Shown here: positions 1-64,000 of the stretch, piece after piece | Numbering within the stretch: position 1 is the first letter of the stretch | Layout: each line of letters starts with the position of its first letter | Source: Dactylosporangium sp. AC04546 | GTDB taxonomy: Bacteria > Actinomycetota > Actinomycetes > Mycobacteriales > Micromonosporaceae | Direction of reading: 5' to 3' | Length of the DNA: 64,000 bases | NCBI RefSeq assembly: GCF_022095675.1 | Contig: NZ_JAHYSG010000008.1 | Location: 124,001 to 188,000, forward strand | Program-made: the position numbers and the translations under genes | Notes under the pieces: model-generated | Told to the model about the DNA's origin: nothing | The model's database searches: none | The model's input: the letters and a program-made list of their open reading frames with translations, nothing else

Positions 1-722
1 GCCAGCAGGTCGGCGTCGCCGGCCGCGCCGCGGCGCAGCAGCCACCAGGCGTGCAGGGCCAGCTCCGCCAGGCCGTCGACGGCCACCAGCAGGTCCGCGA
101 GCCGCCAGCGGATCTCGCCGAACTTGCCGATCGGGCGGCCGAACTGCTCGCGGTCGCGGGCGTGGGACACCGCCAGGGACGCGGCCGTGGACAGCGCTCC
201 GGTCACCCAGAAGGCGTCGAGGACCATATGCATCGCGACCGATGCCGGTACATCGAAATCCACCGACGCCGGGCTCAGCGTCACCGGGACGGCGAACGGA
301 TCCAGCGGCGCCGCGGCCGGTGGACCGGCCGTGACCCGGGCGACCTCGCCCCCGGGCAGGGACACCGCGACCGCGGACGCGAAGAGATCCGCGTGGTCGA
401 GCCGCCGCACCGGGCCGGCCGTCAGGTACAGGCCGGTCTCCCGGGCGGAGGGTGGTACCGCCAACGCGTGCACGACCGGCCAGGGCAGCACGACCGCGCC
501 GGCCGCCCGCACGCCCAGGACGACGGCCGCGGACTCCTCCTCGTCGCCCCACGGGTCCAGGTCGAGCAGGCCCAGCTGGTCGAGGGTGGGCCGGACCACC
601 GCGGCCCGGCGGCCCGGGTCGGTCTCGCAGGACCGGGCGAGGTCGACCCCGCCGAGCCCGAGCAGCGCCTTCGCCACGGACGACTCGTAGTCGACCGCGG
701 TCGCCGGCCAGTCACGCCGCAT
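1..722 (-). CDS. acyl-CoA dehydrogenase, partial at window edge
   Basis: The frame opens at ATG 722 and stays open to base 1, so 240 residues are visible and the C-terminus lies outside. The segment at residues 188-201 (ARDREQFGRPIGKF) is the classic acyl-CoA dehydrogenase signature. The N-terminal half is divergent, as in the smaller partner of two-gene ACADs. The start overlaps the end of the upstream ACAD by 11 bp, so the two are translationally coupled. Known family role: FAD-dependent alpha,beta-desaturation of acyl-CoA. I infer that it pairs with its neighbour as a heteromeric enzyme, like the FadE pairs of steroid or branched-acid degradation. The substrate cannot be read from sequence. 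Confidence 0.85.
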   Translation of the reverse strand, partial: MRRDWPATAVDYESSVAKALLGLGGVDLARSCETDPGRRAAVVRPTLDQLGLLDLDPWGDEEESAAVVLGVRAAGAVVLPWPVVHALAVPPSARETGLYLTAGPVRRLDHADLFASAVAVSLPGGEVARVTAGPPAAAPLDPFAVPVTLSPASVDFDVPASVAMHMVLDAFWVTGALSTAASLAVSHARDREQFGRPIGKFGEIRWRLADLLVAVDGLAELALHAWWLLRRGAAGDADLL

Positions 723-1869
723 GGCCATCCTCCTGGAGTGCGGAACGGGCGACGATCATGCGCTGGACCTCGATCGTGCCGGACGCGATCGTCGCCGAAC
801 GGGCGTAGCGGAACACGTCCTCGACGTGCCCGAGCAGGCCCGGCGCGGACGGGTCGGGGACCAGCGCGTCGGGGCCCGAGACGTCCAGGGCGAGCCGGCC
901 GACCTCCTGGTCGAGCTGGATGGAGGCGAGCCGGGCGACCGACGCCTCCCGGTCGGTGAGCCGCCCCGCCTCGCGCAGCGCCACCGCGCGGTAGCTCAGC
1001 AGGCGGGCGACGCGGGCGTGGACGAGCGCGCGGACGAACGCCTGCCGGGCGCCGGGCGAGGCCAGCCCGGGATGCGTGGCCAGGTCGGCCAGCAGCCGTT
1101 CGTCCCGGGCGTACCGCGGAATCCCGATCCGCTCGTGCTTGAGCACCAGCCGGATCACGTCCCATCCGCCGCCGACGCCGCCGAGGATCGTGTCGGCGCC
1201 GACCCGCACGTCGTCGAAGAACACCTCGTTGAGGTGCTGCTCGCCGAGCATCGAGTCGATCGGCACGACGGTGATGCCGGGGGAGTCCATCGGTACCAGG
1301 AAGATCGTGATGCCCTCGTGCTTGGCGCCCGCCGAGGAGGTCCGGGCGGCCAGGAAGCACCACTGGGCCAGGCCCGCGTACGACGTCCAGATCTTCTGGC
1401 CGTTGAGGACCCACCCGTCGCCGTCCGGCCGGGCCGCGAGCCGCAGCGAGCCGAGGTCGGAGCCGGCGCCGGGCTCGCTGAAGCCCTGGCACCACACCGC
1501 CCGCCCGGCCGAGATGCCGGGCAGGTGGAGCGCCTTCTGCTCGGGCGTGCCGACCTCCATGATCACGGGGCCGACCCAGTTGAGTCCCATGTACTGCGGG
1601 CCGCGCGGCTCGAAGTGCGCCCACATCTCCTCGCGCAGGACCGTCTGCTGCCAGACGTCGGCCTCGGCGCCGCCGAACTCCCGCGGCCAGCTCAGCGTGA
1701 GCAGGCCCTCGTCGGCGAGGCGCTGGGTGATGTCCGTGACCACGGCCTGCACGGCCGGGTCGGTGGCGAACGACGTCGTCCAGTCCCCGGGCAGCAGCTC
1801 GGCGAGCAGCGCCCGCAGGCGGACCCGGAGCTGGTCCGCCTGCGAGCCGAGCCGGAGATCGACGCTCAT
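712..1869 (-). CDS. acyl-CoA dehydrogenase
   Basis: 385 residues, full length for an acyl-CoA dehydrogenase. It carries the mid-domain motif region (CQGFSEPGAGSDLGSL) and a C-terminal segment ending GTIEVQRMIVARS. The start ATG 1869 overlaps the TGA of the substrate-binding-protein gene (ATGA), so I prefer it to upstream in-frame codons. The C-terminal motif reads ASGT where many ACADs have YEGT with the catalytic glutamate; either the base lies elsewhere or the partner subunit supplies it. It sits between the importer genes and a second ACAD in one minus-strand operon, consistent with the first oxidation of the imported acid after CoA activation. Confidence 0.9.
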   Translation of the reverse strand: MSVDLRLGSQADQLRVRLRALLAELLPGDWTTSFATDPAVQAVVTDITQRLADEGLLTLSWPREFGGAEADVWQQTVLREEMWAHFEPRGPQYMGLNWVGPVIMEVGTPEQKALHLPGISAGRAVWCQGFSEPGAGSDLGSLRLAARPDGDGWVLNGQKIWTSYAGLAQWCFLAARTSSAGAKHEGITIFLVPMDSPGITVVPIDSMLGEQHLNEVFFDDVRVGADTILGGVGGGWDVIRLVLKHERIGIPRYARDERLLADLATHPGLASPGARQAFVRALVHARVARLLSYRAVALREAGRLTDREASVARLASIQLDQEVGRLALDVSGPDALVPDPSAPGLLGHVEDVFRYARSATIASGTIEVQRMIVARSALQEDGHAA

Positions 1870-3077
1870 TTGGCGCCGATGGAGGCTTCGACGCACATGC
1901 CCTTGGCGCACGACTTGGCCGGCACGAACACGCCGAGCTGGTCGGCGTCGAGGCCGATGCGCTTGTCCGGGCCGAAGACGTACTTGCCGTTGGCGCCCTC
2001 GTAGGTGCCCTGCGAGACGAGCGCCTTCTTGATGGCGTCGGGGTCGGTCGACTTCGCCTGCTGCGACGCCTGCACCACCAGCAGCGCCCAGTCGAACGAC
2101 ATCGCGCCGACGGCGTCGAGGGCGTTGAACGTGTCCTTGTTCTTCGCCTTGAGGTACAACTTGACGAACTCGGCGGCCATCCCGGACGGCGCCGCGCCCT
2201 CCGTGGACGACACGAACGTCTTGGCGATCGGGCCCGCGGCGAGGGTGGCCTTCATCCCGGCCGGGATCAGCTCGGACACCGACGGGTCACCGATGCCCAG
2301 CACGCCCGACATCTGCGGGTTCCAGCCCAGCTTGCCCAGGCTGTTCATGGTCGCGACCAGCGGCGCGCCGTAGGACCAGACGATGAGCGACTTCGCACCC
2401 GAGTCCTTGAGCTTGGTCAGCTGCGCGGTCACGTCCGTCGCGGTACTGGGGAAGCTCTCCTTGACGATCTTCACGTTCGGGAACTTGTTCTTCGCGATCG
2501 ACAGCGTCCGCTCCGACTGCGAGGTGCCGAACGCCGACGAGTCGTCGAGCATGGCGACGGTGTCACCGGCCGACGCGGCGTACGACAGCAGCGGCTCCAC
2601 CGACGTGTCGCCGGACGTGCCGGCGCCGGTGCTGAACGCGTACTTGTACCGCTTCGAGTCGCCCACGTCGTTGAGCACCGCGCCGATGCCGCCGGCGGTC
2701 GCGCCGGGCACCTTCGCCGTGTTCAGGAAGTCCTGCACCGGCGGGAACGCCTCGGTGGTGAACCAGATCGCGCTCACCTTGTCCTGCACCAGCTCGCGGG
2801 TGGCCGCGACGGCGGCGGTCGGCTCGCCCTTGGTGTCCTTCTGCTTGATCTCGATCTTCGTGCCGGGGTACTTCGCCTGGACGTACTCCGCGCCGGCCTG
2901 CAGGCCCACGAGCGCCACCTGGCCACTGGGGGCGAGCGATCCGGTCAGGGCGCCGACGAAGCCGATCGTGATCGTCGTCGTCGCTCCGGTGGTACCGCTG
3001 TCGGTCGCGTCGTCGCCACAGGCGGCGAGCGCGAGGGTCAGGGAGCAAGCGGCAGCTAACAGCATTCTTCGATTCAT
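1866..3077 (-). CDS. branched-chain amino acid-type ABC transporter substrate-binding lipoprotein
   Basis: 403 residues. The N-terminus is a lipoprotein signal with lipobox LAAC (Cys20), so the mature protein is anchored outside the membrane. The rest is a type I periplasmic-binding fold of the LivK/Leu-Ile-Val family (IGFVGALTGSLAPSGQ near the mature N-terminus). It is the last transporter gene of the minus-strand operon livH-livMG-livF-SBP and is followed by ACAD genes with a 4-bp overlap. HAAT-family receptors also bind aromatic, alicyclic and short-chain carboxylates. With CoA-pathway enzymes around it, an organic acid ligand is more likely than leucine, but this is inference. Confidence 0.9.
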   Translation of the reverse strand: MNRRMLLAAACSLTLALAACGDDATDSGTTGATTTITIGFVGALTGSLAPSGQVALVGLQAGAEYVQAKYPGTKIEIKQKDTKGEPTAAVAATRELVQDKVSAIWFTTEAFPPVQDFLNTAKVPGATAGGIGAVLNDVGDSKRYKYAFSTGAGTSGDTSVEPLLSYAASAGDTVAMLDDSSAFGTSQSERTLSIAKNKFPNVKIVKESFPSTATDVTAQLTKLKDSGAKSLIVWSYGAPLVATMNSLGKLGWNPQMSGVLGIGDPSVSELIPAGMKATLAAGPIAKTFVSSTEGAAPSGMAAEFVKLYLKAKNKDTFNALDAVGAMSFDWALLVVQASQQAKSTDPDAIKKALVSQGTYEGANGKYVFGPDKRIGLDADQLGVFVPAKSCAKGMCVEASIGAK

Positions 3078-3095
3078 GGCAGGGGTGTCCCTTCT

Positions 3096-3788
3096 TTACG
3101 ACAGGTAGGCGGCGTGCAGCACGTCGGGAAGTTCGGGGTCGGTGCCGCGCAGCCGGCGTTCGGCCCGGCCGTGGCGCAGGACGACGACGTCGGCGTCGAG
3201 CTGCTGCGCCACCTCGAGGCGCTGCTCGACCAGGAGGATGGCGAAGCCGGCGTCCCGCAGGTCGGCGAGGATGCCGACGGTGCGGTCGACGAGCTTCGGT
3301 GCGAGGCCGTTGGTCGGCTCGTCGAGCATGATCGCCTCGGGCGCGCCGGCGACGGCCCGGGCGATGGCGAGCATCTGCTGCTGGCCGCCGCTGAGCCCGC
3401 CGGCCTTGCGGTGCAGCATCTCCCGCAACTCGGGCAGCAGGTCGAGCGGGTCTTTTCTTTTTCGGTCCGCCTTGTTCGCGCGGCCGGCCGCTACTTTTAG
3501 GTTTTCGGCGACGGTGAGGCTCTTGAAGACGTGCCGGTTCTCCAGCACGTGACCGAGGCCGGCCCGGGCCCGCCGGCTGGCCGGGGTCCCGTCGAGGCGC
3601 TGGTCGCCGAGCCGGATGCTCCCGGTCGACGGCTCCAGGCCGCCGATGCCGCGCAGGGCCGAGGTCTTCCCGGCGCCGTTCGCGCCGAGCAGCGCCACGC
3701 ACTGGCCGGGCTCCACGGTGAGGTCGAGGCCGTCGACCGCGGTGACCCCGCGGTAGCGGACCTGGAGCTGCGAGACGGACAGTGTCAT
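3096..3788 (-). CDS. livF: ABC transporter ATP-binding protein, LivF type
   Basis: 230 residues. Walker A is GANGAGKT (residues 35-42), the signature is LSGGQQQMLAIARA and Walker B is IMLDEPTNGL, with a switch His/Gln region near the C-terminus. The length is typical of LivF (about 230-240). ATG 3788 overlaps the TGA of the fused permease/ATPase (ATGA). Together with LivG it should form the ATPase pair of a HAAT importer energising uptake of the ligand bound by the downstream lipoprotein. A short lysine/arginine-rich insert (about bases 3450-3480) has locally AT-rich codons, the only compositional oddity. Confidence 0.92.
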   Translation of the reverse strand: MTLSVSQLQVRYRGVTAVDGLDLTVEPGQCVALLGANGAGKTSALRGIGGLEPSTGSIRLGDQRLDGTPASRRARAGLGHVLENRHVFKSLTVAENLKVAAGRANKADRKRKDPLDLLPELREMLHRKAGGLSGGQQQMLAIARAVAGAPEAIMLDEPTNGLAPKLVDRTVGILADLRDAGFAILLVEQRLEVAQQLDADVVVLRHGRAERRLRGTDPELPDVLHAAYLS

Positions 3789-5566
3789 CGGACCCCCATG
3801 TAGGCGGCGCGGACGCTGTCCACGTCGTGCAGCTCGGCGGGCGGGCCCTCCCACAGGACGGTGCCGAGGTCCAGCACCACCACCCGGTCGACCAGGCGGC
3901 CGATCATGTCGAGGTGGTGCTCGACCACGATGACCGCGACCCCGGCCGCCGCGACGTCGGCGACGACCCGCTCGAAGCCCTCGATCTCGCTGGCCGACAG
4001 CCCCGCGGCCGGCTCGTCGAGCAGCAGCACCCGGGGGCAGCCGCTGATCGCCGTGGCCGCCTCCAGGAACCGCAGCTGGCCGTGGCTCATGGCCCGGCTC
4101 TCCCGGGTCATCGCGGCCCGGTCGTGCGGGTCGAGGCCGCCGAGCTCGAGCAGCGTGCGGACCGCTCGGCGGCAGGCACTCTGGAGCTCGGGGTCGGCGT
4201 TGTGCTGGGTCGCGAGGGCGAGGTGCTCCTCGATGCTCATGCCGGGGAAGGTCTTCGGCGTCTGGAACGTGCGGGCGATGCCGCGCCGGGCGATCGCCTC
4301 CGGGCTCTGCCTGCCGAGCTCCGCGCCGTCGAGGACCACCCGGCCGCTGGTCGGCGGGTAGTGGCCGCTGACGACGTTGAGCAGGGTCGTCTTGCCGGAG
4401 CCGTTGGGGCCGATGAGCCCGACGATCTCGCCGCTGTGGACGGTGAACGAGACGCCGTTGAGGGCGTAGACGCCGCCGAAGCTGCGCTTGACGTCGTGCA
4501 CTTCGAGCACTGGTTTGCCCGGTTTCCCACGCGTCTGCTCCGGCGCCGGCTCCGGTGCCGGTGGTGCGTCCGTGATGGCCTGCAGCGCCTTCGGTGCCGG
4601 GGCCGCCGACCGGCTGAACAGGCCGCGCGGGCGCAGCCGCATGAGCACGATGAGCAGCAGGCCGTAGACGATCGTGTTGACGTGGGGGTACTCGTCGAGC
4701 TGGAGCGGGACGAGCACCAGGATCAGCGCGCCCGCGAGCGGTCCCAGGCGGGAGCCGCTGCCGCCCAGCACCACCATGACCAGGAACAGGATCGACAGGT
4801 TGGGCGAGAAGGCATCGGGGGAGATGTACGCCGAGAGGTAGGCGAACAGCCCGCCCCCGAGCGCGGCGAACGCCGACCCGGCGGCGAACGCGGCCACCTT
4901 CGTCAGGTAGCCCGACACGCCGAGCGCCGAGGCGCCGATCGGCTCGTCGCGCACCGCGACGGTCGCCTGCCCGAGGCGGGACAGCCGGTACCGGCTGTGC
5001 AGCCAGAGGCACAGCCCCGTCACGACGGCGATCGCCGCCGGCACCACCCACAGCGAGTCGACCGGCTCGCCCTTGAACCAGACCCGCGCGTCGATGCCGG
5101 AGATGCCGAACATGCCGCCGGTGACACCGCGGAACTGGATGAGCATGTCGTTGACGACGAGCACCAGGCCGAGCGAGATCATGGCGAGCCCGATGACGCC
5201 GAGCCGGCCGGCCGGGAACCCGGTCACGGCGCCCGCGACCAGGCCGCTCACCGCGCCGAGCAGCAGCGCCAGCCAGAACGGCCACTCGTACGTGCCCGCG
5301 AGGACGGCGGTGACGTAGGCCCCGAGCGCGAACGCGGCGCCCTGGCCGAGCGACAGCGCGCCGGCGAAGCCCGTGGTGATGTTCAGCCCGAGGGCGGCGA
5401 CCGCGTAGACGCAGATCAGCTGGATGACGTAGCCGTTGTACGACTGCGGCCCGGAGGCGAGCAGCAGTCCCATGGTGATAGCGGTGAGGAGCAGCCCTTG
5501 CAGGCTCGGTGGCAACTTCGGCGCTCGCTGGGCCACTTGCTGGACCGCGTTCCTGATGGCGTTCAT
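3785..5566 (-). CDS. fused LivM permease and LivG ATPase
   Basis: 593 residues in one uninterrupted frame. Residues about 20-310 form a polytopic LivM-type permease (repeated hydrophobic segments, GFAGALSLGQGAAFALGAY motif). A proline-rich linker at about 315-335 leads into a complete LivG ATPase with Walker A GPNGSGKTT, a non-canonical signature MSHGQL, and Walker B LLLDEPAAGL. These two functions are often separate genes; permease/ATPase fusions are known in HAAT systems. ATG 5566 overlaps the livH stop (ATGA), and the end overlaps livF (ATGA). It gives the importer one membrane subunit and one nucleotide-binding domain in a single polypeptide. Confidence 0.9.
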   Translation of the reverse strand: MNAIRNAVQQVAQRAPKLPPSLQGLLLTAITMGLLLASGPQSYNGYVIQLICVYAVAALGLNITTGFAGALSLGQGAAFALGAYVTAVLAGTYEWPFWLALLLGAVSGLVAGAVTGFPAGRLGVIGLAMISLGLVLVVNDMLIQFRGVTGGMFGISGIDARVWFKGEPVDSLWVVPAAIAVVTGLCLWLHSRYRLSRLGQATVAVRDEPIGASALGVSGYLTKVAAFAAGSAFAALGGGLFAYLSAYISPDAFSPNLSILFLVMVVLGGSGSRLGPLAGALILVLVPLQLDEYPHVNTIVYGLLLIVLMRLRPRGLFSRSAAPAPKALQAITDAPPAPEPAPEQTRGKPGKPVLEVHDVKRSFGGVYALNGVSFTVHSGEIVGLIGPNGSGKTTLLNVVSGHYPPTSGRVVLDGAELGRQSPEAIARRGIARTFQTPKTFPGMSIEEHLALATQHNADPELQSACRRAVRTLLELGGLDPHDRAAMTRESRAMSHGQLRFLEAATAISGCPRVLLLDEPAAGLSASEIEGFERVVADVAAAGVAVIVVEHHLDMIGRLVDRVVVLDLGTVLWEGPPAELHDVDSVRAAYMGVR

Positions 5567-6444
5567 ACGGCACGCACCGGGGCGGCGCCGAAGAAGCCGT
5601 GCGGCCGGACCAGGTACACGGCGAGCAGCAGCAGGAACACGGCGACGTTGACGACCAGGCTGCCGACGTAGACGCCGGCGGCCTGGGTCGCCACCCCCAC
5701 CACGAGCCCTCCGACCAGGGCTCCTCCGATGCTGCCCATGCCGCCCATGGCGGTCGCGACGAAGCCGTAGAACGTGTACGACAGGCCGAGCGACGGCGTG
5801 ACCGGCTGGGTCGAGGCGACCAGCACGCCGGTCACCGCGGCGACCAGGGCCGCCAGGATCATCGCGAGCTGCGAGGCCCGGGCTCTGGAGATGCCGATCG
5901 CCTCGGCGCCGTCCAGGTCGTCGGCGATCGCGCGCAGCTCGAGCCCGACGCGCGTCCGCTGGTAGAACACGGCGAGCAGGCCGGCCACGACGAACAGCGC
6001 CGCTACCGCGGCCAGCTCGGCCGGCGCGACCCGCAGGCCGCCGATCAGGTCGAAGCGGTGAGCGCTGATGCCGTGCTTGAAGTTGCGCGCCTCGCCGCCG
6101 TACGGCACGGCGAGCACCTCGGCAAGCACCACGCTCACGCCGAGCGTGGACAACAGCCAGGACACCGATTGCCCGGACTGCACGAACGGCCTGATCGCGG
6201 CCCACTCGACGGTCAGCGCGACCGCGATGAGCACGATGAGGGCGGCCGGGTACGCGAGCCAGGCCGGCAGGCCGGCCCCGACCGCGACCAGGATCGCCAT
6301 CGGCATGAGCATGACCAGCTGCCCGTGGGCGAAGTTGATCACACCGGTAGTGGAGAACAACGTGGCGAACGCGACCGCGACGAGGCCATAGATGGCGCCG
6401 TCGGCGAGGCCCGGCACAAGGACGGTTTGCAAGAACTGATGCAT
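5563..6444 (-). CDS. livH: ABC transporter permease, LivH type
   Basis: 293 residues, almost entirely transmembrane, with the LivH hallmarks GLVAVAFATLFSTTGVINFAHG near the N-terminus and a conserved GxxGGALVGG segment near the C-terminus. The start is ATG 6444, preceded by GGGAG at a good distance; a longer in-frame extension upstream would translate the repeat array and is not credible. It is the first gene of the minus-strand operon livH, livM-livG, livF, SBP, ACAD, ACAD, all joined by 4-bp overlaps or short gaps. A promoter with TTGACC and TATATC boxes lies about 50 bp upstream. Confidence 0.92.
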   Translation of the reverse strand: MHQFLQTVLVPGLADGAIYGLVAVAFATLFSTTGVINFAHGQLVMLMPMAILVAVGAGLPAWLAYPAALIVLIAVALTVEWAAIRPFVQSGQSVSWLLSTLGVSVVLAEVLAVPYGGEARNFKHGISAHRFDLIGGLRVAPAELAAVAALFVVAGLLAVFYQRTRVGLELRAIADDLDGAEAIGISRARASQLAMILAALVAAVTGVLVASTQPVTPSLGLSYTFYGFVATAMGGMGSIGGALVGGLVVGVATQAAGVYVGSLVVNVAVFLLLLAVYLVRPHGFFGAAPVRAV

Positions 6445-6492
6445 GAGTGAAATCTCCCGGCGCAGGGGTGTGGCTTCCCGGGTGGTGTAAAA

Positions 6493-6521
6493 GATATATA
6501 TGATTTGCAGGACGCGGTCAA
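6493..6521 (-). promoter_or_regulatory. candidate sigma-70-like promoter of the livH operon
   Basis: On the minus strand TTGACC (complement of 6516-6521) is followed after exactly 17 bp by TATATC (complement of 6493-6498). The surrounding bases are unusually AT-rich for this genome. It lies 49 bp from the livH start, and the palindromic repeat array begins about 30 bp upstream of the -35 box. Confidence 0.6.
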
Positions 6522-6544
6522 GCGGGTAGGTTCCCTGCTCAAGA

Positions 6545-7053
6545 CGGTTCGGTCGGTCGCCCGACCGGCTGGGGGCGCACGCCTTCGGTCGGCCGACTGA
6601 CCGAGCGGGGCGCTTGTGCTGGGTCGGTCGCTCGGCTGGGTGGCAGCGTTTGCTTTCGGTCGGTCGACTGACCGAGCGGAAGTGCTCGTGCTGGGTCGGT
6701 CGCACGGCCGGGCGGAAGCGTTCGCCTTCGGTCGGTCGACTGACCGAATGACGGCGCTTGCTTTCGGTCGGTCGACCGATCGAGCGGGGGCGCTTGCATG
6801 TGGTCGGTCGGCCGGCCGAACGGAGGGCTGGGTGTTGCCTTCAGTCGGTCGACCGACCGAATGGGAGCGCTCGCGTTGAGTCGGTCGACCGACCGACCGA
6901 AGGACGGGCTTGCTTTCGGTCGGTCGACTGACCGAGCGGGAGCGGGAGCGGTTACATGTGGTCGGTCGACCGACCGAATGACGGCGCTTGCGCTCGGTCG
7001 AACGACCGACCAACCGAACGGCAGCGCTTGCAGTCGGTCGGTCGACCGACCGA
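6545..7053. repeat. array of about 14 palindromic repeats, period near 36 bp
   Basis: Palindromic cores start near 6549, 6585, 6622, 6656, 6693, 6728, 6764, 6800, 6841, 6879, 6916, 6958, 6993 and 7031, spaced 34-42 bp. The commonest core is TCGGTCGGTCGACTGACCGA; several units hold the perfect dyad GGTCGGTCGACCGACC. The linkers are also similar (variants of GCGGnAGCGCTTGCTTT), so the unit is a diverged tandem repeat rather than a CRISPR. It fills the gap between two divergent operons. It could be a multi-site operator, for example for the TetR regulator at 10293, or a minisatellite/REP-like element. Because 36 is divisible by three, long spurious reading frames cross it on both strands, but spacing changes break any single 12-residue peptide repeat. 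Confidence 0.9.
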
Positions 7054-7055
7054 TG

Positions 7056-7071
7056 AACGAACGAACGAACG
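7056..7071. repeat. AACG tetranucleotide microsatellite
   Basis: Four perfect AACG units directly follow the last palindrome of the array, about 60 bp before the enoyl-CoA hydratase start. The copy number could vary by slippage and so alter leader spacing; I see no direct evidence of function. Confidence 0.8.
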
Positions 7072-7130
7072 AAAACGTGGAGCGTACGGAAGGCCGGTCC
7101 GTCGTGGGCCAGGCCAGGAAGGTGGTTGCC

Positions 7131-7946
7131 GTGGCCGATACCGACGTCCGTGCCGAACCGGCGCTGGAGCGATCCGACGGAGTCCTGCTGAGCGAGGTAA
7201 TCGGCGCAACGCTGGTGGTGACCCTCAACCGGCCGCGCCGGGCCAACGCGCTCGACGACGAGCTCATGGACGCCCTCGCCGGGCTCTGGGAGCAGGCGGC
7301 CCGCAGTACAGGGCTGAGGGCGATCGTCCTCACCGGTGCCGGGAACGCCTTCTGCGCCGGGGCCGATGCCGGGATGCTCGCGCAGCCCCGGGCCAAGGTG
7401 GGGGACACCGCCGCCGACGAACTGGACTTCCTGCCGGGGCCGCGGGTCGAGCTGCCCATCATCGTCGCCGTCAACGGTGCCTGCGCCGGCGGCGGGCTGC
7501 ACTTCGTCGCCGACGCTGATGTCTGCATCGCCTCGAGCAGTGCGCGGTTCGTCGACCCGCACGTCAGTGTCGGGCAGGTCTCCGCCCTCGAACCGCTCCA
7601 GCTGCGCCTGCGGATGCGGGCCGACGTTCTGCGGCGCATGGTGCTGCTCGGGCGGCACGAGGTGCTCGACGCCGACGCCGCCGAGCGGGCCGGGCTCGTC
7701 TCCGAGGTGGTCGCGCCTGAGGTGCTGCTCGAGAGGGCGATGCAACTCGCCGAAGCGGTCGGCGCCAACTCGCCGGAAGCGGTACGGCTCAGCCGGCGGG
7801 TGCTGCGTACGTTCGAGGACCGGCTCATCGCCACCGACCTCGACCTCGGCTGGGAGCTGATCCGCCGGCACCGCGCCCACCCCGACGCCACCGAAGGGCC
7901 CGCTGCCTTCCTCGCCAAGCGCGACCCCGAGTGGGTGGCCCGGTGA
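7131..7946 (+). CDS. enoyl-CoA hydratase/isomerase family protein
   Basis: 271 residues starting at GTG 7131, preceded by a strong AGGAAGG. Frames extending further upstream would read into the repeat array and are rejected. Crotonase features are visible: TLNRPRRANALDD, the first oxyanion-hole loop GNAFCAGADAGML and the second NGACAGGGL. At the position where crotonases carry the first catalytic glutamate the sequence is FVDPHVSVG, so simple hydratase activity is not certain; isomerase or hydrolase activity is possible. The stop overlaps the acyl-CoA synthetase start (GTGA). It heads the plus-strand half of the catabolic island. Confidence 0.88.
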   Translation: MADTDVRAEPALERSDGVLLSEVIGATLVVTLNRPRRANALDDELMDALAGLWEQAARSTGLRAIVLTGAGNAFCAGADAGMLAQPRAKVGDTAADELDFLPGPRVELPIIVAVNGACAGGGLHFVADADVCIASSSARFVDPHVSVGQVSALEPLQLRLRMRADVLRRMVLLGRHEVLDADAAERAGLVSEVVAPEVLLERAMQLAEAVGANSPEAVRLSRRVLRTFEDRLIATDLDLGWELIRRHRAHPDATEGPAAFLAKRDPEWVAR

Positions 7947-9514
7947 GGCCGCCCCAGAGCGTTCTCGACGGCTGGCGGGCCGCCGGCTTCCACACCGACG
8001 AGCGCATCGGGTTCCTCCTGGAGCACCGCGCCGCCACCTGGCCCGACCGCCCGGCCGTCATCACCGCCACCGGCGAGACCACGTTCCGGACGCTCGCCGC
8101 CCGGTCGGCCGCCGTCGCCCGGACCCTGCTCGACGCCGGCGTCGTCAAGGGCGACGCCGTCTGCTGGTCGCTGCCGACCGGGCCCGACGCCGTCGCCGTC
8201 GCCGCGGCGCTGTGGCGGATCGGGGCGCTCAGCTGCCCGATCGTGCCGCTGTACGGGCAGCGGGAGATCGCCGTCGTGCTCGGCCAGATGCGCCCGGCCG
8301 CCGTCATCGTCGACGGCACCGATCCGCGGCGCGACAACCCGGACGTGTTCGATGAGGCCCTGCGCGACGTCGGGCACGAGCCGGGCGCCCGGCTGCTCAC
8401 CGCCGGCACCGCCGCCGGCTGGCGGGACGCCTTCGGGGCCGGCACCGGCGCCATCGGGGACGGGGTCCAGCCCGCACGGCCCGAGGAGGCGTGCCTGGTG
8501 CTGTTCACCAGCGGTACCGAGTCGGAGGCCAAGGGCGTCCTGCACTCGGTCGCCGGGCTGCAGCACGAGCTGCGCACGACGATCACCGAGTGGGGCCTGA
8601 CGTTCCGCGACCGCATGGTCATGGCCTCGCCGATGACCCACATCACCGGGCTGCTCCAGGGGTTCATGATCCCGGCCCGGATCGGCGCCGCCGCCGTGCT
8701 CATGGAGCGCTGGGACGCCGAGGCCTGCGTCGACCTGGTCGACCGGACCGGCGCCACGTACATGGCGGGGGCGACGCCGTTCCTGCGCGAGCTGCTGGCC
8801 GCGTACGGCGGACGGGACCGCTCGCCGCTGGTGCAGTACTGCTGCGGCGGCGCCGCGGTGCCGCCCGCCCTCGTGCGGGCCGCGCAGGACCTCGGCATCG
8901 CCGCGTACCGCATCTGGGGCATGACCGAGTTGCCCACCGCGACGACCGCCAACGAGCTCGACCCGCTCGACCACCGGGCCGAGACCGACGGTCGCCCCGC
9001 GCCCGGCGTCGAGGTCCGCGTCGTCGACGGCGAGAACGACGTCGCGCCCGGCGAGGTGGGGGAGCTGCTGCTGCGCGCCCCGGAGCAGATGCTCGGCTAC
9101 GTGCGGTCCGAGCTGGACGAGCGGGCGTTCGCGCCGGGCGGCTGGCTGCGCACCGGCGACCTGGGGTCGCTCGCCGCCGACGGGCAGGTGCGCGTGCAGG
9201 GCCGGCTCAAGGAGATCATCAACCGCGGCGGTGAGAAGTTCAGCACCCGGGAGATCGAACAGGCCCTGGAGACACACCCGGACATCGACGCCGCGGCGGT
9301 GGTGGCGGTACCGGGCGGAAGGCTCGACGAGCGCATCGGCGCCGTCGTCGTCTCCCGCCGTACCGACTGGACGCTGGAGGAGCTGGGCCGCACGGTCACC
9401 GGCCAGGGCCTCGCCAAGCGGAAACAACCCGAGGTGTTCCGGGTGGTACCGGTCCTGCCGACGAACGCCACCGGCAAGATCAACAAGTCGGCCGTCGCGG
9501 CGCTGTTCCAGTGA
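7943..9514 (+). CDS. AMP-forming acyl-CoA synthetase/ligase
   Basis: 523 residues of the ANL superfamily. It has the phosphate-binding loop LFTSGTESEAKG, the adenine motif YRIWGMTELPT, the hinge/ATPase motif GWLRTGDLG, and a C-terminal NATGKINKSAV with the catalytic lysine region. GTG 7943 forms a 4-bp overlap with the hydratase stop; GTG 7931 is an alternative giving four more residues. Family role: adenylation and thioesterification of a carboxylic acid with CoA. In this operon it would activate the acid brought in by the divergent Liv-type importer before dehydrogenation and hydration. The chain or ring specificity is not evident. Confidence 0.92.
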   Translation: MRPPQSVLDGWRAAGFHTDERIGFLLEHRAATWPDRPAVITATGETTFRTLAARSAAVARTLLDAGVVKGDAVCWSLPTGPDAVAVAAALWRIGALSCPIVPLYGQREIAVVLGQMRPAAVIVDGTDPRRDNPDVFDEALRDVGHEPGARLLTAGTAAGWRDAFGAGTGAIGDGVQPARPEEACLVLFTSGTESEAKGVLHSVAGLQHELRTTITEWGLTFRDRMVMASPMTHITGLLQGFMIPARIGAAAVLMERWDAEACVDLVDRTGATYMAGATPFLRELLAAYGGRDRSPLVQYCCGGAAVPPALVRAAQDLGIAAYRIWGMTELPTATTANELDPLDHRAETDGRPAPGVEVRVVDGENDVAPGEVGELLLRAPEQMLGYVRSELDERAFAPGGWLRTGDLGSLAADGQVRVQGRLKEIINRGGEKFSTREIEQALETHPDIDAAAVVAVPGGRLDERIGAVVVSRRTDWTLEELGRTVTGQGLAKRKQPEVFRVVPVLPTNATGKINKSAVAALFQ

Positions 9515-10275
9515 TGAGGGGCAAGACCGTCGTCGTCACCGGCGCCGGGGCGGGGCTCGGGCGCGCCTACGCCCGGGCCTGCGCGGCAGCGGGCGCGAAC
9601 GTGGTCGTCAACGACGTCGACGCCGACGCCGCCGCGGCGGTGGCGGCCGAGGTGGGCGGCGTCGCCGTGCCGGGGTCCGTGGGCGACTGGTCCGTCGCGG
9701 AACGGCTGGTGGCGACCGCCTGCCGGCGGTACCACGGGATCCACGGCCTGATCGCGAACGCCGGCGTCACCCGGCTCGCCGCGCCGTGGGACCTGGAAGA
9801 GGCCGACCTGCGCCGCATCGCGGAGGTCAACGTCCTCGGTACGCAGTTCTGCGCCACCCACGCCATGCGGGCGATGCTGCGCCAGGGCACCGGCGGGTCG
9901 ATCGTCACCGTCGTGTCCGGGGCGCGGTTCGGCATCCCCGGCATGAGCGCGTACGGCGCGTCGAAGGGGGCCGTCGCCGCGATGACCGCCGGCTGGGCTC
10001 TCGACGGCGCGCCGCACGGCATCCGGGTCAACGCCGTCTCGCCGCTCGCGCTCACCGACATGGCGGCGCTCGACGACCGGCCCGACCGGCCGTCGATGCG
10101 GCCGCCCGAGGAGGTGGCGCCGGTCGTGGTCGCCCTGCTCAGCGACGCGACGCAGGGGGTCACCGGGCGGATCGTGCGGTACGACGGCGTGGAGCTGGGG
10201 GTGTACGGCCCGGCGGGGCTGGAGCGGCTCGGGACGGCCCGCGACGCGGGGACGATCGCTGCGCTCCTGCGGTGA
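9514..10275 (+). CDS. short-chain dehydrogenase/reductase
   Basis: 253 residues. The N-terminal Rossmann motif is TGAGAGLG, followed by NAGV, a catalytic serine near VVSGARFG, and the active-site pair in SAYGASKG. ATG 9514 overlaps the ligase stop (TGATG). It is the third gene of the operon after the hydratase and ligase and is therefore a candidate 3-hydroxyacyl-CoA dehydrogenase step or a ketone/alcohol redox step of the same pathway. The C-terminus departs from the usual SDR ending (YDGVELGVYGPAG...), so its substrate may be unusual. Confidence 0.88.
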   Translation: MRGKTVVVTGAGAGLGRAYARACAAAGANVVVNDVDADAAAAVAAEVGGVAVPGSVGDWSVAERLVATACRRYHGIHGLIANAGVTRLAAPWDLEEADLRRIAEVNVLGTQFCATHAMRAMLRQGTGGSIVTVVSGARFGIPGMSAYGASKGAVAAMTAGWALDGAPHGIRVNAVSPLALTDMAALDDRPDRPSMRPPEEVAPVVVALLSDATQGVTGRIVRYDGVELGVYGPAGLERLGTARDAGTIAALLR

Positions 10276-10292
10276 TCGCCTACGCTGCGGAG

Positions 10293-10886
10293 ATGGCATC
10301 ACCAGCGCGCCGCGCCGAGCTCGTCGACCAGCTCCGGGACCTGTTCCTGGCCAAGGGGTTCGCGGCGTTCAGCATCGGTGACCTGACCGAACACCTGCGC
10401 TGCTCCCGGACCACGCTCTACGCGGTCGCGCCGAGCAAGGAGCAGATCGTCCTGGCCGTGGTGCGCTCGTACTTCCGCGGCGCCGCCGAGCGGATCGAGG
10501 CCGGGGTCGCCGCCGCCGGCGGGCCGCGCGAGCGCCTCGCCCTGTACCTCGACGCGGTCGCCGCCGAGCTCCAGCCGGTGTCGGCCGAGTTCTTCGCCGA
10601 CCTGGCGGGCTTCGGCCCGGCCAACGACATCTACCAGGAGAACACCCGCTTCGCGGCGCGCCGGGTGCAGACGCTCGTCGCCGAGGGCGTCGACGCGGGC
10701 GAGCTGCGCCCGGTCGACGCCCCGTTCGTCGGTGCCGCGGTCGCCCAGGTGATGGGCGCTATCCAGCGCGGCGAGATCCAGGCCGGCACGGGGCTGGACG
10801 CGGCCGAGGCCTACCGCCAGCTCGCCGACCTGATCCTCGGCAGCCTTACCGCGGCGCCATCCGCAGCGCGCCGTCCATCCGGATGA
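10293..10886 (+). CDS. TetR/AcrR family transcriptional regulator
   Basis: 197 residues. The N-terminal helix-turn-helix is FAAFSIGDLTEHLRCSRTTLY (about residues 23-42), followed by an all-helical ligand domain. I chose ATG 10293; a GTG at 10272 that overlaps the SDR stop would add seven residues and cannot be excluded. It is the last gene of the plus-strand catabolic operon and overlaps the converging SDR gene by 41 bp. TetR proteins in such islands commonly sense an acyl-CoA intermediate and repress the pathway. Possible targets are the repeat array at 6545-7053 and the inverted repeat at 12805-12840, but this is inference. Confidence 0.88.
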   Translation: MASPARRAELVDQLRDLFLAKGFAAFSIGDLTEHLRCSRTTLYAVAPSKEQIVLAVVRSYFRGAAERIEAGVAAAGGPRERLALYLDAVAAELQPVSAEFFADLAGFGPANDIYQENTRFAARRVQTLVAEGVDAGELRPVDAPFVGAAVAQVMGAIQRGEIQAGTGLDAAEAYRQLADLILGSLTAAPSAARRPSG

Positions 10887-11604
10887 CCTCGCCGTTGATG
10901 TAGTCGTGGCCGACGATGGCCAGGACCAGCTGCGCGTACTCGTCCGGGCGGGCCAGCCGCTTCGGGAACGGCACGCCGGCGGCCAGCCCGGCGCGGAACT
11001 CCTCGGAGACCGTGGCGAGCATCGGAGTGTCGACGATGCCGGGGGCGATCGTGTTGACCCGGATGCCGTACTGCGCGAGGTCGCGCGCCGCCGGCAGGTT
11101 GAGCCCGACCACGCCGCCCTTCGACGACGAGTAGGCGGCCTGGCCCACTTGGCCCTCGAACGCCGCGACCGACGCGGTGTTGATGATCACACCCCGCTGC
11201 CCGTCGCCGTCGGCCTCGGTCTTGGCGATCGCCTCGGCCGCGAGGGCCAGCACGTTGAACGTGCCGACGAGGTTGACCTGCACGATCTTCGCGTACAGCG
11301 CGAGGTCGTGCACGCCGGCCTTGCCCAGGATGCGCGCCGACGGCCCGATGCCGGCGCAGTTGACCACGATCCGCAGCGGGGCGTCGCCGCCGGCCGCCGT
11401 GGCGACCGCCGCGCGCACCTGCTCGGGGTCGGTGACGTCCGCCGGGACGTAGGTCACGCCCGCGACCTCGGGCGCGGCCTCGATCGCGCCGGGCAGGTCC
11501 AGGCCGTAGACGGTCGCGCCGGCCTTGGCGAGCGCGGCGGCGGTGGCCCCGCCCAGTCCGGATCCCCCGCCGGTAACGATGGCCGCGGTATTGCCGATGT
11601 GCAT
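10846..11604 (-). CDS. SDR, 3-hydroxyacyl-CoA dehydrogenase type II (HSD10-like)
   Basis: 252 residues. It has TGGGSGLGGATA near the N-terminus, NCAGIGPSARILGK, and the catalytic segment AAYSSSKGGVVGLNLPAARDLA followed by GIRVNTIAPGIVDTPML, closely matching the bacterial/mitochondrial HSD10 pattern. The known family reaction is NAD-dependent oxidation of 3-hydroxyacyl-CoA, including 2-methyl-branched substrates. ATG 11604 shares one base with the stop of the upstream acyl-CoA dehydrogenase (TGATG), so the pair forms a coupled two-gene operon converging on the TetR gene. Confidence 0.9.
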   Translation of the reverse strand: MHIGNTAAIVTGGGSGLGGATAAALAKAGATVYGLDLPGAIEAAPEVAGVTYVPADVTDPEQVRAAVATAAGGDAPLRIVVNCAGIGPSARILGKAGVHDLALYAKIVQVNLVGTFNVLALAAEAIAKTEADGDGQRGVIINTASVAAFEGQVGQAAYSSSKGGVVGLNLPAARDLAQYGIRVNTIAPGIVDTPMLATVSEEFRAGLAAGVPFPKRLARPDEYAQLVLAIVGHDYINGEVIRMDGALRMAPR

Positions 11605-12785
11605 CAGACGTGCTTCCTCTCGACGAGCGCCGGTGGGCGGCCCGCCGCCGCGCTGAGCGCCCGGCTGATGACCACCCGCTGGATCTGGTTCGTTCCCTCG
11701 AAGATCTGCATGACCTTCGCCTCGCGCATGTAGCGCTCCACCGGGAAGTCCCTGGTGTAACCGTAACCGCCGAAGATCTGCACGGCGTCGGTGGTCACCC
11801 GCATTGCGTTGTCCGTCGCGACCAGCTTGGCGACCGCCGCCTCCTTCGAGTACGGCAGGCCCTGGTCCTTGAGCCGCGCCGCGTGCAGCAGCATCGCCCG
11901 GGCCGACTGCACGGCGGCCTCCATGTCGGCGAGCATGAACGCCACGCCCTGGTGCTCGGCGATCGGCTTGCCGAACGTCTCCCGCTCCCGTGCGTACTCG
12001 GCGGCCCGGTCGAGCGCGCCCTGCGCGAGCCCGGTCGCCACGGCGGCGATGCCGAGCCGGCCGGCGTCGAGCCCGCTGAGCGCGATCCGCAGCCCCTCAC
12101 CCTCCGCGCCGAGCCGCCGGCACGCCGGGATCCGCGCGCCGTCGAAACGCACGGTCGCGGTGGCTGACCCCATGAGCCCCATCTTGCGCTCGGGCGGGTC
12201 GACGACCAGCCCCGGCGTGTCGGCGGGGACCAGGAAGCAGGAGATGCCCTTGCGGTCGGCCGAGGTGCGGGCCATCACCTGGTAGAAGTCGGCGTACCCG
12301 CCGTGCGTGGTCCACGCCTTGGCGCCCGTGAGCACGTAGTCGTCCCCGTCGCGCACGGCCCGCGTGGTCATGGCGGCCGGGTCGGAGCCGGCGTGCGGCT
12401 CGCTCAGGCAGTACGCGCCGAGCAGGTCACCGCCGAGCATCGCGGGCAGCCACTCGCGGCGCTGCTGGTCGGTGCCGAACTGGGCGAGCCCGAAGCATGA
12501 CAGCACGTGGACGCTCACCCCGACCCCGACGCTGGCCCACACCGAGCCGAGCTCTTCGAGGGCCTGGAGATAGGTTTCGTACCCCAGGCCGCCCCCGCCG
12601 TGCTCCTCTGGATAGGGCAGGCTGAGCAGCCCGGCGGCGCCGAGCGTGCGGAAGACGTCGCGCGGGAACGCGCCCTCGGCCTCGGCCTGGTCGACGCGCG
12701 GCTCGAGCTCCTTGGCGGCGATCTCCCGGACGAGCTTGACGAGCTCGACCCCTTCACCCGTGGGCAACAGACGTGAAGCGGGCAT
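11604..12785 (-). CDS. acyl-CoA dehydrogenase
   Basis: 393 residues, full length. It shows YCLSEPHAGSD in the middle domain, YARERETFGKPIAEHQG, and a C-terminal IFEGTNQIQRVVISRAL that retains the catalytic glutamate lost in the ACAD at 712-1869. ATG 12785 is preceded by GGGGG at suitable spacing; a TTG two codons upstream is less likely. It should catalyse FAD-dependent alpha,beta-dehydrogenation of a short or branched acyl-CoA and is coupled to the HSD10-like SDR. A strong inverted repeat just upstream (12805-12840) suggests TetR-type control. Confidence 0.93.
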   Translation of the reverse strand: MPASRLLPTGEGVELVKLVREIAAKELEPRVDQAEAEGAFPRDVFRTLGAAGLLSLPYPEEHGGGGLGYETYLQALEELGSVWASVGVGVSVHVLSCFGLAQFGTDQQRREWLPAMLGGDLLGAYCLSEPHAGSDPAAMTTRAVRDGDDYVLTGAKAWTTHGGYADFYQVMARTSADRKGISCFLVPADTPGLVVDPPERKMGLMGSATATVRFDGARIPACRRLGAEGEGLRIALSGLDAGRLGIAAVATGLAQGALDRAAEYARERETFGKPIAEHQGVAFMLADMEAAVQSARAMLLHAARLKDQGLPYSKEAAVAKLVATDNAMRVTTDAVQIFGGYGYTRDFPVERYMREAKVMQIFEGTNQIQRVVISRALSAAAGRPPALVERKHV

Positions 12786-12804
12786 GGCCAAACCCCCGAC
12801 GTGC

Positions 12805-12840
12805 GTACTGGACTGAGTACTAAAGTATCAGTTCCAGTAC
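12805..12840. promoter_or_regulatory. imperfect inverted repeat, probable operator
   Basis: The arms GTACTGGACTGAGTAC (12805-12820) and GTATCAGTTCCAGTAC (12825-12840) are reverse complements apart from one-base offsets around a TAAA centre. It lies 20 bp upstream of the ACAD start at 12785 and would overlap its promoter, as expected for a repressor site. Confidence 0.55.
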
Positions 12841-12854
12841 TGGATCGTCAGCAC

Positions 12855-14222
12855 CTACTTGAAGGCGAACAGCGGGGGGAAGACCAGCACGACCAGCCAG
12901 GCCCAGGTCGCGTACACCGGAAGGTACGTGGTCTGCCAGCGCTCCAGGGCGGCGAACGGGCGGTGGCGGCGCAGGAAGCCCAGCAGCAGGTGGGCCGACC
13001 ACGCCAGGTTGGCCAGCAGGATGACGTTCTCGCCCAGCGCGGCCGCCTTGTTCGGGGTCGTGCCGTACTCGCTGATGCGGCCGGTGATCTCCAGCAGGAC
13101 CAGCACGTCGATGGCGAGGGCGCTGACCACCAGGGCCAGTTGCAGCCTGTCGAACACGCCCGGTGGGCGCAGCGGGTCGCGGGCGCTGATGGAGTACAGC
13201 AGCAGCCCCAGCACGACCACGAGGAGCAGGTCGAACAGGATGAGGGCCTCGCGCTCGACGTCGATGCCCGTGCCGGTGAAGCCGAAGGCGACCAGGAACG
13301 CCAGCAGCACCGCGGTGAACAGCGGCGTGAACAGGCGGGTGAGCACCGGGGCGATGTTCTCCACCACGCCCTGCTTGACCTCGACCAGCCAGCCCGCGAC
13401 CGGCACAGCGGCCACCGCGCCGCACGGCAGCAGCCACCGCGCGATGAACTCGCCCGGCTCCAGGCCGATCGCCTTGAACGTGCCGGCGAAGAACAGGATG
13501 AGCACGCCGCCGCCGAGCGCGATCAGGACGTAGTAGACGAACCACTCGCCGGTGAAGCGGATGAAGTCCATCCGCCGCCGCGGTGAGCGCAGGTCGTCGG
13601 CGATGTAGGCCAGGCCGACCACCAGCCACAGCGCCATCGGCAGGTGCAGGGCCGAGATGACGAGCGACTGGGACTCCTCGCCGAGCGGGTAGACGTTGGC
13701 CGCCACCGCGCCGAGCGCGAAGAACCCGGCGACCACCGCGACCAGCCGCCGGTCGGCGCCGCGGCGCCAAGCGAGGAACGCGGCCAGCCAGGGCAGCGCG
13801 AACAGCGACATGTTGCGTGCGTAGAACACGCCGTCCTCGACGAAGTCGACCCCGAACAGTGACGGCACCTTCACCGACAGCGCCGCGCCGGCCGCGCAGC
13901 CCACCATCACCGCGAGGTCGCGGCGGCCGGTCGTCGGCGCGCCCGGCTCGCCGGTCAGCACCAGCTGCTTCCAGAGCCGCTCGGAGTGCTCGCGGGCGAA
14001 CTCCCGGGACAGGGCGTCGAGGCTGCCCATCCGCTTGACCGCGACCAGGAAGGCCTCGTCGGCGCTCAGGCCGGTCGCCATGAGCTGCTCGACCGAGCCA
14101 CGCAGGTGGTCCTCGAGCTCCTCGGCGTCCGCCGCGCGCAGCTCGCGGCGGCCCTGGACATAGGCCCGCCACTGCGCGAACTGGGCCTCCAGCTCCTTGG
14201 GCGGCTCGTCGGAGGCGGTCAT
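12855..14222 (-). CDS. polytopic membrane protein with permease-prefix domain
   Basis: 455 residues. The first about 90 residues (ELEDHLRGSVEQLMATGLSADEAFLVAVKRMG) match the helical permease-prefix/HAAS domain often found with PadR regulators. The rest holds roughly ten hydrophobic segments and no recognisable transport motif. ATG 14222 overlaps the stop of the PadR gene (ATGA), so the two are co-translated. Known context: PadR-HAAS pairs control membrane stress or efflux functions. The specific role is unknown. Confidence 0.85.
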   Translation of the reverse strand: MTASDEPPKELEAQFAQWRAYVQGRRELRAADAEELEDHLRGSVEQLMATGLSADEAFLVAVKRMGSLDALSREFAREHSERLWKQLVLTGEPGAPTTGRRDLAVMVGCAAGAALSVKVPSLFGVDFVEDGVFYARNMSLFALPWLAAFLAWRRGADRRLVAVVAGFFALGAVAANVYPLGEESQSLVISALHLPMALWLVVGLAYIADDLRSPRRRMDFIRFTGEWFVYYVLIALGGGVLILFFAGTFKAIGLEPGEFIARWLLPCGAVAAVPVAGWLVEVKQGVVENIAPVLTRLFTPLFTAVLLAFLVAFGFTGTGIDVEREALILFDLLLVVVLGLLLYSISARDPLRPPGVFDRLQLALVVSALAIDVLVLLEITGRISEYGTTPNKAAALGENVILLANLAWSAHLLLGFLRRHRPFAALERWQTTYLPVYATWAWLVVLVFPPLFAFK

Positions 14223-14575
14223 GCCGTGCCCTCCGCCGTCAGGCCGCGGACCTCCCAGAGGTCCTTCAGCGCGTCGACGACGGTGTCCCACTGGCGGCGC
14301 TGCTCGGCCAGCTCGGCCCGCCCGTGCTCGGTGATGCGGTAGTACTTGCGGCGCCGCTCGCCGGCGACCGCCTGCCAGTTCGACTCGACGTGGCCGAGCC
14401 GCTCCAGGCGGTGCAGCAGCGGATAGAGCAGGCCCTCGGTCCAGTCGAGCTCCCCGCCCGACAGCTCGCCGATGCGCTTGAGGATCGCGTAGCCGTAGCT
14501 CTCGCCCTCGGCCAGGATGCCCAGCACCATCGGCGTCGCCGAAGCGGCGACAAGATCCTTGCCGACCTTGACCAC
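14219..14575 (-). CDS. PadR family transcriptional regulator
   Basis: 118 residues from GTG 14575 (a GTG at 14590 would add five). Winged-helix PadR signature: PMVLGILAEGESYGYAILKRI, LLYPLLHRLERLGHVES and RRKYYRITEHGRAEL. It is coupled by ATGA to the membrane protein downstream. A 32-bp inverted repeat at 14589-14620 lies directly upstream and probably mediates autoregulation. PadR proteins typically derepress an adjacent membrane or efflux gene on ligand binding. Confidence 0.9.
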   Translation of the reverse strand: MVKVGKDLVAASATPMVLGILAEGESYGYAILKRIGELSGGELDWTEGLLYPLLHRLERLGHVESNWQAVAGERRRKYYRITEHGRAELAEQRRQWDTVVDALKDLWEVRGLTAEGTA

Positions 14576-14588
14576 ACGACCACATCCC

Positions 14589-14620
14589 ACCTAGCAGTGG
14601 AATGCATAGTAGTGCTAGGT
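14589..14620. promoter_or_regulatory. inverted repeat upstream of padR, likely operator
   Basis: Perfect 8-bp arms ACCTAGCA (14589-14596) and TGCTAGGT (14613-14620) flank a centre containing ATGCAT. It abuts the 5' end of the PadR gene and the stop codon of the upstream gene, the usual place for a PadR autoregulatory site. Confidence 0.6.
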
Positions 14621-14621
14621 A

Positions 14622-15041
14622 TCAACCGGCGGCAAGCTCCTGCGCCGCCCGGCGCAGGAACGCGTTGACGGCACCCCGGTCGTAGCCGCGCAGCCCCACC
14701 GGCAGGCGGGTCTCGGCGATCGCCCGTGCCGCCGCGGCCCGGCGGGCCGGGTCGTCGCCGGCGAGCGCGGCCCGCACCTCGGTGATCAGGGCGTCGGTCT
14801 CGGCCGGGCGGTAGCCGCGCAGCACGACCGACAGCTCCAGCGGCGGCTCGGCGCGCCGCGGCGAAGCTCCGCCGCGGCGCCGCGCGATCCATCCGTCGAC
14901 CTGCTGCCGGTCGTAGCCGCGCAGCACCACCGTGAGGTTGCTGCCGAGCCGCTGCGGGTCCGCACCGGCCTCGATCGCCCGCACCAGTGTGTCGACCTCG
15001 TGCCGGTCGTACCCCCGCAGCACCACTTCGAATTCGACCAT
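14622..15041 (-). CDS. small protein with four DivIVA-like RGYD motifs
   Basis: 139 residues from ATG 15041 (GAGG eight bases upstream; ATGs at 15050 and 15059 are alternatives). The motif (V/G)LRGY(D/R) occurs four times, at RGY positions 9-11, 41-43, 76-78 and 118-120, each followed by an x-(E/Q/A)-(V/T)-(D/N) segment. This resembles the N-terminal membrane-curvature motif of DivIVA/Wag31 (GYDxxxVD), where it normally occurs once. No coiled-coil tail follows. It is the last gene of an operon with two coiled proteins (15071-16200). It may be a cell-pole or septum adaptor; the function is unknown. Confidence 0.75.
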   Translation of the reverse strand: MVEFEVVLRGYDRHEVDTLVRAIEAGADPQRLGSNLTVVLRGYDRQQVDGWIARRRGGASPRRAEPPLELSVVLRGYRPAETDALITEVRAALAGDDPARRAAAARAIAETRLPVGLRGYDRGAVNAFLRRAAQELAAG

Positions 15042-15070
15042 GCGCCTCATTGTCGGCATGGCCGCAAGTC

Positions 15071-15601
15071 TCAGACCGACAGCAGGCGGTCCAGGAGGTG
15101 CTGGTACTGCAGGACCGCGTCGCGCATGCCCTCGGTGCTGTCGGACGTGCGGGCGCCGGCGCGGGCGAACTCCTCCTCACGGCGGTGGACGTTCTCGGCC
15201 AGCGTCTGGGCCGCCTCGTCGACCAGCTGCCGTGCGTCGGTCACCGTCGACTGCGGATCCTCGACGAAGTGGGTCTGGATCTCGTGCCAGCGCTGGCGGA
15301 ACTCGTCGGCCCTGGCGGACTCCCAGATCGGCTGCTGGCCGTCGCCGCTCGGCTGCGGCTGCGGGCCGGTCTGCTGGATGGGTGGCCCGGCCGTCTGTTG
15401 GACGGGCTGCTGGCCGGGCTGCTGGACGGGCTGCTGCCCCGTCTGCTGCGTCGTCGGCTGGACCGGTGGCGTCGCTGCCTCCGGCGGGCGGGTCGGTGCC
15501 TGCGTCGGCGGCGGCTGGACCGACGGCTCCGGTGGCGGGGTGATCGGCGTCTGGGGCACCGGGCCGGTACGGATCGGGTCGGTCGGGTTGTAGTCGCGCA
15601 T
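15071..15601 (-). CDS. proline/glutamine-rich protein with helical C-terminus
   Basis: 176 residues. The first about 90 are low-complexity Pro/Gln/Thr with short QQPVQQ-type repeats, probably disordered. The C-terminal half is helical and contains RWHEIQTHFVEDPQSTVTDA and YQHLLDRLLSV. These two segments recur in the upstream gene product (HFVEEPEAATREA, YRALFADLLGE), so the C-terminal domains are paralogous. It lies 36 bp downstream of that gene and 29 bp upstream of the RGYD-repeat gene. I do not recognise a family with known function. Confidence 0.75.
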   Translation of the reverse strand: MRDYNPTDPIRTGPVPQTPITPPPEPSVQPPPTQAPTRPPEAATPPVQPTTQQTGQQPVQQPGQQPVQQTAGPPIQQTGPQPQPSGDGQQPIWESARADEFRQRWHEIQTHFVEDPQSTVTDARQLVDEAAQTLAENVHRREEEFARAGARTSDSTEGMRDAVLQYQHLLDRLLSV

Positions 15602-15636
15602 CGCGGATCTGGCCTTTCGTCCGTGGGGGCTGAGGG

Positions 15637-16200
15637 TCAGCCGTGGGCCGGGTGGCCGCCGCGGGCCTCGCCGAGCAGGTCGGCGAACAGCGCGCGGTAG
15701 TGCATGAGGGCCTGGCGCAGCTGCTCCGTCGACGCCTGGCCGCGCTGGTTCACCAGGTTGATGTGGTGGGCCTCGCGGTAGTGGTCGAGCGTCGCCGCGT
15801 GCTCGACGCTGAGGTCCTGCACGCGGGTGTCGAAGTCGTCGGCGTCCTCGATCGGGTAGCCCCGCTCGGTCATCACGCGGGTGACGAGCGCGTCGGCCTC
15901 CCGGGTGGCGGCCTCCGGCTCCTCGACGAAGTGCGCCTGGGTGCGTTCCCACTGCTGGAGGTACCGCTGCCGCTCCTGCGGCTCGAGCTCGCGCAGCTGG
16001 AGCTCGGCGTGGCGCTTCTCGCGGGCCTGCAGATCGCGCTCGGCCGCGCGGCGGCTGGGCTGCTCGGCGAGGACCCGGTCGTACTCGGCGCCGAAGCGCC
16101 GGCGGAGCGCCTTGGTGCGCCGCCACTGGGCGACGGCCATAGCGACGATCACCACCACGAGCAGGACGATGACGATCACGGCGATGGCGGTCGAGGACAT
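15637..16200 (-). CDS. membrane-anchored helical protein
   Basis: 187 residues. An N-terminal transmembrane helix (residues about 4-23, all Ile/Val/Ala/Leu) is followed by a charged, probably coiled-coil stretch rich in Arg/Glu (about 30-85). The C-terminal domain with HFVEEPEAATREA and YRALFADLLGE is shared with the next gene. The topology suggests a cytoplasmic coiled domain tethered to the membrane. First gene of a three-gene operon ending in the DivIVA-motif protein; I infer a shared envelope or polar function. Confidence 0.75.
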   Translation of the reverse strand: MSSTAIAVIVIVLLVVVIVAMAVAQWRRTKALRRRFGAEYDRVLAEQPSRRAAERDLQAREKRHAELQLRELEPQERQRYLQQWERTQAHFVEEPEAATREADALVTRVMTERGYPIEDADDFDTRVQDLSVEHAATLDHYREAHHINLVNQRGQASTEQLRQALMHYRALFADLLGEARGGHPAHG

Positions 16201-16318
16201 GAGCGTGATCCCTTCGCAGGCAGCCGTGATCGACGCTAGCCCGCGGTCCCAGGACCGACCTCACCCGCCGTGATCCGCTACAGCGCGATCGGCCGGTAGC
16301 TCAGCGCCCCATTCTGCC

Positions 16319-17353
16319 TCAGGCGGCGGCCGGGACCGGGGCGGAGTAGCGGCGGCGGATCACCAGCCAGGAGATCCAGCCCATGCCGATGATGAAGCCG
16401 AAGCTCAGGATGCGGTACAGCACCACCGCGCCCACCGCCGTCGACGTCGCGGTGCCGCCGGCGAGCAGGCCCAGGATCAGGGCGCTGTCGATGATGCCCA
16501 GGCCGCCCGGGATCAGCGTGATGGTGCCGGCGGCCATCGCGGCGCAGAAGGCCAGCAGCACCTCGTTGAGGCCGATCTCGCCGCCGCCGCCCACGGCGCG
16601 GCAGCACAGCCACAGGCAGACCGCGTCGAGCAGCCAGTTCAGCAGCGCGTAGGCCGACGCCGCGACCGCGTGGGCGGGGCGGAGCCGGGCGGCGCGCAGC
16701 TGGTCGAGGAAGCCGCTGATGCGGTCGGCGCCGCTGTCGGCCGGGCGGCGGCACAGGCGGTTCAGCGGGGCCAGGACCAGGCGCGAGACCGTCTCCGGTT
16801 GCCGCGCGATGCGGCGGACGCCGAGGACCAGCAGGGTGCCGGCGACCAGGAGGGCGGCCAGGTGGCGCCAGTCGGGGACGCCGCCGGTGGCCAGGGCGCC
16901 CATGACCGTCACCACGGCGAGCGCGGTGGCCGACAGGATGCCGGACAGGGCGATGCACCACGAGGCGACCGCCGGGGTGGCGCCGAAGCGGCGCATCTGC
17001 TGGTAGTTGAACCGGGTCGAGAACGCCGGGCCGCCCGGGAGGGTGGCCGACAGCGAGTGGGCCGCGTAGGCGACCGCCACGTGCTTGTGGATCGGCGCGT
17101 GCACGCCCGCCGAGCGCAGCAGGCGGCGCTGCATGCGGGCGTACGCGCTCATCACGCCGAGCTGGGCCACGACCGCCGCGACCAGCCAGCCCGGCTGCGG
17201 CCGGCGCAGCTGGTGCAGGGCGTCGGCCAGCGCCGGCCAGCCCAGCACCAGCTCCACGGCGAACAGCGCGACCAGCAGGGCCACAGCGACCGGCCGCAGC
17301 CAGCGCCGGCGGCGCGGTGCCTGAACCGGGGCCGGCTGCAGCAGGGTCGCCAT
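16319..17353 (-). CDS. flippase-like integral membrane protein (LPG synthase TM/UPF0104 type)
   Basis: 344 residues with about eight transmembrane helices. It carries AYAAHSLSATLPGGPAFSTRF and, near the C-terminus, ITLIPGGLGIIDSALILGL, both hallmarks of the lysylphosphatidylglycerol-synthase TM domain (PF03706) found in many stand-alone flippase-like proteins. The catalytic soluble domain of MprF is absent. Likely role: transbilayer movement of a lipid or glycolipid. ATG 17353 follows a GGAGTTCC leader. It is followed by a 118-bp gap before the 15-16 kb operon. Confidence 0.85.
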   Translation of the reverse strand: MATLLQPAPVQAPRRRRWLRPVAVALLVALFAVELVLGWPALADALHQLRRPQPGWLVAAVVAQLGVMSAYARMQRRLLRSAGVHAPIHKHVAVAYAAHSLSATLPGGPAFSTRFNYQQMRRFGATPAVASWCIALSGILSATALAVVTVMGALATGGVPDWRHLAALLVAGTLLVLGVRRIARQPETVSRLVLAPLNRLCRRPADSGADRISGFLDQLRAARLRPAHAVAASAYALLNWLLDAVCLWLCCRAVGGGGEIGLNEVLLAFCAAMAAGTITLIPGGLGIIDSALILGLLAGGTATSTAVGAVVLYRILSFGFIIGMGWISWLVIRRRYSAPVPAAA

Positions 17354-17421
17354 GGAACTCCAAACGCGATGGAAGGTGTGCGGCTGAACCTATCGGCAGC
17401 CAGGTGGCCGTCCTGAGCCGC

Positions 17422-19557
17422 TCACACCCGCGCGAGCTCCGCCGACGGTGGAGGCGGCGCGGACGCCAGCCGGGTGCCCTCCACGTCGACCGTGGGCAGC
17501 AGCCGGTCGAGCCAGCGCGGCAGCTTCCACGCGGACCGACCGAGCAGCGACAGTACCGCCGGAACGATCGTCATCCGCACCAGGAACGCGTCCACGGCCA
17601 CCCCGAACGCGAGCGTGAAGCCGAGGGACTTGATGATGCTGTTGTCGGCGAGGATGAACCCGGCGAACACCGAGATCATGATCAGGGCGGCGGCGGTGAC
17701 GACCCGGGCGCCGTGGCGCATGCCGGCGACGATCGCGGCGTCCGGCGAGGCGCCGTGGACGTACTCCTCGCGGGTCCGCGTCACCAGGAACACCTCGTAG
17801 TCCATGGCCAGCCCGAACAGGATCCCGACCAGGAAGATCGGCATCATGCTGATGATCGGCCCGGTGCTGTCGAGGCCGAACAGGTCGGCGAGCCAGCCCC
17901 ACTGGAAAACGGCCACCAGGGCGCCGAAGGACGCGGCGACGGACAGCAGGAAGCCGAGCGTGGCCTTCAGCGGTACCAGCAGGCTGCGGAACACCAGCAG
18001 GAGCAGCACGAACGCCAGCCCCACCACCACCGCGAGGTACGGCACCAGCGCCGCGGTCAGCTTGTCCGAGATGTCGATGTTGATGGCGGTGGTGCCGGTG
18101 ACCGCGAGGGTGGCGCCGGTGACCGTCGTGGCGCGGATCGCGGCGACGAGGTCCTTGGTCGCCTCGGCGTCGGGACCGGTGGCCGGGACCACGGTGAGCA
18201 GGGCGGTGTCGCCGGCCGGGTTGACCGCCGGCGGGGTGACCCTGACCACGCCGGGCAGGCGCTCGACGGCGCGCTGCGCGTCGCCGGCCGTCTTCGCGAC
18301 GCCGGGCCCGGAGACCACCACGAGCAGCGGCCCGTTGAAGCCGGCGCCGAAGCCGGCGGCCAACTGGTCGTACGCCTTGCGCTGGGTCGAGCCGACCGGC
18401 GCCGAGCCGTCGTCCGGCAGGGCCAGGCGCAGGTCGGTGGCCGGCAGGGCGACGAGCAGCGCGACGCCGAGGGAGAGCACCAGCGCGGGCACCCGGTGGC
18501 GCAGCACCAGCCGGGCCCAGCGCTCGCCGAACGAGACCTTGGCGGTGCGGTGCCGCTTGGGGAGCACCCGGCGGCCGGCGAAGCCGAGCAGCGCCGGCAG
18601 CAGGGTGAGCGTGATGAGCACGGCGACGGCCACGGTACCGGCGGCGGCCAGGCCCATCGCGGTGAGGAACGGGATGCCGGCCACCGACAGCGCGGCGAGG
18701 GCGATGACGACGGTCAGCCCGGCGAACACGACCGCGGAGCCGGCGGTGCCGATCGCGCGGCCGGCGGCCTCCTCGGCGTCGCGGCCCTCGGCGCGCTCGT
18801 GCCGGTAGCGGGAGACGACGAACAGCGCGTAGTCGATGCCGACCGCGAGGCCGAGCATGGTCGCCAGGGCCGAGGTCGAGCCGTTGAGGTCGAGGAAGCC
18901 GGTGGCGATCTGGATGCCGAGCATGCCGAGGCCGACGCCGATGAACGCGGTGAGCAGCGGCAGGCCGGCGGCGACCAGCGAGCCGAACGTGATGGCGAGC
19001 ACGAGCGCGGCCATCACCACGCCGAGCACCTCGGTCGCGCCGCCCTCGCCGCCACCGCGCACGGCGTCGCCGCCGAACTCCACCTGGACGCCGTCCGTCT
19101 GGCCGGTGCGGCCGGCGGTCAGCAGCGCGGCCCGGGCCTCGTCGGTGACGCCGGCCGGGCCGACCCGGTAGGTCACCGTCGCGTAGGCGGTGCGCTGGTC
19201 GGGTGCGATCGCGGTGTAGGGGTCGGCGACCGCGGCGACCTGCGGGGCGGTGGCGAGCGCGGCGACCGCCCGGTCGACGGCGGCGCGCTGCGCGGGGGCG
19301 GTGAGCGTCGCGTCCCCGCCGACGGTGAAGACGACCCTCGCCGAGGCCGAGTCGGCGGTACCGAGGCCCATCTTCTCCTTGAGCACGTCCATCGCCCGGA
19401 ATGACTCGGTCCCCGGGATGGACAGCGTGTCGCTGGTCGTTCCGGACAGCGTCGCCGCGCCGACGCCGAACAGCGCCAGCACGGCCAGCCACAGGGCGGC
19501 CACCAGGCGGCGGCGCCGGAACGAGAACCGGCCGAGCCGGTACAAAAGGGTTGCCAC
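17422..19557 (-). CDS. MMPL family RND transporter
   Basis: 711 residues from GTG 19557, with AAGGA upstream. Two homologous halves each contain a periplasmic loop and a transmembrane bundle. The proton-relay Asp-Tyr pairs are visible as GIDYALF in the first half and AMDYEVF in the second, so it should be a proton-driven exporter. Mycobacterial and streptomycete relatives export lipids, polyketides or drugs. It is divergent from a two-component system across 175 bp; that HK/RR pair is an obvious candidate regulator. Confidence 0.93.
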   Translation of the reverse strand: MATLLYRLGRFSFRRRRLVAALWLAVLALFGVGAATLSGTTSDTLSIPGTESFRAMDVLKEKMGLGTADSASARVVFTVGGDATLTAPAQRAAVDRAVAALATAPQVAAVADPYTAIAPDQRTAYATVTYRVGPAGVTDEARAALLTAGRTGQTDGVQVEFGGDAVRGGGEGGATEVLGVVMAALVLAITFGSLVAAGLPLLTAFIGVGLGMLGIQIATGFLDLNGSTSALATMLGLAVGIDYALFVVSRYRHERAEGRDAEEAAGRAIGTAGSAVVFAGLTVVIALAALSVAGIPFLTAMGLAAAGTVAVAVLITLTLLPALLGFAGRRVLPKRHRTAKVSFGERWARLVLRHRVPALVLSLGVALLVALPATDLRLALPDDGSAPVGSTQRKAYDQLAAGFGAGFNGPLLVVVSGPGVAKTAGDAQRAVERLPGVVRVTPPAVNPAGDTALLTVVPATGPDAEATKDLVAAIRATTVTGATLAVTGTTAINIDISDKLTAALVPYLAVVVGLAFVLLLLVFRSLLVPLKATLGFLLSVAASFGALVAVFQWGWLADLFGLDSTGPIISMMPIFLVGILFGLAMDYEVFLVTRTREEYVHGASPDAAIVAGMRHGARVVTAAALIMISVFAGFILADNSIIKSLGFTLAFGVAVDAFLVRMTIVPAVLSLLGRSAWKLPRWLDRLLPTVDVEGTRLASAPPPPSAELARV

Positions 19558-19732
19558 GATACGGGTCCTTCGCAGGGTCGGCAACGGGTACCGCCCCACG
19601 ATCGCGGGAACCGGACCACGAATCGTCGTCCGCGCGCAGGCCGCGGCTACCGCCGTCGTGGTAACCGCGCCGCCTTGGCGTACTGCGGATGCAGGACGTC
19701 GCCGGTCGCACCGTCGCATACCGTGGTCCGTG

Positions 19733-20875
19733 ATGCGAGATCGTGTACTGGCGCTGCCGGCGGCCCACCGGGACCGGCTCGTCGACGGGCTGTTCGCCGT
19801 CGGTGCGGCCGGGCTGACCGCCGCCGCCCAGCGGCCGGCCGGTGTGGCCTGGGCCGTCGTGCTCGCCGCGGTGGCCGCCGCCGCGATGCTCGCCCGGCGC
19901 AGCTGGCCGGTGCCGGCGCTCGCCGGTGTCACGCTCGCGCTGCTGCCGACGGTCGCCCTGGGCCGCCCGTCGTCGGGGCTGCTGGTGACGGTCGGGGCGC
20001 TGATGTACAGCACCGCCCTGCACACCACGCACCGCCGGCCCTGGGTGTACAGCAGCTGCGTGTTCTCCGCCGTCTTCGTCACCGGCCTGGTCGCCGACGT
20101 CGCCGAGTGGTGGAAGCTCAGCACCATCGGGCTGTTCACCTGGGTCTTCGGCTGCGGCGCGGTCGGCGACGCGGTGCGCAACCGGCGCGCCTACATCGCC
20201 GAGGTCACCGAGCGGGCCCGGCAGGCCGAGCAGACCCGCGAGGAGGAGGCGCGCCGCCGGGTCATGGACGAGCGGTTGCGCATCGCCCGCGAGCTGCACG
20301 ACGTCGTCGCCCACCACATCGCCGTCATCAACGTCCAGGCGGGCGCGGCCGGCCACGTCCTGCGGGACCGGCCGGAGGCCGTCTGGCCGGTCCTGGAGCA
20401 CATCCGGGAGGCCTCGGACACGGTACTGCGGGAGATCCGCTCGGTCATCGGCGTGCTGCGCGACCCGGGCGAGCTGGACGACACCGGCCCCAGCCCGGGC
20501 GTGGCCCGCATCCCCGAGCTGGTCGGCAGCCTGTCGGCGGCCGGGTTCGACGTGCGGGTCGAGGAGGACGGCCCGGAGCGGCCGCTGCCGGCGATCGTCG
20601 ACCTCGCGGCCTACCGGATCGTGCAGGAGGCCCTCACCAACGCGCACCGCTACGGCGACGGCAGCGCCCGGCTGGCGATCCGGCACACCCCGGACGCGAT
20701 CACGATCGACGTGGTGAACCGGGTCGACCCGCGCCGGACGAGCGGTACCGGATCCGGCTTCGGACTGCTGGCCATGCAGGAGCGGGCCAGCGCCGCGCAC
20801 GGGACCGTCACCGCCGGCCCCGCGGTCGGCGGCCGGTTCCACGTCCACGCGGTCCTGCCGGTGGCGGCGTCGTGA
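19733..20875 (+). CDS. sensor histidine kinase (NarL-system type)
   Basis: 380 residues from ATG 19733. The N-terminal about 150 residues form five or so transmembrane segments without a clear extracytoplasmic domain. A linker helix leads to HisKA_3 with the phosphoacceptor His189 in RIARELHDVVAHH, then an HATPase with EALTNAHRYG and GSGFGLLAMQERA. It overlaps the response-regulator gene by GTGA. The divergent neighbour is the MMPL exporter, suggesting that this system senses an envelope signal or the exported compound. Confidence 0.93.
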   Translation: MRDRVLALPAAHRDRLVDGLFAVGAAGLTAAAQRPAGVAWAVVLAAVAAAAMLARRSWPVPALAGVTLALLPTVALGRPSSGLLVTVGALMYSTALHTTHRRPWVYSSCVFSAVFVTGLVADVAEWWKLSTIGLFTWVFGCGAVGDAVRNRRAYIAEVTERARQAEQTREEEARRRVMDERLRIARELHDVVAHHIAVINVQAGAAGHVLRDRPEAVWPVLEHIREASDTVLREIRSVIGVLRDPGELDDTGPSPGVARIPELVGSLSAAGFDVRVEEDGPERPLPAIVDLAAYRIVQEALTNAHRYGDGSARLAIRHTPDAITIDVVNRVDPRRTSGTGSGFGLLAMQERASAAHGTVTAGPAVGGRFHVHAVLPVAAS

Positions 20876-21546
20876 CGATCCGGGTCCTGCTCGCCGACGA
20901 CCAGGCGCTCATCCGGGCCGGCTTCAGGATGATCATCGACGCGGAGCCGGGCATGCAGGTCGTCGCCGAGGCCGGCGACGGCCGGGAGGCGGTCGAGCTC
21001 GCCCGCACCGCCCGGGTCGACGTCGTGCTCATGGACATCCGCATGCCGGTCATGGACGGCCTGGAGGCGACCCGGCGAGTCTGCGCCGACGACGCCCTGG
21101 CCGGGGTCCGCGTGCTGGTGCTCACCACCTTCGAGGACGACGACAACGTCCTGCTGGCCCTCCAGGCCGGGGCGAGCGGGTTCCTCGGCAAGAACGTCGC
21201 CCCGGCCGACCTGCTCGGCGCCGTCCGCGTGGTCGCCGCCGGCGAGGCGCTGCTGTCGCCGGCCGCCACCCGGGGCCTGGTGACCCGCTTCCTGGCCCAG
21301 CTGCGCCCGCCGGCCCCGCAGACCGCCGCCGCCCTCGACGTGCTCACCGACCGGGAGCGGGAGATCCTGGTGCTGGTCGCGCACGGCCTGTCGAACGAGG
21401 AGATCGCCGCCCGGCTGTTCCTGTCACCATTGACGGCCAAGACCCATGTCAACCGGGCGATGACCAAGCTCGACGTCCGCGACCGCGCCCAGCTGGTCGT
21501 GCTCGCGTATCAGAGCGGCCTGGTCCGCCCGGACGACCGGCTGTAG
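20872..21546 (+). CDS. response regulator, NarL/LuxR type
   Basis: 224 residues. The receiver domain has the acidic pocket ADD (residues 8-10), phosphoacceptor Asp55 in VVLMDIRMP, a switch threonine in LTTFEDD and the lysine in FLGKN. The C-terminal LuxR HTH is LTDREREILVLVAHGLSNEEIAARLF. Its start overlaps the kinase stop, so the two are co-expressed partners. The zinc alcohol dehydrogenase gene begins 12 bp later and may belong to the same transcript. Confidence 0.94.
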   Translation: MTIRVLLADDQALIRAGFRMIIDAEPGMQVVAEAGDGREAVELARTARVDVVLMDIRMPVMDGLEATRRVCADDALAGVRVLVLTTFEDDDNVLLALQAGASGFLGKNVAPADLLGAVRVVAAGEALLSPAATRGLVTRFLAQLRPPAPQTAAALDVLTDREREILVLVAHGLSNEEIAARLFLSPLTAKTHVNRAMTKLDVRDRAQLVVLAYQSGLVRPDDRL

Positions 21547-21558
21547 GAGTTGTCTGTG

Positions 21559-22575
21559 ATGCGTGCGCTCGTCCTCACCGGACCGTACCGGGCCGAGGTG
21601 CAGCTGGTCCCCGTGCCGGTCGCCGGGCCCGGCCAGGTCGTCGTCGACGTCGAGCGGGCCGGCGTGTGCGGCACCGACGTCGAGCTGTTCACCGGTGAGA
21701 TGAGCTATCTGCACACGGGTGCCGCGTCGTACCCGGTGCGGCCCGGCCACGAGTGGTCCGGCGTGGTCAGCGCCGTCGGCGCGGGCGTCGACCCGGGCTG
21801 GGTCGGCCGGCGGGTCACCGGCGACACGATGATCGGCTGCGGGCACTGCGACCGCTGCCGGTCCGGGCGCCATCACGTCTGCGCCGAGCGGCACGAGCTG
21901 GGCATCCGCGACGGCCTGCCGGGCGCTCTCGCGGAGCGGGTCGCCGTCCCGGCCGTCACGCTGCACGCCCTGCCGTCCACGATGGACGCCACCCTCGGCG
22001 CGCTCGTCGAGCCGGGCGGCAACGCGCTGCGCGCGGTCTCCGCGGCCGGTGTCGCGCCCGGTGAGCGCCTGCTCATCCTCGGTACCGGCACGATCGGCCT
22101 GCTCGCGGCGCTGTTCGGCCGGGCCCGCGGCGCCGAGGTACACCTCCTCGGCCGGGAGGAGGCACAGCTGGACCTCGCCCGCCGGCTCGGCTTCGCCACC
22201 GCCTGGACCTCGTCGTCGCTGCCGGCGCTGCCGTGGGACGGCGTGGTCGACGCCTCCAACGCATCGTCGCTGCCCGCCCTCGCGCTGGAGCTGGTCGAGC
22301 CCGGCCGGCGGATCGTCTACATCGGACTGTCCGGCACCCCGAGCACGGTCGACACCCGCGAGATCGCCCTGAAGGACGTCACCGCGGTCGGCATCCTCGG
22401 CGCCTCGGCCGGGCTGGCGGGGGCGATCGCCGCCTACGCCGACGGCTCGGTCGACCCGCGCCCGCTGGTCGCGGCGACGATCGGCCTCGACGAGGTGGCG
22501 GCGGCGCTGGCCGGCGAGCGGCCCCCGGGCGCGGGCCCGAAGGTCCTCGTCGACCCCCGCAGCTCCAGAGGTTGA
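21559..22575 (+). CDS. zinc-dependent alcohol dehydrogenase, MDR family
   Basis: 338 residues. The catalytic zinc ligands are visible in AGVCGTDVELF and GHEWSG, and structural-zinc cysteines in GCGHCDRCRSGRHHVC. The cofactor Rossmann motif is LILGTGTIGLLAALFG. AGGAG lies 9 bp before ATG 21559. Medium-chain dehydrogenases of this type oxidise polyols or alcohols with NAD(P). It directly follows the response regulator, so it may be co-transcribed. Substrate unknown. Confidence 0.92.
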   Translation: MRALVLTGPYRAEVQLVPVPVAGPGQVVVDVERAGVCGTDVELFTGEMSYLHTGAASYPVRPGHEWSGVVSAVGAGVDPGWVGRRVTGDTMIGCGHCDRCRSGRHHVCAERHELGIRDGLPGALAERVAVPAVTLHALPSTMDATLGALVEPGGNALRAVSAAGVAPGERLLILGTGTIGLLAALFGRARGAEVHLLGREEAQLDLARRLGFATAWTSSSLPALPWDGVVDASNASSLPALALELVEPGRRIVYIGLSGTPSTVDTREIALKDVTAVGILGASAGLAGAIAAYADGSVDPRPLVAATIGLDEVAAALAGERPPGAGPKVLVDPRSSRG

Positions 22576-22625
22576 TTCTCTAGAGCCGTGTTTCTATATT
22601 CCAGGCCGTCGTATAGTCTTCGAAC

Positions 22626-22985
22626 ATGACTATTCGAGGCGCTGTGCTCAGTGCGCCGAGCTACTTCGTGCTGGCCGCGCTCCTCGACGGTCCGCTGCAC
22701 GGCTACGTCATCGTCAAGCGGGTCGAGACGCTCTCCGAGGAGGCGGTGCGGCTCGCGGCCGGCTCGCTCTACGCAGTGCTCGACCGGCTGACCGAGGCCG
22801 GGCTGGTCGAGGTGGTCAGCGAGGAGATCGTCAACGGCCGGGCCCGCCGCTACTACGCGCTGACCCCGGAAGGCAACGACACGGTGCAGGCGGAGGCTGT
22901 CCGACTCGCGACCGCCGCGAAGATCGTGACCAACCAGGCGCTGCGCCGGCGCGTGCTCAACCCGACTGTTGTGCGGCCCGCATGA
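22626..22985 (+). CDS. PadR family transcriptional regulator
   Basis: 119 residues with the PadR winged helix: YFVLAALLDGPLHGYVIVKR, GSLYAVLDRLTEAGLVEVV and RARRYYALTPEG. The ATG follows a 50-bp intergenic gap holding short dyads (CTCTAGAG at 22578-22585; CTATA/TATAG at 22594-22616) that could be its operator. The stop overlaps the next gene (ATGA), repeating the PadR-membrane protein arrangement seen at 12.8-14.6 kb. Confidence 0.9.
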   Translation: MTIRGAVLSAPSYFVLAALLDGPLHGYVIVKRVETLSEEAVRLAAGSLYAVLDRLTEAGLVEVVSEEIVNGRARRYYALTPEGNDTVQAEAVRLATAAKIVTNQALRRRVLNPTVVRPA

Positions 22986-23839
22986 TCGGCCCCGAGCGCA
23001 GGCCCCGCGCGGGCGAGGTCCTCACCGAGCGCTACCGACTCCTGCTGCTGGCCTACCCGTTCGAGTACCGCGAACGGCGCGGCGAGGAACTGCTCGGCAC
23101 GCTGATCGACGACGCGTCACCGGAGCAACGCTGGCCGAGCGGGCGCGAGGCGGCGAGCATCGTGGTGCAGGGGTTGCGCGAACGGCTCGGCGCCGCCCGG
23201 TGCCACACGCCCGGCGCGGTGTGGTCGGAGGGCTTGCAGATGGGAGCGCTGCTGCTGCTCGGTTACGCCTTCGCCGGGCTCGTCTCCGATCTCATCCGGG
23301 GCGACGTGCGGCCGGTCCAGACGGGCATCGCGGTGCTCCTCGCGCTGTCGGCAATCGTCGCGACGATGCGGAGCCGGTGGATCGTCGCGCTGGTGCTGGC
23401 GGCTGCCTGGCTGACCGTGCTCCTGCAATATCAGTGGCTTTCGTGGCCGTTGGGCACGGCCGTCGTCGCGCTTGCCGCACTGGCCGTCGGGTTCCGCTCG
23501 GTGCGGCAGCCGCGCTCGGCGGGGTGGCTGCTGGTGGCGCCGGTGGCGGTGGCGGTGCAGTACATGCCGGTCCTCTTCGCCTTGGCGGTCGTCGCGGGCT
23601 TCCTGCTCACGTGCCTGATCGGGGTGGCGCTCGATACGCGGATACCGATCGCGGCCGCCTGCCTGCTGGTGGCCGTCGCGTTGCAGAACACCGTCGGCTT
23701 CCGGGCGTTCGACGACACGCACGGCACAGGCACGCAGTTCGTCGTCCATCCGATCCCGGCGTCCTACGTCCTGCTCGCCATGGTCGCCGCGCTGTTCCTC
23801 GCCGGCCACATCAGGAGCCGCCAGCTGGCGCGGCTCTGA
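22982..23839 (+). CDS. membrane protein with PadR-associated N-terminal domain
   Basis: 285 residues. The N-terminal about 80 residues (RYRLLLLAYPFEYRERRGEELL ... REAASIVVQGLRERLG pattern) are a cytoplasmic helical domain commonly found in proteins coupled to PadR regulators in actinomycetes. The remainder has about six to seven hydrophobic helices. It overlaps the PadR gene by ATGA. No enzymatic or transporter motif is recognisable; likely the regulated membrane target of the upstream PadR. Confidence 0.85.
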   Translation: MIGPERRPRAGEVLTERYRLLLLAYPFEYRERRGEELLGTLIDDASPEQRWPSGREAASIVVQGLRERLGAARCHTPGAVWSEGLQMGALLLLGYAFAGLVSDLIRGDVRPVQTGIAVLLALSAIVATMRSRWIVALVLAAAWLTVLLQYQWLSWPLGTAVVALAALAVGFRSVRQPRSAGWLLVAPVAVAVQYMPVLFALAVVAGFLLTCLIGVALDTRIPIAAACLLVAVALQNTVGFRAFDDTHGTGTQFVVHPIPASYVLLAMVAALFLAGHIRSRQLARL

Positions 23840-23860
23840 CTCGTTGCTCGCCCACTCGGG

Positions 23861-23947
23861 TCAGCCCGGGGCGAGGAGGCAGAACTCGTTGCCCAGCGCC
23901 GAGTCGTCCCGCGCCTTCATGTTGATCTGCACAAGCCGCGTTGCCAT
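23861..23947 (-). pseudogene. relic of a VOC/glyoxalase-family gene (28 codons, internal deletion)
   Basis: The minus strand encodes MATRLVQINMKARDDSALG joined directly to NEFCLLAPG and a stop. The first part is the typical N-terminus of actinobacterial glyoxalase-like (VOC) proteins and the second resembles their C-terminal metal-binding strand (GNEFCLL). The roughly 100 or more residues normally between them are missing, as expected from an in-frame deletion across a glycine codon. It is too short to fold as a VOC domain. Confidence 0.7.
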
Positions 23948-23955
23948 GCCGACGA

Positions 23956-23997
23956 GACTAGTGCCCTAGTCGTGCACTGTCGGACTCAACCGTGCAC
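23956..23997. promoter_or_regulatory. palindrome and direct repeats upstream of the AraC gene
   Basis: GACTAG-TGCC-CTAGTC (23956-23971) is a perfect dyad, and CGTGCAC occurs twice, at 23971 and 23991, exactly 20 bp apart (about two helical turns). These lie 45-85 bp upstream of the AraC-type regulator start, a plausible autoregulatory region. Confidence 0.4.
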
Positions 23998-24041
23998 GTA
24001 CAGACCCTCTGCCGCGGCGGCGCGCGCCATACATTGACGCC

Positions 24042-25007
24042 GTGCTGGTGCTTGACACACACACGATGCCCGCGGGGGACCGGGCCGCGGCCTTCCAGGC
24101 CACGGTCAGCGGCAACTGCTCCTCGAGCCTGGCCCTGTTCGAGGACCCCGGCGCGATCCACGCGCGGATGACCGTCTGCGACTTCGGCTCGGCGAAGGTG
24201 TTCAACATCGACGCGTCGGGCACCACGCTGCGCCGCACGCCACGCATCGCCCGGTCGTCGGACGAGACCTCGATCGTGCTGGCCCTGCCGATGCGCACCG
24301 ACAACCACATGGCGTGGCAGCGCGAGGATCGGCTGTTCGGGCCGCGTGACCTCATCCTCGTCGACCTGTCCCTGCCGTACGTCTACGGCTGGAAGGGCAC
24401 CGGCGCCTCCTACGCGCTGCACGTCGACGTCGACGACCTGGGCGTACCCCGCGACATGATCCACGCCGCCGCCCGCGAGCTGCGCGGCAGCCCGCTCTAC
24501 GAGCTGGTGCGCGACCACGTCGCCCGCATCACCGCCCAGGCCGAGACGCTCGCCGCCAGCGCGGCGGCGCCGGAGCTCGGCGCGGCCTCCGCCGAGCTGA
24601 TGCGGGCCCTCGTGGTCTCCGCGGCGGGCGACGGCGCCCGCCTGCGCGACGCGATGCACTCCTCGCTGCAGGCGCGGGTCCAGGCGTACGTCCGCAACCA
24701 CCTGCGCGACCCGGACCTGAGCCCGCCGCGGATCGCCGCCGCCACCAACATCTCGGTGCGGGCCCTGTACAAGCTGTACGAGGGGATTGGGGAGAGCCTC
24801 GAGCAGTCGATCATCCGGCAGCGCCTGCAAGGGGCCCGCACGGACCTGACGGCGCCGCGGCCGCGGTACACCTCCATCGCCGCCGTCGCCCGGGCCTGGG
24901 GCTTCTCGAACCCGAGCTTCTTCACCGCCAAGTTCCGCGCCGAGTTCGGCGTGACGCCCCGGCAGCTGGTGAGCGTGCACGCAGGCGGCAGAACCGTGCG
25001 CCTCTAG
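24042..25007 (+). CDS. AraC family transcriptional regulator
   Basis: 321 residues from GTG 24042. The N-terminal about 190 residues resemble the AraC-binding-like domain (LALPMRTDNHMAWQR, cupin-like). The C-terminal about 100 residues form two HTH motifs, including RYTSIAAVARAWGFSNPSFFTAKFRAEFG and ending GVTPRQL. A TACATT box at 24030-24035 lies about 7 bp before the GTG, so transcription could be leaderless. It stands alone between the VOC relic and the LAL regulator; targets are unknown. Confidence 0.9.
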   Translation: MLVLDTHTMPAGDRAAAFQATVSGNCSSSLALFEDPGAIHARMTVCDFGSAKVFNIDASGTTLRRTPRIARSSDETSIVLALPMRTDNHMAWQREDRLFGPRDLILVDLSLPYVYGWKGTGASYALHVDVDDLGVPRDMIHAAARELRGSPLYELVRDHVARITAQAETLAASAAAPELGAASAELMRALVVSAAGDGARLRDAMHSSLQARVQAYVRNHLRDPDLSPPRIAAATNISVRALYKLYEGIGESLEQSIIRQRLQGARTDLTAPRPRYTSIAAVARAWGFSNPSFFTAKFRAEFGVTPRQLVSVHAGGRTVRL

Positions 25008-25059
25008 CACACTTCGGCCGGCCCGCCGGTGCGAGAGTCCACGCCGAAGGGAGGGTGTC

Positions 25060-27795
25060 ATGGTGCTGGAACCGGTGATGCACGGCCGCGACCGCGAGCT
25101 CGCCGCGGTGGCGGACCTCCTCGGCGGGGCCCGGGCCGCCCGGGGCGCCGCGCTGGTCGTGCGCGGCCACGCCGGGATCGGCAAGACGATGCTGCTCGCC
25201 GCGGCCCGGCACGCGGCGGCCGAGGCCGGCATGACGGTGCTGCAGACCAACGGGGCCGAGGCCGAGGCGGCGCTGCCGTTCGCCGGGCTGCACCAGCTCC
25301 TGGCCCCGCTGCTGGGGAACCAGGTGCGGCGCGGGCTGCGGGGTGCCTTCGGCCCCGGCGCTGCCGGTGCCAGCCTGTTCTCCGTCGGGCTGGCGGTCCT
25401 GGAGCTGCTCAGTGAGCACGCGGCCGGCACCCCGCTGCTCATCCTGGCCGAGGACGCGCACTGGCTGGACCCGGAGACCCTCGACGTGCTCGTCTTCGTG
25501 GCCCGGCGGCTGCGGGTGGAGCCGATCGCGGCACTGATGGCGGTCCGCGCCCAGCACACCGGGGTGCTCGCCCGCACGGGGTTGCGCCAGTTGCACGTCG
25601 GCGAGCTCGACGACGACGCCGCCCGCCTCGTGCTGCGCGACCACGCGCCCGGCCTGCCGGCGGGGCTGCGCGAGCGGGTCCTGGCCGAGGCGGCCGGCAA
25701 CCCGCTCGCCCTCGTCGAGCTGCCCCGGCTCGTCACCGCCGGCGCCGATGCGGGCCTGCCCGACCTGCTGCCGCTCAACGAGCGCCTGGAGTCGGCGTTC
25801 AGCGACCGCTTCGCGCAGCTGCCGGCGGCGACGCGCGCGGTGCTGGCCGTGTTCGCCGCCGACGCCGCCTGCCCGCTGCCGGTCCTGCTGGCCGTCGCCG
25901 GCACGCTCGCGGGCGCCGAGGTCACCGCGGCCGCCATCCAGCCGGCCATCGACGCCGGGCTGCTGCAGGTGCAGGCCCACCGGCTGCGGTTCCGCCACCC
26001 GCTCGTGCGCTCCGCGGTGTACCGCTCGGCCGGCGACATCGCCCGCCTCACCGTCCACGCCGCGCTCGCCGGCGCCCTCGCCGCGGCGCACCCGGGCGAC
26101 CCGGACCGGTGGGCCTGGCACCGCAGCGCCGCGACCCTCGGCCCCGACGAGGCCGTGAGCGGCGAGCTGGAGGCGGCGGCCGGGCGGGCGGTCGAGCGCG
26201 GCGCGCTCGGCGCCGCCGTCACCGGCCTCGACCGGGCCGCGGAGCTCACCGCCGACCCGGCCCGGCGCTCGTCGCTGCTGCTGCGGGCGGCCGACCTGGC
26301 CGCGCAGCTGCACGACCGGCGGGTCGCCGCGCAGCTGCTCGCGAAGACCGATCCGGCGCAGGGCGACGCCGCCGACCGGGGCCGTCTGGCGCTGGTCCGG
26401 GACGTCGTCGAGCCCGGCGACGTCCGCGATACCGCCCGGATCGAGATGCTCTGCGACCTGGCCCTCGACGCCCACGCGGCCGGCGCCACCGACCTGGCCG
26501 CGGCGCTGTGCTGGCGGGCCGCGTCCCGCTGCTGGTGGGCCTGCCTGCCGCCGGAGGTCGGGGCGCAGGTCGCCCGGGTGCTCGGCAAGCTCGGGCTGGC
26601 CGCCGACGACCCGCGCACGCTCGCCATCGGCGCGTACGCCCAGCCCGACGTCGCCGGCCCGGACGCCCTGCGGCAGCTGCACACCCTGGTTCCCGACCGC
26701 AGCGACGTCGACGGCATGCGGTACCTCGGCGAGGCGGCGCTGATCCTCGGCGACTTCGGCACCGCGTCGTCGTTCCTGGCCACCGTGGCCGCCGGGTACC
26801 GCGCCCAGGGCCGGGCCGCGCCGCTGGCCCGCACGCTCGCCTCGGCCGGCTACGTCCGGCTGTGGCTCGGCGCCTGGCCGGCCGTGCGAGCCGACCTGGA
26901 GGAGGCCGAGGCCCTCGCCGAGGAGACCGGCGAGCAGTTCTGGGCCGTCGCCGCCCGGGCCGGCCGGGCGCTGCACGAGGCGATGTGCGGCAACGCCGAC
27001 GCGGCGACCCGGCTCGCCGACGCGGTGCTCGCCGGCCCGCTCGCCGCGGGCGCGCGCTTCGCCGCCGAGGCCGCCCAGCACGCCCGCGGCGTCGCCGCGA
27101 ACGCCGCCGGCCGGTACGACGAGGCGCTCGGCATCCTGCTGCGCGTCTTCGACCCGGCCGACCCAGCCCACCACCTCGACATGGCCGGCTGGGCGCTGCC
27201 CGACCTGGCCGACGCCGCCGCCCGCGCCGGCCGGCCCGGCGCCGCCGCCGCGATCGTCGCCGCCGCCCGGGAGCGGGCCGCGCGCTTCCCGTCGCCGATG
27301 CTGCACCGCTCGCTCGCCTACGCCACCGCCGTGCTGGCCGCCGACGAAGCGGCCGGCCCGGCGTTCGAGCAGGCCCTCGCGATGGACCTCACCGGCTGGC
27401 CGGTGCACCGGGCCCGGCTGCACCTGGCGTACGGCGCCTGGCTGCGCCGCCGCCGGCGGATCCTCGACTCCCGCGCCCCGCTGCGCGCCGCCCGCGACGG
27501 CTTCGACGCGCTCGGTGCGCACGCCTGGGGCCGGCTCGCCCGCGAGGAGCTGCGCGCGGCCGGCGAGGAGAGCGCCGGCCGCGCGGTCCGCTCGGGCGAG
27601 CGGCTGACGGCCCAGGAGCTGCAGACGGCGATGCTCGCGGCGGCCGGGCTGAGCAACCGCGAGATCGGCCAGCGGCTGTTCCTGTCGCACCGCACCGTGA
27701 GCTCGCACCTCTACCGCATCTATCCGAAGCTCGGCGTCAGCGGCCGGGCCCAGCTGCGCGCGGCCCTGGACGCGCTGGAGCGGCGCGGCGACTGA
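25060..27795 (+). CDS. LAL-type LuxR family regulator with AAA ATPase
   Basis: 911 residues. Walker A is GHAGIGKT (residues 36-43) and Walker B lies in LLILAEDAHWLD (about 125-137). A long TPR-like helical middle follows, then a C-terminal LuxR HTH with LSNREIGQRLFLSHRTVSSHLYRIYPKLGV. The length is typical of the LAL (MalT-like) family that activates catabolic or secondary-metabolite clusters. ATG 25060 is preceded by GGGAGG. No biosynthetic cluster is adjacent here, so it may act on distant genes or be a stand-alone global activator. Confidence 0.93.
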   Translation: MVLEPVMHGRDRELAAVADLLGGARAARGAALVVRGHAGIGKTMLLAAARHAAAEAGMTVLQTNGAEAEAALPFAGLHQLLAPLLGNQVRRGLRGAFGPGAAGASLFSVGLAVLELLSEHAAGTPLLILAEDAHWLDPETLDVLVFVARRLRVEPIAALMAVRAQHTGVLARTGLRQLHVGELDDDAARLVLRDHAPGLPAGLRERVLAEAAGNPLALVELPRLVTAGADAGLPDLLPLNERLESAFSDRFAQLPAATRAVLAVFAADAACPLPVLLAVAGTLAGAEVTAAAIQPAIDAGLLQVQAHRLRFRHPLVRSAVYRSAGDIARLTVHAALAGALAAAHPGDPDRWAWHRSAATLGPDEAVSGELEAAAGRAVERGALGAAVTGLDRAAELTADPARRSSLLLRAADLAAQLHDRRVAAQLLAKTDPAQGDAADRGRLALVRDVVEPGDVRDTARIEMLCDLALDAHAAGATDLAAALCWRAASRCWWACLPPEVGAQVARVLGKLGLAADDPRTLAIGAYAQPDVAGPDALRQLHTLVPDRSDVDGMRYLGEAALILGDFGTASSFLATVAAGYRAQGRAAPLARTLASAGYVRLWLGAWPAVRADLEEAEALAEETGEQFWAVAARAGRALHEAMCGNADAATRLADAVLAGPLAAGARFAAEAAQHARGVAANAAGRYDEALGILLRVFDPADPAHHLDMAGWALPDLADAAARAGRPGAAAAIVAAARERAARFPSPMLHRSLAYATAVLAADEAAGPAFEQALAMDLTGWPVHRARLHLAYGAWLRRRRRILDSRAPLRAARDGFDALGAHAWGRLAREELRAAGEESAGRAVRSGERLTAQELQTAMLAAAGLSNREIGQRLFLSHRTVSSHLYRIYPKLGVSGRAQLRAALDALERRGD

Positions 27796-27800
27796 CCGGG

Positions 27801-28427
27801 CTACTCGCCCTCGTGCTCGCCGTCGGCGGTCATCGCGCCCTGGCCCGGCTGGCTCGGCAGGAACACGTGCTGGTGGCCGTGGCCGGTGTCGACGTTGAGC
27901 AGGTCGAGCTGGGTCGCGCCGACCGACCAGGTGGCGATCGCGGTGTCGCGCTGGCGGCCGGCCAGGGCCAGCAGTGCGGGGCGCTCCGCCTCCGGGGCCT
28001 TGACCGCGGCGGCGTACGTGTCGACGGCCAGGTCGAGCTGCTTGGTGCCCGCGGCGAGGCTGGCACGGGCGATGTTGACCGCGGTGCCGGCCGACGGCGG
28101 GTCGTTGAAGTCGGCGACGGCCGCGCGGGTCACGGCCTTCCAGCCGTCGGCCTGCGTCTGGGTCGGGACGGGCTCCGCTTTGCGCAGGCCGTCGAGGACC
28201 GGGGTGAGCAGGTCGCGGATCCGCCGGGCCTGGTCGGTGAGCGTCACGACCTGTGCGGCGTCCCGCTGGACCTCCGCCGCCTCCATCGCGTCGATCCGCT
28301 TTTCGGTGTCGGTGCGTGGATCGGCCGTGGCAGCGCCGATCCAGGCGCCCAGCAGTCCTCCGGCGACGAGGGTGACAACCGGGATCCACCAGTGCTGTCG
28401 TTGCTTCGGCGGCGGCTTTTTGCGCAT
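27801..28427 (-). CDS. hypothetical membrane-anchored helical protein
   Basis: 208 residues. A basic N-terminus (MRKKPPPKQRQ) precedes one transmembrane helix (about 13-33), then an extracytoplasmic, mostly alpha-helical region. The C-terminus has a His-rich patch (TGHGHQHVFLP). AAAGGA lies upstream of ATG 28427. It converges on the LAL gene with a 5-bp gap. No family recognised. Confidence 0.75.
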   Translation of the reverse strand: MRKKPPPKQRQHWWIPVVTLVAGGLLGAWIGAATADPRTDTEKRIDAMEAAEVQRDAAQVVTLTDQARRIRDLLTPVLDGLRKAEPVPTQTQADGWKAVTRAAVADFNDPPSAGTAVNIARASLAAGTKQLDLAVDTYAAAVKAPEAERPALLALAGRQRDTAIATWSVGATQLDLLNVDTGHGHQHVFLPSQPGQGAMTADGEHEGE

Positions 28428-28532
28428 GGTGGGTCCTTTACGAACGCGCGCGGCTCGCCGAAGACCGCGGGGGACGGTGAGCGTCGATCGTACCGTGGCG
28501 CCCTCTGGGCGCCACGGCACTGTGTTCGCTGA

Positions 28533-29140
28533 TCAGAATGTCCCGGCGGTGTTGCACTTCGCCTTCTGGACCACGCAGTCCTTCACCCGCTGGCCCATGG
28601 CGACGTTGTCCCAGGCCAGGAACACGTCGCCGTGCATCGAGACGTTCGGGATGGCGACCGGGTAGGCGCCCGCGCACTGGCCGTTCACGGTGTTGTACGA
28701 CACGTGCGACTTGTGGTCGGGGCAACCCCGCGCGGCTCGATCGCGACCCCCGCTGGTACAGCGTCGGGATCCAGTACGCCGACAGGTCGGTCGCCGGCCC
28801 GCAGCTCGTGGCCGGGTTGGCCAGCAGCGACTCGGTGGTGGTGTTGGCGTTCGTGGTCCGGTTCCCCAGGAAGCTGTGCATGTGCGAGGCTCCGGGCAGG
28901 CCGGGGAAGATGATCGGGTCGTCCTTGAACGAGTGGCTGTACGTGCAGGCGGCGTTGAACTCGGAGACCCGCACCGCGTCGGCCGGGGCCGGGTGCATCG
29001 GCAGCGCGTTGAACTGGGCGAGCTGGGCCTGCCACTTCGCCTGGTCCATCTTGATCCAGCCGGTGCCCGCACTGGCGCTCGGCGTCGGCTGCGTGCCTGC
29101 TGCTGCGGCCGCGGGAGGTCGAGGTCGCGCGGCTGGTAGC
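28533..29140 (-). pseudogene. decayed DUF1996 family protein gene
   Basis: Pieces of the DUF1996 (PF09362) fold lie in different frames. One frame has the N-terminal part FNAACTYSHSFKDDPIIFPG ... HSFLGNRTTNA ... YWIPTLYQ. A second frame continues GVAIEPRG. A third supplies the C-terminal PDHKSHVSYNTVNGQC ... NVSMHGDVF to the stop at 28533. About 70-80 residues of the middle are missing, there is at least one frameshift near 28750, and no signal peptide is visible at the 5' end. Intact members are secreted proteins of unknown function. A sequencing error alone would not explain the deletion. Confidence 0.75.
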
Positions 29141-29276
29141 CGAGGAGATGAGCGATCGGTACCCGGCCGTTCATCTGCGAGGCTGGACAGACGCTGGACG
29201 GACGTCGGATAGCCGACCCCGGGCCCATCCGGCGGGCGACGGCGCGCCGCCCTCCGGCCCGACAGAATCGGCGACC

Positions 29277-29951
29277 ATGAACGCGCCATACCCGCCCTAT
29301 CAGGGCGCTCCATATACAGCTCCGGTACCGCCGAAGAAGTCCCGCCTGGGCCTCATCCTCGGCATCGTCGCCGTCGTGCTCGTGCTCTGCGTGGGCGGCG
29401 GGATCGCGCTGCTGCTCACCGTCGACACCTCCACCGACACGCCCGCGGCGGCTGGGACGTCGCCCACGGCCGGCGGCGGTACGAAGAGTGGCTACCAGCA
29501 GCCGGCCGACCCCTGCGCCCTCGCCGACCTCAAGGTGCTCGGGCCGCGCGTCGGCGAAGGCAGCGGCGAGCCGACCGAGGAGAAGACCCGGTTCACCCTC
29601 ACCGGCTGCGAGTACTTCCTCGCCGCCGCCGACGGCGCGCAGGAGCTCAAGGCCTTCGCGAACGTCGACGGCGACACGGCGGCCCGGTACAAGGAGTCCG
29701 CCGAGGTGTACCCGAAGATCACCGGGTTCAGCCAGGACAAGGTCACCGGCTGCGGCTCGCAGGGGTTCTTCACCAAGCGGCTCAGCTCCGGCGACCAGCG
29801 CCTCGAGGCTGTCCTCGTCTGCACCGACCGCAACCTCTACGTCGAGGTCCGCTTCAACGCCGGCGGGAAGGAGGCGTGGGACGCCGCCGCTATGCGGGCG
29901 AACATGGTCAAGCTGGTCAACGGCATGATCGCGCACGTGCCCAGCGCCTGA
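29277..29951 (+). CDS. hypothetical membrane-anchored exported protein
   Basis: 224 residues from ATG 29277. A short proline/tyrosine-rich cytoplasmic tail precedes a transmembrane helix (about 23-46), a Thr/Ala/Gly linker, and a globular extracellular domain with four cysteines (DPCALADLK, TGCEYF, VTGCGSQGFF, LVCTDRN), probably two disulphides. The layout resembles DUF3558-like actinobacterial cell-surface proteins, but I cannot assign a family. Stand-alone gene divergent from the DUF1996 relic. Confidence 0.8.
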   Translation: MNAPYPPYQGAPYTAPVPPKKSRLGLILGIVAVVLVLCVGGGIALLLTVDTSTDTPAAAGTSPTAGGGTKSGYQQPADPCALADLKVLGPRVGEGSGEPTEEKTRFTLTGCEYFLAAADGAQELKAFANVDGDTAARYKESAEVYPKITGFSQDKVTGCGSQGFFTKRLSSGDQRLEAVLVCTDRNLYVEVRFNAGGKEAWDAAAMRANMVKLVNGMIAHVPSA

Positions 29952-30022
29952 CGGTCTTGCCCGGAGGGTAGCCGATCGGCTAGCCTCCGGGCGACCAGCG
30001 GCCATCGTCGAGGGGACGTGCC

Positions 30023-30823
30023 ATGCAGCTCGCGCAGAAGGTCGTCGTGGTGACCGGGGCCGGCAGCGGCATCGGGCGGGCGGTGGCCCTGGAGGCGGTC
30101 CGCCGCGGCGCCAAGGTGGCCGCCGTCGACCTCAATGCGCAGACCCTGGCCGAGACTGCCGAGACGGCCGCCGCGGCCGGCGGCGCGATGTCGGTCCACG
30201 AGCTCAACGTCACCGACCGGGCCGCCGTGGAGGCGCTGCCGGCGGCCGTGGCCGAGCGCTGGGGCGCGGTCGACGGGCTGATCCACTGCGCCGGGATCAT
30301 CCAGCCCTTCACGCGGCTCAAGGACCTGGACTTCGCCACCATCGACCGTGTGTTCGCGGTGAACTGGTCGGGCACGCTGTATCTCACGAAGGCCTTCCTC
30401 CCGGTCCTGCTGGAGCGACCCGTCGGGCACATCGTCAACGTGGCGAGCATGGGCGGGTTCCTGCCGGTGCCCGGACAGACCATCTACGGCGCCTCGAAGG
30501 CGGCGGTGAAGCTGCTGACCGAGGGCCTGCACGCCGAGTGTGCCGGCACCGCCGTCCGCGTCACGGTGGTGTTCCCGGGCGGCGTCGCCACCAACATCAC
30601 CACCAACTCCGGCGTGAATATCCCGGCCGCCGGCGACACCGCGAACAGAAAGATCACGACGCCGGAGCGTGCCGCCCGCGACATCCTCGACGGCATGGAG
30701 CGCGACGCCTACCGGGTGCTCATCGGCGGCGACGCGCGGCTCATGGACCGGCTCTACCGCCTGAACCCGAAGCGCGCCGCCGGCCTCATCGCTGACAAGA
30801 TGCAGGATCTGCTGCAGCGATGA
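30023..30823 (+). CDS. short-chain dehydrogenase/reductase
   Basis: 266 residues with TGAGSGIGRAV, HCAGII, VASMGGFLPVPGQTIYGASKAAV (Ser-Tyr-Lys site) and FPGGVATNITTNSG. The C-terminal extension LMDRLYRLNPKRAAGLIADKMQDLL is typical of the SDR subgroup often annotated as acetoin or oxidoreductase-like. AGGGGACGTGCC precedes the ATG. It converges with the next SDR on the minus strand, 19 bp apart. Substrate unknown. Confidence 0.9.
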   Translation: MQLAQKVVVVTGAGSGIGRAVALEAVRRGAKVAAVDLNAQTLAETAETAAAAGGAMSVHELNVTDRAAVEALPAAVAERWGAVDGLIHCAGIIQPFTRLKDLDFATIDRVFAVNWSGTLYLTKAFLPVLLERPVGHIVNVASMGGFLPVPGQTIYGASKAAVKLLTEGLHAECAGTAVRVTVVFPGGVATNITTNSGVNIPAAGDTANRKITTPERAARDILDGMERDAYRVLIGGDARLMDRLYRLNPKRAAGLIADKMQDLLQR

Positions 30824-30842
30824 GGCCGGCGGCGCCCAAGAC

Positions 30843-31613
30843 CTACCGGTCCCCGGAATCCTCGCCGAGCGGTGTACCGCTGAGCTGCGCGCACAGGGCG
30901 AGCAACTCATCGAGCAGCACCGGGTCCCGGTAGGCGTCGCCGGGCCGCCATTCGCGGTCGGTGAAGTACTCGCCGGAGACCGGGTCGTCGGTGACGGCCA
31001 GCCGGGCCGGGGTCCGCGCCGCGTCGGCCGGATCGGTCGGCGCGCCCGCACCGCCCATCCGGGTGCGGACCCAGCCGGGGTCGACCGCGTTGCTGCGCAC
31101 GCCCGGCCAGCGCCGGGCGAACGCGAAGCCGAGCAGCATGCAGTACAACTTGGATGAGCAGTAAGCCTCGTAGCCGTTCCACTGGCGGCGCTCGTAGCTC
31201 ACGTCGCTCAGGTCGGTCACGCCCTCCGCGCCGAGGGCCGACGACATGAACACCAGCCGGGCCGGCCGGGGCATGAGTGCCGTGAGCAGGTACGGCGCCA
31301 GGACGTTGACCTGGAACGTGGAGTCCAGGCCGTCCTCGGTGAGCGCCCGCTCGGAGCTTTCGAGGCGGGCGATCCCCGCGTTGTGGACCACGGCGTCGAA
31401 GCGGCCGAGGGTGGCGGCGAGCGCCCGGGTCTGCTCGAGCGACGCGAGGTCGCCGACGACCACGCCGGCCGCGGCCGGCACCGCGGCCTTCGCGGCCACC
31501 GCCCGCTCCTCGGTGCGGGCGTGCAGGACCACGTGGTGCCCGGCTGCGGTGAGTTGTTGCGCTATCTGCTGGCCGATGCCGTCGGCCGATCCGGTGACAA
31601 GGATGTCGGTCAT
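30843..31613 (-). CDS. SDR family NAD(P)-dependent oxidoreductase
   Basis: 256 residues from ATG 31613. The cofactor motif is TGSADGIG and the NAG motif is VVHNAGIARL. The active-site region MSSALGAEG ... YEAYCSSKLYCM carries Ser, Tyr and Lys, as in retinol-dehydrogenase-like SDRs. It is divergent from the phosphoketolase gene (177-bp gap). No clear functional link to either neighbour. Confidence 0.88.
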   Translation of the reverse strand: MTDILVTGSADGIGQQIAQQLTAAGHHVVLHARTEERAVAAKAAVPAAAGVVVGDLASLEQTRALAATLGRFDAVVHNAGIARLESSERALTEDGLDSTFQVNVLAPYLLTALMPRPARLVFMSSALGAEGVTDLSDVSYERRQWNGYEAYCSSKLYCMLLGFAFARRWPGVRSNAVDPGWVRTRMGGAGAPTDPADAARTPARLAVTDDPVSGEYFTDREWRPGDAYRDPVLLDELLALCAQLSGTPLGEDSGDR

Positions 31614-31790
31614 GGGCGCGGATGTTCGCAGCCCGCAATTGTGAGCCGATTGCAGCCGGATTGCAGTGCGAGGGAAACGGGACCTTCGGCTCTTCCGGGA
31701 AAGGTAGGGTTGCCCTGGAGCGAGTGGCCGCGTCGCGCGAGGGTAGAAGGAGCTCCGGACCACGGATCGCAGGCAGGGAGGAAGCTTCCG

Positions 31791-34187
31791 GTGACCACAG
31801 TTGCGCATGCCCAGGTCGGACAGCTCAGCGACGAAGACGTCGCGCAGCTCGACGCCTGGTGGCGAGCCGACAACTATCTCACGATCGGCCAGATCTACCT
31901 GCAGGACAACCCGCTGCTGCGCCGCCCCCTCGAACCGGGCGACATCAAGCCGCGCCTCCTCGGGCACTGGGGCACCAGCCCGGGTCTGTCCTTCATCTAC
32001 GCCCATGTCTCCCGCCTTATCCGGATGACCGGCCAGCAGGCGATCTACCTCGCCGGCCCGGGCCACGGCGGCCCGGCCCTCGTCGCCGCCGGCTACCTGG
32101 AAGGCACGTACAGCGAGATCTACCCCGCGGTGTCGCAGGACGAGGCCGGCCTGCTGCGCCTGTTCCGCCAGTTCTCCAGCCCCGGCGGCATCCCCAGCCA
32201 CGTCTCGGTGACCACGCCCGGGTCGATCCACGAGGGCGGCGAGCTCGGCTACGTGCTGGTGCACGCGTTCGGCTCGGTGATGGACAACCCCGACCTGATC
32301 AGCGTGGCCGTCGTCGGCGACGGCGAGGCGGAGACGGGCCCGCTGGAGGGCTCCTGGAAGGGCATCTCGTTCCTCAACCCGTCGCGCGACGGCGCGGTGC
32401 TGCCGATCCTGCACCTCAACGGCGCGAAGATCGCCGGCCCGACCGTCCTGGCCCGCAAGGACCCGGCCGAGGTGCGCTCCCTGCTGGAGGGCCACGGCTA
32501 CGAGGTCCTCGAGGTCGAGGGCGACGACGTGCCGGGCATGCACCACCGCTTCGCCGCGACGCTCGCCGAGGCCTGGGGCCGGATCCGCGCGATTCAGCAT
32601 TCGGCCCGCGAGGGCACCTGGGACGGCACCCGCCCGCGCTGGCCGCTCATCGTCCTGCGCACCCCGAAAGGCTGGACCGGCCCCGACCAGGTCGACGGCA
32701 TCCAGGTCACCGGCACGTGGCGGTCCCACCAGGTGCCGCTGTCCGGCGTCAAGGACAACCCGGAGCACCTCGCGCTGCTGGAGCAGTGGCTGCGGTCGTA
32801 CCGGCCGGAGGAGCTCTTCGACGCCGACGGCGCGCCGGTGGAGCTCGTCCGGGCCCTCAACCCCGCCGGGGACCTGCGGATGAGCGCCAGCCCGCACGCC
32901 AACGGCGGCCTGCTGACCCGCGACCTCGACATCCCCGACTTCCGCAAGTACGCGGTCGAGGTCGCCACGCCCGGCGTGGGCCGGGCCGAGTCGACCCGCC
33001 GCCTCGGCGAGCTGCTGCGTGACGTCTACGCGGCCAACCCCGAGACCTTCCGGCTGTTCTGCCCCGACGAGACGAACAGCAACCGGCTCGGCGCCGTGTT
33101 CGAGGTCTCCGACCGGGCCTTCGCGGAGCGGGTCCTGCCCGGCGACGTGGCCATCAGCCGCGACGGGCGGGTCATGGAGGTGCTGTCGGAGCACAACTGC
33201 CACGGGTGGCTGGAGGGCTACACGCTGACCGGCCGGCACGGCATGTTCGCCACGTACGAGGCGTTCGCCATGGTGTCCGCCTCGCAGACGGTGCAGCACG
33301 GCAAGTGGCTGCAGGAGGCGAAGCGGCTCGACTGGCGGGCCAAGGTGCCGAGCCTCAACGTCCTGCTGACCTCCACGGCCTGGCGCAACGACCACAACGG
33401 CTTCTCGCACCAGGGCCCCGGCCTCATCCAGGTGGTGCTCACGCAGCGCGGCGACATCGCCCGGGTCTACCTGCCGCCGGACGCCAACTGCCTGCTGTCG
33501 GTGGCCAACCACTGCCTGCGCTCCCGCTCGTATATCAACCTCATCGTCATCGACAAGCAGCCGCAGCTGCAGTGGCTGACGATGGACGAGGCGATCGAGC
33601 ACTGCGCCCGCGGCGCCGGGATCTGGGACTGGGCCGGCACCGACGACGGCTCCGCCGACCCCGACATCGTCCTGGCCTGCGCCGGCGACGTCGTCACGAT
33701 GGAGACCGTCGCGGCCGCGCGGCTGCTCCGCGAGCGGCTGCCCCAGTTGCGGGTGCGCGTCGTCAACGTGGTCGACCTCATGGCGCTGCCCCGGCCCAAG
33801 GACCATCCGCACGGGATGAGCGAGATCCGGTTCAAGGAGCTGTTCACCGACAACGTCGACGTGGTGTTCGCCTTCCACGGCTACCCGGGCGCGATCCACC
33901 AGCTCGTCCACGGCCGGCCGGACGCAGACCGGTTCCGGGTCCGCGGCTTCATCGAGGAGGGCACGACCACGACGCCGTTCGACATGACGGTGCGCAACCG
34001 CGTCTCGCGGTACCACCTGGTGATGGACGCGATCAACAACGCCAAGCGGCTGCCGCGAGGCGCCTCCGACCTCAAGGCGTGGTGCGAGGCGAAGCTCGCC
34101 GAGCACGAGCGGTACGTGGTCGAGCACCTCGAGGACATGCCCGACGTGCGCGACTGGATCCTGGGTGACTGGGCCGAGCGCGGCTGA
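31791..34187 (+). CDS. xfp: phosphoketolase
   Basis: 798 residues, the usual length of xylulose-5-P/fructose-6-P phosphoketolase. Diagnostic segments: GHWGTSPGLSFIYAH, the TPP-binding VVGDGEAETGPLEGSW, SIHEGGELGY, and QHGKWLQEA. Known reaction: phosphorolytic, TPP-dependent cleavage of xylulose-5-P (or fructose-6-P) to acetyl phosphate and glyceraldehyde-3-P (or erythrose-4-P) in the cytoplasm. The start is GTG 31791 with GGGAGG upstream. No acetate kinase or phosphotransacetylase lies nearby. Confidence 0.96.
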   Translation: MTTVAHAQVGQLSDEDVAQLDAWWRADNYLTIGQIYLQDNPLLRRPLEPGDIKPRLLGHWGTSPGLSFIYAHVSRLIRMTGQQAIYLAGPGHGGPALVAAGYLEGTYSEIYPAVSQDEAGLLRLFRQFSSPGGIPSHVSVTTPGSIHEGGELGYVLVHAFGSVMDNPDLISVAVVGDGEAETGPLEGSWKGISFLNPSRDGAVLPILHLNGAKIAGPTVLARKDPAEVRSLLEGHGYEVLEVEGDDVPGMHHRFAATLAEAWGRIRAIQHSAREGTWDGTRPRWPLIVLRTPKGWTGPDQVDGIQVTGTWRSHQVPLSGVKDNPEHLALLEQWLRSYRPEELFDADGAPVELVRALNPAGDLRMSASPHANGGLLTRDLDIPDFRKYAVEVATPGVGRAESTRRLGELLRDVYAANPETFRLFCPDETNSNRLGAVFEVSDRAFAERVLPGDVAISRDGRVMEVLSEHNCHGWLEGYTLTGRHGMFATYEAFAMVSASQTVQHGKWLQEAKRLDWRAKVPSLNVLLTSTAWRNDHNGFSHQGPGLIQVVLTQRGDIARVYLPPDANCLLSVANHCLRSRSYINLIVIDKQPQLQWLTMDEAIEHCARGAGIWDWAGTDDGSADPDIVLACAGDVVTMETVAAARLLRERLPQLRVRVVNVVDLMALPRPKDHPHGMSEIRFKELFTDNVDVVFAFHGYPGAIHQLVHGRPDADRFRVRGFIEEGTTTTPFDMTVRNRVSRYHLVMDAINNAKRLPRGASDLKAWCEAKLAEHERYVVEHLEDMPDVRDWILGDWAERG

Positions 34188-34230
34188 GCTGTGATCGACC
34201 GGCGGCGGGGCGTTGGTGCATCCTGATGGG

Positions 34231-34713
34231 ATGACCGACACCGAGGCCGAGCGGCAGCGCATCCGCGCCGCTCATTTGCGCCCCGCCGCCGAGCGGCCCG
34301 CGTCGACGGCCCGCGGCCTGCACCACACCGCCCTGATCTCCAGCGACGTCGAGCGGACCGTCCGGTTCTACCAGGACCTGCTCGGCTTCCCGCTCACCGA
34401 GCTCATCGAGAACCGCGACTACGCCGGGTCGTCGCACTTCTTCTTCGACATCGGCAACGGCAACCTGCTCGCCTTCTTCGACTTCCCCGGCCTCGACGTC
34501 GGCCCATACGCCGAGGTCCTCGGCGGGCTGCACCACGTGGCGATCTCGGTCGAGCCGGACCGCTGGCACGTGCTCGTCGCCCGCCTCGGAGCGGCCGGCG
34601 TGGAGCACGTCGTCCACAGCGAGGTCTCGGTGTACTTCCGCGACCCGGACGGCGCCCGCCTCGAGCTGATCGCCGACCCGCTCGGCGAGATGTACGGCAA
34701 CCAAGTCCTCTGA
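34231..34713 (+). CDS. VOC (glyoxalase/dioxygenase) family protein
   Basis: 160 residues with two betaalphabetabetabeta modules: LHHTALISSDVERTVRFYQDLLGF and LHHVAISVEPDRW. Potential metal ligands are the two histidines beginning each module and the acidic residue in DPDGARLELI. The start ATG 34231 has only a weak Shine-Dalgarno. It is coupled by TGATG to the next gene. Substrate unknown; glyoxalase, dioxygenase and resistance proteins share the fold. Confidence 0.88.
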   Translation: MTDTEAERQRIRAAHLRPAAERPASTARGLHHTALISSDVERTVRFYQDLLGFPLTELIENRDYAGSSHFFFDIGNGNLLAFFDFPGLDVGPYAEVLGGLHHVAISVEPDRWHVLVARLGAAGVEHVVHSEVSVYFRDPDGARLELIADPLGEMYGNQVL

Positions 34714-35177
34714 TGACGCAATCCATCGAGTCGCCCCTCTCCGTGGATCAGGCCCGCTACCGGCTCCAGGAGGGCCTCGCGGCCCGCGGCGCGGTCCGCG
34801 GCCGCCTGTCGGGCGACCAACTCATGCTGGTCGCGACCCACTTCGGCCTGGGCAACGGCGCCCGCCCGGTCCTGCGCGGCCGCCTCGTCGCGACGGGCCC
34901 GGGCTCCCGGCTGGACTACCGCCTCGGCTGGAACCGCGTGTTCGCCGCCGTCGCCACCGCGTGGGCGGGCGTGGTCGCGGCGATGCTGCTCTACGGGACA
35001 GGCCTCACGATCGTCCGCCTGGTCACCGGCGGCGCGGCGGGCGGACCGGCCGTCCTCGCGGCCGTCGCACTCGGCATGCTGCTGTTCGTGGGCGGGCTCA
35101 TCGCCGGCGGCCGCTATTTGAGCCGCGACGAGGCCCCGATGCTGCGGGCCTGGCTCGAGGAGCGCCTGCGGCCCTGA
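34713..35177 (+). CDS. hypothetical membrane protein
   Basis: 154 residues. An N-terminal soluble beta-rich part (residues 1-70, GRLVATGPGSRLDYRLGW) is followed by two transmembrane helices (about 75-98 and 108-130) and a basic C-terminus. ATG shares one base with the stop of the VOC gene. No family recognised; the co-expression with the VOC protein is the only hint. Confidence 0.78.
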   Translation: MTQSIESPLSVDQARYRLQEGLAARGAVRGRLSGDQLMLVATHFGLGNGARPVLRGRLVATGPGSRLDYRLGWNRVFAAVATAWAGVVAAMLLYGTGLTIVRLVTGGAAGGPAVLAAVALGMLLFVGGLIAGGRYLSRDEAPMLRAWLEERLRP

Positions 35178-35196
35178 CCTCTGTCGCCTGGTCGAC

Positions 35197-35224
35197 ACAA
35201 CCTTCCCATCGCGCGCGGCGTGTT
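35197..35224 (+). promoter_or_regulatory. candidate ECF-type promoter of the sigma-factor operon
   Basis: ACAACC (35197-35202) and CGTGTT (35219-35224) are separated by 16 bp, matching the general AAC / CGT layout of ECF promoters. It lies 50 bp upstream of the ECF sigma gene start and could mediate autoregulation. Confidence 0.4.
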
Positions 35225-35273
35225 GTTGCCGAGCGGCCGAGACAGGCGGCCGTCGATGGGGAGGAAGGGCAGT

Positions 35274-35810
35274 GTGATCAGTGTGCTTGACGGGGGCCGA
35301 GGGCGAGCGACCGACAGCTCACCCCCGCGCGGTGTCACGTTCGAAGAGTTCTACGCGGTGACGTTTCAGCCGCTCACCATCCAGGTGTTCGCGTATACCG
35401 GGGACCTGGCGGCCGCGCAGGACCTGGTGCAGGAGGCGTTCTGCCGGGCGCTCGCGCGGTGGAAGCAGGTCGGCGGGTTCGACGATCCGGCCGCCTGGGT
35501 GCGGCGGGTCGCCTGGAACCTGGCCACCAGCCGGTGGCGGCGCGCCCGGGTCGCCGCGCAGTTCGCCCGGCGGCATCGGCCGGAGCACGTGGCCGCGCCC
35601 AGTCCGGACCGGGTCGCGCTGGCCCAGGCGCTGAGCACGCTGCCACCGAAGCTGCGCCGCGCCGTCATCCTGCACTACCTGGCCGACCTGCCGATCAGCG
35701 ACATCGCCCGCCAGGAAGGCGTCGCCGAGGGCACGGTCAAGTCGTGGCTGCACCACGGTCGCACCGCGCTCGCCGCCCAGCTCACCGACAAGGAGGACCA
35801 CCATGGCTGA
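35274..35810 (+). CDS. ECF sigma factor (SigE-like family)
   Basis: 178 residues from GTG 35274, preceded by GAGGAAGG. The sigma region 2 segment is AYTGDLAAAQDLVQEAFCRALARW and region 4 is LPPKLRRAVILHYLADLPISDIARQEGVAEGTVKSWLHHGR. It directs RNA polymerase to a stress or surface regulon. Its last 8 bp overlap the downstream membrane protein gene, the typical place of an anti-sigma or regulatory partner. Confidence 0.92.
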   Translation: MISVLDGGRGRATDSSPPRGVTFEEFYAVTFQPLTIQVFAYTGDLAAAQDLVQEAFCRALARWKQVGGFDDPAAWVRRVAWNLATSRWRRARVAAQFARRHRPEHVAAPSPDRVALAQALSTLPPKLRRAVILHYLADLPISDIARQEGVAEGTVKSWLHHGRTALAAQLTDKEDHHG

Positions 35811-37002
35811 CCTCGACGACCAGCTGCTCGCCGCCGCCTTCGCCGGCTTCCGTACCGAGGTCGCCCCCTACGTCAAGCCCGCCGGCACCGAGTCGGCCCA
35901 CGCCACGGTGCGCCACCGCCGCCGGGCACGCGCCACGGCGGCAGTGGTGCTCGCCGCGCTGGCCGTCGGCGTGCCGGTGGTCGCCTACGCGGCCGCCGGC
36001 GGCGACTCCCACGGCCCGCCCGTCCTGCCGGCCGACTCGGCGAGCGCGACGTCGGCCGCACCGCCGACCTCGGCCCCGCCGTCGCCGGCGGCATCCGCCA
36101 CGTCGTCGCCGCCGGTCCCGGTCGACAACCGGATCCCCCGCGCCGAGCTCGAGAAGGCCACCCTCGACGTCCCGGACTGGGCCTCCGACGCCGTGGCGAC
36201 CGGCTGCGTGTCCGGCGCGGTGCAGTTCAGCGGCGGATCGCACCTCATCCGCGACTCCATGCGCATCTACCAGGAGCAGACGGTGTACACCGACGTCGAC
36301 GGCGACGGCGCGCAGGAGACGGTGGTCCGGTTCTCCTGCGGCGACCTGGTCACCACGTTCCAGGTCGTCGCGTTCGCCCGCGCCGGCGACGGCGGCATCC
36401 GCACCCTGGGCCAGGTGGTGAGCCAGACCGGCGCGATCAAGACGATCTGCGGCCTGCGCGCCGGCGCCGGCGGCGCCATTGAGGCCCAGGTCGGCGACTC
36501 CATCACACCGCAGCGCTGCTGGGAGCCCGGTCCGCACGTGCAGTTCCAGTGGCGCGCGTACTCGTGGGACGGCACCCGCTTCAGCCAGTCCGGCGGCCCG
36601 CGGTCCTTCCCGGCCAACCTGAAGGTCACCGACCTCGCGCTGACCGTCACCGACCTGGTGTTCCGGCCGGCCGAGGCCGGTGGCTACACAGGATCGATGA
36701 CGGTCACGGTCCGCAACGAGGGTTCGAACCGGCTGCCGTACCGCATCTGGATCGGCGTCCCGGACGGTCTCGGGCCGCAGGTGCCGGGCGGCTGCGAGCT
36801 GGTGAACAACCCGCAGTCGGTCATGCTGCTGTGCGACGGCGAAGGTCTGGCCCCCGGCGCGACGGCGACCCTGACGATCCAGTTCCAGGCGCCGGCTCCG
36901 GTGACCTCCGGCCTGGCGCCGTCGGCCGGGGTGACACCGGCCGACGGCTACGCCGACCCGAACCGGGACAACGACACCGCCGAGTTCCGGATCACCTTCT
37001 GA
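35803..37002 (+). CDS. membrane protein linked to the ECF sigma factor, possible anti-sigma
   Basis: 399 residues. A cytoplasmic N-terminus of about 45 residues (DDQLLAAAFAGFRTEVAPYVKPAG) resembles the short sigma-interacting stretch found in proteins encoded next to SigE-like ECF factors. One transmembrane helix (about 45-65), a Ser/Pro/Ala linker and an extracellular part follow. The latter includes an EF-hand-like DVDGDGAQE and a C-terminal immunoglobulin-like domain (TVTVRNEGSNRLPY). No conserved HxxxCxxC zinc anti-sigma motif is present. Overlap with the sigma gene supports a functional pair. Confidence 0.75.
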   Translation: MADLDDQLLAAAFAGFRTEVAPYVKPAGTESAHATVRHRRRARATAAVVLAALAVGVPVVAYAAAGGDSHGPPVLPADSASATSAAPPTSAPPSPAASATSSPPVPVDNRIPRAELEKATLDVPDWASDAVATGCVSGAVQFSGGSHLIRDSMRIYQEQTVYTDVDGDGAQETVVRFSCGDLVTTFQVVAFARAGDGGIRTLGQVVSQTGAIKTICGLRAGAGGAIEAQVGDSITPQRCWEPGPHVQFQWRAYSWDGTRFSQSGGPRSFPANLKVTDLALTVTDLVFRPAEAGGYTGSMTVTVRNEGSNRLPYRIWIGVPDGLGPQVPGGCELVNNPQSVMLLCDGEGLAPGATATLTIQFQAPAPVTSGLAPSAGVTPADGYADPNRDNDTAEFRITF

Positions 37003-37072
37003 CGCGGGACCTTCGGCCCTGACGGGTGGCCCGCGACGCGCGGCACGGTGAAAGGATGGGAGGGAGGGCATC

Positions 37073-38023
37073 ATGACATTCCCGTCCTGGAGCCGTGCCG
37101 CGTTCGTCGCCGCCGTCGGCGACGCCGTCTGGGCACCGTCCATCCACAACAGCCAGCCGTGGCGGTTCCGCTACCGCGACGGCGCCATCGACGTGCTCGT
37201 CGACCCCGCACGGGCGCTGCCGGCCTGCGACCCGACCGGCCGGGCGGCCCGCGTGTCGTGCGGCGCCGCCGCGTTCAACCTGACGCTGGCGCTCGCCGCG
37301 GGTGGCGCGCCCGCGCGGTACACCATGGGATTGGGGGACACCGCGGTGCGGCTGACGCCCGATGTGCCGCGCCCGCCCACGCCGGCGGAGCGCCGGCTGC
37401 ACCGGCAGATCCGGCGGCGGCACACCAACCGCGCGGCCTTCGCGGACACGCCGGTCGGCCCGGCGGCCCTGACCGCGCTCACCGAGGCGGCCCACGCGGA
37501 GGGCGGCTGGCTGGAGCTCGTCACCGGCGACCGGCTCGACGCGGTGGCCGGGCTCGTGCGGACCGCCGACCGGGAGCTGGCGGCCGACGCCGCGTACCTC
37601 GCCGAGCTGCGCGTCTGGACCAGCGCCGCCGACCACCGCGTCGAGGGCGTCGACCGGCAGGCGGCCGGCGCCGCGCCGCACCCCGGCGAGCTGCTGGCCC
37701 GCCGTGACTTCGGCGGCGCCGAGCACGAGGACACCCACGACCTCGTGCGGGATCCGGTCGTGGCCGTCGTGGGCGCGGCCGGCGACGGTCCGGCCGACGA
37801 GGCCCGCGCGGGCATGATGCTGCAGCGGGTCCTGCTGACCGCGGCCGACCTGGGCCTGGCGACGGCGATGTACTCCCAGCCGATCGAGGTGCCCGCCGTC
37901 CGGGTCCGGCTGCGCGACCTGCTGGGCCGGCCCGACCTGCCGCAGCTGGTGCTGCGGTTCGGCTACGCGCCGACCACGTGCTACACCGGCCGCCGCCCGG
38001 TCGGCGACGTCATCGAGGGCTGA
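37073..38023 (+). CDS. Acg-like nitroreductase family protein
   Basis: 316 residues. The pattern APSIHNSQPWRF at residues 21-32, RRRHTNRAAF and the C-terminal LVLRFGYAP match the Acg/nitroreductase branch related to mycobacterial Rv2032, some members of which are thought to sequester FMN rather than reduce substrates. ATG 37073 follows GGGAGGGC. The gene stands alone after the sigma operon; hypoxia control by a DosR-like regulator is known in mycobacteria, but I see no clear DosR box here. Confidence 0.88.
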   Translation: MTFPSWSRAAFVAAVGDAVWAPSIHNSQPWRFRYRDGAIDVLVDPARALPACDPTGRAARVSCGAAAFNLTLALAAGGAPARYTMGLGDTAVRLTPDVPRPPTPAERRLHRQIRRRHTNRAAFADTPVGPAALTALTEAAHAEGGWLELVTGDRLDAVAGLVRTADRELAADAAYLAELRVWTSAADHRVEGVDRQAAGAAPHPGELLARRDFGGAEHEDTHDLVRDPVVAVVGAAGDGPADEARAGMMLQRVLLTAADLGLATAMYSQPIEVPAVRVRLRDLLGRPDLPQLVLRFGYAPTTCYTGRRPVGDVIEG

Positions 38024-38154
38024 GGGTCCCGGCCAGACAGGGCCGGAGGTCCCAGGCGATCCGGGTGGTTGTGCTCTGCCTGGTGGACGCCCTTCCGCGG
38101 GACGCTGTGGTCACCAAAGACAAGCGGCGGACCACAGAGCCCCGGAGGGCACCC

Positions 38155-38784
38155 ATGAAGCGCAAGACGCTCGACCTCATCGTCGGTTTCGGCCTCGTCG
38201 TCCTGGCCGGGCTGCTGCTGGTCGCCGGCCTCGTCCTGACCAGCAACGCCAACTTCGCCAACGACTACGTCAAGACCCAGCTCAGCCAGCAGCAGATCAC
38301 CTTCAAGACCGCCGACACCCTCACCGCCGAGGAACGCAAGTCCGCCTGCCTCGTGCAGAACGCCGGCCAGCAGCTCACCACCGGCAAGCAGGCCGAGTGC
38401 TACGCCAACGAGTTCATCGGCCTGCACCTGCAGTCGATCGCCGGCGGCAAAACCTACTCGCAGCTGGGTGACGTGCAGACCGAACTGAAGGCGAAGATCG
38501 CCGCCCTGCCGAAGGACGACCCCGCCGCCGCTGACCTGCAGAAGCAGCTGACCGACGTCAACGGCCAGCGGGAGACGGTCTTCAAGGGCGAGAGCCTGCG
38601 GGGCATGCTGCTCACCTCGTACGGCTTCAGCGAATTCGGCGCCAAGGCCGGCCAGGCCGCACTGGTCGCCTACCTCGCCGCGGGCCTGCTGTTCCTGCTC
38701 GGCGCCGCCGGCCTGATCCACGCGGTCCGCACCCCGGCCAGCGCAGGGTTCGCGGTCCCCGAACAGGAGCTCGTCAAGGCCTGA
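38155..38784 (+). CDS. hypothetical membrane protein with two flanking helices
   Basis: 209 residues. A transmembrane helix at about 10-30 and another at about 170-190 flank a helical, Gln/Lys/Ala-rich extracytoplasmic region with two cysteines (SACLVQNAG, AECYANEF). CGGAGGG precedes ATG 38155 and a strong terminator follows 14 bp after the stop. No family with known function recognised. Confidence 0.82.
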   Translation: MKRKTLDLIVGFGLVVLAGLLLVAGLVLTSNANFANDYVKTQLSQQQITFKTADTLTAEERKSACLVQNAGQQLTTGKQAECYANEFIGLHLQSIAGGKTYSQLGDVQTELKAKIAALPKDDPAAADLQKQLTDVNGQRETVFKGESLRGMLLTSYGFSEFGAKAGQAALVAYLAAGLLFLLGAAGLIHAVRTPASAGFAVPEQELVKA

Positions 38785-38797
38785 GCCCCGCCGACTG

Positions 38798-38828
38798 AGT
38801 CCCGGACCTCCGAGCGAGGTCCGGGACT
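38798..38828. terminator. bidirectional rho-independent-type terminator
   Basis: Perfect 13-bp stem AGTCCCGGACCTC / GAGGTCCGGGACT with loop CGAGC. It follows the stop of the membrane protein (38784) on the plus strand and the stop of a small minus-strand ORF (38830). The U-tract is short, as is common in high-GC genomes. Confidence 0.85.
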
Positions 38829-38829
38829 T

Positions 38830-38967
38830 TCACTGTGCCGTGAACGTGAGCAGGACCGACGCCGCCAGCCCGACGGCGCTGGCCAGGCAGGCCGCGGTGC
38901 GCACGGCATCGGCGGCGCGCAGCCGGCGGTACGGCCCGGCGGCGAACCCGTCGCGCTGCAGGCGCAC
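38830..38967 (-). CDS. possible small single-pass membrane protein
   Basis: 45 residues from GTG 38967. A basic N-terminal half (RLQRDGFAAGPYRRLRAAD) is followed by one hydrophobic helix (ACLASAVGLAASVLLTF) and the end TAQ. Its stop lies directly against the strong terminator at 38798-38828, which would be wasted on this strand if nothing were transcribed. It is divergent from the TetR gene (20-bp gap). There is no good Shine-Dalgarno, so a leaderless mRNA or a different start is possible. Confidence 0.45.
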   Translation of the reverse strand: MRLQRDGFAAGPYRRLRAADAVRTAACLASAVGLAASVLLTFTAQ

Positions 38968-38986
38968 GTGGGACGGGATCGCGCCG

Positions 38987-39613
38987 GTGGTGGGACAGCG
39001 TCGGACGTACGACACCTCGGGCCGCCGGCACCAGGCCGCGCTGCGCCGCGCGGCGATCCTCGACGCCTGCCGCACGACGCTGGAGGGCGCGGGCTACGCC
39101 GGTCTGACGATCCGCGCGGTCGCCGAGCGGGCGGCGGTGTCGCAGGAGACGGTGTACAAGACGTTCGGCAGCAAACGGCAGCTGGTGAAGGCGCTGTACG
39201 ACCGTGAGCTGGCCGGCGACGACGAGCCCGTCCCGATGGCCGGGCGGCCCGCCGTGCGCGCGCTGATCGCCGAGCCCGACTCGCGCCGGAAGGTCGCCGG
39301 CTACGCGCACCTGGCCCGGCAGGTCTCGGAGCGCATCGGCGCGATCGCCGCGGCGCTGGCGGCGGGCGGCCCGGAGGCGGCCGACCTGACGGCCGAGGCC
39401 GACCGCGAACGCCTGGCCGGCGTGACGGCCTTCGTGGGCCACCTCGCCGCGACCGGCCACCTGCGACCGGGCCTGGACCCGGCCGCGGCGGCGGACGCCT
39501 GCTGGGTGCTGCTGTCGCCGCAGGTGTACCGGCTGTCCACCGTGGACAGAGGCTGGACCGCGGACGCGTACGAGGACTGGCTCTGCCGGATGCTCGTCGC
39601 CGCACTGTTGTAG
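38987..39613 (+). CDS. TetR/AcrR family transcriptional regulator
   Basis: 208 residues from GTG 38987 (GTG 38990 is equally possible). The HTH region is GYAGLTIRAVAERAAVSQETVYKTFGSKRQLVKALYD. The C-terminal ligand domain ends VYRLSTVDRGWTADAYEDWL, similar to the TetR_C domain seen in many actinobacterial regulators. It is followed after 13 bp by the glycosyltransferase gene, a likely target or co-operonic partner. Confidence 0.88.
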   Translation: MVGQRRTYDTSGRRHQAALRRAAILDACRTTLEGAGYAGLTIRAVAERAAVSQETVYKTFGSKRQLVKALYDRELAGDDEPVPMAGRPAVRALIAEPDSRRKVAGYAHLARQVSERIGAIAAALAAGGPEAADLTAEADRERLAGVTAFVGHLAATGHLRPGLDPAAAADACWVLLSPQVYRLSTVDRGWTADAYEDWLCRMLVAALL

Positions 39614-39626
39614 GTAGCGTGGTGGC

Positions 39627-40583
39627 ATGCGGGTGCTGTTCGCGAGCCTGGCGTCGGCCGGGCATGCCTTTCCGCTCGTGCCGCTCGCGGTCGCCGCGCA
39701 GGCGGCCGGGCACGAGGTGCGGTTCGCTGTCGGGGAAGAGGTGCACGCGGCGCTCAAGCGGCACGGGCTCGCGGCCTTCCGGCCCGCCGACGCGTTCTAC
39801 GAGATCTACGCCGACGACATCGCCGACGACCTCGCGCGGCTGCGGCCGGACCTCGTCGTGCACGGGTGGGGCGTGCCCGGTGTGGCCGTCGCGGCCGACC
39901 GGGCCGGGATTCCGTCGCTCTGGCACGGGTTCGGGCGGCTGTTCCCCGACGGTATCGGTCTCGCCCGGCCCGGCTGCGACCGGCCGCACGTCGACGTGTG
40001 CCCGCCCTCGCTGCAGGACCCGGCGTTCATTCGAACCGCCGAGCGCGTCCCGATGCGGCCCGTGGAGGCCCACGCCGAGGCCGGGGCGCCGATCGTGTAC
40101 CTCACCTTCGGTACCGCATTCGGCAGCGCCGAGCTCATCCGGACCGCCGCCGAGGGCCTCGCCGGGCTCGGGCTGCCCGTGGTGGTGGCGGCCGGGCGGG
40201 TGCCGGTCGACGAGCTCGACGACCTGCCCAGCCTCGTCACCGTGCTGCCGTGGGCGGCGCAGGACCGGCTGCTCGCTCGGGCCGACCTCGTCGTGCATCA
40301 CGGCGGCAGCGGCACCACGCTCGGCGCGCTCGCGGCCGGGGTGCCGCAGCTGGTCCTGCCGCAGGGCGCCGACCAGTTCGCCAACGCCGACGCGCTCGTC
40401 ACCGCGGGTGCGGCGCTGCAGCTGCGCGACGGCGAGGTGACCGCCGGCGCCGTCGCCGAGCTGGCCCACCGGCTGCGGACCGGCGAGCACCGCGCCGCGG
40501 CCCGGGAGCTCGCCGCCGAGATCGCCCGCATGCCCGCGCCGGAGGACGTCGCCCGCGACCTTGTACGGTACGTGCGTGCATGA
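39627..40583 (+). CDS. glycosyltransferase, GT1/MGT type
   Basis: 318 residues. An N-terminal MRVLFASLASAGHAFPLVPLA acceptor domain is followed by a C-terminal donor domain with the nucleotide-sugar signature LVVHHGGSGTTLGALAAGVPQLVLPQGADQF (conserved HGGxGT). Relatives transfer sugars to macrolides, antibiotics or xenobiotics using NDP-sugars. It is shorter than typical MGTs (about 380-400) because the N-terminal domain is compact. Its end overlaps the HPF1-like gene by 8 bp. Confidence 0.9.
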   Translation: MRVLFASLASAGHAFPLVPLAVAAQAAGHEVRFAVGEEVHAALKRHGLAAFRPADAFYEIYADDIADDLARLRPDLVVHGWGVPGVAVAADRAGIPSLWHGFGRLFPDGIGLARPGCDRPHVDVCPPSLQDPAFIRTAERVPMRPVEAHAEAGAPIVYLTFGTAFGSAELIRTAAEGLAGLGLPVVVAAGRVPVDELDDLPSLVTVLPWAAQDRLLARADLVVHHGGSGTTLGALAAGVPQLVLPQGADQFANADALVTAGAALQLRDGEVTAGAVAELAHRLRTGEHRAAARELAAEIARMPAPEDVARDLVRYVRA

Positions 40584-41475
40584 GCGATTCCCCGAGGCCG
40601 AGGCGTGGCTGCGGCGGGTCTACGGGCTGCGCCTGCCCCGCCACCTCGGCGTCTTCGCGGAGTTCTGGCAGGGGCTGACCGACGACGAGCGGGCCGGGAT
40701 GCGGTACCTCGGCCTCAGCCCGTGGGGCATCAGCGAGCTGTTCGACGAGGGCGGCGTCGACCGCACCCCGCGCGACGGCCTCGACCCGCGCCTGGACTGC
40801 CGGTTCCGCCGCGACCCGGCCGAGTTCGTGACCGTCATGAGCGGCGACAGCGACGGCCTGCACTTCGGGCTCTGGTACGACGATCCGGCCGAGCTGCCCT
40901 CGTTCATCGCCTACAACTACGCCCGCGACTCCGCGGAGACGTGGACGCAGCGCTCGCCGACCGTGCTGGCCGAGATCGGCCGCCGGGTCGCCGACGCCCG
41001 CCACGACGCCCAATACGATCACGAGATGGCGGAGGGTCTGGCGGTACTGCAGCCGCTGGAGTCGAAGCTGGAAGCGTTCGCCGACGCGGACCGGGCCGCC
41101 CTCGACGCCGACGGGCCGCGCCGCTGGGCCGACGCCGCCCGGCCGCCCGGCGGGGTGACCCTCGGCGGGGCCCTGCCGCCCGGCAGCGGCGCCACCCGCG
41201 CCGGCCAGTCGTTCGAGCGCATGGACGCGTACCGCGCCGACCCGGCGGCCGCCGAGGCGATCATCGCCGAGGCCCGGGCGGAGCTGGCCGACGGCTTCCC
41301 GGCGTACGCGCTGAGCGTCGGCTCGGAGCTGCACTGGTGGGACGGCGACCCGTTCCGCGCCGCCGCGACCGAGCTGCTCACCGGCGCGTACCGGGCGCTG
41401 GGCCGCGAGGCGCTCGCCGAGATCGTCGAGGTCCACCACGCCAACCGGGACCTGCGCTCGGTCGACGTCCTCTGA
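40576..41475 (+). CDS. probable HPF1-like (DUF2228) protein
   Basis: 299 residues from GTG 40576. Hand alignment with human histone PARylation factor 1 as I recall it shows collinear similarity: YGLRLPRHLGVFAEFW (16-31) with YKLSLPEDFYHFW, FRRDPAEFVTVMSGD (77-91) with FYYDPPEFQTIIIGD, FGLWYDDPAELPSFIAYNYA (97-116) with [20 protein letters not shown], and REALAEIVEVHHANR (277-291) with RNLFAEIIEEHLANR. HPF1 completes the PARP1/2 active site for serine ADP-ribosylation. Its catalytic Glu284 aligns by eye with Asp239 here. No PARP gene is in the window. Overlap with the glycosyltransferase suggests co-translation. Family call fairly confident; function unknown. Confidence 0.7.
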   Translation: MHERFPEAEAWLRRVYGLRLPRHLGVFAEFWQGLTDDERAGMRYLGLSPWGISELFDEGGVDRTPRDGLDPRLDCRFRRDPAEFVTVMSGDSDGLHFGLWYDDPAELPSFIAYNYARDSAETWTQRSPTVLAEIGRRVADARHDAQYDHEMAEGLAVLQPLESKLEAFADADRAALDADGPRRWADAARPPGGVTLGGALPPGSGATRAGQSFERMDAYRADPAAAEAIIAEARAELADGFPAYALSVGSELHWWDGDPFRAAATELLTGAYRALGREALAEIVEVHHANRDLRSVDVL

Positions 41476-41498
41476 CGTCCCTCCGCCGAAAGCTCCCG

Positions 41499-41855
41499 TC
41501 AGCGCTGCCGCAGCGCGGCCTCGACGATGCGGAGCGCCTCGCCCGGGTCGAGGCCGAGGCCGGCGACCACGGCGGCGTACTCGTCGGCGGCCCGCCGGGC
41601 CCGCTCGCGGGTCTCCTGCCCGGCGGCGGAGACGAACGAGCCGGCCCGGCCGCGGGTCTCGACAAGCCCGGCCTCCTCCAGCTCGCGGTACGCGCGGGCG
41701 ACCGTGTTGACGGCCAGCCCCAGCTCGGCGGCGAGCGCCCGGACCGTGGGCAGCCGCTCACCGACGGCGAGGGTGCGGTCCTGGATCTGCCGGGCGACCT
41801 GGCGGCGCAGCTGCTCGTAGGGCGGGACGGACGAGCCCGGGTCGATGGTGATCAC
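41499..41855 (-). CDS. GntR family transcriptional regulator (YtrA-like)
   Basis: 118 residues from GTG 41855. The winged helix is YEQLRRQVARQIQDRTLAVGERLPTVRALAAELGLAVNTVARAYRELEEAGLVETRGRAGSFV, followed only by a short helical tail, the layout of the YtrA subfamily. It overlaps the upstream GNAT gene by GTGA. Such regulators often control adjacent ABC or membrane genes, but none is next to it here. Confidence 0.9.
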   Translation of the reverse strand: MITIDPGSSVPPYEQLRRQVARQIQDRTLAVGERLPTVRALAAELGLAVNTVARAYRELEEAGLVETRGRAGSFVSAAGQETRERARRAADEYAAVVAGLGLDPGEALRIVEAALRQR

Positions 41856-42493
41856 GGCGCCACCAGCAGCGCCTCGGCGCCGACCGGGCGGAACCCGGCG
41901 GCCTGGAACGCGCGCACGCTGCGGGCGTGGCCGGCGGCCTGCTGCGCCCAGACGGGCTGCCCCGGCGGTACCAGATGACGGGCCGCGACGGCCAGCGCAC
42001 GGCCGAGGCCCGGGTGCGGCGTGTCCGGGTCGACCTCGACAGCGGCCTCCCACCGGCCGGCGACGCCGCGGCCCAGCGCGACGATCCCGCCGTCGGCCGC
42101 CCAGACCCGCACGTCGTCGCGGTGCCGCCGGGCCCGCACCACCCGCGGGTGCCCGGGGTCGGCCAGCTCGCGCAGCGGCAGCGGCGGCGGACCGGCGAGC
42201 GCCGGCGCGACGGTCAGCAGGTCGATGGTGTCCATGACCCGGCCGGTCCGGTCGAGCAGGGCGGCGAGGAACCGGGGGTGCATCGTGGCGGCGAGGGGAT
42301 CGCTGTCGATCGTCTTGAGGGTGTCGTACACCCAGTCGGGATCGTCGTCGACGAAGACGACCGAGTGCGCGGAGAACGCGACCACTCCCGCGTCGCGGGG
42401 CCCCGGCTGCGGCACGACGGTGGTGCCGCCGTCGGCCGGCGGGAACCGCCCCTCGGCCGCGGCGTCGAGCAGTTCCGCGAGCGTCTGGCCCAT
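41852..42493 (-). CDS. GNAT family N-acetyltransferase-like protein
   Basis: 213 residues. The N-terminal half (SAHSVVFVDDDPDWVYDTLKTIDSDPLAATMHPRF) has no clear assignment. The C-terminal half resembles a GNAT domain, with acetyl-CoA-binding-like VDPDTPHPGLGRALAVAARHL and SVRAFQAAGFRPVGAEALL. The substrate is unknown. Coupled to the GntR regulator downstream by a 4-bp overlap. Confidence 0.75.
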   Translation of the reverse strand: MGQTLAELLDAAAEGRFPPADGGTTVVPQPGPRDAGVVAFSAHSVVFVDDDPDWVYDTLKTIDSDPLAATMHPRFLAALLDRTGRVMDTIDLLTVAPALAGPPPLPLRELADPGHPRVVRARRHRDDVRVWAADGGIVALGRGVAGRWEAAVEVDPDTPHPGLGRALAVAARHLVPPGQPVWAQQAAGHARSVRAFQAAGFRPVGAEALLVAP

Positions 42494-42625
42494 GACGGTT
42501 CACGGTACCCTGACGGGACCATGACCCGGCAGCCGAGGCCGCCTCGGCCACTCCGGCCGCGCGGCGCTACCGCCCGGGGCCGCCGCGGTCGAGCAGGCAC
42601 AGCGCCCTGCGCGGCGTGCCGTCCG

Positions 42626-43138
42626 TCACGCCCGGGCCCGGTGCGCGGCCACGTTGACCCGGTTGGCGCAGGTCAGGGAGCAGAACCGGCGCCGGCCGTT
42701 GCGTGAGGTGTCGACGAAGACGGCCGCGCAGCCGTCGCGGGCGCAGCGCCCCAGCCGGTCGCCGCCGGCGCCGCACAGTGCGACCGCGAGCCCGCCGGCG
42801 ATCGCGGCCCGGATGCGCGTGACCGGGTCGTCGGTATCGGTGATGTAGTGCAGGTGCGGCGGGTTGCCGTCGTGGGCCGACACCCGCACCGACGTGGTGG
42901 CGTCACCGAGCAGCTCGTTGACCAGCGCCAGCTGCCGCAGCCGGTCGGCCTCGCCGAACACCGGGCGGGCCCGCTCGACCCACGCCCCCAGCGCGCGAGC
43001 CTGCGTGGCGTTGCTCACGCGGCTCTGCATCTCGTGCTCGACGAGCAGCGCGGAAACCCTGCTCACGGTGTACTCAGAGGCGTTGAGCAGCGCCGCGGCG
43101 AGGAAGGTGCCGGTGCCACCGTAATGGTTGAAGTGCAC
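42626..43138 (-). CDS. CGNR zinc finger/ABATE domain protein
   Basis: 170 residues from GTG 43138. The C-terminal motif CARDGCAAVFVDTSRNGRRRFCSLTCANRV is the CGNR zinc finger (CxxxxC...CSxxC). The N-terminal part matches the ABATE ligand-binding-like domain found in actinobacterial regulators. It is divergent, with a 25-bp gap, from a zinc-ribbon/hypothetical pair and may regulate it. Probably a stress-linked DNA-binding protein. Confidence 0.88.
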   Translation of the reverse strand: MHFNHYGGTGTFLAAALLNASEYTVSRVSALLVEHEMQSRVSNATQARALGAWVERARPVFGEADRLRQLALVNELLGDATTSVRVSAHDGNPPHLHYITDTDDPVTRIRAAIAGGLAVALCGAGGDRLGRCARDGCAAVFVDTSRNGRRRFCSLTCANRVNVAAHRARA

Positions 43139-43163
43139 AAGGCCATTACAGCACGCTGGTCCC

Positions 43164-43328
43164 ATGACCACCTGCGCCAAATGCGGCCGCGGTACCGCGA
43201 CGGCCGCCGTCGAGTCTTCCCACCCGACCTCCGAGGGCACCGTGCGGTACCGCCGCTGCGCCTGCGGCACCCGCTGGATGGAGCTGACCGGTCAGTTCCT
43301 CGCCGCCCGGACCCGGCCCGTGCGGTGA
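43164..43328 (+). CDS. small zinc-ribbon protein
   Basis: 54 residues. Two cysteine pairs, CAKCG (residues 4-8) and CACGTRW (near residue 32), form a likely zinc ribbon. It is coupled by GTGA to the next gene and divergent from the CGNR regulator. Stand-alone zinc ribbons of this size are often hypothetical. Confidence 0.7.
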   Translation: MTTCAKCGRGTATAAVESSHPTSEGTVRYRRCACGTRWMELTGQFLAARTRPVR

Positions 43329-43915
43329 CGGACTTCCAGTCCCTCCTCGACGCGGCCGCCGCCGACCCGCGCTCCCGGGCCTGGGACGAGATCTGGCAGC
43401 GATCGAACGACCAGGGCGAGTACCACGCGGCGAGCGCCGAGCTGCTGCCCTGGCTGGCCACGACGTGCGCGGCCTTCCGCCCCGAGGACCGCGAGAAGGC
43501 CCTGATCCTCGCGGGCTTCGTGGCGGTGGACGCGCCGGAGACCCGCCGCGAGCACTACGCGGCCGACATCGCCGCGCTGCGCACGATGGCCCTCGACCGC
43601 CTGCCCGTCACGCCGTCACCGGACGGCGACTTCGTGTACCTGCTCCAGGCGGTCCTCGGCTTCGAGGGCGACGAGCGCTGGGGCAAGGAGCTCGACCGCA
43701 TCAACGACGGCGAGGCCGACGTGACGTGCCCGTCGTGCGAGAACGACATGTACATGGACCTCGCCGAGACGGAGCCGGGCCTGCCGGGCCCGCTCGCCAT
43801 CCGCCTGCACGGGCTGGCGCTGGCCGCGGGTCGCGAAGCGGTGGCGACCGCGATCACCCACCTCTTCGGCCGCACGACGTGCTCCGCCTGCGGCGAGGCG
43901 TTCCGCGCGCTGTAG
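43325..43915 (+). CDS. hypothetical protein with C-terminal zinc-binding motif
   Basis: 196 residues from GTG 43325. The N-terminal part is helical (FQSLLDAAAADPRSRAWDEIW). The central part carries CPSCENDMYMDL and the C-terminus ends TTCSACGEAF, giving four cysteines that probably form a zinc ribbon split by a helical insert. Overlap with the small zinc-ribbon gene suggests that the two act together. No known family recognised. Confidence 0.78.
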   Translation: MTDFQSLLDAAAADPRSRAWDEIWQRSNDQGEYHAASAELLPWLATTCAAFRPEDREKALILAGFVAVDAPETRREHYAADIAALRTMALDRLPVTPSPDGDFVYLLQAVLGFEGDERWGKELDRINDGEADVTCPSCENDMYMDLAETEPGLPGPLAIRLHGLALAAGREAVATAITHLFGRTTCSACGEAFRAL

Positions 43916-43947
43916 GTCTCCAGGGCGAGCAGGACCGTCGACGGCGC

Positions 43948-43978
43948 CGGGCGCCGGACCCAAGCGGCCCGGCGCCCG
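43948..43978. terminator. hairpin between convergent genes
   Basis: CGGGCGCCG (43948-43956) and CGGCGCCCG (43970-43978) form a perfect 9-bp stem with a 13-base loop in the 72-bp gap between converging stop codons, consistent with a shared terminator. Confidence 0.55.
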
Positions 43979-43987
43979 CCGGAAGCG

Positions 43988-44578
43988 TCACTTCTCCAGG
44001 ATCTCCCAGGCCTTCGGGACCCAGATCCAGTGGTCGTTCACGAAGACCAGGCCCTCGTACGCGCGGCCCGAGTCCGCGCCCGGCTCGGTGTACTTCCAGC
44101 GGTACACGGTCAGGCCGGGCTTCAGGTGCGGGCCGAGCTGCTCGTAGCCGCCCGGGAAGTCGCGCTTCACGGCCGGGGTCCACTTGCGGATGTCGTCGGT
44201 CGTGGCCTGGAAGAGCTTGAGGTCGGTCTGGGCCGCCGAGACGCCCATGTCGATCTTCTCGCCGTTCCACAGCTTCGTCTTGTAGAACGACTCGGCCTTG
44301 CCGGCCAGGTCGTCCGTGAACACGGCGGCGTAGTCGGCGGCGGTCGGCTGGAGGGTCTTCACCGTCTCGGGGCCGTCGGCCGAGCGCAGGGCCTCCGTCA
44401 GAGCCTTCGCGCCCGCCTCACCCTTCGGGAACGCCGCCCGCTTCGAGGCTGCCGAGGAGGAGGAGGTGGCGGCCGGAGCGGACGACGCCGGCGCGGGCGT
44501 GTCCGACGCGGAGTCGCAGGCGGTCAGGGTCAGGCCGAGCAGGGCGGTGCAGGTTATCGACAGCGCCAGGCGCTTCAT
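43988..44578 (-). CDS. hypothetical lipoprotein
   Basis: 196 residues. The signal peptide ends with lipobox LTAC (Cys21), followed by a Ser/Ala/Pro linker (25-50) and a globular domain. The latter has KLWNGEKIDMG, GLTVYRWKYTEPG and a C-terminal WIWVPKAWEIL. It is presumably membrane-anchored on the outer face. No functional motif. AAGGAGC precedes the ATG. It is divergent from the iron-regulated gene at 44730 across 151 bp. Confidence 0.82.
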   Translation of the reverse strand: MKRLALSITCTALLGLTLTACDSASDTPAPASSAPAATSSSSAASKRAAFPKGEAGAKALTEALRSADGPETVKTLQPTAADYAAVFTDDLAGKAESFYKTKLWNGEKIDMGVSAAQTDLKLFQATTDDIRKWTPAVKRDFPGGYEQLGPHLKPGLTVYRWKYTEPGADSGRAYEGLVFVNDHWIWVPKAWEILEK

Positions 44579-44711
44579 GTGCGTGTGCTCCTTCGGTGAT
44601 CACGGAGCGCTTACGCTAACCGCGGGCGTCAACCGGCCAGAACCGCTGTTTTCCCAGCTCACACGGCAGGTTGCCGGAAATCGCGACACGGTTGGTCGCA
44701 TAGCCGACAAC

Positions 44712-44728
44712 TTAGGTTACCCTAACCT
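44712..44728 (+). promoter_or_regulatory. iron box (IdeR/DmdR-type operator)
   Basis: TTAGGTTACCCTAACCT is a near-perfect match to the actinobacterial iron-box consensus TTAGGTTAGGCTAACCTAA. It ends one base before the ATG at 44730. A TACCCT -10 box within it would place transcription start at the ATG, giving a leaderless, iron-repressed mRNA. Confidence 0.88.
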
Positions 44729-44729
44729 C

Positions 44730-45554
44730 ATGTTGGACCCGCTGGCCGAGACCGCCGACCGACTCAACGCGCTCGACCCCTACGCCGGCTTCGACGTCCG
44801 GCCCGAGCCGGACGCGGCTTGGCTGCCGCTGGAGCGGTTCGTCGACGGCGGCCACGCGGACGCGGTCCTCGAGCTGCTCGAACGCCGGCACGGCCGGCGC
44901 AACGTCGCCGGGAGCATGCTCGGCGCGGTCCTCGCCGAGGCCGTCATCGGCGGCACCGTCGCGGCGATCATGCTCGACGAGCGCTGCCCCGACCCCGCCG
45001 CGGCGAACCTCGCCCTGCGGATCCACGAGGAGGGGTACCTCGAACGCCGCGCCGTCCGCGGCTCCGCCCTCGCGGTACGGCCCGGCGACCCGGCCGCCGC
45101 CCACCCGGCCAGCACGGTGGTCGACGACCTCGACGCCTGGTGGGCCGCCCGCGCCGTCGCGACCCTCGCGCCGCTGCTGGAGGCGGTGCGGGCCCGCGCA
45201 CCGTTCGGGCTGCGACTGCTGTGGGGCGCGGTCGCCGACGAGGTCGCCGGGGCCGCCATCCGCGTCGCCCAGCTCGCCGGCCGCGACCCCGACCCGTCCT
45301 GGGACCGTGCTCAGCGCCTGGTCGACGCGCTGGCCGCGCAGGCTCCGGTGCCGCTGACCAGAGGCGCCCCGTTCCCCGTGGCCTGGCCGGGCGGACGGCA
45401 CCTGTTCCAGGTCCGCGGCACCTGCTGCCTCTACTACCGCAGCGCGCTGGAGAGCGGCCTGCGCGACGAGAGCTGCTGCAGCACCTGTCCGCTGCGCGAC
45501 GACGAGTCCCGGCACCGCCTGCTGCGCGACTACCTCATCTCGACCACAGCCTGA
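44730..45554 (+). CDS. FhuF-like ferric-siderophore reductase family protein
   Basis: 274 residues. The C-terminus has the FhuF-type 2Fe-2S cysteines: Cys232-Cys233 in GTCCLYYR and CCSTCPL (Cys249, 250, 253). The family pattern is CC-x10-C-x2-C; here the gap is longer (x16 if Cys250 and Cys253 are used), an atypical spacing. Known role: reduction of Fe(III)-siderophores in the cytoplasm after uptake. The iron box directly upstream strongly supports induction under iron starvation. It converges with an AraC gene (20-bp overlap). No siderophore uptake genes are in the window. Confidence 0.82.
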   Translation: MLDPLAETADRLNALDPYAGFDVRPEPDAAWLPLERFVDGGHADAVLELLERRHGRRNVAGSMLGAVLAEAVIGGTVAAIMLDERCPDPAAANLALRIHEEGYLERRAVRGSALAVRPGDPAAAHPASTVVDDLDAWWAARAVATLAPLLEAVRARAPFGLRLLWGAVADEVAGAAIRVAQLAGRDPDPSWDRAQRLVDALAAQAPVPLTRGAPFPVAWPGGRHLFQVRGTCCLYYRSALESGLRDESCCSTCPLRDDESRHRLLRDYLISTTA

Positions 45555-46497
45555 CGGCGGCCGGCGTCGTCCCCGTCCATCCCCGGAACGCGCGGTAGAA
45601 CGACTTGGGGTCGTCGTAGCCGAGCAGGAACGAGATCTGGTCCGGGGTGAGGTCGGCCCGGCCGAGGTAATGCTCGGCCAGGGCGGTCCGGGTCGCGCCG
45701 AGGACGGCCTGGAAGCTGGTCCGCTCGGCGCTGAGCCGCCGCTGCAGCGTGCGGGTGCTCGTGGCGAGCGCACGGGCGACCGCCGGCATGGTCGCCCGGC
45801 CGGCCGGCATGAGCTCCAGCAGGGCCGCGCGGACCCGCTCGGCGGTCGAGGCGTCCCGGTCGACCGCCGACAGCCGCCGGCGCAGCTCCGGCTCGAACAG
45901 CGCCCACATCGGCTCGTTGGCGGTGACGAACGGCCGGGCCAGGTCGTGGGCGGCGAACGTGATCGACGGCGCCGGGCCGGGCTCCACGGTGACGCCGAGA
46001 TAGGTCTGGTACCGCGCCCGGTCGGCCGGCGGCTCGGGCGAGCACACCCGCAGCGGCCGCACGTCGTGCCGGGTGCCGAGGCGGGCCAGCGCCACCCAGA
46101 ACAGCAGCTCCACCAGGACGAGCACGCGCGGCGGGCCCTCGCCCCCGGGCCACCGGTTGGTGAACGTGCCGCCGTCGACGTCGAGCCGCATCGGCCCGAC
46201 GAGCCGCTTGTACTCGGCGATCCGCTGCGCGGCGATGGCCAGGTCCGGGCTGCACAGCGCGGCGAACAGCGGCGCGGAGAACACCTCCGCCGACAGCGTC
46301 TCGGCGACGCGCACGGCGTCACCGCCCTCGTCCTCGATCGCCTTCCACAGCGCGAAGAACTCGGCGGCCGGGAGGCTGACCGGGCCGCGGGCGAGCAGAT
46401 CGCCCGGCAGGCCGGCCCGGCGCAGCACCGCGGCCGGCTCGATGCCGAGATCGTGCAGGAGGACGCCGTAGCCGGGCTCCAGCGCGTACCCCGCCAT
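45535..46497 (-). CDS. AraC family transcriptional regulator (OruR/ArgR-like N-domain)
   Basis: 320 residues. The N-terminal about 200 residues match the Arabinose_bd domain (GVLLHDLGIEPAAVLRRAGLP ... AEYKRLVGPMRLD). The C-terminal HTH region is LATSTRTLQRRLSAERTSFQAVL and FLLGYDDPKSFYRAFRGWTGTTPAAV. It lies just downstream (7 bp) of the SDR on the same strand, so it may form an operon with it and control it. Ligand unknown. Confidence 0.9.
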   Translation of the reverse strand: MAGYALEPGYGVLLHDLGIEPAAVLRRAGLPGDLLARGPVSLPAAEFFALWKAIEDEGGDAVRVAETLSAEVFSAPLFAALCSPDLAIAAQRIAEYKRLVGPMRLDVDGGTFTNRWPGGEGPPRVLVLVELLFWVALARLGTRHDVRPLRVCSPEPPADRARYQTYLGVTVEPGPAPSITFAAHDLARPFVTANEPMWALFEPELRRRLSAVDRDASTAERVRAALLELMPAGRATMPAVARALATSTRTLQRRLSAERTSFQAVLGATRTALAEHYLGRADLTPDQISFLLGYDDPKSFYRAFRGWTGTTPAAVRLWSR

Positions 46498-46504
46498 GCT
46501 CCTC

Positions 46505-47302
46505 CTACGTCAGGTTGAAGCGGGCCTTGATGCCGTCGGCGAACGCCTCGTCGTCGGTCGCGGCCCGCGCGGCCAGGATCTCCCGGGCGTCGTCCCCGGC
46601 CGGGTACCGCAGCCGCCGGCTCCCGTCCGTCGCCGCCGTGAGGATGACCTCGGCCACGCCGGCCGGCGCCGCCCCCAGGGTAGCCGCGATCCCCTTCAGC
46701 ACGGCGTCGACGGTCGGCTGGTACTCGACGAGCGCCGCGTCGTTGGCGAAGTCCAGCGAGCGCCCGCCGAAGTCGGTGGCGACGAAGCCCGGCTCGACGA
46801 GCTTCACGCGGATCCCGAGCGGCTCCAGCTCGTACCGCAGCGCCTCGGAGAGCCCTTCGACCGCGAACTTGCTCCCGTGGTACAGCGAGCCGAGCGGAAA
46901 CGTCATCCGCCCACCGATCGAGCTGAGGTTGACGACCACGCCCCGGCGGCGCGCCCGCATGTGCGGCAGCACGGCCTTCGTGACGGCGAGCAGTCCGACG
47001 ACGTTGGTGTCGAACTGCCGCTCGATCCGCTCGACGTCGAACGCCTCCAATGGCCCGTAGGCGCCGTAACCGGCGTTGTTCACCAGGACGTCGATGGCTT
47101 CGAACGCCTCGACGGCCCGGGCGACGGCGTCGTCGACGGACGCGCGGTCGGTGACGTCGAGCCGCGTGACGAGCGCGCCGTCGAGGGGTTGTGGCTCGCG
47201 CATGGTGGCCACGACGTTCCACCCCTGCCGGAGGAAGAGCTCAGCGGTGGCCCGCCCGATCCCGCTGGAGGCCCCGGTGATGAACACGGTCTGCGATTCC
47301 AT
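46505..47302 (-). CDS. SDR family oxidoreductase
   Basis: 265 residues with TGASSGIGRATA, NNAGYGAYGPLEA, LSSIGGRMTFPLGSLYHGSKFAVEGL (Ser-Tyr-Lys) and VEPGFVATDFGG. This pattern matches classical SDRs annotated as oxidoreductases acting on ketones or quinones. Encoded 7 bp upstream of an AraC regulator on the same strand. Substrate unknown. Confidence 0.9.
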   Translation of the reverse strand: MESQTVFITGASSGIGRATAELFLRQGWNVVATMREPQPLDGALVTRLDVTDRASVDDAVARAVEAFEAIDVLVNNAGYGAYGPLEAFDVERIERQFDTNVVGLLAVTKAVLPHMRARRRGVVVNLSSIGGRMTFPLGSLYHGSKFAVEGLSEALRYELEPLGIRVKLVEPGFVATDFGGRSLDFANDAALVEYQPTVDAVLKGIAATLGAAPAGVAEVILTAATDGSRRLRYPAGDDAREILAARAATDDEAFADGIKARFNLT

Positions 47303-47387
47303 ACCGGCCACGCTACGAACGGCCGGTCCGCACGGCAGTAGCGGACGGCGCCAACCCGGTGGCGGATCCCGCCACATAATGCTCTCC

Positions 47388-47693
47388 ATGACCCTTCGGT
47401 ACGACGACGTGCTCGGCCCGCTGCGGAAGGCATACGACGGCCGCGCCGCCTGGCGCGACGAACAGCCCAAGGAGCCGTGGAAACTGGCGGAGCGGGAGGC
47501 GTTCCGGCAGCGGCTGGCGCCGGGCGCGCGGCTGCTGGAGATCGGCGCCGGCACCGGCCAGGACAGTGCCTATTTCCAGCAGGAGGGCCTCGCGGTCGTC
47601 GCGGCCGACCTGTCACCGGCGATGGTCGAACACTGCCGGGCCGACGTCGGCCGCGGCCACCGCTTCCAGTCCCTGACCCTGGTGCGCGGCTGA
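47388..47693 (+). pseudogene. truncated SAM-dependent methyltransferase
   Basis: 101 residues from ATG 47388 (another in-frame ATG at 47379). The class I methyltransferase start is present: LAPGARLLEIGAGTGQDSAYFQ (motif I) and VVAADLSPAMVEHCRA (motif II). The protein ends abruptly after HRFQSLTLVRG, without motifs III-IV. Full-length relatives have about 200 residues. Either a relic or a very short protein; loss of the substrate-binding half makes methyltransferase activity unlikely. Confidence 0.65.
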
Positions 47694-47701
47694 CGCACCG
47701 C

Positions 47702-48415
47702 TCAGTGGCCGACCCGGCGGTACTCCAGGATCCGTCCGAGATCGCGGAAGCCCACGCCGGCGTAGACGCGCTCGGCCATCGGGGACGACTGCAGGCTCGC
47801 GGTCGTGCAGCCCCGGCCGGCCGCGGCGTGCAGCTGGGCGAGGGTGAGTGCGGTGGCCAGGCCGCGACGGCGCGCGTGGGGCGCGGTCGCGACGTTGTAG
47901 ATCCCGCAGTCACCGCAGTGGTCGTACGCGAGCGCGGCGGCGACGATCACACCGCCCTCCCGCACGGCGAGCGGGTGCAGCGCGGTGTGGTCGGCGGTGG
48001 CGAGCAGGCCGGCCGGCAGCCCGGCGAACGCCAGGTACTCCGCCCACCCGGCCGGCTCCGGGACCAGCCCGGGCCGCGGCAATGAGACCAGTTCGCGGGC
48101 CATCGCGCGGGTGTGCTCCGCGACGGCGTACCCGCGCTGCTCCAGCCGCGAACGCCCCGGGCCGTCCGACTCGTGCACCCACGCCGCGAAGTCACCGATC
48201 CCGGCCGCGCGGTACACGGCCTCCATCGCGGCCACCGCCGCCGCGCCGGGCTCGAGGAAAGCGTTGTTGTACACGGCACGTTCCGGCTCGGACGGGAACA
48301 CCGCAACGCTGACGCCCGGCAGGTGGTGCACGGCGGCACCGGCCGAGGCCCGGGCGTACTCCTCCCAGGAGGCGAGCAGGTTCGCCCGGCTCCGGCGGTT
48401 CAGGTCCAGATCCAC
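47702..48415 (-). CDS. GNAT family N-acetyltransferase
   Basis: 237 residues from GTG 48415, with AAGGAG 5 bases upstream. The C-terminal GNAT domain has the acetyl-CoA loop VATAPHARRRGLATALTLAQLHAA and ends FRDLGRILEYRRV. The N-terminal half is a divergent second GNAT-like lobe. Substrate unknown. It converges with the methyltransferase relic (8-bp gap) and lies 26 bp downstream of the TetR gene on the same strand, so the two may be co-transcribed. Confidence 0.88.
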   Translation of the reverse strand: MDLDLNRRSRANLLASWEEYARASAGAAVHHLPGVSVAVFPSEPERAVYNNAFLEPGAAAVAAMEAVYRAAGIGDFAAWVHESDGPGRSRLEQRGYAVAEHTRAMARELVSLPRPGLVPEPAGWAEYLAFAGLPAGLLATADHTALHPLAVREGGVIVAAALAYDHCGDCGIYNVATAPHARRRGLATALTLAQLHAAAGRGCTTASLQSSPMAERVYAGVGFRDLGRILEYRRVGH

Positions 48416-48441
48416 GGCTGCTCCTTGCGCTCCCGGTAGCA

Positions 48442-49134
48442 TCAGCCGGCGCGTTCCGCGCTGATCGACCGGTCCTCGCCGCGAACCAGGAGACCGGAGA
48501 TGGTCACCTCCAGGGTCTGGCGGAGCACTTCGGTGAAGTCCGCGCGCAACGCGGCCAGCTCGGGGTCGGCGGCGTAGGCGGCCAGCATCGCCGCCGGTGG
48601 TTGGCTGTACGGCCAGGCCGCCGCGGCGATGAGCGTGGTGACCGCACCGAGCCGCGCCGCGTCCTGCAGGCCGAGCTCCGGAACGCACCGCTGCACGAGC
48701 CCGCCGAGGGTTTCGAAGGTGCGCCGCGTCGCGCGTTTGTAGTGCAGTGCCACCTCCGTGGACACGTTGCGTTCGAGCACCGACGCCTGCGCGCTGTTCA
48801 GGTCGCACAGCACCGGCCGTCGCGCCAGCGACTCGGCCAGCGCGGCGGCGAGCCGGTCACCGCGCTCCCGCGGCGTGCCGCCGACGGGCTGCAGCAATGG
48901 CTCCAGCTCGGCCAGCCACGCCTGGACCTCGGCGTCCAGGAGCTCGAGCAGGACCGCCTCGCGCGACTCGAAATAGCGCAGCACGTTGGACTTGGCCAGG
49001 CCGACCCGCCGACTCAGCTCGTTCAGGGCGACGTCCGCCACCGGCATCTCGGTCAGCATCGCGGCCGCGGTCGCCAGGATCTGCCGCCGCCGCTCGTTTC
49101 GCTGCTCGTCACTGCGGGCGCGCTTGAACTCCAT
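48442..49134 (-). CDS. TetR/AcrR family transcriptional regulator
   Basis: 230 residues. The HTH is [34 protein letters not shown] (about 35-65), and the C-terminal domain resembles the TetR_C regulators of SDR genes. It is divergent from an SDR gene, with three identical palindromes (AGACCnnnGGTCT) in the 94-bp gap, the expected arrangement for a repressor controlling itself and its neighbour. Confidence 0.92.
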
Positions 49135-49147
49135 TCCCAGAGCTTAC

Positions 49148-49214
49148 AGACCTGAGGTCTCTTGTTTAGAGACCGGAGGTCTGTTAACTTGGACGAGTAA
49201 TAGACCGACGGTCT
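49148..49214. promoter_or_regulatory. three TetR-type operator palindromes
   Basis: AGACC-TGA-GGTCT (49148-49160), AGACC-GGA-GGTCT (49170-49182) and AGACC-GAC-GGTCT (49202-49214) share perfect 5-bp arms and a 3-bp centre. They occupy the divergent promoter region between the TetR gene and the SDR gene, with the third just before the SDR Shine-Dalgarno. Confidence 0.8.
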
Positions 49215-49228
49215 TTAAGGAGCTCCGC

Positions 49229-50140
49229 ATGTACGACGTCCCCGACCAGCGTGGCAGGCTCGCTGTCGTCACCGGCGCGAACAGTGGCACCGGCAAGGAG
49301 GCGGCAAAGCGCCTCGCGGGGGCCGGCGCGGACGTGGTCCTCGCGGTGCGCACGCCCGCCAAGGGTGAGCAGGCCCGCGCCGAGATCCTCGCCGCACACC
49401 CACGCGCCGCCGTCCATGTGCGCCGCCTCGACCTGGCCGATCTGTCGTCGGTGGCGGAGTTCGCCGACGGCCTGATCGCCGACGGCCGGCCGCTCAGCCT
49501 GTTGCTGAACAACGCAGGTGTGATGATGCTGCCGAAGCGCATGGAGACCGTGGACGGTTTCGAGCTCCAGCTCGCCAGCAACTACCTCGGCCCGTTCGCG
49601 CTGACCGTGCGCCTCCTGCCGCTGCTGCTGGCGGCCGGCGCCGCCCGCGTCGCCACCATGAGCAGCGGAACGGCCGCCCGGGGCCGGATCGATCTCGACG
49701 ACCTGCAGTCGGCGCACGACTACAGCCCCTTCGCCGCCTACGCCCGGTCGAAGCTCGCCGACCTGATGCTGACGCTGCACCTGGCCGACATCGCCGCCGA
49801 GCGCGGCTGGTCGTTGCTGTCCAGCGGCGCCCACCCCGGGTACACCAGGACGAACCTGACGACCTCGGGTCCGAACCTCGGCGGCAAAGTAAGCCTGGGC
49901 AACCGGATCTCGTTCAGGATCATGCCGAGCCAGGGGGTCGAACGGGGTGCGGAGCCGTTGCTGTATGCGGCCACCAGCCCTGACGCGGTCGCCGGCGGCT
50001 ACTACGGCCCACGCTGGGGTCTGGTCGGCCACGCGACCAAGGTCAGGCCGACGAACCGGGCGCTGGACAAGGCCGTGCGGGCGCGACTGTGGGCCGAGTC
50101 CGAACGCCTCACCGGCGTCTCCGTTCCCGCCACCGTCTGA
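49229..50140 (+). CDS. SDR family oxidoreductase (retinol-dehydrogenase-like)
   Basis: 303 residues with [47 protein letters not shown] and [10 protein letters not shown]. The pattern and length match the retinol-dehydrogenase/WW-domain-oxidoreductase-like SDRs. AAGGAG precedes ATG 49229. Expression is probably controlled by the divergent TetR through the AGACCnnnGGTCT sites, possibly in response to an aldehyde, quinone or drug ligand. Confidence 0.92.
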
Positions 50141-50192
50141 CACCGAGGGCCGACAACGTGAGGACAGTGATCTTTTGGAGGAAGCGGTGACG

Positions 50193-50840
50193 TCAGGTGC
50201 GCAGCGCTTCGGGGATCGGGGTCGGGCCGTTGTTGAAGCGGATCGTGCGGCCGATCGTCGCCGGGTCGTGCAGCGTGGCCACGATCGTCGCCGCCACGTC
50301 CGCGCGCGTCACCGTGCCGTTCGCCGCGCCCTCGGCCGCGGTCTCCAGGCCGCCCGTCGGCGGGCCTTCCGTGAGGCGGCTCGGGCCGAGGATCGTCCAC
50401 TCCAGGGCAGTGTGGCGCAGGTGCTCGTCGGCCGCCGCCTTGGCCTCCGCATACGGGAAGAAGCCGTTGTCCGGCGCCACGCCGTGGTCGGTGCGTGCGC
50501 CGAAGTAGGAGACCATCACGTACCGCCGGACGCCCGCCAGCGGTGCCGCGTCCATCGAGCGGATCGCCGCGTCGCGGTCCACCGCATAGGTCCGCGGCGG
50601 GTTGCCGCCGCCCGCGCCGGCCGACCAGACGATCGCGTCGTGGCCGGCGAGCAGGTCGGTGAGTTTCGAAACGTCGATGTGTTCCACGTCGGCGGTCAGG
50701 CTCCGGGCACCCGATGCGGTGACGTCGGCGGCGTGGGCCGGGTTGCGGTGGATGGCCGTCACCGTGTCGCCGGCGGCCACCAGGAGGGGTGCCAGCAGCA
50801 GTGCCACCTTGCCGTGCCCGCCGATCACCGCGATGCGCAT
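50193..50840 (-). CDS. NAD(P)-binding atypical SDR (YwnB/NmrA-like)
   Basis: 215 residues beginning MRIAVIGGHGKVALLLAPLL, the glycine-rich motif of atypical extended SDRs. Further segments are VWSAGAGGGNPPRTYAVDRD and VRRYVMVSYFGA; the usual catalytic Tyr-x3-Lys appears as FPYAEAKAAAD. Members act as NAD(P)H-binding oxidoreductases or sensors. It converges with the SDR at 49229 and is divergent from the RsbQ-like gene. Confidence 0.88.
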   Translation of the reverse strand: MRIAVIGGHGKVALLLAPLLVAAGDTVTAIHRNPAHAADVTASGARSLTADVEHIDVSKLTDLLAGHDAIVWSAGAGGGNPPRTYAVDRDAAIRSMDAAPLAGVRRYVMVSYFGARTDHGVAPDNGFFPYAEAKAAADEHLRHTALEWTILGPSRLTEGPPTGGLETAAEGAANGTVTRADVAATIVATLHDPATIGRTIRFNNGPTPIPEALRT

Positions 50841-50911
50841 TCCGCCACAGTACCGCCGCGCCGACCGGGGGTCTTTCCTTCGCTCACCGGAGCCGAGTAG
50901 CGTCACCGCTC

Positions 50912-51712
50912 GTGAGCGTTGTTACACGCAACAACGTCAAGATCATCGGTAGCGCGGCCGAGCCGACGATCGTGTTCGCACACGGGTTCGGCTGCGACCA
51001 GAGCATGTGGCGGTTCATCGCGCCGCGCTTCGCCGGCAAGCACCGGGTTGTGCTCTACGACCACGTCGGCTTCGGCCAGTCCGACCTGGCGGCCTATTCG
51101 CCGCAGCGCTACGCGTCGCTGCAGGGCTACGCCGACGACCTGCTGGAGATCCTCGCGGAGCTCAACCTGCACAACGTCGTCTTCGTCGGGCACTCGGTCA
51201 GCTCGATGATCGGCCTGCTGGCCGCCAACGTCGAGCCGGACCGCTTCTCCCACCTGGTGCTGGTCGGGCCGTCGCCGCGATACATCGACGACGACGGCTA
51301 CCGCGGCGGGTTCAGCGCGACCGACATCGACGAGCTGCTGGAGTCCCTCGACAGCAACTACCTCGGCTGGTCCAGCGCGATGGCCCCGGTCATCATGGGC
51401 AACCCCGAGCGGCCCGAGCTCGGCGCGGAGCTGACCAACAGCTTCTGCCGCACCGACCCGGCGATCGCCCGGCAGTTCGCGGAGGTCACGTTCCGCTCCG
51501 ACAACCGCGCCGACCTGTCGAAGGCCACCGTGCCGGCGCTCGTGCTGCAGTGCACCGACGACGTCATCGCGCCGTACGAGGTGGGCGCGTACGTCCACGA
51601 GCACCTCGCCGGCAGCGAGCTCGTGGTGCTCGCCGCCACCGGCCACTGTCCCAACCTCAGCGCCCCGGACGAGACGTTCGAGGCCATCAGCGCCTACCTG
51701 GAGCGCGGCTGA
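50912..51712 (+). CDS. RsbQ-like alpha/beta hydrolase
   Basis: 266 residues from GTG 50912, close to RsbQ (269). Key segments: FAHGFGCDQSMW, nucleophile Ser95 in VGHSVSS, Asp216/217 in QCTDDV and His245 in ATGHCPN. The downstream gene is a PAS-PP2C protein 2 bp later, the same order as rsbQ-rsbP in Bacillus. Known there: RsbQ is needed for RsbP to dephosphorylate an anti-anti-sigma factor under energy stress, probably by making a small hydrophobic effector. A karrikin/strigolactone-receptor-like fold is shared. Here it likely supplies the signal for the next protein. Confidence 0.9.
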   Translation: MSVVTRNNVKIIGSAAEPTIVFAHGFGCDQSMWRFIAPRFAGKHRVVLYDHVGFGQSDLAAYSPQRYASLQGYADDLLEILAELNLHNVVFVGHSVSSMIGLLAANVEPDRFSHLVLVGPSPRYIDDDGYRGGFSATDIDELLESLDSNYLGWSSAMAPVIMGNPERPELGAELTNSFCRTDPAIARQFAEVTFRSDNRADLSKATVPALVLQCTDDVIAPYEVGAYVHEHLAGSELVVLAATGHCPNLSAPDETFEAISAYLERG

Positions 51713-51714
51713 CC

Positions 51715-54120
51715 GTGGGCGGCCCGCTGCCGGAGGAGAGCGCGGAGGAGCTCTACGAGAACGCTCCCTGCGGCTACCTGTCGCTGCTGCCCGACGGCAC
51801 GGTCGTGCGGGCCAACCGCACGTTCCTGGGCTGGACCGGGCAGCGGCGGGAGGAGCTGATCGGCCGGCGGATCCAGGAGCTGTACGCGGTGGGCACCCGC
51901 GTGTACCACGAGACCCACCTGCTGCCCCTGCTGCACATGCAGGGCGAGGTGCGCGAGATCGCCGCCGAGTTCCGCCGCGCCGACGGCGGCCGGCTCCACG
52001 CGTTCGTCAATGCGATGCTGCGCACCGACCCGGTGACCGGTACGAGCGTCATCCGGATGACGGTGGTCGACGCGACCGACCGCCGCACCTACGAGCGGGA
52101 GCTGCTCGAGGCGCGGCGCCGGGCCGAACGCAACGAGGCCCGCATCAAGGTGCTGCAGGACATGGTCGCCGAGTGCGCCGCGATCGAGCGGGCCGAGCAG
52201 ATCGTGGCGCCGATCGTGCACGCCGGCCGCGCCGCGTTCGAGGCCGCCGAGACCACCGTGTGGCTGATCACGCCGGGCGAGGCGGTGCTGCGCCGGTCGG
52301 GCGAGGGCGAGCCGGCCCGGCTGTCGCTCGACGACGCCGCGCCCGAGGCCCGCTCCGCCGCGCTCGGCGACGTCGTGCGGCAGGAGGGCAATTCCAAGCG
52401 GTTCCCGCTGCTGGTCGTCGTGCCGCTGGTCACCGACCGGCAGGTGCTCGGCGTGGTGACGTTCGCGTTCGCCGCGGACCGGCCGATCGCCGCCGACGAG
52501 GTCGAGCTGATGCGCACCGTCGGCCGGCAGGCCGGGCAGGCGCTCGACCGGGCCTACCTGCACGAGGAGACCGTCCGGCGGGCGTGGCAGGCCGGTTTCC
52601 TGGCCGGCCTGAGCCGCAGCCTCGACGAGACCAACGGCCTGGCCGAGCGGGCCCAACGGCTGGTCGACCTGCTGGTGCCGGAGCTCGCGCGGTACGCCCA
52701 GGTGGACCTCGACCTGGCGGGCGAGCCCGGCGTGCAGGTGGCCGGCCCGGGCGACGGGTCGGCGCCCTGGGCGATCCCGCACGACGTGCTCATGGCCGTG
52801 CAGGCGATGGGCCGCACCGGTGGCCCGGTGGCGCCGGTACCGCTGCTCCCGCCGGACGGCCGCCGCGCCGTCGTCCTTCCGCTGCGTGCCCGCAACGCCG
52901 TCCTCGGCACGCTGCTGCTCGTCTCCTCGCCGGTGACCGACGCCGTCGGCCCGGACTTCCTCGTCGACCTGGCCGACCGTGCCGGGATGACCCTCGACAA
53001 CGCCCGACTCGCCGAACGCGACCGGGAGGTGGCCCACACCATGCAGCAGAGCCTGCTCACCCACGACTGGCCGACCGACGCACGGTTCCGGGTGGCGACC
53101 GTCTACCGCCCGGCGGTGCAGTCCCTCGAGGTCGGCGGGGACTGGTACGACATCTTCACCATCTCCCCGGAGCGCGTCGGCATCGTCGTCGGCGACGTCG
53201 TGGGCCGCGGCCTGCACGCCGCGAGCACGATGGGCCAGTTGCGCAGCGCCGTGCGGGCGCTCGCCTCGACCCAGGGCGGCCCGGCCGAGGTGCTGCGGCA
53301 CATGGACGAGTTCGTCACCACCTTCGAGGGCGGCGAGATGACCACGCTCGCCTACGCCGAGCTGGCGCTGGACACCGGGGTGCTGCGGTACTCCTGCGCG
53401 GGCCACCCGCCGCCGCTGCTGCTCCAGCCGGGGGAGGAGCCGGTCTTCCTGTGGGATGCGCGCTCCGGGCCGATCGGGACCGCCGCCGCCCGCCGCGAGC
53501 GGACCGAGGCCGCGTTCACCGTGCCGCGCGGGTCGCGCCTGCTGCTGTACACCGACGGGCTGATCGAGCGGCGCGGCGAGAGCATCCTGGACGGGCTCGA
53601 CCGCCTCGCCGCGCTGGTCGGCGAGCGTCGCGACGCGGCCCTGGAGGAGCTCACCGAGCAGGTGAGCGATGCGTTGGTACCGTCGGAGGGCGGCCACGAC
53701 GACATGTGCCTGCTGGCGGTGGAGTTCCACGACGCCCCGCGCTTCGGCGCCGACGTGCCCGCGCGGATGCCGGCGCTGTCCGGCATGCGCGGGGACCTGG
53801 ACCAATGGCTCGCCGGGCAGGGCGTCGAGGAGTACGAACGCTTCCGCATCGTCCTCGCCGCGTCCGAGGCCGTCGCCAACGCCATCGCCCACGCCTACGA
53901 CAACGACCCCACCCGGCACGTGGCCGTCACCGCCTCCGTCGACGCCGGCACCGTGACCGTCCGCGTCGCCGACACCGGCCGGTGGCGCCCGCCGCGCACC
54001 ACCACCGAGCGGGGCCACGGAATGGTGCTCATCGGCCGCATGATGGACGAGCTGGTGATCGACCGCGGCGCCGGCGGCACCACGGTCCTCATGCGCCGGC
54101 GGATCGGGGGGATGTCGTGA
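51715..54120 (+). CDS. PAS-GAF-GAF-PP2C-HATPase signalling protein (RsbP-like)
   Basis: 801 residues from GTG 51715. Domains in order: PAS (about 10-125, NAPCGYLSLLPDGTVVRANRTF), short coiled coil, GAF (about 150-290), GAF-like (about 300-430), a SpoIIE/PP2C phosphatase (about 435-655: GGDWYDIF, GDVVGRGL, GHPPPLLL, GGHDDMCLLAVEF) and a C-terminal RsbW-like HATPase (about 665-800: LAASEAVANAIAHAY, VRVADTGRWRPP). Bacillus RsbP has only PAS and PP2C. Kinase and phosphatase on one chain could set the phosphorylation state of the STAS partner encoded 4 bp overlapping downstream. No transmembrane segment. Confidence 0.92.
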   Translation: MGGPLPEESAEELYENAPCGYLSLLPDGTVVRANRTFLGWTGQRREELIGRRIQELYAVGTRVYHETHLLPLLHMQGEVREIAAEFRRADGGRLHAFVNAMLRTDPVTGTSVIRMTVVDATDRRTYERELLEARRRAERNEARIKVLQDMVAECAAIERAEQIVAPIVHAGRAAFEAAETTVWLITPGEAVLRRSGEGEPARLSLDDAAPEARSAALGDVVRQEGNSKRFPLLVVVPLVTDRQVLGVVTFAFAADRPIAADEVELMRTVGRQAGQALDRAYLHEETVRRAWQAGFLAGLSRSLDETNGLAERAQRLVDLLVPELARYAQVDLDLAGEPGVQVAGPGDGSAPWAIPHDVLMAVQAMGRTGGPVAPVPLLPPDGRRAVVLPLRARNAVLGTLLLVSSPVTDAVGPDFLVDLADRAGMTLDNARLAERDREVAHTMQQSLLTHDWPTDARFRVATVYRPAVQSLEVGGDWYDIFTISPERVGIVVGDVVGRGLHAASTMGQLRSAVRALASTQGGPAEVLRHMDEFVTTFEGGEMTTLAYAELALDTGVLRYSCAGHPPPLLLQPGEEPVFLWDARSGPIGTAAARRERTEAAFTVPRGSRLLLYTDGLIERRGESILDGLDRLAALVGERRDAALEELTEQVSDALVPSEGGHDDMCLLAVEFHDAPRFGADVPARMPALSGMRGDLDQWLAGQGVEEYERFRIVLAASEAVANAIAHAYDNDPTRHVAVTASVDAGTVTVRVADTGRWRPPRTTTERGHGMVLIGRMMDELVIDRGAGGTTVLMRRRIGGMS

Positions 54121-54473
54121 CGATCGGTCCGCAGCGGCGGCAGATCCGGGTGTACAGCGACCGCGGCTGCGAGGTCGTCCAGCTGCTCGGCGAGATCGAC
54201 AACGCGAGCGCCGGGCTCGTCGAGCGCGAGGTGCTGCTCGGCGTGCGCGCGTCCACCGGCGTCGTCGTCGACCTGACCCGGACGACGTTCCTCGACAGCG
54301 CCGGCCTGCGCTGCCTCGACCGGTTGGTGACCGCCTTCACCAACCGGGGCGCGCCGGTGCGCATCGCCGCCCCGCCGGACGGCATGGTGCGCTTCACCCT
54401 CGACCTGGTCGGGATGCTGCCCGAGCTGCTCGCCGAGAACGTGGACGAGGCCCTGGACGAGATGACGGCCTGA
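54117..54473 (+). CDS. STAS domain anti-anti-sigma factor
   Basis: 118 residues. The STAS core ends with FLDSAGLRCL, where Ser61 is the expected phosphorylation site. It overlaps the RsbP-like gene (GTGA). Known logic: unphosphorylated STAS protein binds the anti-sigma kinase and frees a stress sigma factor. The HATPase domain fused to the upstream protein may phosphorylate Ser61 and the PP2C domain may remove the phosphate. No SigB-like gene is in the window. The 3' end is duplicated just downstream (49-bp repeat). Confidence 0.92.
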   Translation: MTIGPQRRQIRVYSDRGCEVVQLLGEIDNASAGLVEREVLLGVRASTGVVVDLTRTTFLDSAGLRCLDRLVTAFTNRGAPVRIAAPPDGMVRFTLDLVGMLPELLAENVDEALDEMTA

Positions 54474-54520
54474 GCTGCTCGCCGAGAACGTCGACGGGGC
54501 CCTGGACGCGGTGATGGCAT
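54423..54520. repeat. 49-bp imperfect tandem duplication of the STAS gene 3' end
   Basis: GAGCTGCTCGCCGAGAACGT starts at 54423 inside the STAS gene and again at 54472 across its stop codon; the following bases match with a few substitutions to about 54520. The 49-bp period is not a multiple of three, so the second copy is out of frame and noncoding. Confidence 0.85.
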
Positions 54521-54545
54521 GCGTGGGCCTACTACCCTGGCAGGC

Positions 54546-55148
54546 GTGACCCCCACCGAGGCGGCCGCGGAGCCCCGCCGCCGCGACGCGGCCGCGACCC
54601 GGCAGGCGCTGCTGCGCGCCGCCCGGCGCCGGTTCGCCGGCACGGGCTACGCCGCCACCACCGTGCGCGAGGTCGCCGACGAGGCCGGGGTCAACGTCGC
54701 GCTCATCAGCCGGTACTTCGAGTCGAAGGAAGGCCTGTTCGCCGCCTGCCTCGCCGACGCGGTCGAGGAGCTGCGCCGCACCACCGGCGAGATCACCTTC
54801 GCCGGCGTGCCGGAGGCGATCGCCGCCCAGGTCGCCGGCACCGGCGCCGACGGCCGCACCAGCGAGGTGCTCATGCTGCTGCTGCGCTCGTCCGGCGACG
54901 AGCGCGCCGACGCCATCCGCCGCCGGGTCCTGCGCTCCTACGCCGAGCGCCTCGTGGCCGCCGCCGGCGGCGACCCGGGCGACGCCGCGGCCGTGCTGCG
55001 GGCCGAGATCGTCCTGGCCGCCTCCATGGGCGTCGTGATGTTCCGCTCGTCCGGCCTGGAGCCCCTGGTCTCGGCAAGTGCGGATGACCTCGCCGGCCCG
55101 CTGCGTGCCCTGGTCGGCGCGCTGCTGACCCCCGGGCCGGGCGGATGA
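54546..55148 (+). CDS. TetR/AcrR family transcriptional regulator
   Basis: 200 residues from GTG 54546 (ATG 54519 would lie inside the duplicated STAS tail and is less likely). HTH: GYAATTVREVADEAGVNVALISRYFESKEGLFAACL. The C-terminus (LRAEIVLAASMGVVMFRSSGLEPL) matches the TetR_C_11/AcrR-like type. It overlaps the following membrane protein gene by 4 bp, so the two are co-translated. Confidence 0.9.
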   Translation: MTPTEAAAEPRRRDAAATRQALLRAARRRFAGTGYAATTVREVADEAGVNVALISRYFESKEGLFAACLADAVEELRRTTGEITFAGVPEAIAAQVAGTGADGRTSEVLMLLLRSSGDERADAIRRRVLRSYAERLVAAAGGDPGDAAAVLRAEIVLAASMGVVMFRSSGLEPLVSASADDLAGPLRALVGALLTPGPGG

Positions 55149-55648
55149 CCTGGCTGAAGCTCGTCGTGTTCGGCGTCCTGGCCGGCGGCGCCGCGGTCGG
55201 CATGTTCCTGCTGCGCCTGGTGCCGTACCTGTTCCTGGCCGCGCTGGCCACGCTGCCCGCGTTCAGCGCCTGGGTCTACTTCGACACCGACCGGCAGTAC
55301 GCCCGCGGCGTCCACGGGACGATGACCGTCCGGACCTGCGCGAAGGCCGCCGAGCAGTGGCGGTGCAGCGGCCCGTTCCTCGCCGACGACGGCCGCCTCG
55401 CCGTCGACAAGGTCGACGTGATGCTCGACAAGCGCCCCGGCGAGCTGGTCGAGGGCTGGGTCCGGGGCCCCGACGAGGACATGCTCAAGCCAGCCGTGCA
55501 GGGCTGGGGCCCGCGCTGGGAGCTGGTGTCGCGCTGGATCGCTGTCGTCGTGGCGGCGGTGGGCGGGCTCGTCGCGGCCGGCTGGGCGGCATGGAAGGGT
55601 TTCAAGGCCGGCTGGTGGGTGTGGGACAAGCTGTGCCTCCACCTGTGA
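55145..55648 (+). CDS. hypothetical membrane protein
   Basis: 167 residues. The N-terminus has one or two hydrophobic helices (about 3-45), a central soluble part holds two cysteines (VRTCAKAAEQWRC), and a helix lies at about 127-150. It is coupled by ATGA to the TetR gene. The central domain, with VDKVDVML and a predicted disulphide, is likely extracytoplasmic. Family not recognised. Confidence 0.8.
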   Translation: MTWLKLVVFGVLAGGAAVGMFLLRLVPYLFLAALATLPAFSAWVYFDTDRQYARGVHGTMTVRTCAKAAEQWRCSGPFLADDGRLAVDKVDVMLDKRPGELVEGWVRGPDEDMLKPAVQGWGPRWELVSRWIAVVVAAVGGLVAAGWAAWKGFKAGWWVWDKLCLHL

Positions 55649-56748
55649 TCGTCGTCGGCGGCACCGGCTTCTACGGGCGGTACCTGGTCGCCGACCTGCT
55701 GCGGTACACGAGCGCGGACGTGGTCGTCGTCGCGCGGCGCCCGGCCCGGCCGGCGTTCACCGACCCGCGGGTCCGTACCGTGGCGGCCGACCATGCTGAC
55801 GTGCCCGCGCTGCGGCGCCTCGCCGCGGGTGCGGCGGCGCTCGTGCACTGCGCCGGGCCCTACCAGACGCTGCCGCTGGGTCCCGCCGTCGCCGCGATCG
55901 AGGCCGGCGTGCCGTACGTGGACCTCGCCGAGGACGGGCCGTTCCGGCAGGCGGTGCTGGAGCGGGCCGGGACCGCCACCGCGCCCGTGCTCACCGGCGC
56001 CTCGGTCGTCCCGGGCCTCCAGGTGATCGCCGTGCGGGACCTGGCCGAGGGGTTCGACCGGGTCGACGAGATCCGCTGCGCCGCCGCCCCCGACACCCGC
56101 CGGCACCGGGGCCCGGCGATGTTCGAGGCGATGCTCCGCGGCGTCGGGGTGCCGTTCGACGCGCCGCGCGGCGGCCGGGCGGTGCGGGTGCACGGCTGGT
56201 CGGAGGGGGAGTGGGTGCCGTTCCCGCCGCCGGTCGGCCGCCGGCTGGTCCACCAGGTGTACGCGATGGCCGACCTCACCGAGCTCGCCGCGCGCTTCGG
56301 CGCCGGCACGATCAGCTTCAAGGCCGGCACCGAGCACGCCTGGCTCAACCGGCTGCTCGGCGCGGCCGCCACCGTCCGGGCCCGCACCGGCCGCCCGCGC
56401 CGGGCCGAGCGGTTCACGGCGCCGGTCCGCGCGATGTCGTGGCTGGCCGGCCGGTTCGGCGACGAGGCCGGCGGCTTCCTGGTCGAGGTGGCCGGCCACC
56501 GCGACGGCCGCCCGGTGCGCCGCGCGCTGGGCATGACCGCGGCCCGCGACGGCGGCCGGATGCCGTCGCTGCTGGCCGGCATCGCGGTCGAGGAGATCCT
56601 GGCCGGCCGCCTGTCGGCGCCGGGCGAGGTGCCGCTCGACGGCTGGCTGCCGCCGCCGCGGGCCTGGGCGGCGCTGACGGCCCGCGGCATCGACCTGTGG
56701 CGCGACGACGCGTACCCCAGCGCCTGGGAGCCCGCCGGTCACTGGTAG
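55633..56748 (+). CDS. saccharopine dehydrogenase-like NAD(P)-binding protein
   Basis: 371 residues from GTG 55633 (GGGA 6 bases upstream); GTG 55645 with a GTGA overlap is an alternative. The N-terminal Rossmann motif is [14 protein letters not shown], with HCAGPYQ and [11 protein letters not shown] as in the saccharopine-dehydrogenase/reductase superfamily. The C-terminal half is a substrate domain of unknown specificity. It overlaps the end of the membrane protein gene and follows TetR, possibly as a three-gene operon. Confidence 0.85.
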
Positions 56749-57950
56749 ACGTCGGGGACGCCGTCGCCGTCCGCGTCGGTCTCCTCGGTCTCCCTGAGGC
56801 GGCGGTAGTGGCGGTTGCGCGCCCGCAGTACCACTGCGGCAAGCACGGCGGCGATGAGCGAGCCCCCGAGGATGCCGGCCTTCGCCGCCGAGTCCTCGGG
56901 TGAGCCGGGGCCGAACGCCAGCTCGGCGACCAGCAGCGAGACCGTGAAGCCCACGCCGCCCAGCAGGGCGAGGCCGATCACGTCGAGCCAGGCCAGGCCC
57001 TCGGCCAGGCGGGCCCGGGTCAGCCGGACCACCAGCCAGGTGGTGCCGGCCACGCCGATCGTCTTGCCCAGCACCAGGCCCGTCGCCACGCCCAGCGTGA
57101 TCGGGCCGGTGACCCCGAGCGCCGAGCCGGTGACGGTGACGCCCGCGGCGAAGAACGCGAACACCGGCACGGCCACCCCGGCCGACAGTGGGCGTAGCCG
57201 GTGCTCGAACCGTTCCGAGGTGCTGGTGCGCACGGTGAAGGCCAGCAGGACACCCGCCACGGTGGCGTGGATGCCGGAGGCGTGGACCAGCGCCCAGGTC
57301 GCCAGGGCGAGCGGCCACAGCAGCCAGGCCGGCGCGCCGCGGCGGACCAGCACGGCGAACCCGGCCAGCGGCAGCACCGCCAGCAGCAGCGGCAGCCAGG
57401 CCAGCGTCCCTGTGAAGACGATCGCGATGACGACGATGGCCAGCAGGTCGTCGACCACGGCCAGGGTGAGCAGGAACGTGCGCAGGGAGGCCGGCAGGTG
57501 GGTGTTGATCACGCCGAGGACGGCGAGGGCGAACGCGATGTCGGTGGCGATCGGCACCGCCCAGCCGGCGGGCGCGCCGCCCGGTGCGGCGACGTTGATC
57601 GCGACGTAGACGAGGGCCGGGGCGACCATGCCGCCGACCGCGGCCGCCACCGGCAGCAGCGCCCGGCGCGGGTCGCGCAGGTCGCCGGCGACGAACTCGC
57701 GCTTGAGCTCCAGCCCGGCGACGAAGAAGAAGACAGCCAGCAGGCCGTCGGCCGCCCACTCGGCGAGCGTCAGACCCAGCAGGTGTACCTCGGACAGCGC
57801 GTAATACGCGCCGGCCCACGGCGAGTTGGCCCAGACGAGCGCGGCCGCCGCGGCCACCAGCAGGAGCAGCCCGCCGATGGTCTCGGTGCGCAGGACGTCG
57901 CCGATCCGGCGGACCTCGGCCCACGTGCCGCGCTCGAACGGACGGTACAA
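56739..57950 (-). CDS. nhaA: Na+/H+ antiporter NhaA
   Basis: 403 residues with about twelve transmembrane segments. Family hallmarks: [34 protein letters not shown] and [17 protein letters not shown]. The two aspartates of VVDD correspond to the ion-binding pair. I chose TTG 57950 because GGAGG lies 6 bases upstream; no ATG or GTG in this frame is better placed. It exchanges protons for sodium across the membrane and supports pH/salt homeostasis. It converges on the saccharopine-dehydrogenase-like gene (10-bp overlap) and is divergent from the WD40 kinase. Confidence 0.93.
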
Positions 57951-58022
57951 CGCTGACCTCCGGGAGGGTACGACGACACGATCGCCGACCAGGCTTCCCG
58001 GCACACCTCCGCGCACCCTACC

Positions 58023-58055
58023 CCATGTGGATCGCCCGCGATCGGCGCCACATGG
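58023..58055. promoter_or_regulatory. nested palindrome in the nhaA/kinase divergent region
   Basis: CCATGTGG (58023-58030) and CCACATGG (58048-58055) are perfect inverted arms enclosing a second dyad, GATCGC-CC-GCGATC (58030-58043). The element lies between the two divergent starts and is a candidate operator; the regulator is unknown. Confidence 0.4.
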
Positions 58056-58105
58056 CGAACGGCCTGGTCCCTCCCGGTTGATGATCATTGGTAGCATCGG
58101 GCCGC

Positions 58106-61100
58106 ATGTGGCGGACTGGCGAGACGATCCTCGATCTCTACGAGGTGCTCGAGGTCATCCGCAGTGGTGGCATGGGCCTGGTGTACCGCGTCCGCCACCA
58201 CGGCTGGGGCGTCGACCTCGCCGTGAAGACCCCGCGCCCCGGCCTGGCCGACACCGCCGACGGCCGGGAGCTGTTCCAGGCCGAGGCCGAGTCGTGGGTC
58301 GCGCTCGGCGTGCACCCGCACATCGTCAACTGCGCCTACGTGCGCCGCGTCGGCGACGTCCCGGCCGTCTTCGCCGAGTGGGTCGACGGCGGCAGCCTGT
58401 CCAGCCTCGTGCGCGGCGGCAGCCTGTACCAGAACGGCGACGGGCAGCGCCGCGCCCTCGACATCGCCGTGCAGGGCGCCTGGGGCCTCGCCCACGCCCA
58501 CGCGCACGACCTCGTCCACCAGGACGTCAAGCCGGCCAACGTGATGCTCACCGCCGACGGCACCGCCAAGGTCACCGACTTCGGGCTGGCCAAGGCCCGG
58601 GCCGCGGCCGGCGAGCGGCCGGGTAGTGCGGGCCCGGAGGCGAGCGTCCTGGTGACGTACGGCGGGATGACCCCGGCGTACTGCTCACCGGAGCAGGCGG
58701 CCGGCGGGGCGATGCGGCTGTCCCGCGCGACCGACGTCTGGTCGTGGGGCCTCAGCGTGCTGGAGCTGTTCGCCGGCCAACTGGTCACCCGCGTCGGCGC
58801 CGTGGCCGGCGAGGCGTTCGAGGAGCTGCTCGCCGACGGCGGGCGCGACCTCGCGCTGCCGCTCCCCGGCGGGCTCGTGCCGCTGCTGCGGGAGTGCTTC
58901 CAGCGCGACCCGGCCGCCCGCCCGCGGATGGCCGAGCTCGCCGACCGCCTCGCCGCCATCTATGCCGACACGACCGGCGAGCCGTACCCGCGCACCCCGC
59001 CCGCCGAGGCCACCCTGCGCGCCGACGGGCTGTCGAACCGGGCCCTGTCGATGCTCGACCTCGGCCACACCGCGGCCGCCGAGGAGCTGTGGGGCCAGGC
59101 GCTGCGGGCCGACCCGCACCACGTCCACACCGTGCACAACCGCGGCCTGTACCGCTGGCGGGCCGGCCGGATCGCCGACACGCAGCTGCTCGCCGAGCTG
59201 GAGGAGGCCGGCGCCGCCGAGTCGATCGCGCTCGTCGAGCGGGAGCGCGGCGCGCCCGGTGCGAGCGCGACCCTGCGCGGCCACCAGACGGTGTCGGCGG
59301 TGGCGATCAGCCGCGACGGCCGGCTCGCGGCCACCGGGGGCGCCGAGAACACGAGCCCGTCGCCGCCCGACAGCGAGGGCGGTGCGGTCCGGCTGTGGGA
59401 CGTCGACGGCGAGCGCTCGATGTTCCTGCCCGGTCACCCCCGCCGGTCCAACGCCCTCGCGTTCAGCGGCGACGCGCGGCTGCTCGCCTCGGCCGGCGAC
59501 GACCGTCTGGTGCTGGTGTGGGACGTCAGCGGTGCTCCGCTGCACCGGCTGGAGCACCCGAGCGAGCCGCGCTCCGTCGCGCTCACCGCCGACGGCGCCC
59601 TGCTCGTGTCGACCACCATGGACGGCGGCGTGTACCTCTGGTCGACCGCCGACGGCCGGCTCGTGCACCGCCTCCAACAGGAGGGCACCCGCCAGTACGA
59701 GCGCGGCACGGCCACCTTCAGCACCGACGACCGGCACGTCGTGGCCTGGTCGCCGGCCCAGGCCCGGCTGCGTGTGTGGGAGGCCGCCAGCGGCATGCTT
59801 GTGCGCTCCGGCCCGCTGCCCAGCCGGTCGACCGCGCTGCTCACCCCGCACGCCGCGATCGTCGTGGCCGCCGAGGAGCTGCTCCAGCTCGACCCGGTCT
59901 CGGGCGCGACGCGGCGCACCTGGCCCCGCCCGGGCGGGTGGCCCACCGTCGCCGCGCTCGCCGCGCTCGACGACGGCGGCCGCTGGCTGCTGCGCCCGGA
60001 CGCCAGCACGGTCGAGGTGTGGGACCTGGCCGCGGGCCGCTGCCTGCGCACGCTGAGCGGCCACGACAAGCCCGTGCAGAGCGCCGCGATCGACGCCGCT
60101 GGCCGCCTCGCGATTTCCGGAGGATGGGACGGTACCGCCCGGCTGTGGCGCATCACCCCGCCCGGACCGCCGGCACCGTGGAGCTACGCGCGGCCCCGCG
60201 ACGCCGCCGAGCTGCACCTCGCCGCCGACCGGGCGGGCGCGCTGCTTGACCGGGCCGACGCCGCCGACGCCGCCCGCGACCTGCGCGGCGCCGCCGACGC
60301 GCTGCGCGCCGCCCGCCGCGTGCCCGGTCACGAGCGCGACCGGCGCATCGTCGAGCGCTGGGCCGCCCTCGCCGCCTCCTCACAGGCCGCGCCGCGCACC
60401 GGGCTGCTCGGTGCCTGGCCGCTGCGGACGCTGCCGAAGACCGGCGACACGGTGCTCAGCCCCGACGGCCGGCTCGCCGCACTGCGCACCGGCCACAGCA
60501 TGCCGCCGCGCCTCGTCGACCTGGCGAGCGGCTCGGAGCTGTACACGGTCAGGGGCCACGGCGACGCGGTCACCGGCCTGGCGTTCACCCCCGACTCGAA
60601 GACCATGGTCACCTCCTGCAACGACGAGTTCGTGCGGGTCCTCGACGTCGCCACCGGCGAGGCCCGGCACGTCCTCAAGGGCCACCGCGCCAAGGTGCAC
60701 GCGGTCGCCGTCGGCGCCGACGGCCGGCACGCCGTCACCGCCGGCGGCGACGGCACGCTGCGGCTGTGGGACATCGTCCGCGGCCGGCAGGTGAAGGTGC
60801 TCCAGCCGCACCCCGGCTACGTGTACGGGGTGGCGCTGCCCGGCACCGGCCTGGTCGCCCTGGCCCGGCGCACCGGCGGCGACACCTGCGTCCTCGACAC
60901 CGCCAGCGGCCAGTGCCGCCTGGCGATGCCCGGCCGGTCCACCGGCGCGCGCTCGGTCGAGGTGACCGCCGACGGCACCGCCGGGTTCGCGCCGAGCCTC
61001 CAGGGCAGCTCGCTGTGGCGCATCGACCTCGCCGACGGCGAGCTCGGCCTGATGACCGGCCACAGCGGCGACATCGTCGCGGTGGCCGCCGCCGGCCCGG

Positions 61101-61504
61101 TCGTGCTGTCCGCCTCCGACGACAGCACCGTGCGGGTCTGGGACATCGCCACCGGCGACTGCCGGCACGTGCTCACCGGCCACACCGCGAAGGTCACCTC
61201 GGTCACCGCGACCGCCGACGGGCGGTTCGCGCTGTCGGGCGCGGTCGACGGTACCGTCCGCGCCTGGGACCTGCGATCGGGCCGTTGCCTGCAGGTCCTG
61301 CAGGGCCCGGGCGGCACCTTCGTCGACGTGTGGCTCAGCGCCGACGCCCGCACGGCCCTCGCCACGTCCCGCGACGACGACTCCCGGGTCTGGGAGCTCG
61401 ACTGGGACCACGACTTTGCTTCGGCAGTACCTCTGCTGGAAGCACCCAGCAACGGCGGCCGTTCGTGGCTCGCCGCCCGACTGCAGCGGAAAGGGAAAGC
61501 ATGA
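58106..61504 (+). CDS. Ser/Thr protein kinase with two WD40 beta-propellers
   Basis: 1132 residues from ATG 58106. Kinase domain about 10-290: glycine loop SGGMGLV (20-26), Lys41 in AVKTP, catalytic loop HQDVKPANV (138-146; Asp140, with Gln replacing the Arg of HRD) and DFG 158-160. A short TPR-like stretch follows (about 300-375). Then come about seven WD40-like repeats (about 385-705), a helical linker, and about seven to eight more (about 780-1120), many ending in (L/V)WD. No transmembrane segment, so probably cytosolic, unlike most PknB proteins. The stop overlaps a zinc-ribbon/TPR gene (ATGA), a likely partner. Confidence 0.93.
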
Positions 61505-62397
61505 TCCTCGCCTGTTCCGGATGGGGCTGCAACCGGCTCATCTCGGTGTCCAGCGTGCCCGGCGGAAACCCGGTCGCCCGCGCCGACCCGGAGCACTACG
61601 CGATGCAGTTCCAGATCTGCCCGGACTGCCACAAGAACTTCTGCGACCGGTGCGTGCCCAAGGGCCGGCTGTTCTCGGCCGTGCGCTGCCGCAACTGCGG
61701 CGGCAAGCTCGTCGACGGCGCCCAGCGCACGAAGGTGCTCGCCCAGCCGAAGGCGGCGGTCGTCCTGCTCGACGACAAGGGCTACGACCAGGCCGTCGAC
61801 GGCCGGATGACCGACGCCCTGGCCACCTTCGAGGAGGTCGTGCGGCAGCGCCCGGAGTTCGCCGCCGCCCACTTCCACCGCGCCCTGGCGCTGCGCAACC
61901 TGGGCCGCCCGGCCGACGCGATCGGGGCCCTGGAGCAGGTCGTCGCGATCGACCCCGGCTACGCCCAGGCGCTGTTCGACATCGGCGGCATCCACCGCTC
62001 CGCCAACGACATGGCCGCCGCGGTAGTCGCCTACGACCGGGCGCTCGCGGTCAACCCCCGCTACGTCAGCGCCCTGGTCAACAAGGCGATCTCGCTCAGC
62101 GACGGCGGCCGCACCGAGGAGGCGGTCCGCGCCGCCGACGACGCCATCCGGGCGGTCGAGGCGGGCGAGACCCCGGACAGCGTCCCGAACGCCCGCGCCT
62201 ACGCGTACGGCGCGAAGGCGGCGGCCCTGCTGCAGCTGGGCCGCTGGCAGGAGTCCCTGGACGCGGTGGACGTGGCCATCGACGACGGGCCCGACGACTA
62301 CGACAACTACAAGAACCGCGCGTTCGCCCTGGAGAAGCTGGGCCGCCTGGAGGAGTCCAGGCACGCGGCGTCGATCGCGGCGGGCCTGCGCCACTGA
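61501..62397 (+). CDS. zinc-ribbon and TPR repeat protein
   Basis: 298 residues. The N-terminus carries cysteine pairs CSGWGC, CPDCHKNFCDRC and CRNCGGK, a probable treble-clef/double zinc site. About 110-290 are TPR repeats (AAHFHRALALRNLGRPADAIGALEQVVAIDPGYAQALF and similar). It is coupled by ATGA to the WD40 kinase, and its stop shares a base with the next ORF. Likely a scaffold or kinase substrate; TPR proteins next to WD40 kinases occur in signalling and conflict systems, but no known system matches exactly. Confidence 0.88.
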   Translation: MILACSGWGCNRLISVSSVPGGNPVARADPEHYAMQFQICPDCHKNFCDRCVPKGRLFSAVRCRNCGGKLVDGAQRTKVLAQPKAAVVLLDDKGYDQAVDGRMTDALATFEEVVRQRPEFAAAHFHRALALRNLGRPADAIGALEQVVAIDPGYAQALFDIGGIHRSANDMAAAVVAYDRALAVNPRYVSALVNKAISLSDGGRTEEAVRAADDAIRAVEAGETPDSVPNARAYAYGAKAAALLQLGRWQESLDAVDVAIDDGPDDYDNYKNRAFALEKLGRLEESRHAASIAAGLRH

Positions 62398-62594
62398 TGC
62401 TGTTCCAGCAACTGACGACCGCCTGGGAGCGGGTACCGTGGGCGCTCGCGGTGTCCCGCTACCCGTTCCTGGCGTCCTCGGAGGACCTGGACTACGGCGC
62501 GTTCTTCGGCGGTGACCCGGCCCACGTGTTCGTCCACACAGGCGACGACAGGCAGGGGTCAAGCAGCCGATGCGCAGTCGATGTCGGTCGGTAG
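62397..62594 (+). CDS. short ORF, probably truncated third gene of the kinase operon
   Basis: 65 residues. ATG 62397 shares a base with the TPR gene stop, so it is translationally coupled. The first about 50 residues (LTTAWERVPWALAVSRYPFLASSEDLDYGAFFGG) look like normal coding sequence; the last (SSSRCAVDVGR) run antisense into the end of the histidine kinase gene. The break near 62550-62560 looks like a truncation or rearrangement joining two unrelated segments. Function unknown. Confidence 0.6.
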   Translation: MLFQQLTTAWERVPWALAVSRYPFLASSEDLDYGAFFGGDPAHVFVHTGDDRQGSSSRCAVDVGR

Positions 62595-64000
62595 CGTGAC
62601 GAGCAGTGTCGTTCCGCCATCTGCTGGACTTGAGATCCGCAGGCGTCCGCCGAGCGCCTCGACCCGGTCGGCGAGACCCACGAGTCCCGAGCCGCGGGCC
62701 GGTTCGGCGCCACCGACGCCGTCGTCGCGGATCGACAGCGTGAGGACCTCACGGGCCGTGTGATCGTCGACGGTGATGTCGACGTCCACGTCGACCTTGG
62801 AGGCGTGGGCGTGCTTGGCCGCGTTGGTGAGTGCTTCGGACACGACGTAGTAGGCGGCGACCTCGACGCAGCTGGGCAGTCGGCGTTTGGGGCCCGGGTC
62901 GATCGTTGCCGGGACGGGGCTGCGGCGGGCGAGCGTCTTCAGCGCGGGCACGAGACCGCCCTGGGAGAGGACGGCCGGGTGGAGGCCCCGTGAGATCTCC
63001 TGCAGTTCCTTGAACGCGGTGGCCAGGCCTTCGGCCGTCCGGCCGAGCCGCGTCTTGGCCTCGTCGGGGTCGCCCGGCAGCAGCGCCTCGGCCGCGCGGA
63101 GTTCGAGGCCGAGCGACACGAGGCGCTGCTGGACGCCGTCGTGCAGGTCGCGTTCGATCCGGCGGCGGGCCTCGTCGGCGGCCAGGACGATCCGGGTCCG
63201 CGACGTGTTGAGCTCCGCCCGGCCCTCGGCGTTCGCGACCGCGGTGCCGACAAGTTCGGCGAAGTGGGCCAGCCGCTCCTCGGTGTCGGGTGGCGCCGGT
63301 TCGCGCCGGGTCCACAGGACAACGAGTACGCCCCACACGCGGCCCTCGACCACGATCGGTGTGGCGACCGAGGTGTGGAACCCTTCTTGCCGTATCACCT
63401 CGGCAATAAGACCATTGCGGTCGTCGTAGCTGTCCATGCGGGCCGGGCGGGCGTCGCGCAGCACGGGCTCGGCGATGCCGCCTTCGACGGCGAACTGCCG
63501 CCCCAGCAGTGGATCGATGTCGCGTTTGGTGTACTCGGCGATGACGCTGACCATGCCGGGCGCCTCCTCGCGCAGCAGCCTCGTGGCGTCCGCCGCCAGC
63601 AGTGATGCCGTCTCGGCGGCGACCGCGGCGACGACCTCCGCCGGCGGGGCGTCGCGGGCGACGAGCACCGCCACCCGCCGCAGGCTCTCCTGTTCCCTCG
63701 CGAGCTCGCGCAGGGAGTTGGCCAGGGCCTCGCGCTCGGTCGCGGCCTGCAGCAGTATCTCCAGCCGGGGCACCATCCGTTCGCGCAGCCGGCGCAGGCT
63801 CGGCTCCGGCAGGTCGGCGGGGATGAGCAGGGTGCCGGTCCGCGACCCGTACCGCAGCGGGAGTGCCATTTGGCGCTCCTCGGCTGGGACGCTGTCGCGT
63901 TCGATCGCCGTGAACGGCAGCTGCAGCGTTCGGGCAAGGCGGCGGGAAGCCTCCGGCAGCACCGACCGCGGATCGTGGACGCCCAGCATGAGGCGGGCCA
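62559..64000 (-). CDS. GAF sensor histidine kinase, 5' end beyond window
   Basis: At least 476 residues are visible; the frame is open to the edge, so the true start and any N-terminal sensor or membrane region lie outside. GAF domain about 110-255 (VSVIAEYTKRD, FHTSVATPIVVEGRVWGVLVV). HisKA_3 has the phosphoacceptor His in RRIERDLHDGVQQRL. The HATPase has YYVVSEALTNAAKHAHA, LSIRDDGVGG and GSGLVGLADRVEALGG. It matches cytosolic or membrane-linked NarL-system kinases; no response regulator is in view. Its 3' end overlaps the truncated ORF at 62397-62594 by 36 bp. Confidence 0.92.
   Translation of the reverse strand, partial: ARLMLGVHDPRSVLPEASRRLARTLQLPFTAIERDSVPAEERQMALPLRYGSRTGTLLIPADLPEPSLRRLRERMVPRLEILLQAATEREALANSLRELAREQESLRRVAVLVARDAPPAEVVAAVAAETASLLAADATRLLREEAPGMVSVIAEYTKRDIDPLLGRQFAVEGGIAEPVLRDARPARMDSYDDRNGLIAEVIRQEGFHTSVATPIVVEGRVWGVLVVLWTRREPAPPDTEERLAHFAELVGTAVANAEGRAELNTSRTRIVLAADEARRRIERDLHDGVQQRLVSLGLELRAAEALLPGDPDEAKTRLGRTAEGLATAFKELQEISRGLHPAVLSQGGLVPALKTLARRSPVPATIDPGPKRRLPSCVEVAAYYVVSEALTNAAKHAHASKVDVDVDITVDDHTAREVLTLSIRDDGVGGAEPARGSGLVGLADRVEALGGRLRISSPADGGTTLLVTLPTDIDCASAA

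What the first reader, a model, noticed from the sequence alone, without database searches (positions are those of the whole stretch)
40576..41475. Probable bacterial homologue of histone PARylation factor 1 (HPF1)
The 299-residue protein aligns by eye with human HPF1 along its whole length, including the xDPxEFxT, GxxxDxPxExP and AEI(I/V)ExHxANR segments, and a possible Asp in place of the catalytic Glu284. Eukaryotic HPF1 redirects PARPs to serine; a bacterial copy overlapping a glycosyltransferase gene and without a PARP nearby is puzzling.
Basis: partly seen in the sequence, partly recalled or inferred. Interest (0 to 1): 0.7.

Follow-up and report, generated by a model that had tools for sequence, protein, structure and literature searches.

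The report
Bacterial HPF1 homologue without a PARP
A soil actinomycete carries a real relative of HPF1, the animal protein that redirects the DNA-damage enzyme PARP1 to serine, but no PARP was found in its genome, so the bacterial protein probably does something else.

Summary

It is not unique: 221 proteins matched (120 listed), many named HPF1, DUF2228 or 'ADP-ribosylation family'. The genome has a second copy, 62% identical.

A PARP partner is unlikely: no PF00644 match over cut-off in 28 HPF1-bearing genomes, whereas the same search finds PARP in 7 of 251 Chloroflexota genomes. The PARP1-contact residues kept in animals (F280, D283, C285) and the Tyr238-Arg239 pair are mostly absent. Glu284 maps to Glu236 by profile (E or D in 118 of 126) or to Asp239 by loop length; undecided. 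The glycosyltransferase overlap occurs in 1 of 29 loci.

Best reading: a PARP-independent branch of the HPF1 fold, probably a binding or adaptor protein with an unknown target. Seven searches of open papers listed no description of it.

The parts
40576..41475 (+). HPF1-like protein, 299 aa, GTG start
   Evidence: Pfam PF10228; structure
40576..40962 (+). N-terminal alpha/beta part (residues 1-129), with R76, D80-P81, E83, H96, G98, D102, P104, N114 shared by bacteria and eukaryotes
   Evidence: DSSP of model; shared residues; boundary chosen by eye from the DSSP
40963..41472 (+). C-terminal all-helical part (residues 130-299); shared Y272, R277, H287, R291; last helices resemble TPR repeats only weakly
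41281..41292 (+). Codons of E236 to D239, the two candidate positions for human Glu284
   Evidence: E236 by gapped profile and multiple alignments; D239 by the gapless match and equal linker length
39627..40583 (+). Glycosyltransferase gene overlapping the HPF1-like gene by 8 bases; not part of a conserved pair
38840..39613 (+). TetR-type regulator upstream of the glycosyltransferase

Best explanation
It is a genuine homologue of HPF1, with the same fold along the whole length (shown). It belongs to a patchy bacterial branch seen in Micromonosporaceae, another actinomycete genus (Actinocorallia), myxobacteria and one Anaerolineae assembly (shown by names). It most likely works as a stand-alone binding or adaptor protein that uses the surface kept since the bacterial-eukaryotic split (candidates: R76, D80, E83, H96, D102, N114 in the N-terminal part; Y272, R277, H287, R291 in the last helices) to hold a protein or ligand (inferred). 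It does not complete the active site of a PARP in this cell: no PARP was found and the PARP1-contact residues are mostly absent (presence and conservation shown; function inferred). Pairing with PARP1/2 and serine chemistry would then be an addition on the eukaryotic side to an older fold (inferred; the direction of evolution was not tested).
For: Homology and fold. Positive control: 7 of 251 genomes of the Anaerolineae phylum over cut-off, best E 1.1e-34. PARP1 contacts of human HPF1 are F268, F280, D283, C285 and K307 (PMC7884425, passages); of these F280, D283 and C285 are kept in 19 or 20 of 20 eukaryotic sequences. In the profile register the bacterial residues are E232 (no dominant residue), A235 (Arg in 72 of 126) and L237 (Leu in 99, Cys in 26 of 126); in the gapless register they are A235, A238 (Ala in 112 of 126) and G240 (Gly in 124 of 126). 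The Gly-Tyr-Arg invariant in 20 eukaryotic sequences lies opposite a gap of about 22 residues. 27 positions carry the same residue at 90% or more in both groups. No neighbour family recurs in more than 9 of 29 loci, which fits a stand-alone gene.
Against: No function was measured. In the profile register an acidic residue at the Glu284 position is kept (E 92, D 20 of 120; 118 of 126) and Ala281-Glu284-Gly288 falls on A233-E236-G240. An aromatic residue at the F268 position is kept in bacteria (F, Y or W in 111 of 120). F268 and K307 are not well kept even in the 20 eukaryotic sequences (F in 11; K in 7), so their loss says little. Conserved arginines R189, R208 and R215 could stand in for Arg239. 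An ADP-ribosylation role therefore cannot be excluded. The shared residues are not concentrated in one part (15 of 129 against 12 of 170, p 0.22) and many are Gly or Pro, so they may be only structural.
Confidence: 0.55

Rival explanations
1. It is an accessory factor of another ADP-ribosyltransferase-fold enzyme, for instance the RNA 2'-phosphotransferase KptA/Tpt1, completing or covering its active site as HPF1 does for PARP1.
For: KptA (PF01885, E 1.8e-37) lies divergently next to the HPF1-like gene in 2 of 29 loci (by called starts, L050 gap 14 bases, L052 overlap 11 bases). KptA matches in 22 of 24 HPF1-bearing and 125 of 176 other genomes of the family (Fisher p 0.046). 7 of 9 weak PARP-profile hits lie inside KptA genes listed. 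An acidic residue is kept at the profile-aligned Glu284 position. That KptA has an ADP-ribosyltransferase fold is recalled.
Against: The two loci are from one genus (g210); the other two HPF1-bearing genomes of that genus in the sample, G306 and G364, show no KptA match. The Fisher test ignores kinship and genome size and was one of several looks. KptA is common anyway (147 of 200).
Confidence: 0.15
2. It is a SUKH (SMI1/KNR4-like) immunity or stress protein in which the HPF1 likeness only reflects a shared N-terminal fold.
For: Some relatives are named 'Knr4/Smi1-like' or 'SMI1/KNR4 family protein SUKH-1' by UniRef. Recalled: HPF1's N-terminal part has been likened to this fold.
Against: Pfam gives HPF1 only, no SMI1/KNR4 match at E up to 10 (HMMER's filters drop weak ones). 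The match to HPF1 covers both parts of the chain. No toxin gene was recognised beside it, but most neighbours were not annotated.
Confidence: 0.1
3. It does partner a PARP-like enzyme too diverged for the PF00644 profile, giving serine ADP-ribosylation in bacteria.
For: The HPF1 fold is complete; E236 or D239 could serve as the base, and the window protein has both.
Against: PARP is found with high scores in other bacteria but over cut-off in 0 of 28 HPF1-bearing genomes, and F280, D283 and C285 are mostly not kept.
Confidence: 0.1
4. It is a recent transfer from a eukaryote, without a kept function.
For: The family is patchy: 24 of 200 genomes of the window's family, 1 of 296 of its phylum.
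Against: Best identity between any of 126 bacterial and 20 eukaryotic sequences is 27% (mean 21%), and the branch between the groups is long (2.9-3.9 substitutions per site, support 1.0). 39 columns are invariant in 33 bacterial sequences, so the split is old and the protein is under constraint.
Confidence: 0.03

Closest known systems
Human and animal HPF1 (PF10228; PDB 6m3i, 6tx3, 6tvh)
   Different: About 22 residues with the eukaryote-invariant Gly-Tyr-Arg missing; F280, D283, C285 mostly not kept; Glu284 register uncertain; no PARP match in the genome
Bacterial 'HPF1 family' / 'ADP-ribosylation family' / DUF2228 proteins of Dactylosporangium, Actinoplanes, Catellatospora, Sorangium
   Same: 47-68% identical in the relatives listed, same Pfam domain
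   Different: 37 of 126 relatives of 290 aa or more are 380 aa or longer, with an extra N-terminal segment of 109-165 residues that the window protein lacks
SMI1/KNR4 (SUKH) superfamily
   Same: Name given to some relatives by UniRef
   Different: No Pfam match to it here; the HPF1 match covers a second, helical part

Membership tests
HPF1 (PF10228) | Profile match over the curated cut-off | tested here: met
   47.1 bits against 27.1, E 3.2e-12; second copy 45.9 bits
HPF1 (PF10228) | HPF1 fold over the whole chain | tested here: met
   [not shown]
HPF1 (PF10228) | Catalytic Glu284 of the joint PARP active site | tested here: inconclusive
   Gapped profile and multiple alignments give E236 (E 92, D 20, Q 8 of 120); the gapless match and the equal four-residue linker give D239 (A 78, E 15, D 10 of 120)
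HPF1 (PF10228) | PARP1-contact residues F280, D283, C285 (kept in 19-20 of 20 eukaryotic sequences; F268 and K307 are not well kept there) | tested here: not met
   Profile register: no dominant residue at F280, Arg in 72 of 126 at D283, Leu in 99 and Cys in 26 of 126 at C285; gapless register: Ala in 112 of 126 at D283, Gly in 124 of 126 at C285. Contact list from PMC7884425 (passages)
HPF1 (PF10228) | Conserved Tyr238-Arg239 pair | tested here: not met
   The eukaryote-invariant Gly-Tyr-Arg lies opposite a gap in bacteria and no conserved Tyr-Arg pair was seen in residues 180-215; the loop aligns poorly, and R189, R208 or R215 could replace Arg239
HPF1 (functional sense) | A PARP1/2-type partner in the same organism | tested here: not met
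   PF00644 over cut-off in 0 of 28 HPF1-bearing genomes; positive control 7 of 251
HPF1 (functional sense) | Promotes serine ADP-ribosylation | not testable with these tools
   needs biochemistry
SUKH / SMI1-KNR4 | Profile match | tested here: inconclusive
   No Pfam match of that family at E up to 10, but some sources use the name and weak matches may be filtered out

The most novel reading that the evidence does not exclude
The bacterial branch is an older HPF1 that completes or regulates the active site of a non-PARP ADP-ribosyltransferase (KptA/Tpt1 being the one candidate with any genomic link), so that active-site completion came before PARP1 and was later recruited by it.
Probability: 0.12. 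Interest if true: 0.85.

Novelty: new variant of a known kind. Interest (0 to 1): 0.5.

Why it matters
HPF1 is described as a co-evolved partner of PARP1 in the eukaryotic lineage, found in animals and a few protozoa (PMC4858568, passages). A full-length bacterial branch in genomes without a detectable PARP separates the fold from its known job. It offers a way to ask what the fold did before, or outside, serine ADP-ribosylation. The residues shared by bacteria and animals are also candidates for an unexplored function of human HPF1.

Tried and rejected
Virus or plasmid carriage: no relative in viral contigs, plasmids or phages. Defence system: no PADLOC match for two proteins. NCBIfam: no match. 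Conserved operon: the glycosyltransferase has no relative in the other 28 loci. In one search (ORFs of 90 aa or more, E up to 1e-12, the 40 largest clusters printed) clusters other than the HPF1 gene and frames overlapping it reached at most 9 of 29 loci. I recognised a sigma factor (9 loci; Pfam for the window's copy) and, by eye, an SDR enzyme (8 loci); several smaller clusters were not identified. Flanks were cut short by contig ends in some loci (L003, L005, L010, L011, L060). The gene caller did not place the HPF1 gene in 5 loci (L003, L005, L006, L009, L048), so its neighbour lists cover 24 of 29; the searches covered all 29.

HPF1 against PARP in the Anaerolineae phylum: HPF1 in 1 of 251 (the seed genome itself, a metagenome assembly whose HPF1 contig is only 10.9 kb, so possibly a stray contig) and PARP in 7 of 251, all other genomes. 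With one HPF1 genome this cannot test whether they avoid each other; I use it only as a positive control for the PARP search.

Concentration of shared residues in the N-terminal part: not significant. SUKH-fold structures are not among the listed fold matches, which excludes nothing. A weak profile match to PA1076 (2k4v, E 0.085) was not followed. The tree printed a support of 0.053 for the node holding all bacteria, in a tree that was not re-rooted; repeated without the gamma step, the split of bacteria from eukaryotes had support 1.0 under two models.

In print: seven searches of openly licensed papers listed none that is evidently about bacterial HPF1. The listings were capped (for example 20 of 40, 20 of 130, 10 of 528), and of the papers I saw passages only (PMC4858568, PMC7884425, PMC10238386, PMC6445106, PMC10789625). 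The Nature 2020 HPF1 paper and the 2021 review of bacterial ADP-ribosylation were not held, so prior mention there is possible.

Full report
What is there. The ORF at 40576-41475 (+) is real: 299 residues, GTG start, 8-base overlap with a glycosyltransferase gene. Its start is supported by a relative that begins at the same residue (P0035). The window lies in a 13.0 Mb genome (348 contigs, completeness 99.75, contamination 11.54). A second copy, 62% identical, lies on another contig, and it too matches PF10228.

Distribution. 221 proteins match at E up to 1e-3 among 7995 candidates scored; the 120 listed include Dactylosporangium, Actinoplanes, Catellatospora, Actinocorallia, Sorangium and Myxococcales. 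A DNA scan found 12 named loci, one of them a 10.9 kb contig of an Anaerolineae assembly, which may be a stray contig. By family search: 1 of 296 genomes of the window's phylum (its own), 24 of 200 of its family and 1 of 251 of the Anaerolineae phylum (the seed). No virus, plasmid or phage record held a relative. Source names already include 'HPF1 family protein', 'ADP-ribosylation family protein' and 'DUF2228', so the family assignment is known to databases.

No PARP. PF00644 gave nothing in the own genome (which warns that no control rang). It gave nothing over cut-off in 12 of 12 named HPF1-bearing genomes or 24 of 24 of the family, own genome included. The positive control is: 7 of 251 genomes of the Anaerolineae phylum have a match over cut-off, the best E 1.1e-34; none of the seven had an HPF1 match, but with a single HPF1 genome there this says nothing about avoidance. 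Of the nine weak PARP matches (E 0.10 to 0.71), seven lie inside KptA genes listed. Other ADP-ribosyltransferase families were not searched.

Catalytic and contact residues. Human numbering was set by the printed alignment and agrees with residues named in PMC7884425 (passages). Gapped alignments set Glu284 on E236 of the window protein. That position is E in 92, D in 20 and Q in 8 of 120 relatives, and the pattern Ala281-Glu284-Gly288 then falls on A233-E236-G240. The gapless match sets Glu284 on D239. Secondary structure agrees with that: the bacterial helices end at 238 and start at 243, the Nematostella ones end at 267 and start at 272 (mean pLDDT 77.9, 75-78 here), the same four-residue linker. 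D239 is Ala in 78 of 120. I cannot decide between the two. F280, D283 and C285, kept in 19-20 of 20 eukaryotic sequences, are mostly replaced in either register, with Cys in 26 of 126 at C285 in the profile register. F268 and K307 are not well kept in the eukaryotic sequences either. The invariant Gly-Tyr-Arg (human Tyr238-Arg239) lies opposite a gap in bacteria, although R189, R208 and R215 are conserved nearby.

What is shared. In 126 bacterial sequences (those of 290 aa or more) and 20 eukaryotic ones, 27 positions carry the same residue at 90% or more in both: 15 in residues 1-129 and 12 in 130-299 (p 0.22, so not concentrated). Polar ones are R76, D80, E83, T86, H96, D102, N114, Y272, R277, H287 and R291. 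Identity between the groups is 15-27% (mean 21%), and the branch between them is 2.9-3.9 substitutions per site with support 1.0.

Context. The 29 loci are the window, the second copy and 27 others, from 28 genomes. No neighbour family reaches more than 9 of 29 within about 8 kb. The glycosyltransferase is beside the gene only in the window. KptA (PF01885) stands divergently next to the gene in two loci of one genus. KptA matches in 22 of 24 HPF1-bearing and 125 of 176 other genomes of the family (p 0.046 without correction for kinship or multiple looks). The other two HPF1-bearing genomes of that genus (G306, G364) have no KptA match. This is a lead, not evidence of a pair.

Conclusion. Fold and family membership are established. 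The functional analogy with HPF1 as a PARP partner is not supported for this organism. I take the protein to be a PARP-independent HPF1-fold binding protein (0.55). An accessory factor of another ADP-ribosyltransferase, KptA first, is the most interesting rival.

Noticed in passing
G000 contig C14:138691-139590 (L002; L045:7692-8591 -): Second HPF1-like gene in the same genome, 62% identical, with other neighbours.
   Followed up: partly
L050:8536-9135 and L052:8600-9190: RNA 2'-phosphotransferase KptA gene divergent from the HPF1-like gene with almost no gap, in two genomes of one genus.
   Followed up: partly
P0088, P0047, P0017, P0009, P0102, P0116: 37 of 126 bacterial relatives of 290 aa or more are 380 aa or longer, with an N-terminal segment of 109-165 extra residues; six long proteins scanned showed no Pfam match in it.
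   Followed up: no
[not shown]
   Followed up: no
L004, L009, L013, L014, L045, L054, L055, L057 and window 35220-35810: A sigma-factor gene of one family lies within about 8 kb in 9 of 29 loci; such genes are common in these genomes (recalled) and no background rate was measured.
   Followed up: no
L059 (G306:C17): A much more diverged HPF1-like copy, 36% identical, in a 533-residue frame.
   Followed up: no
window 42626-43270 (-), 41499-41870 (-), 37073-38023 (+), 34213-34713 (+): CGNR zinc-finger protein, GntR regulator, nitroreductase-family and glyoxalase-family proteins; ordinary surroundings.
   Followed up: no
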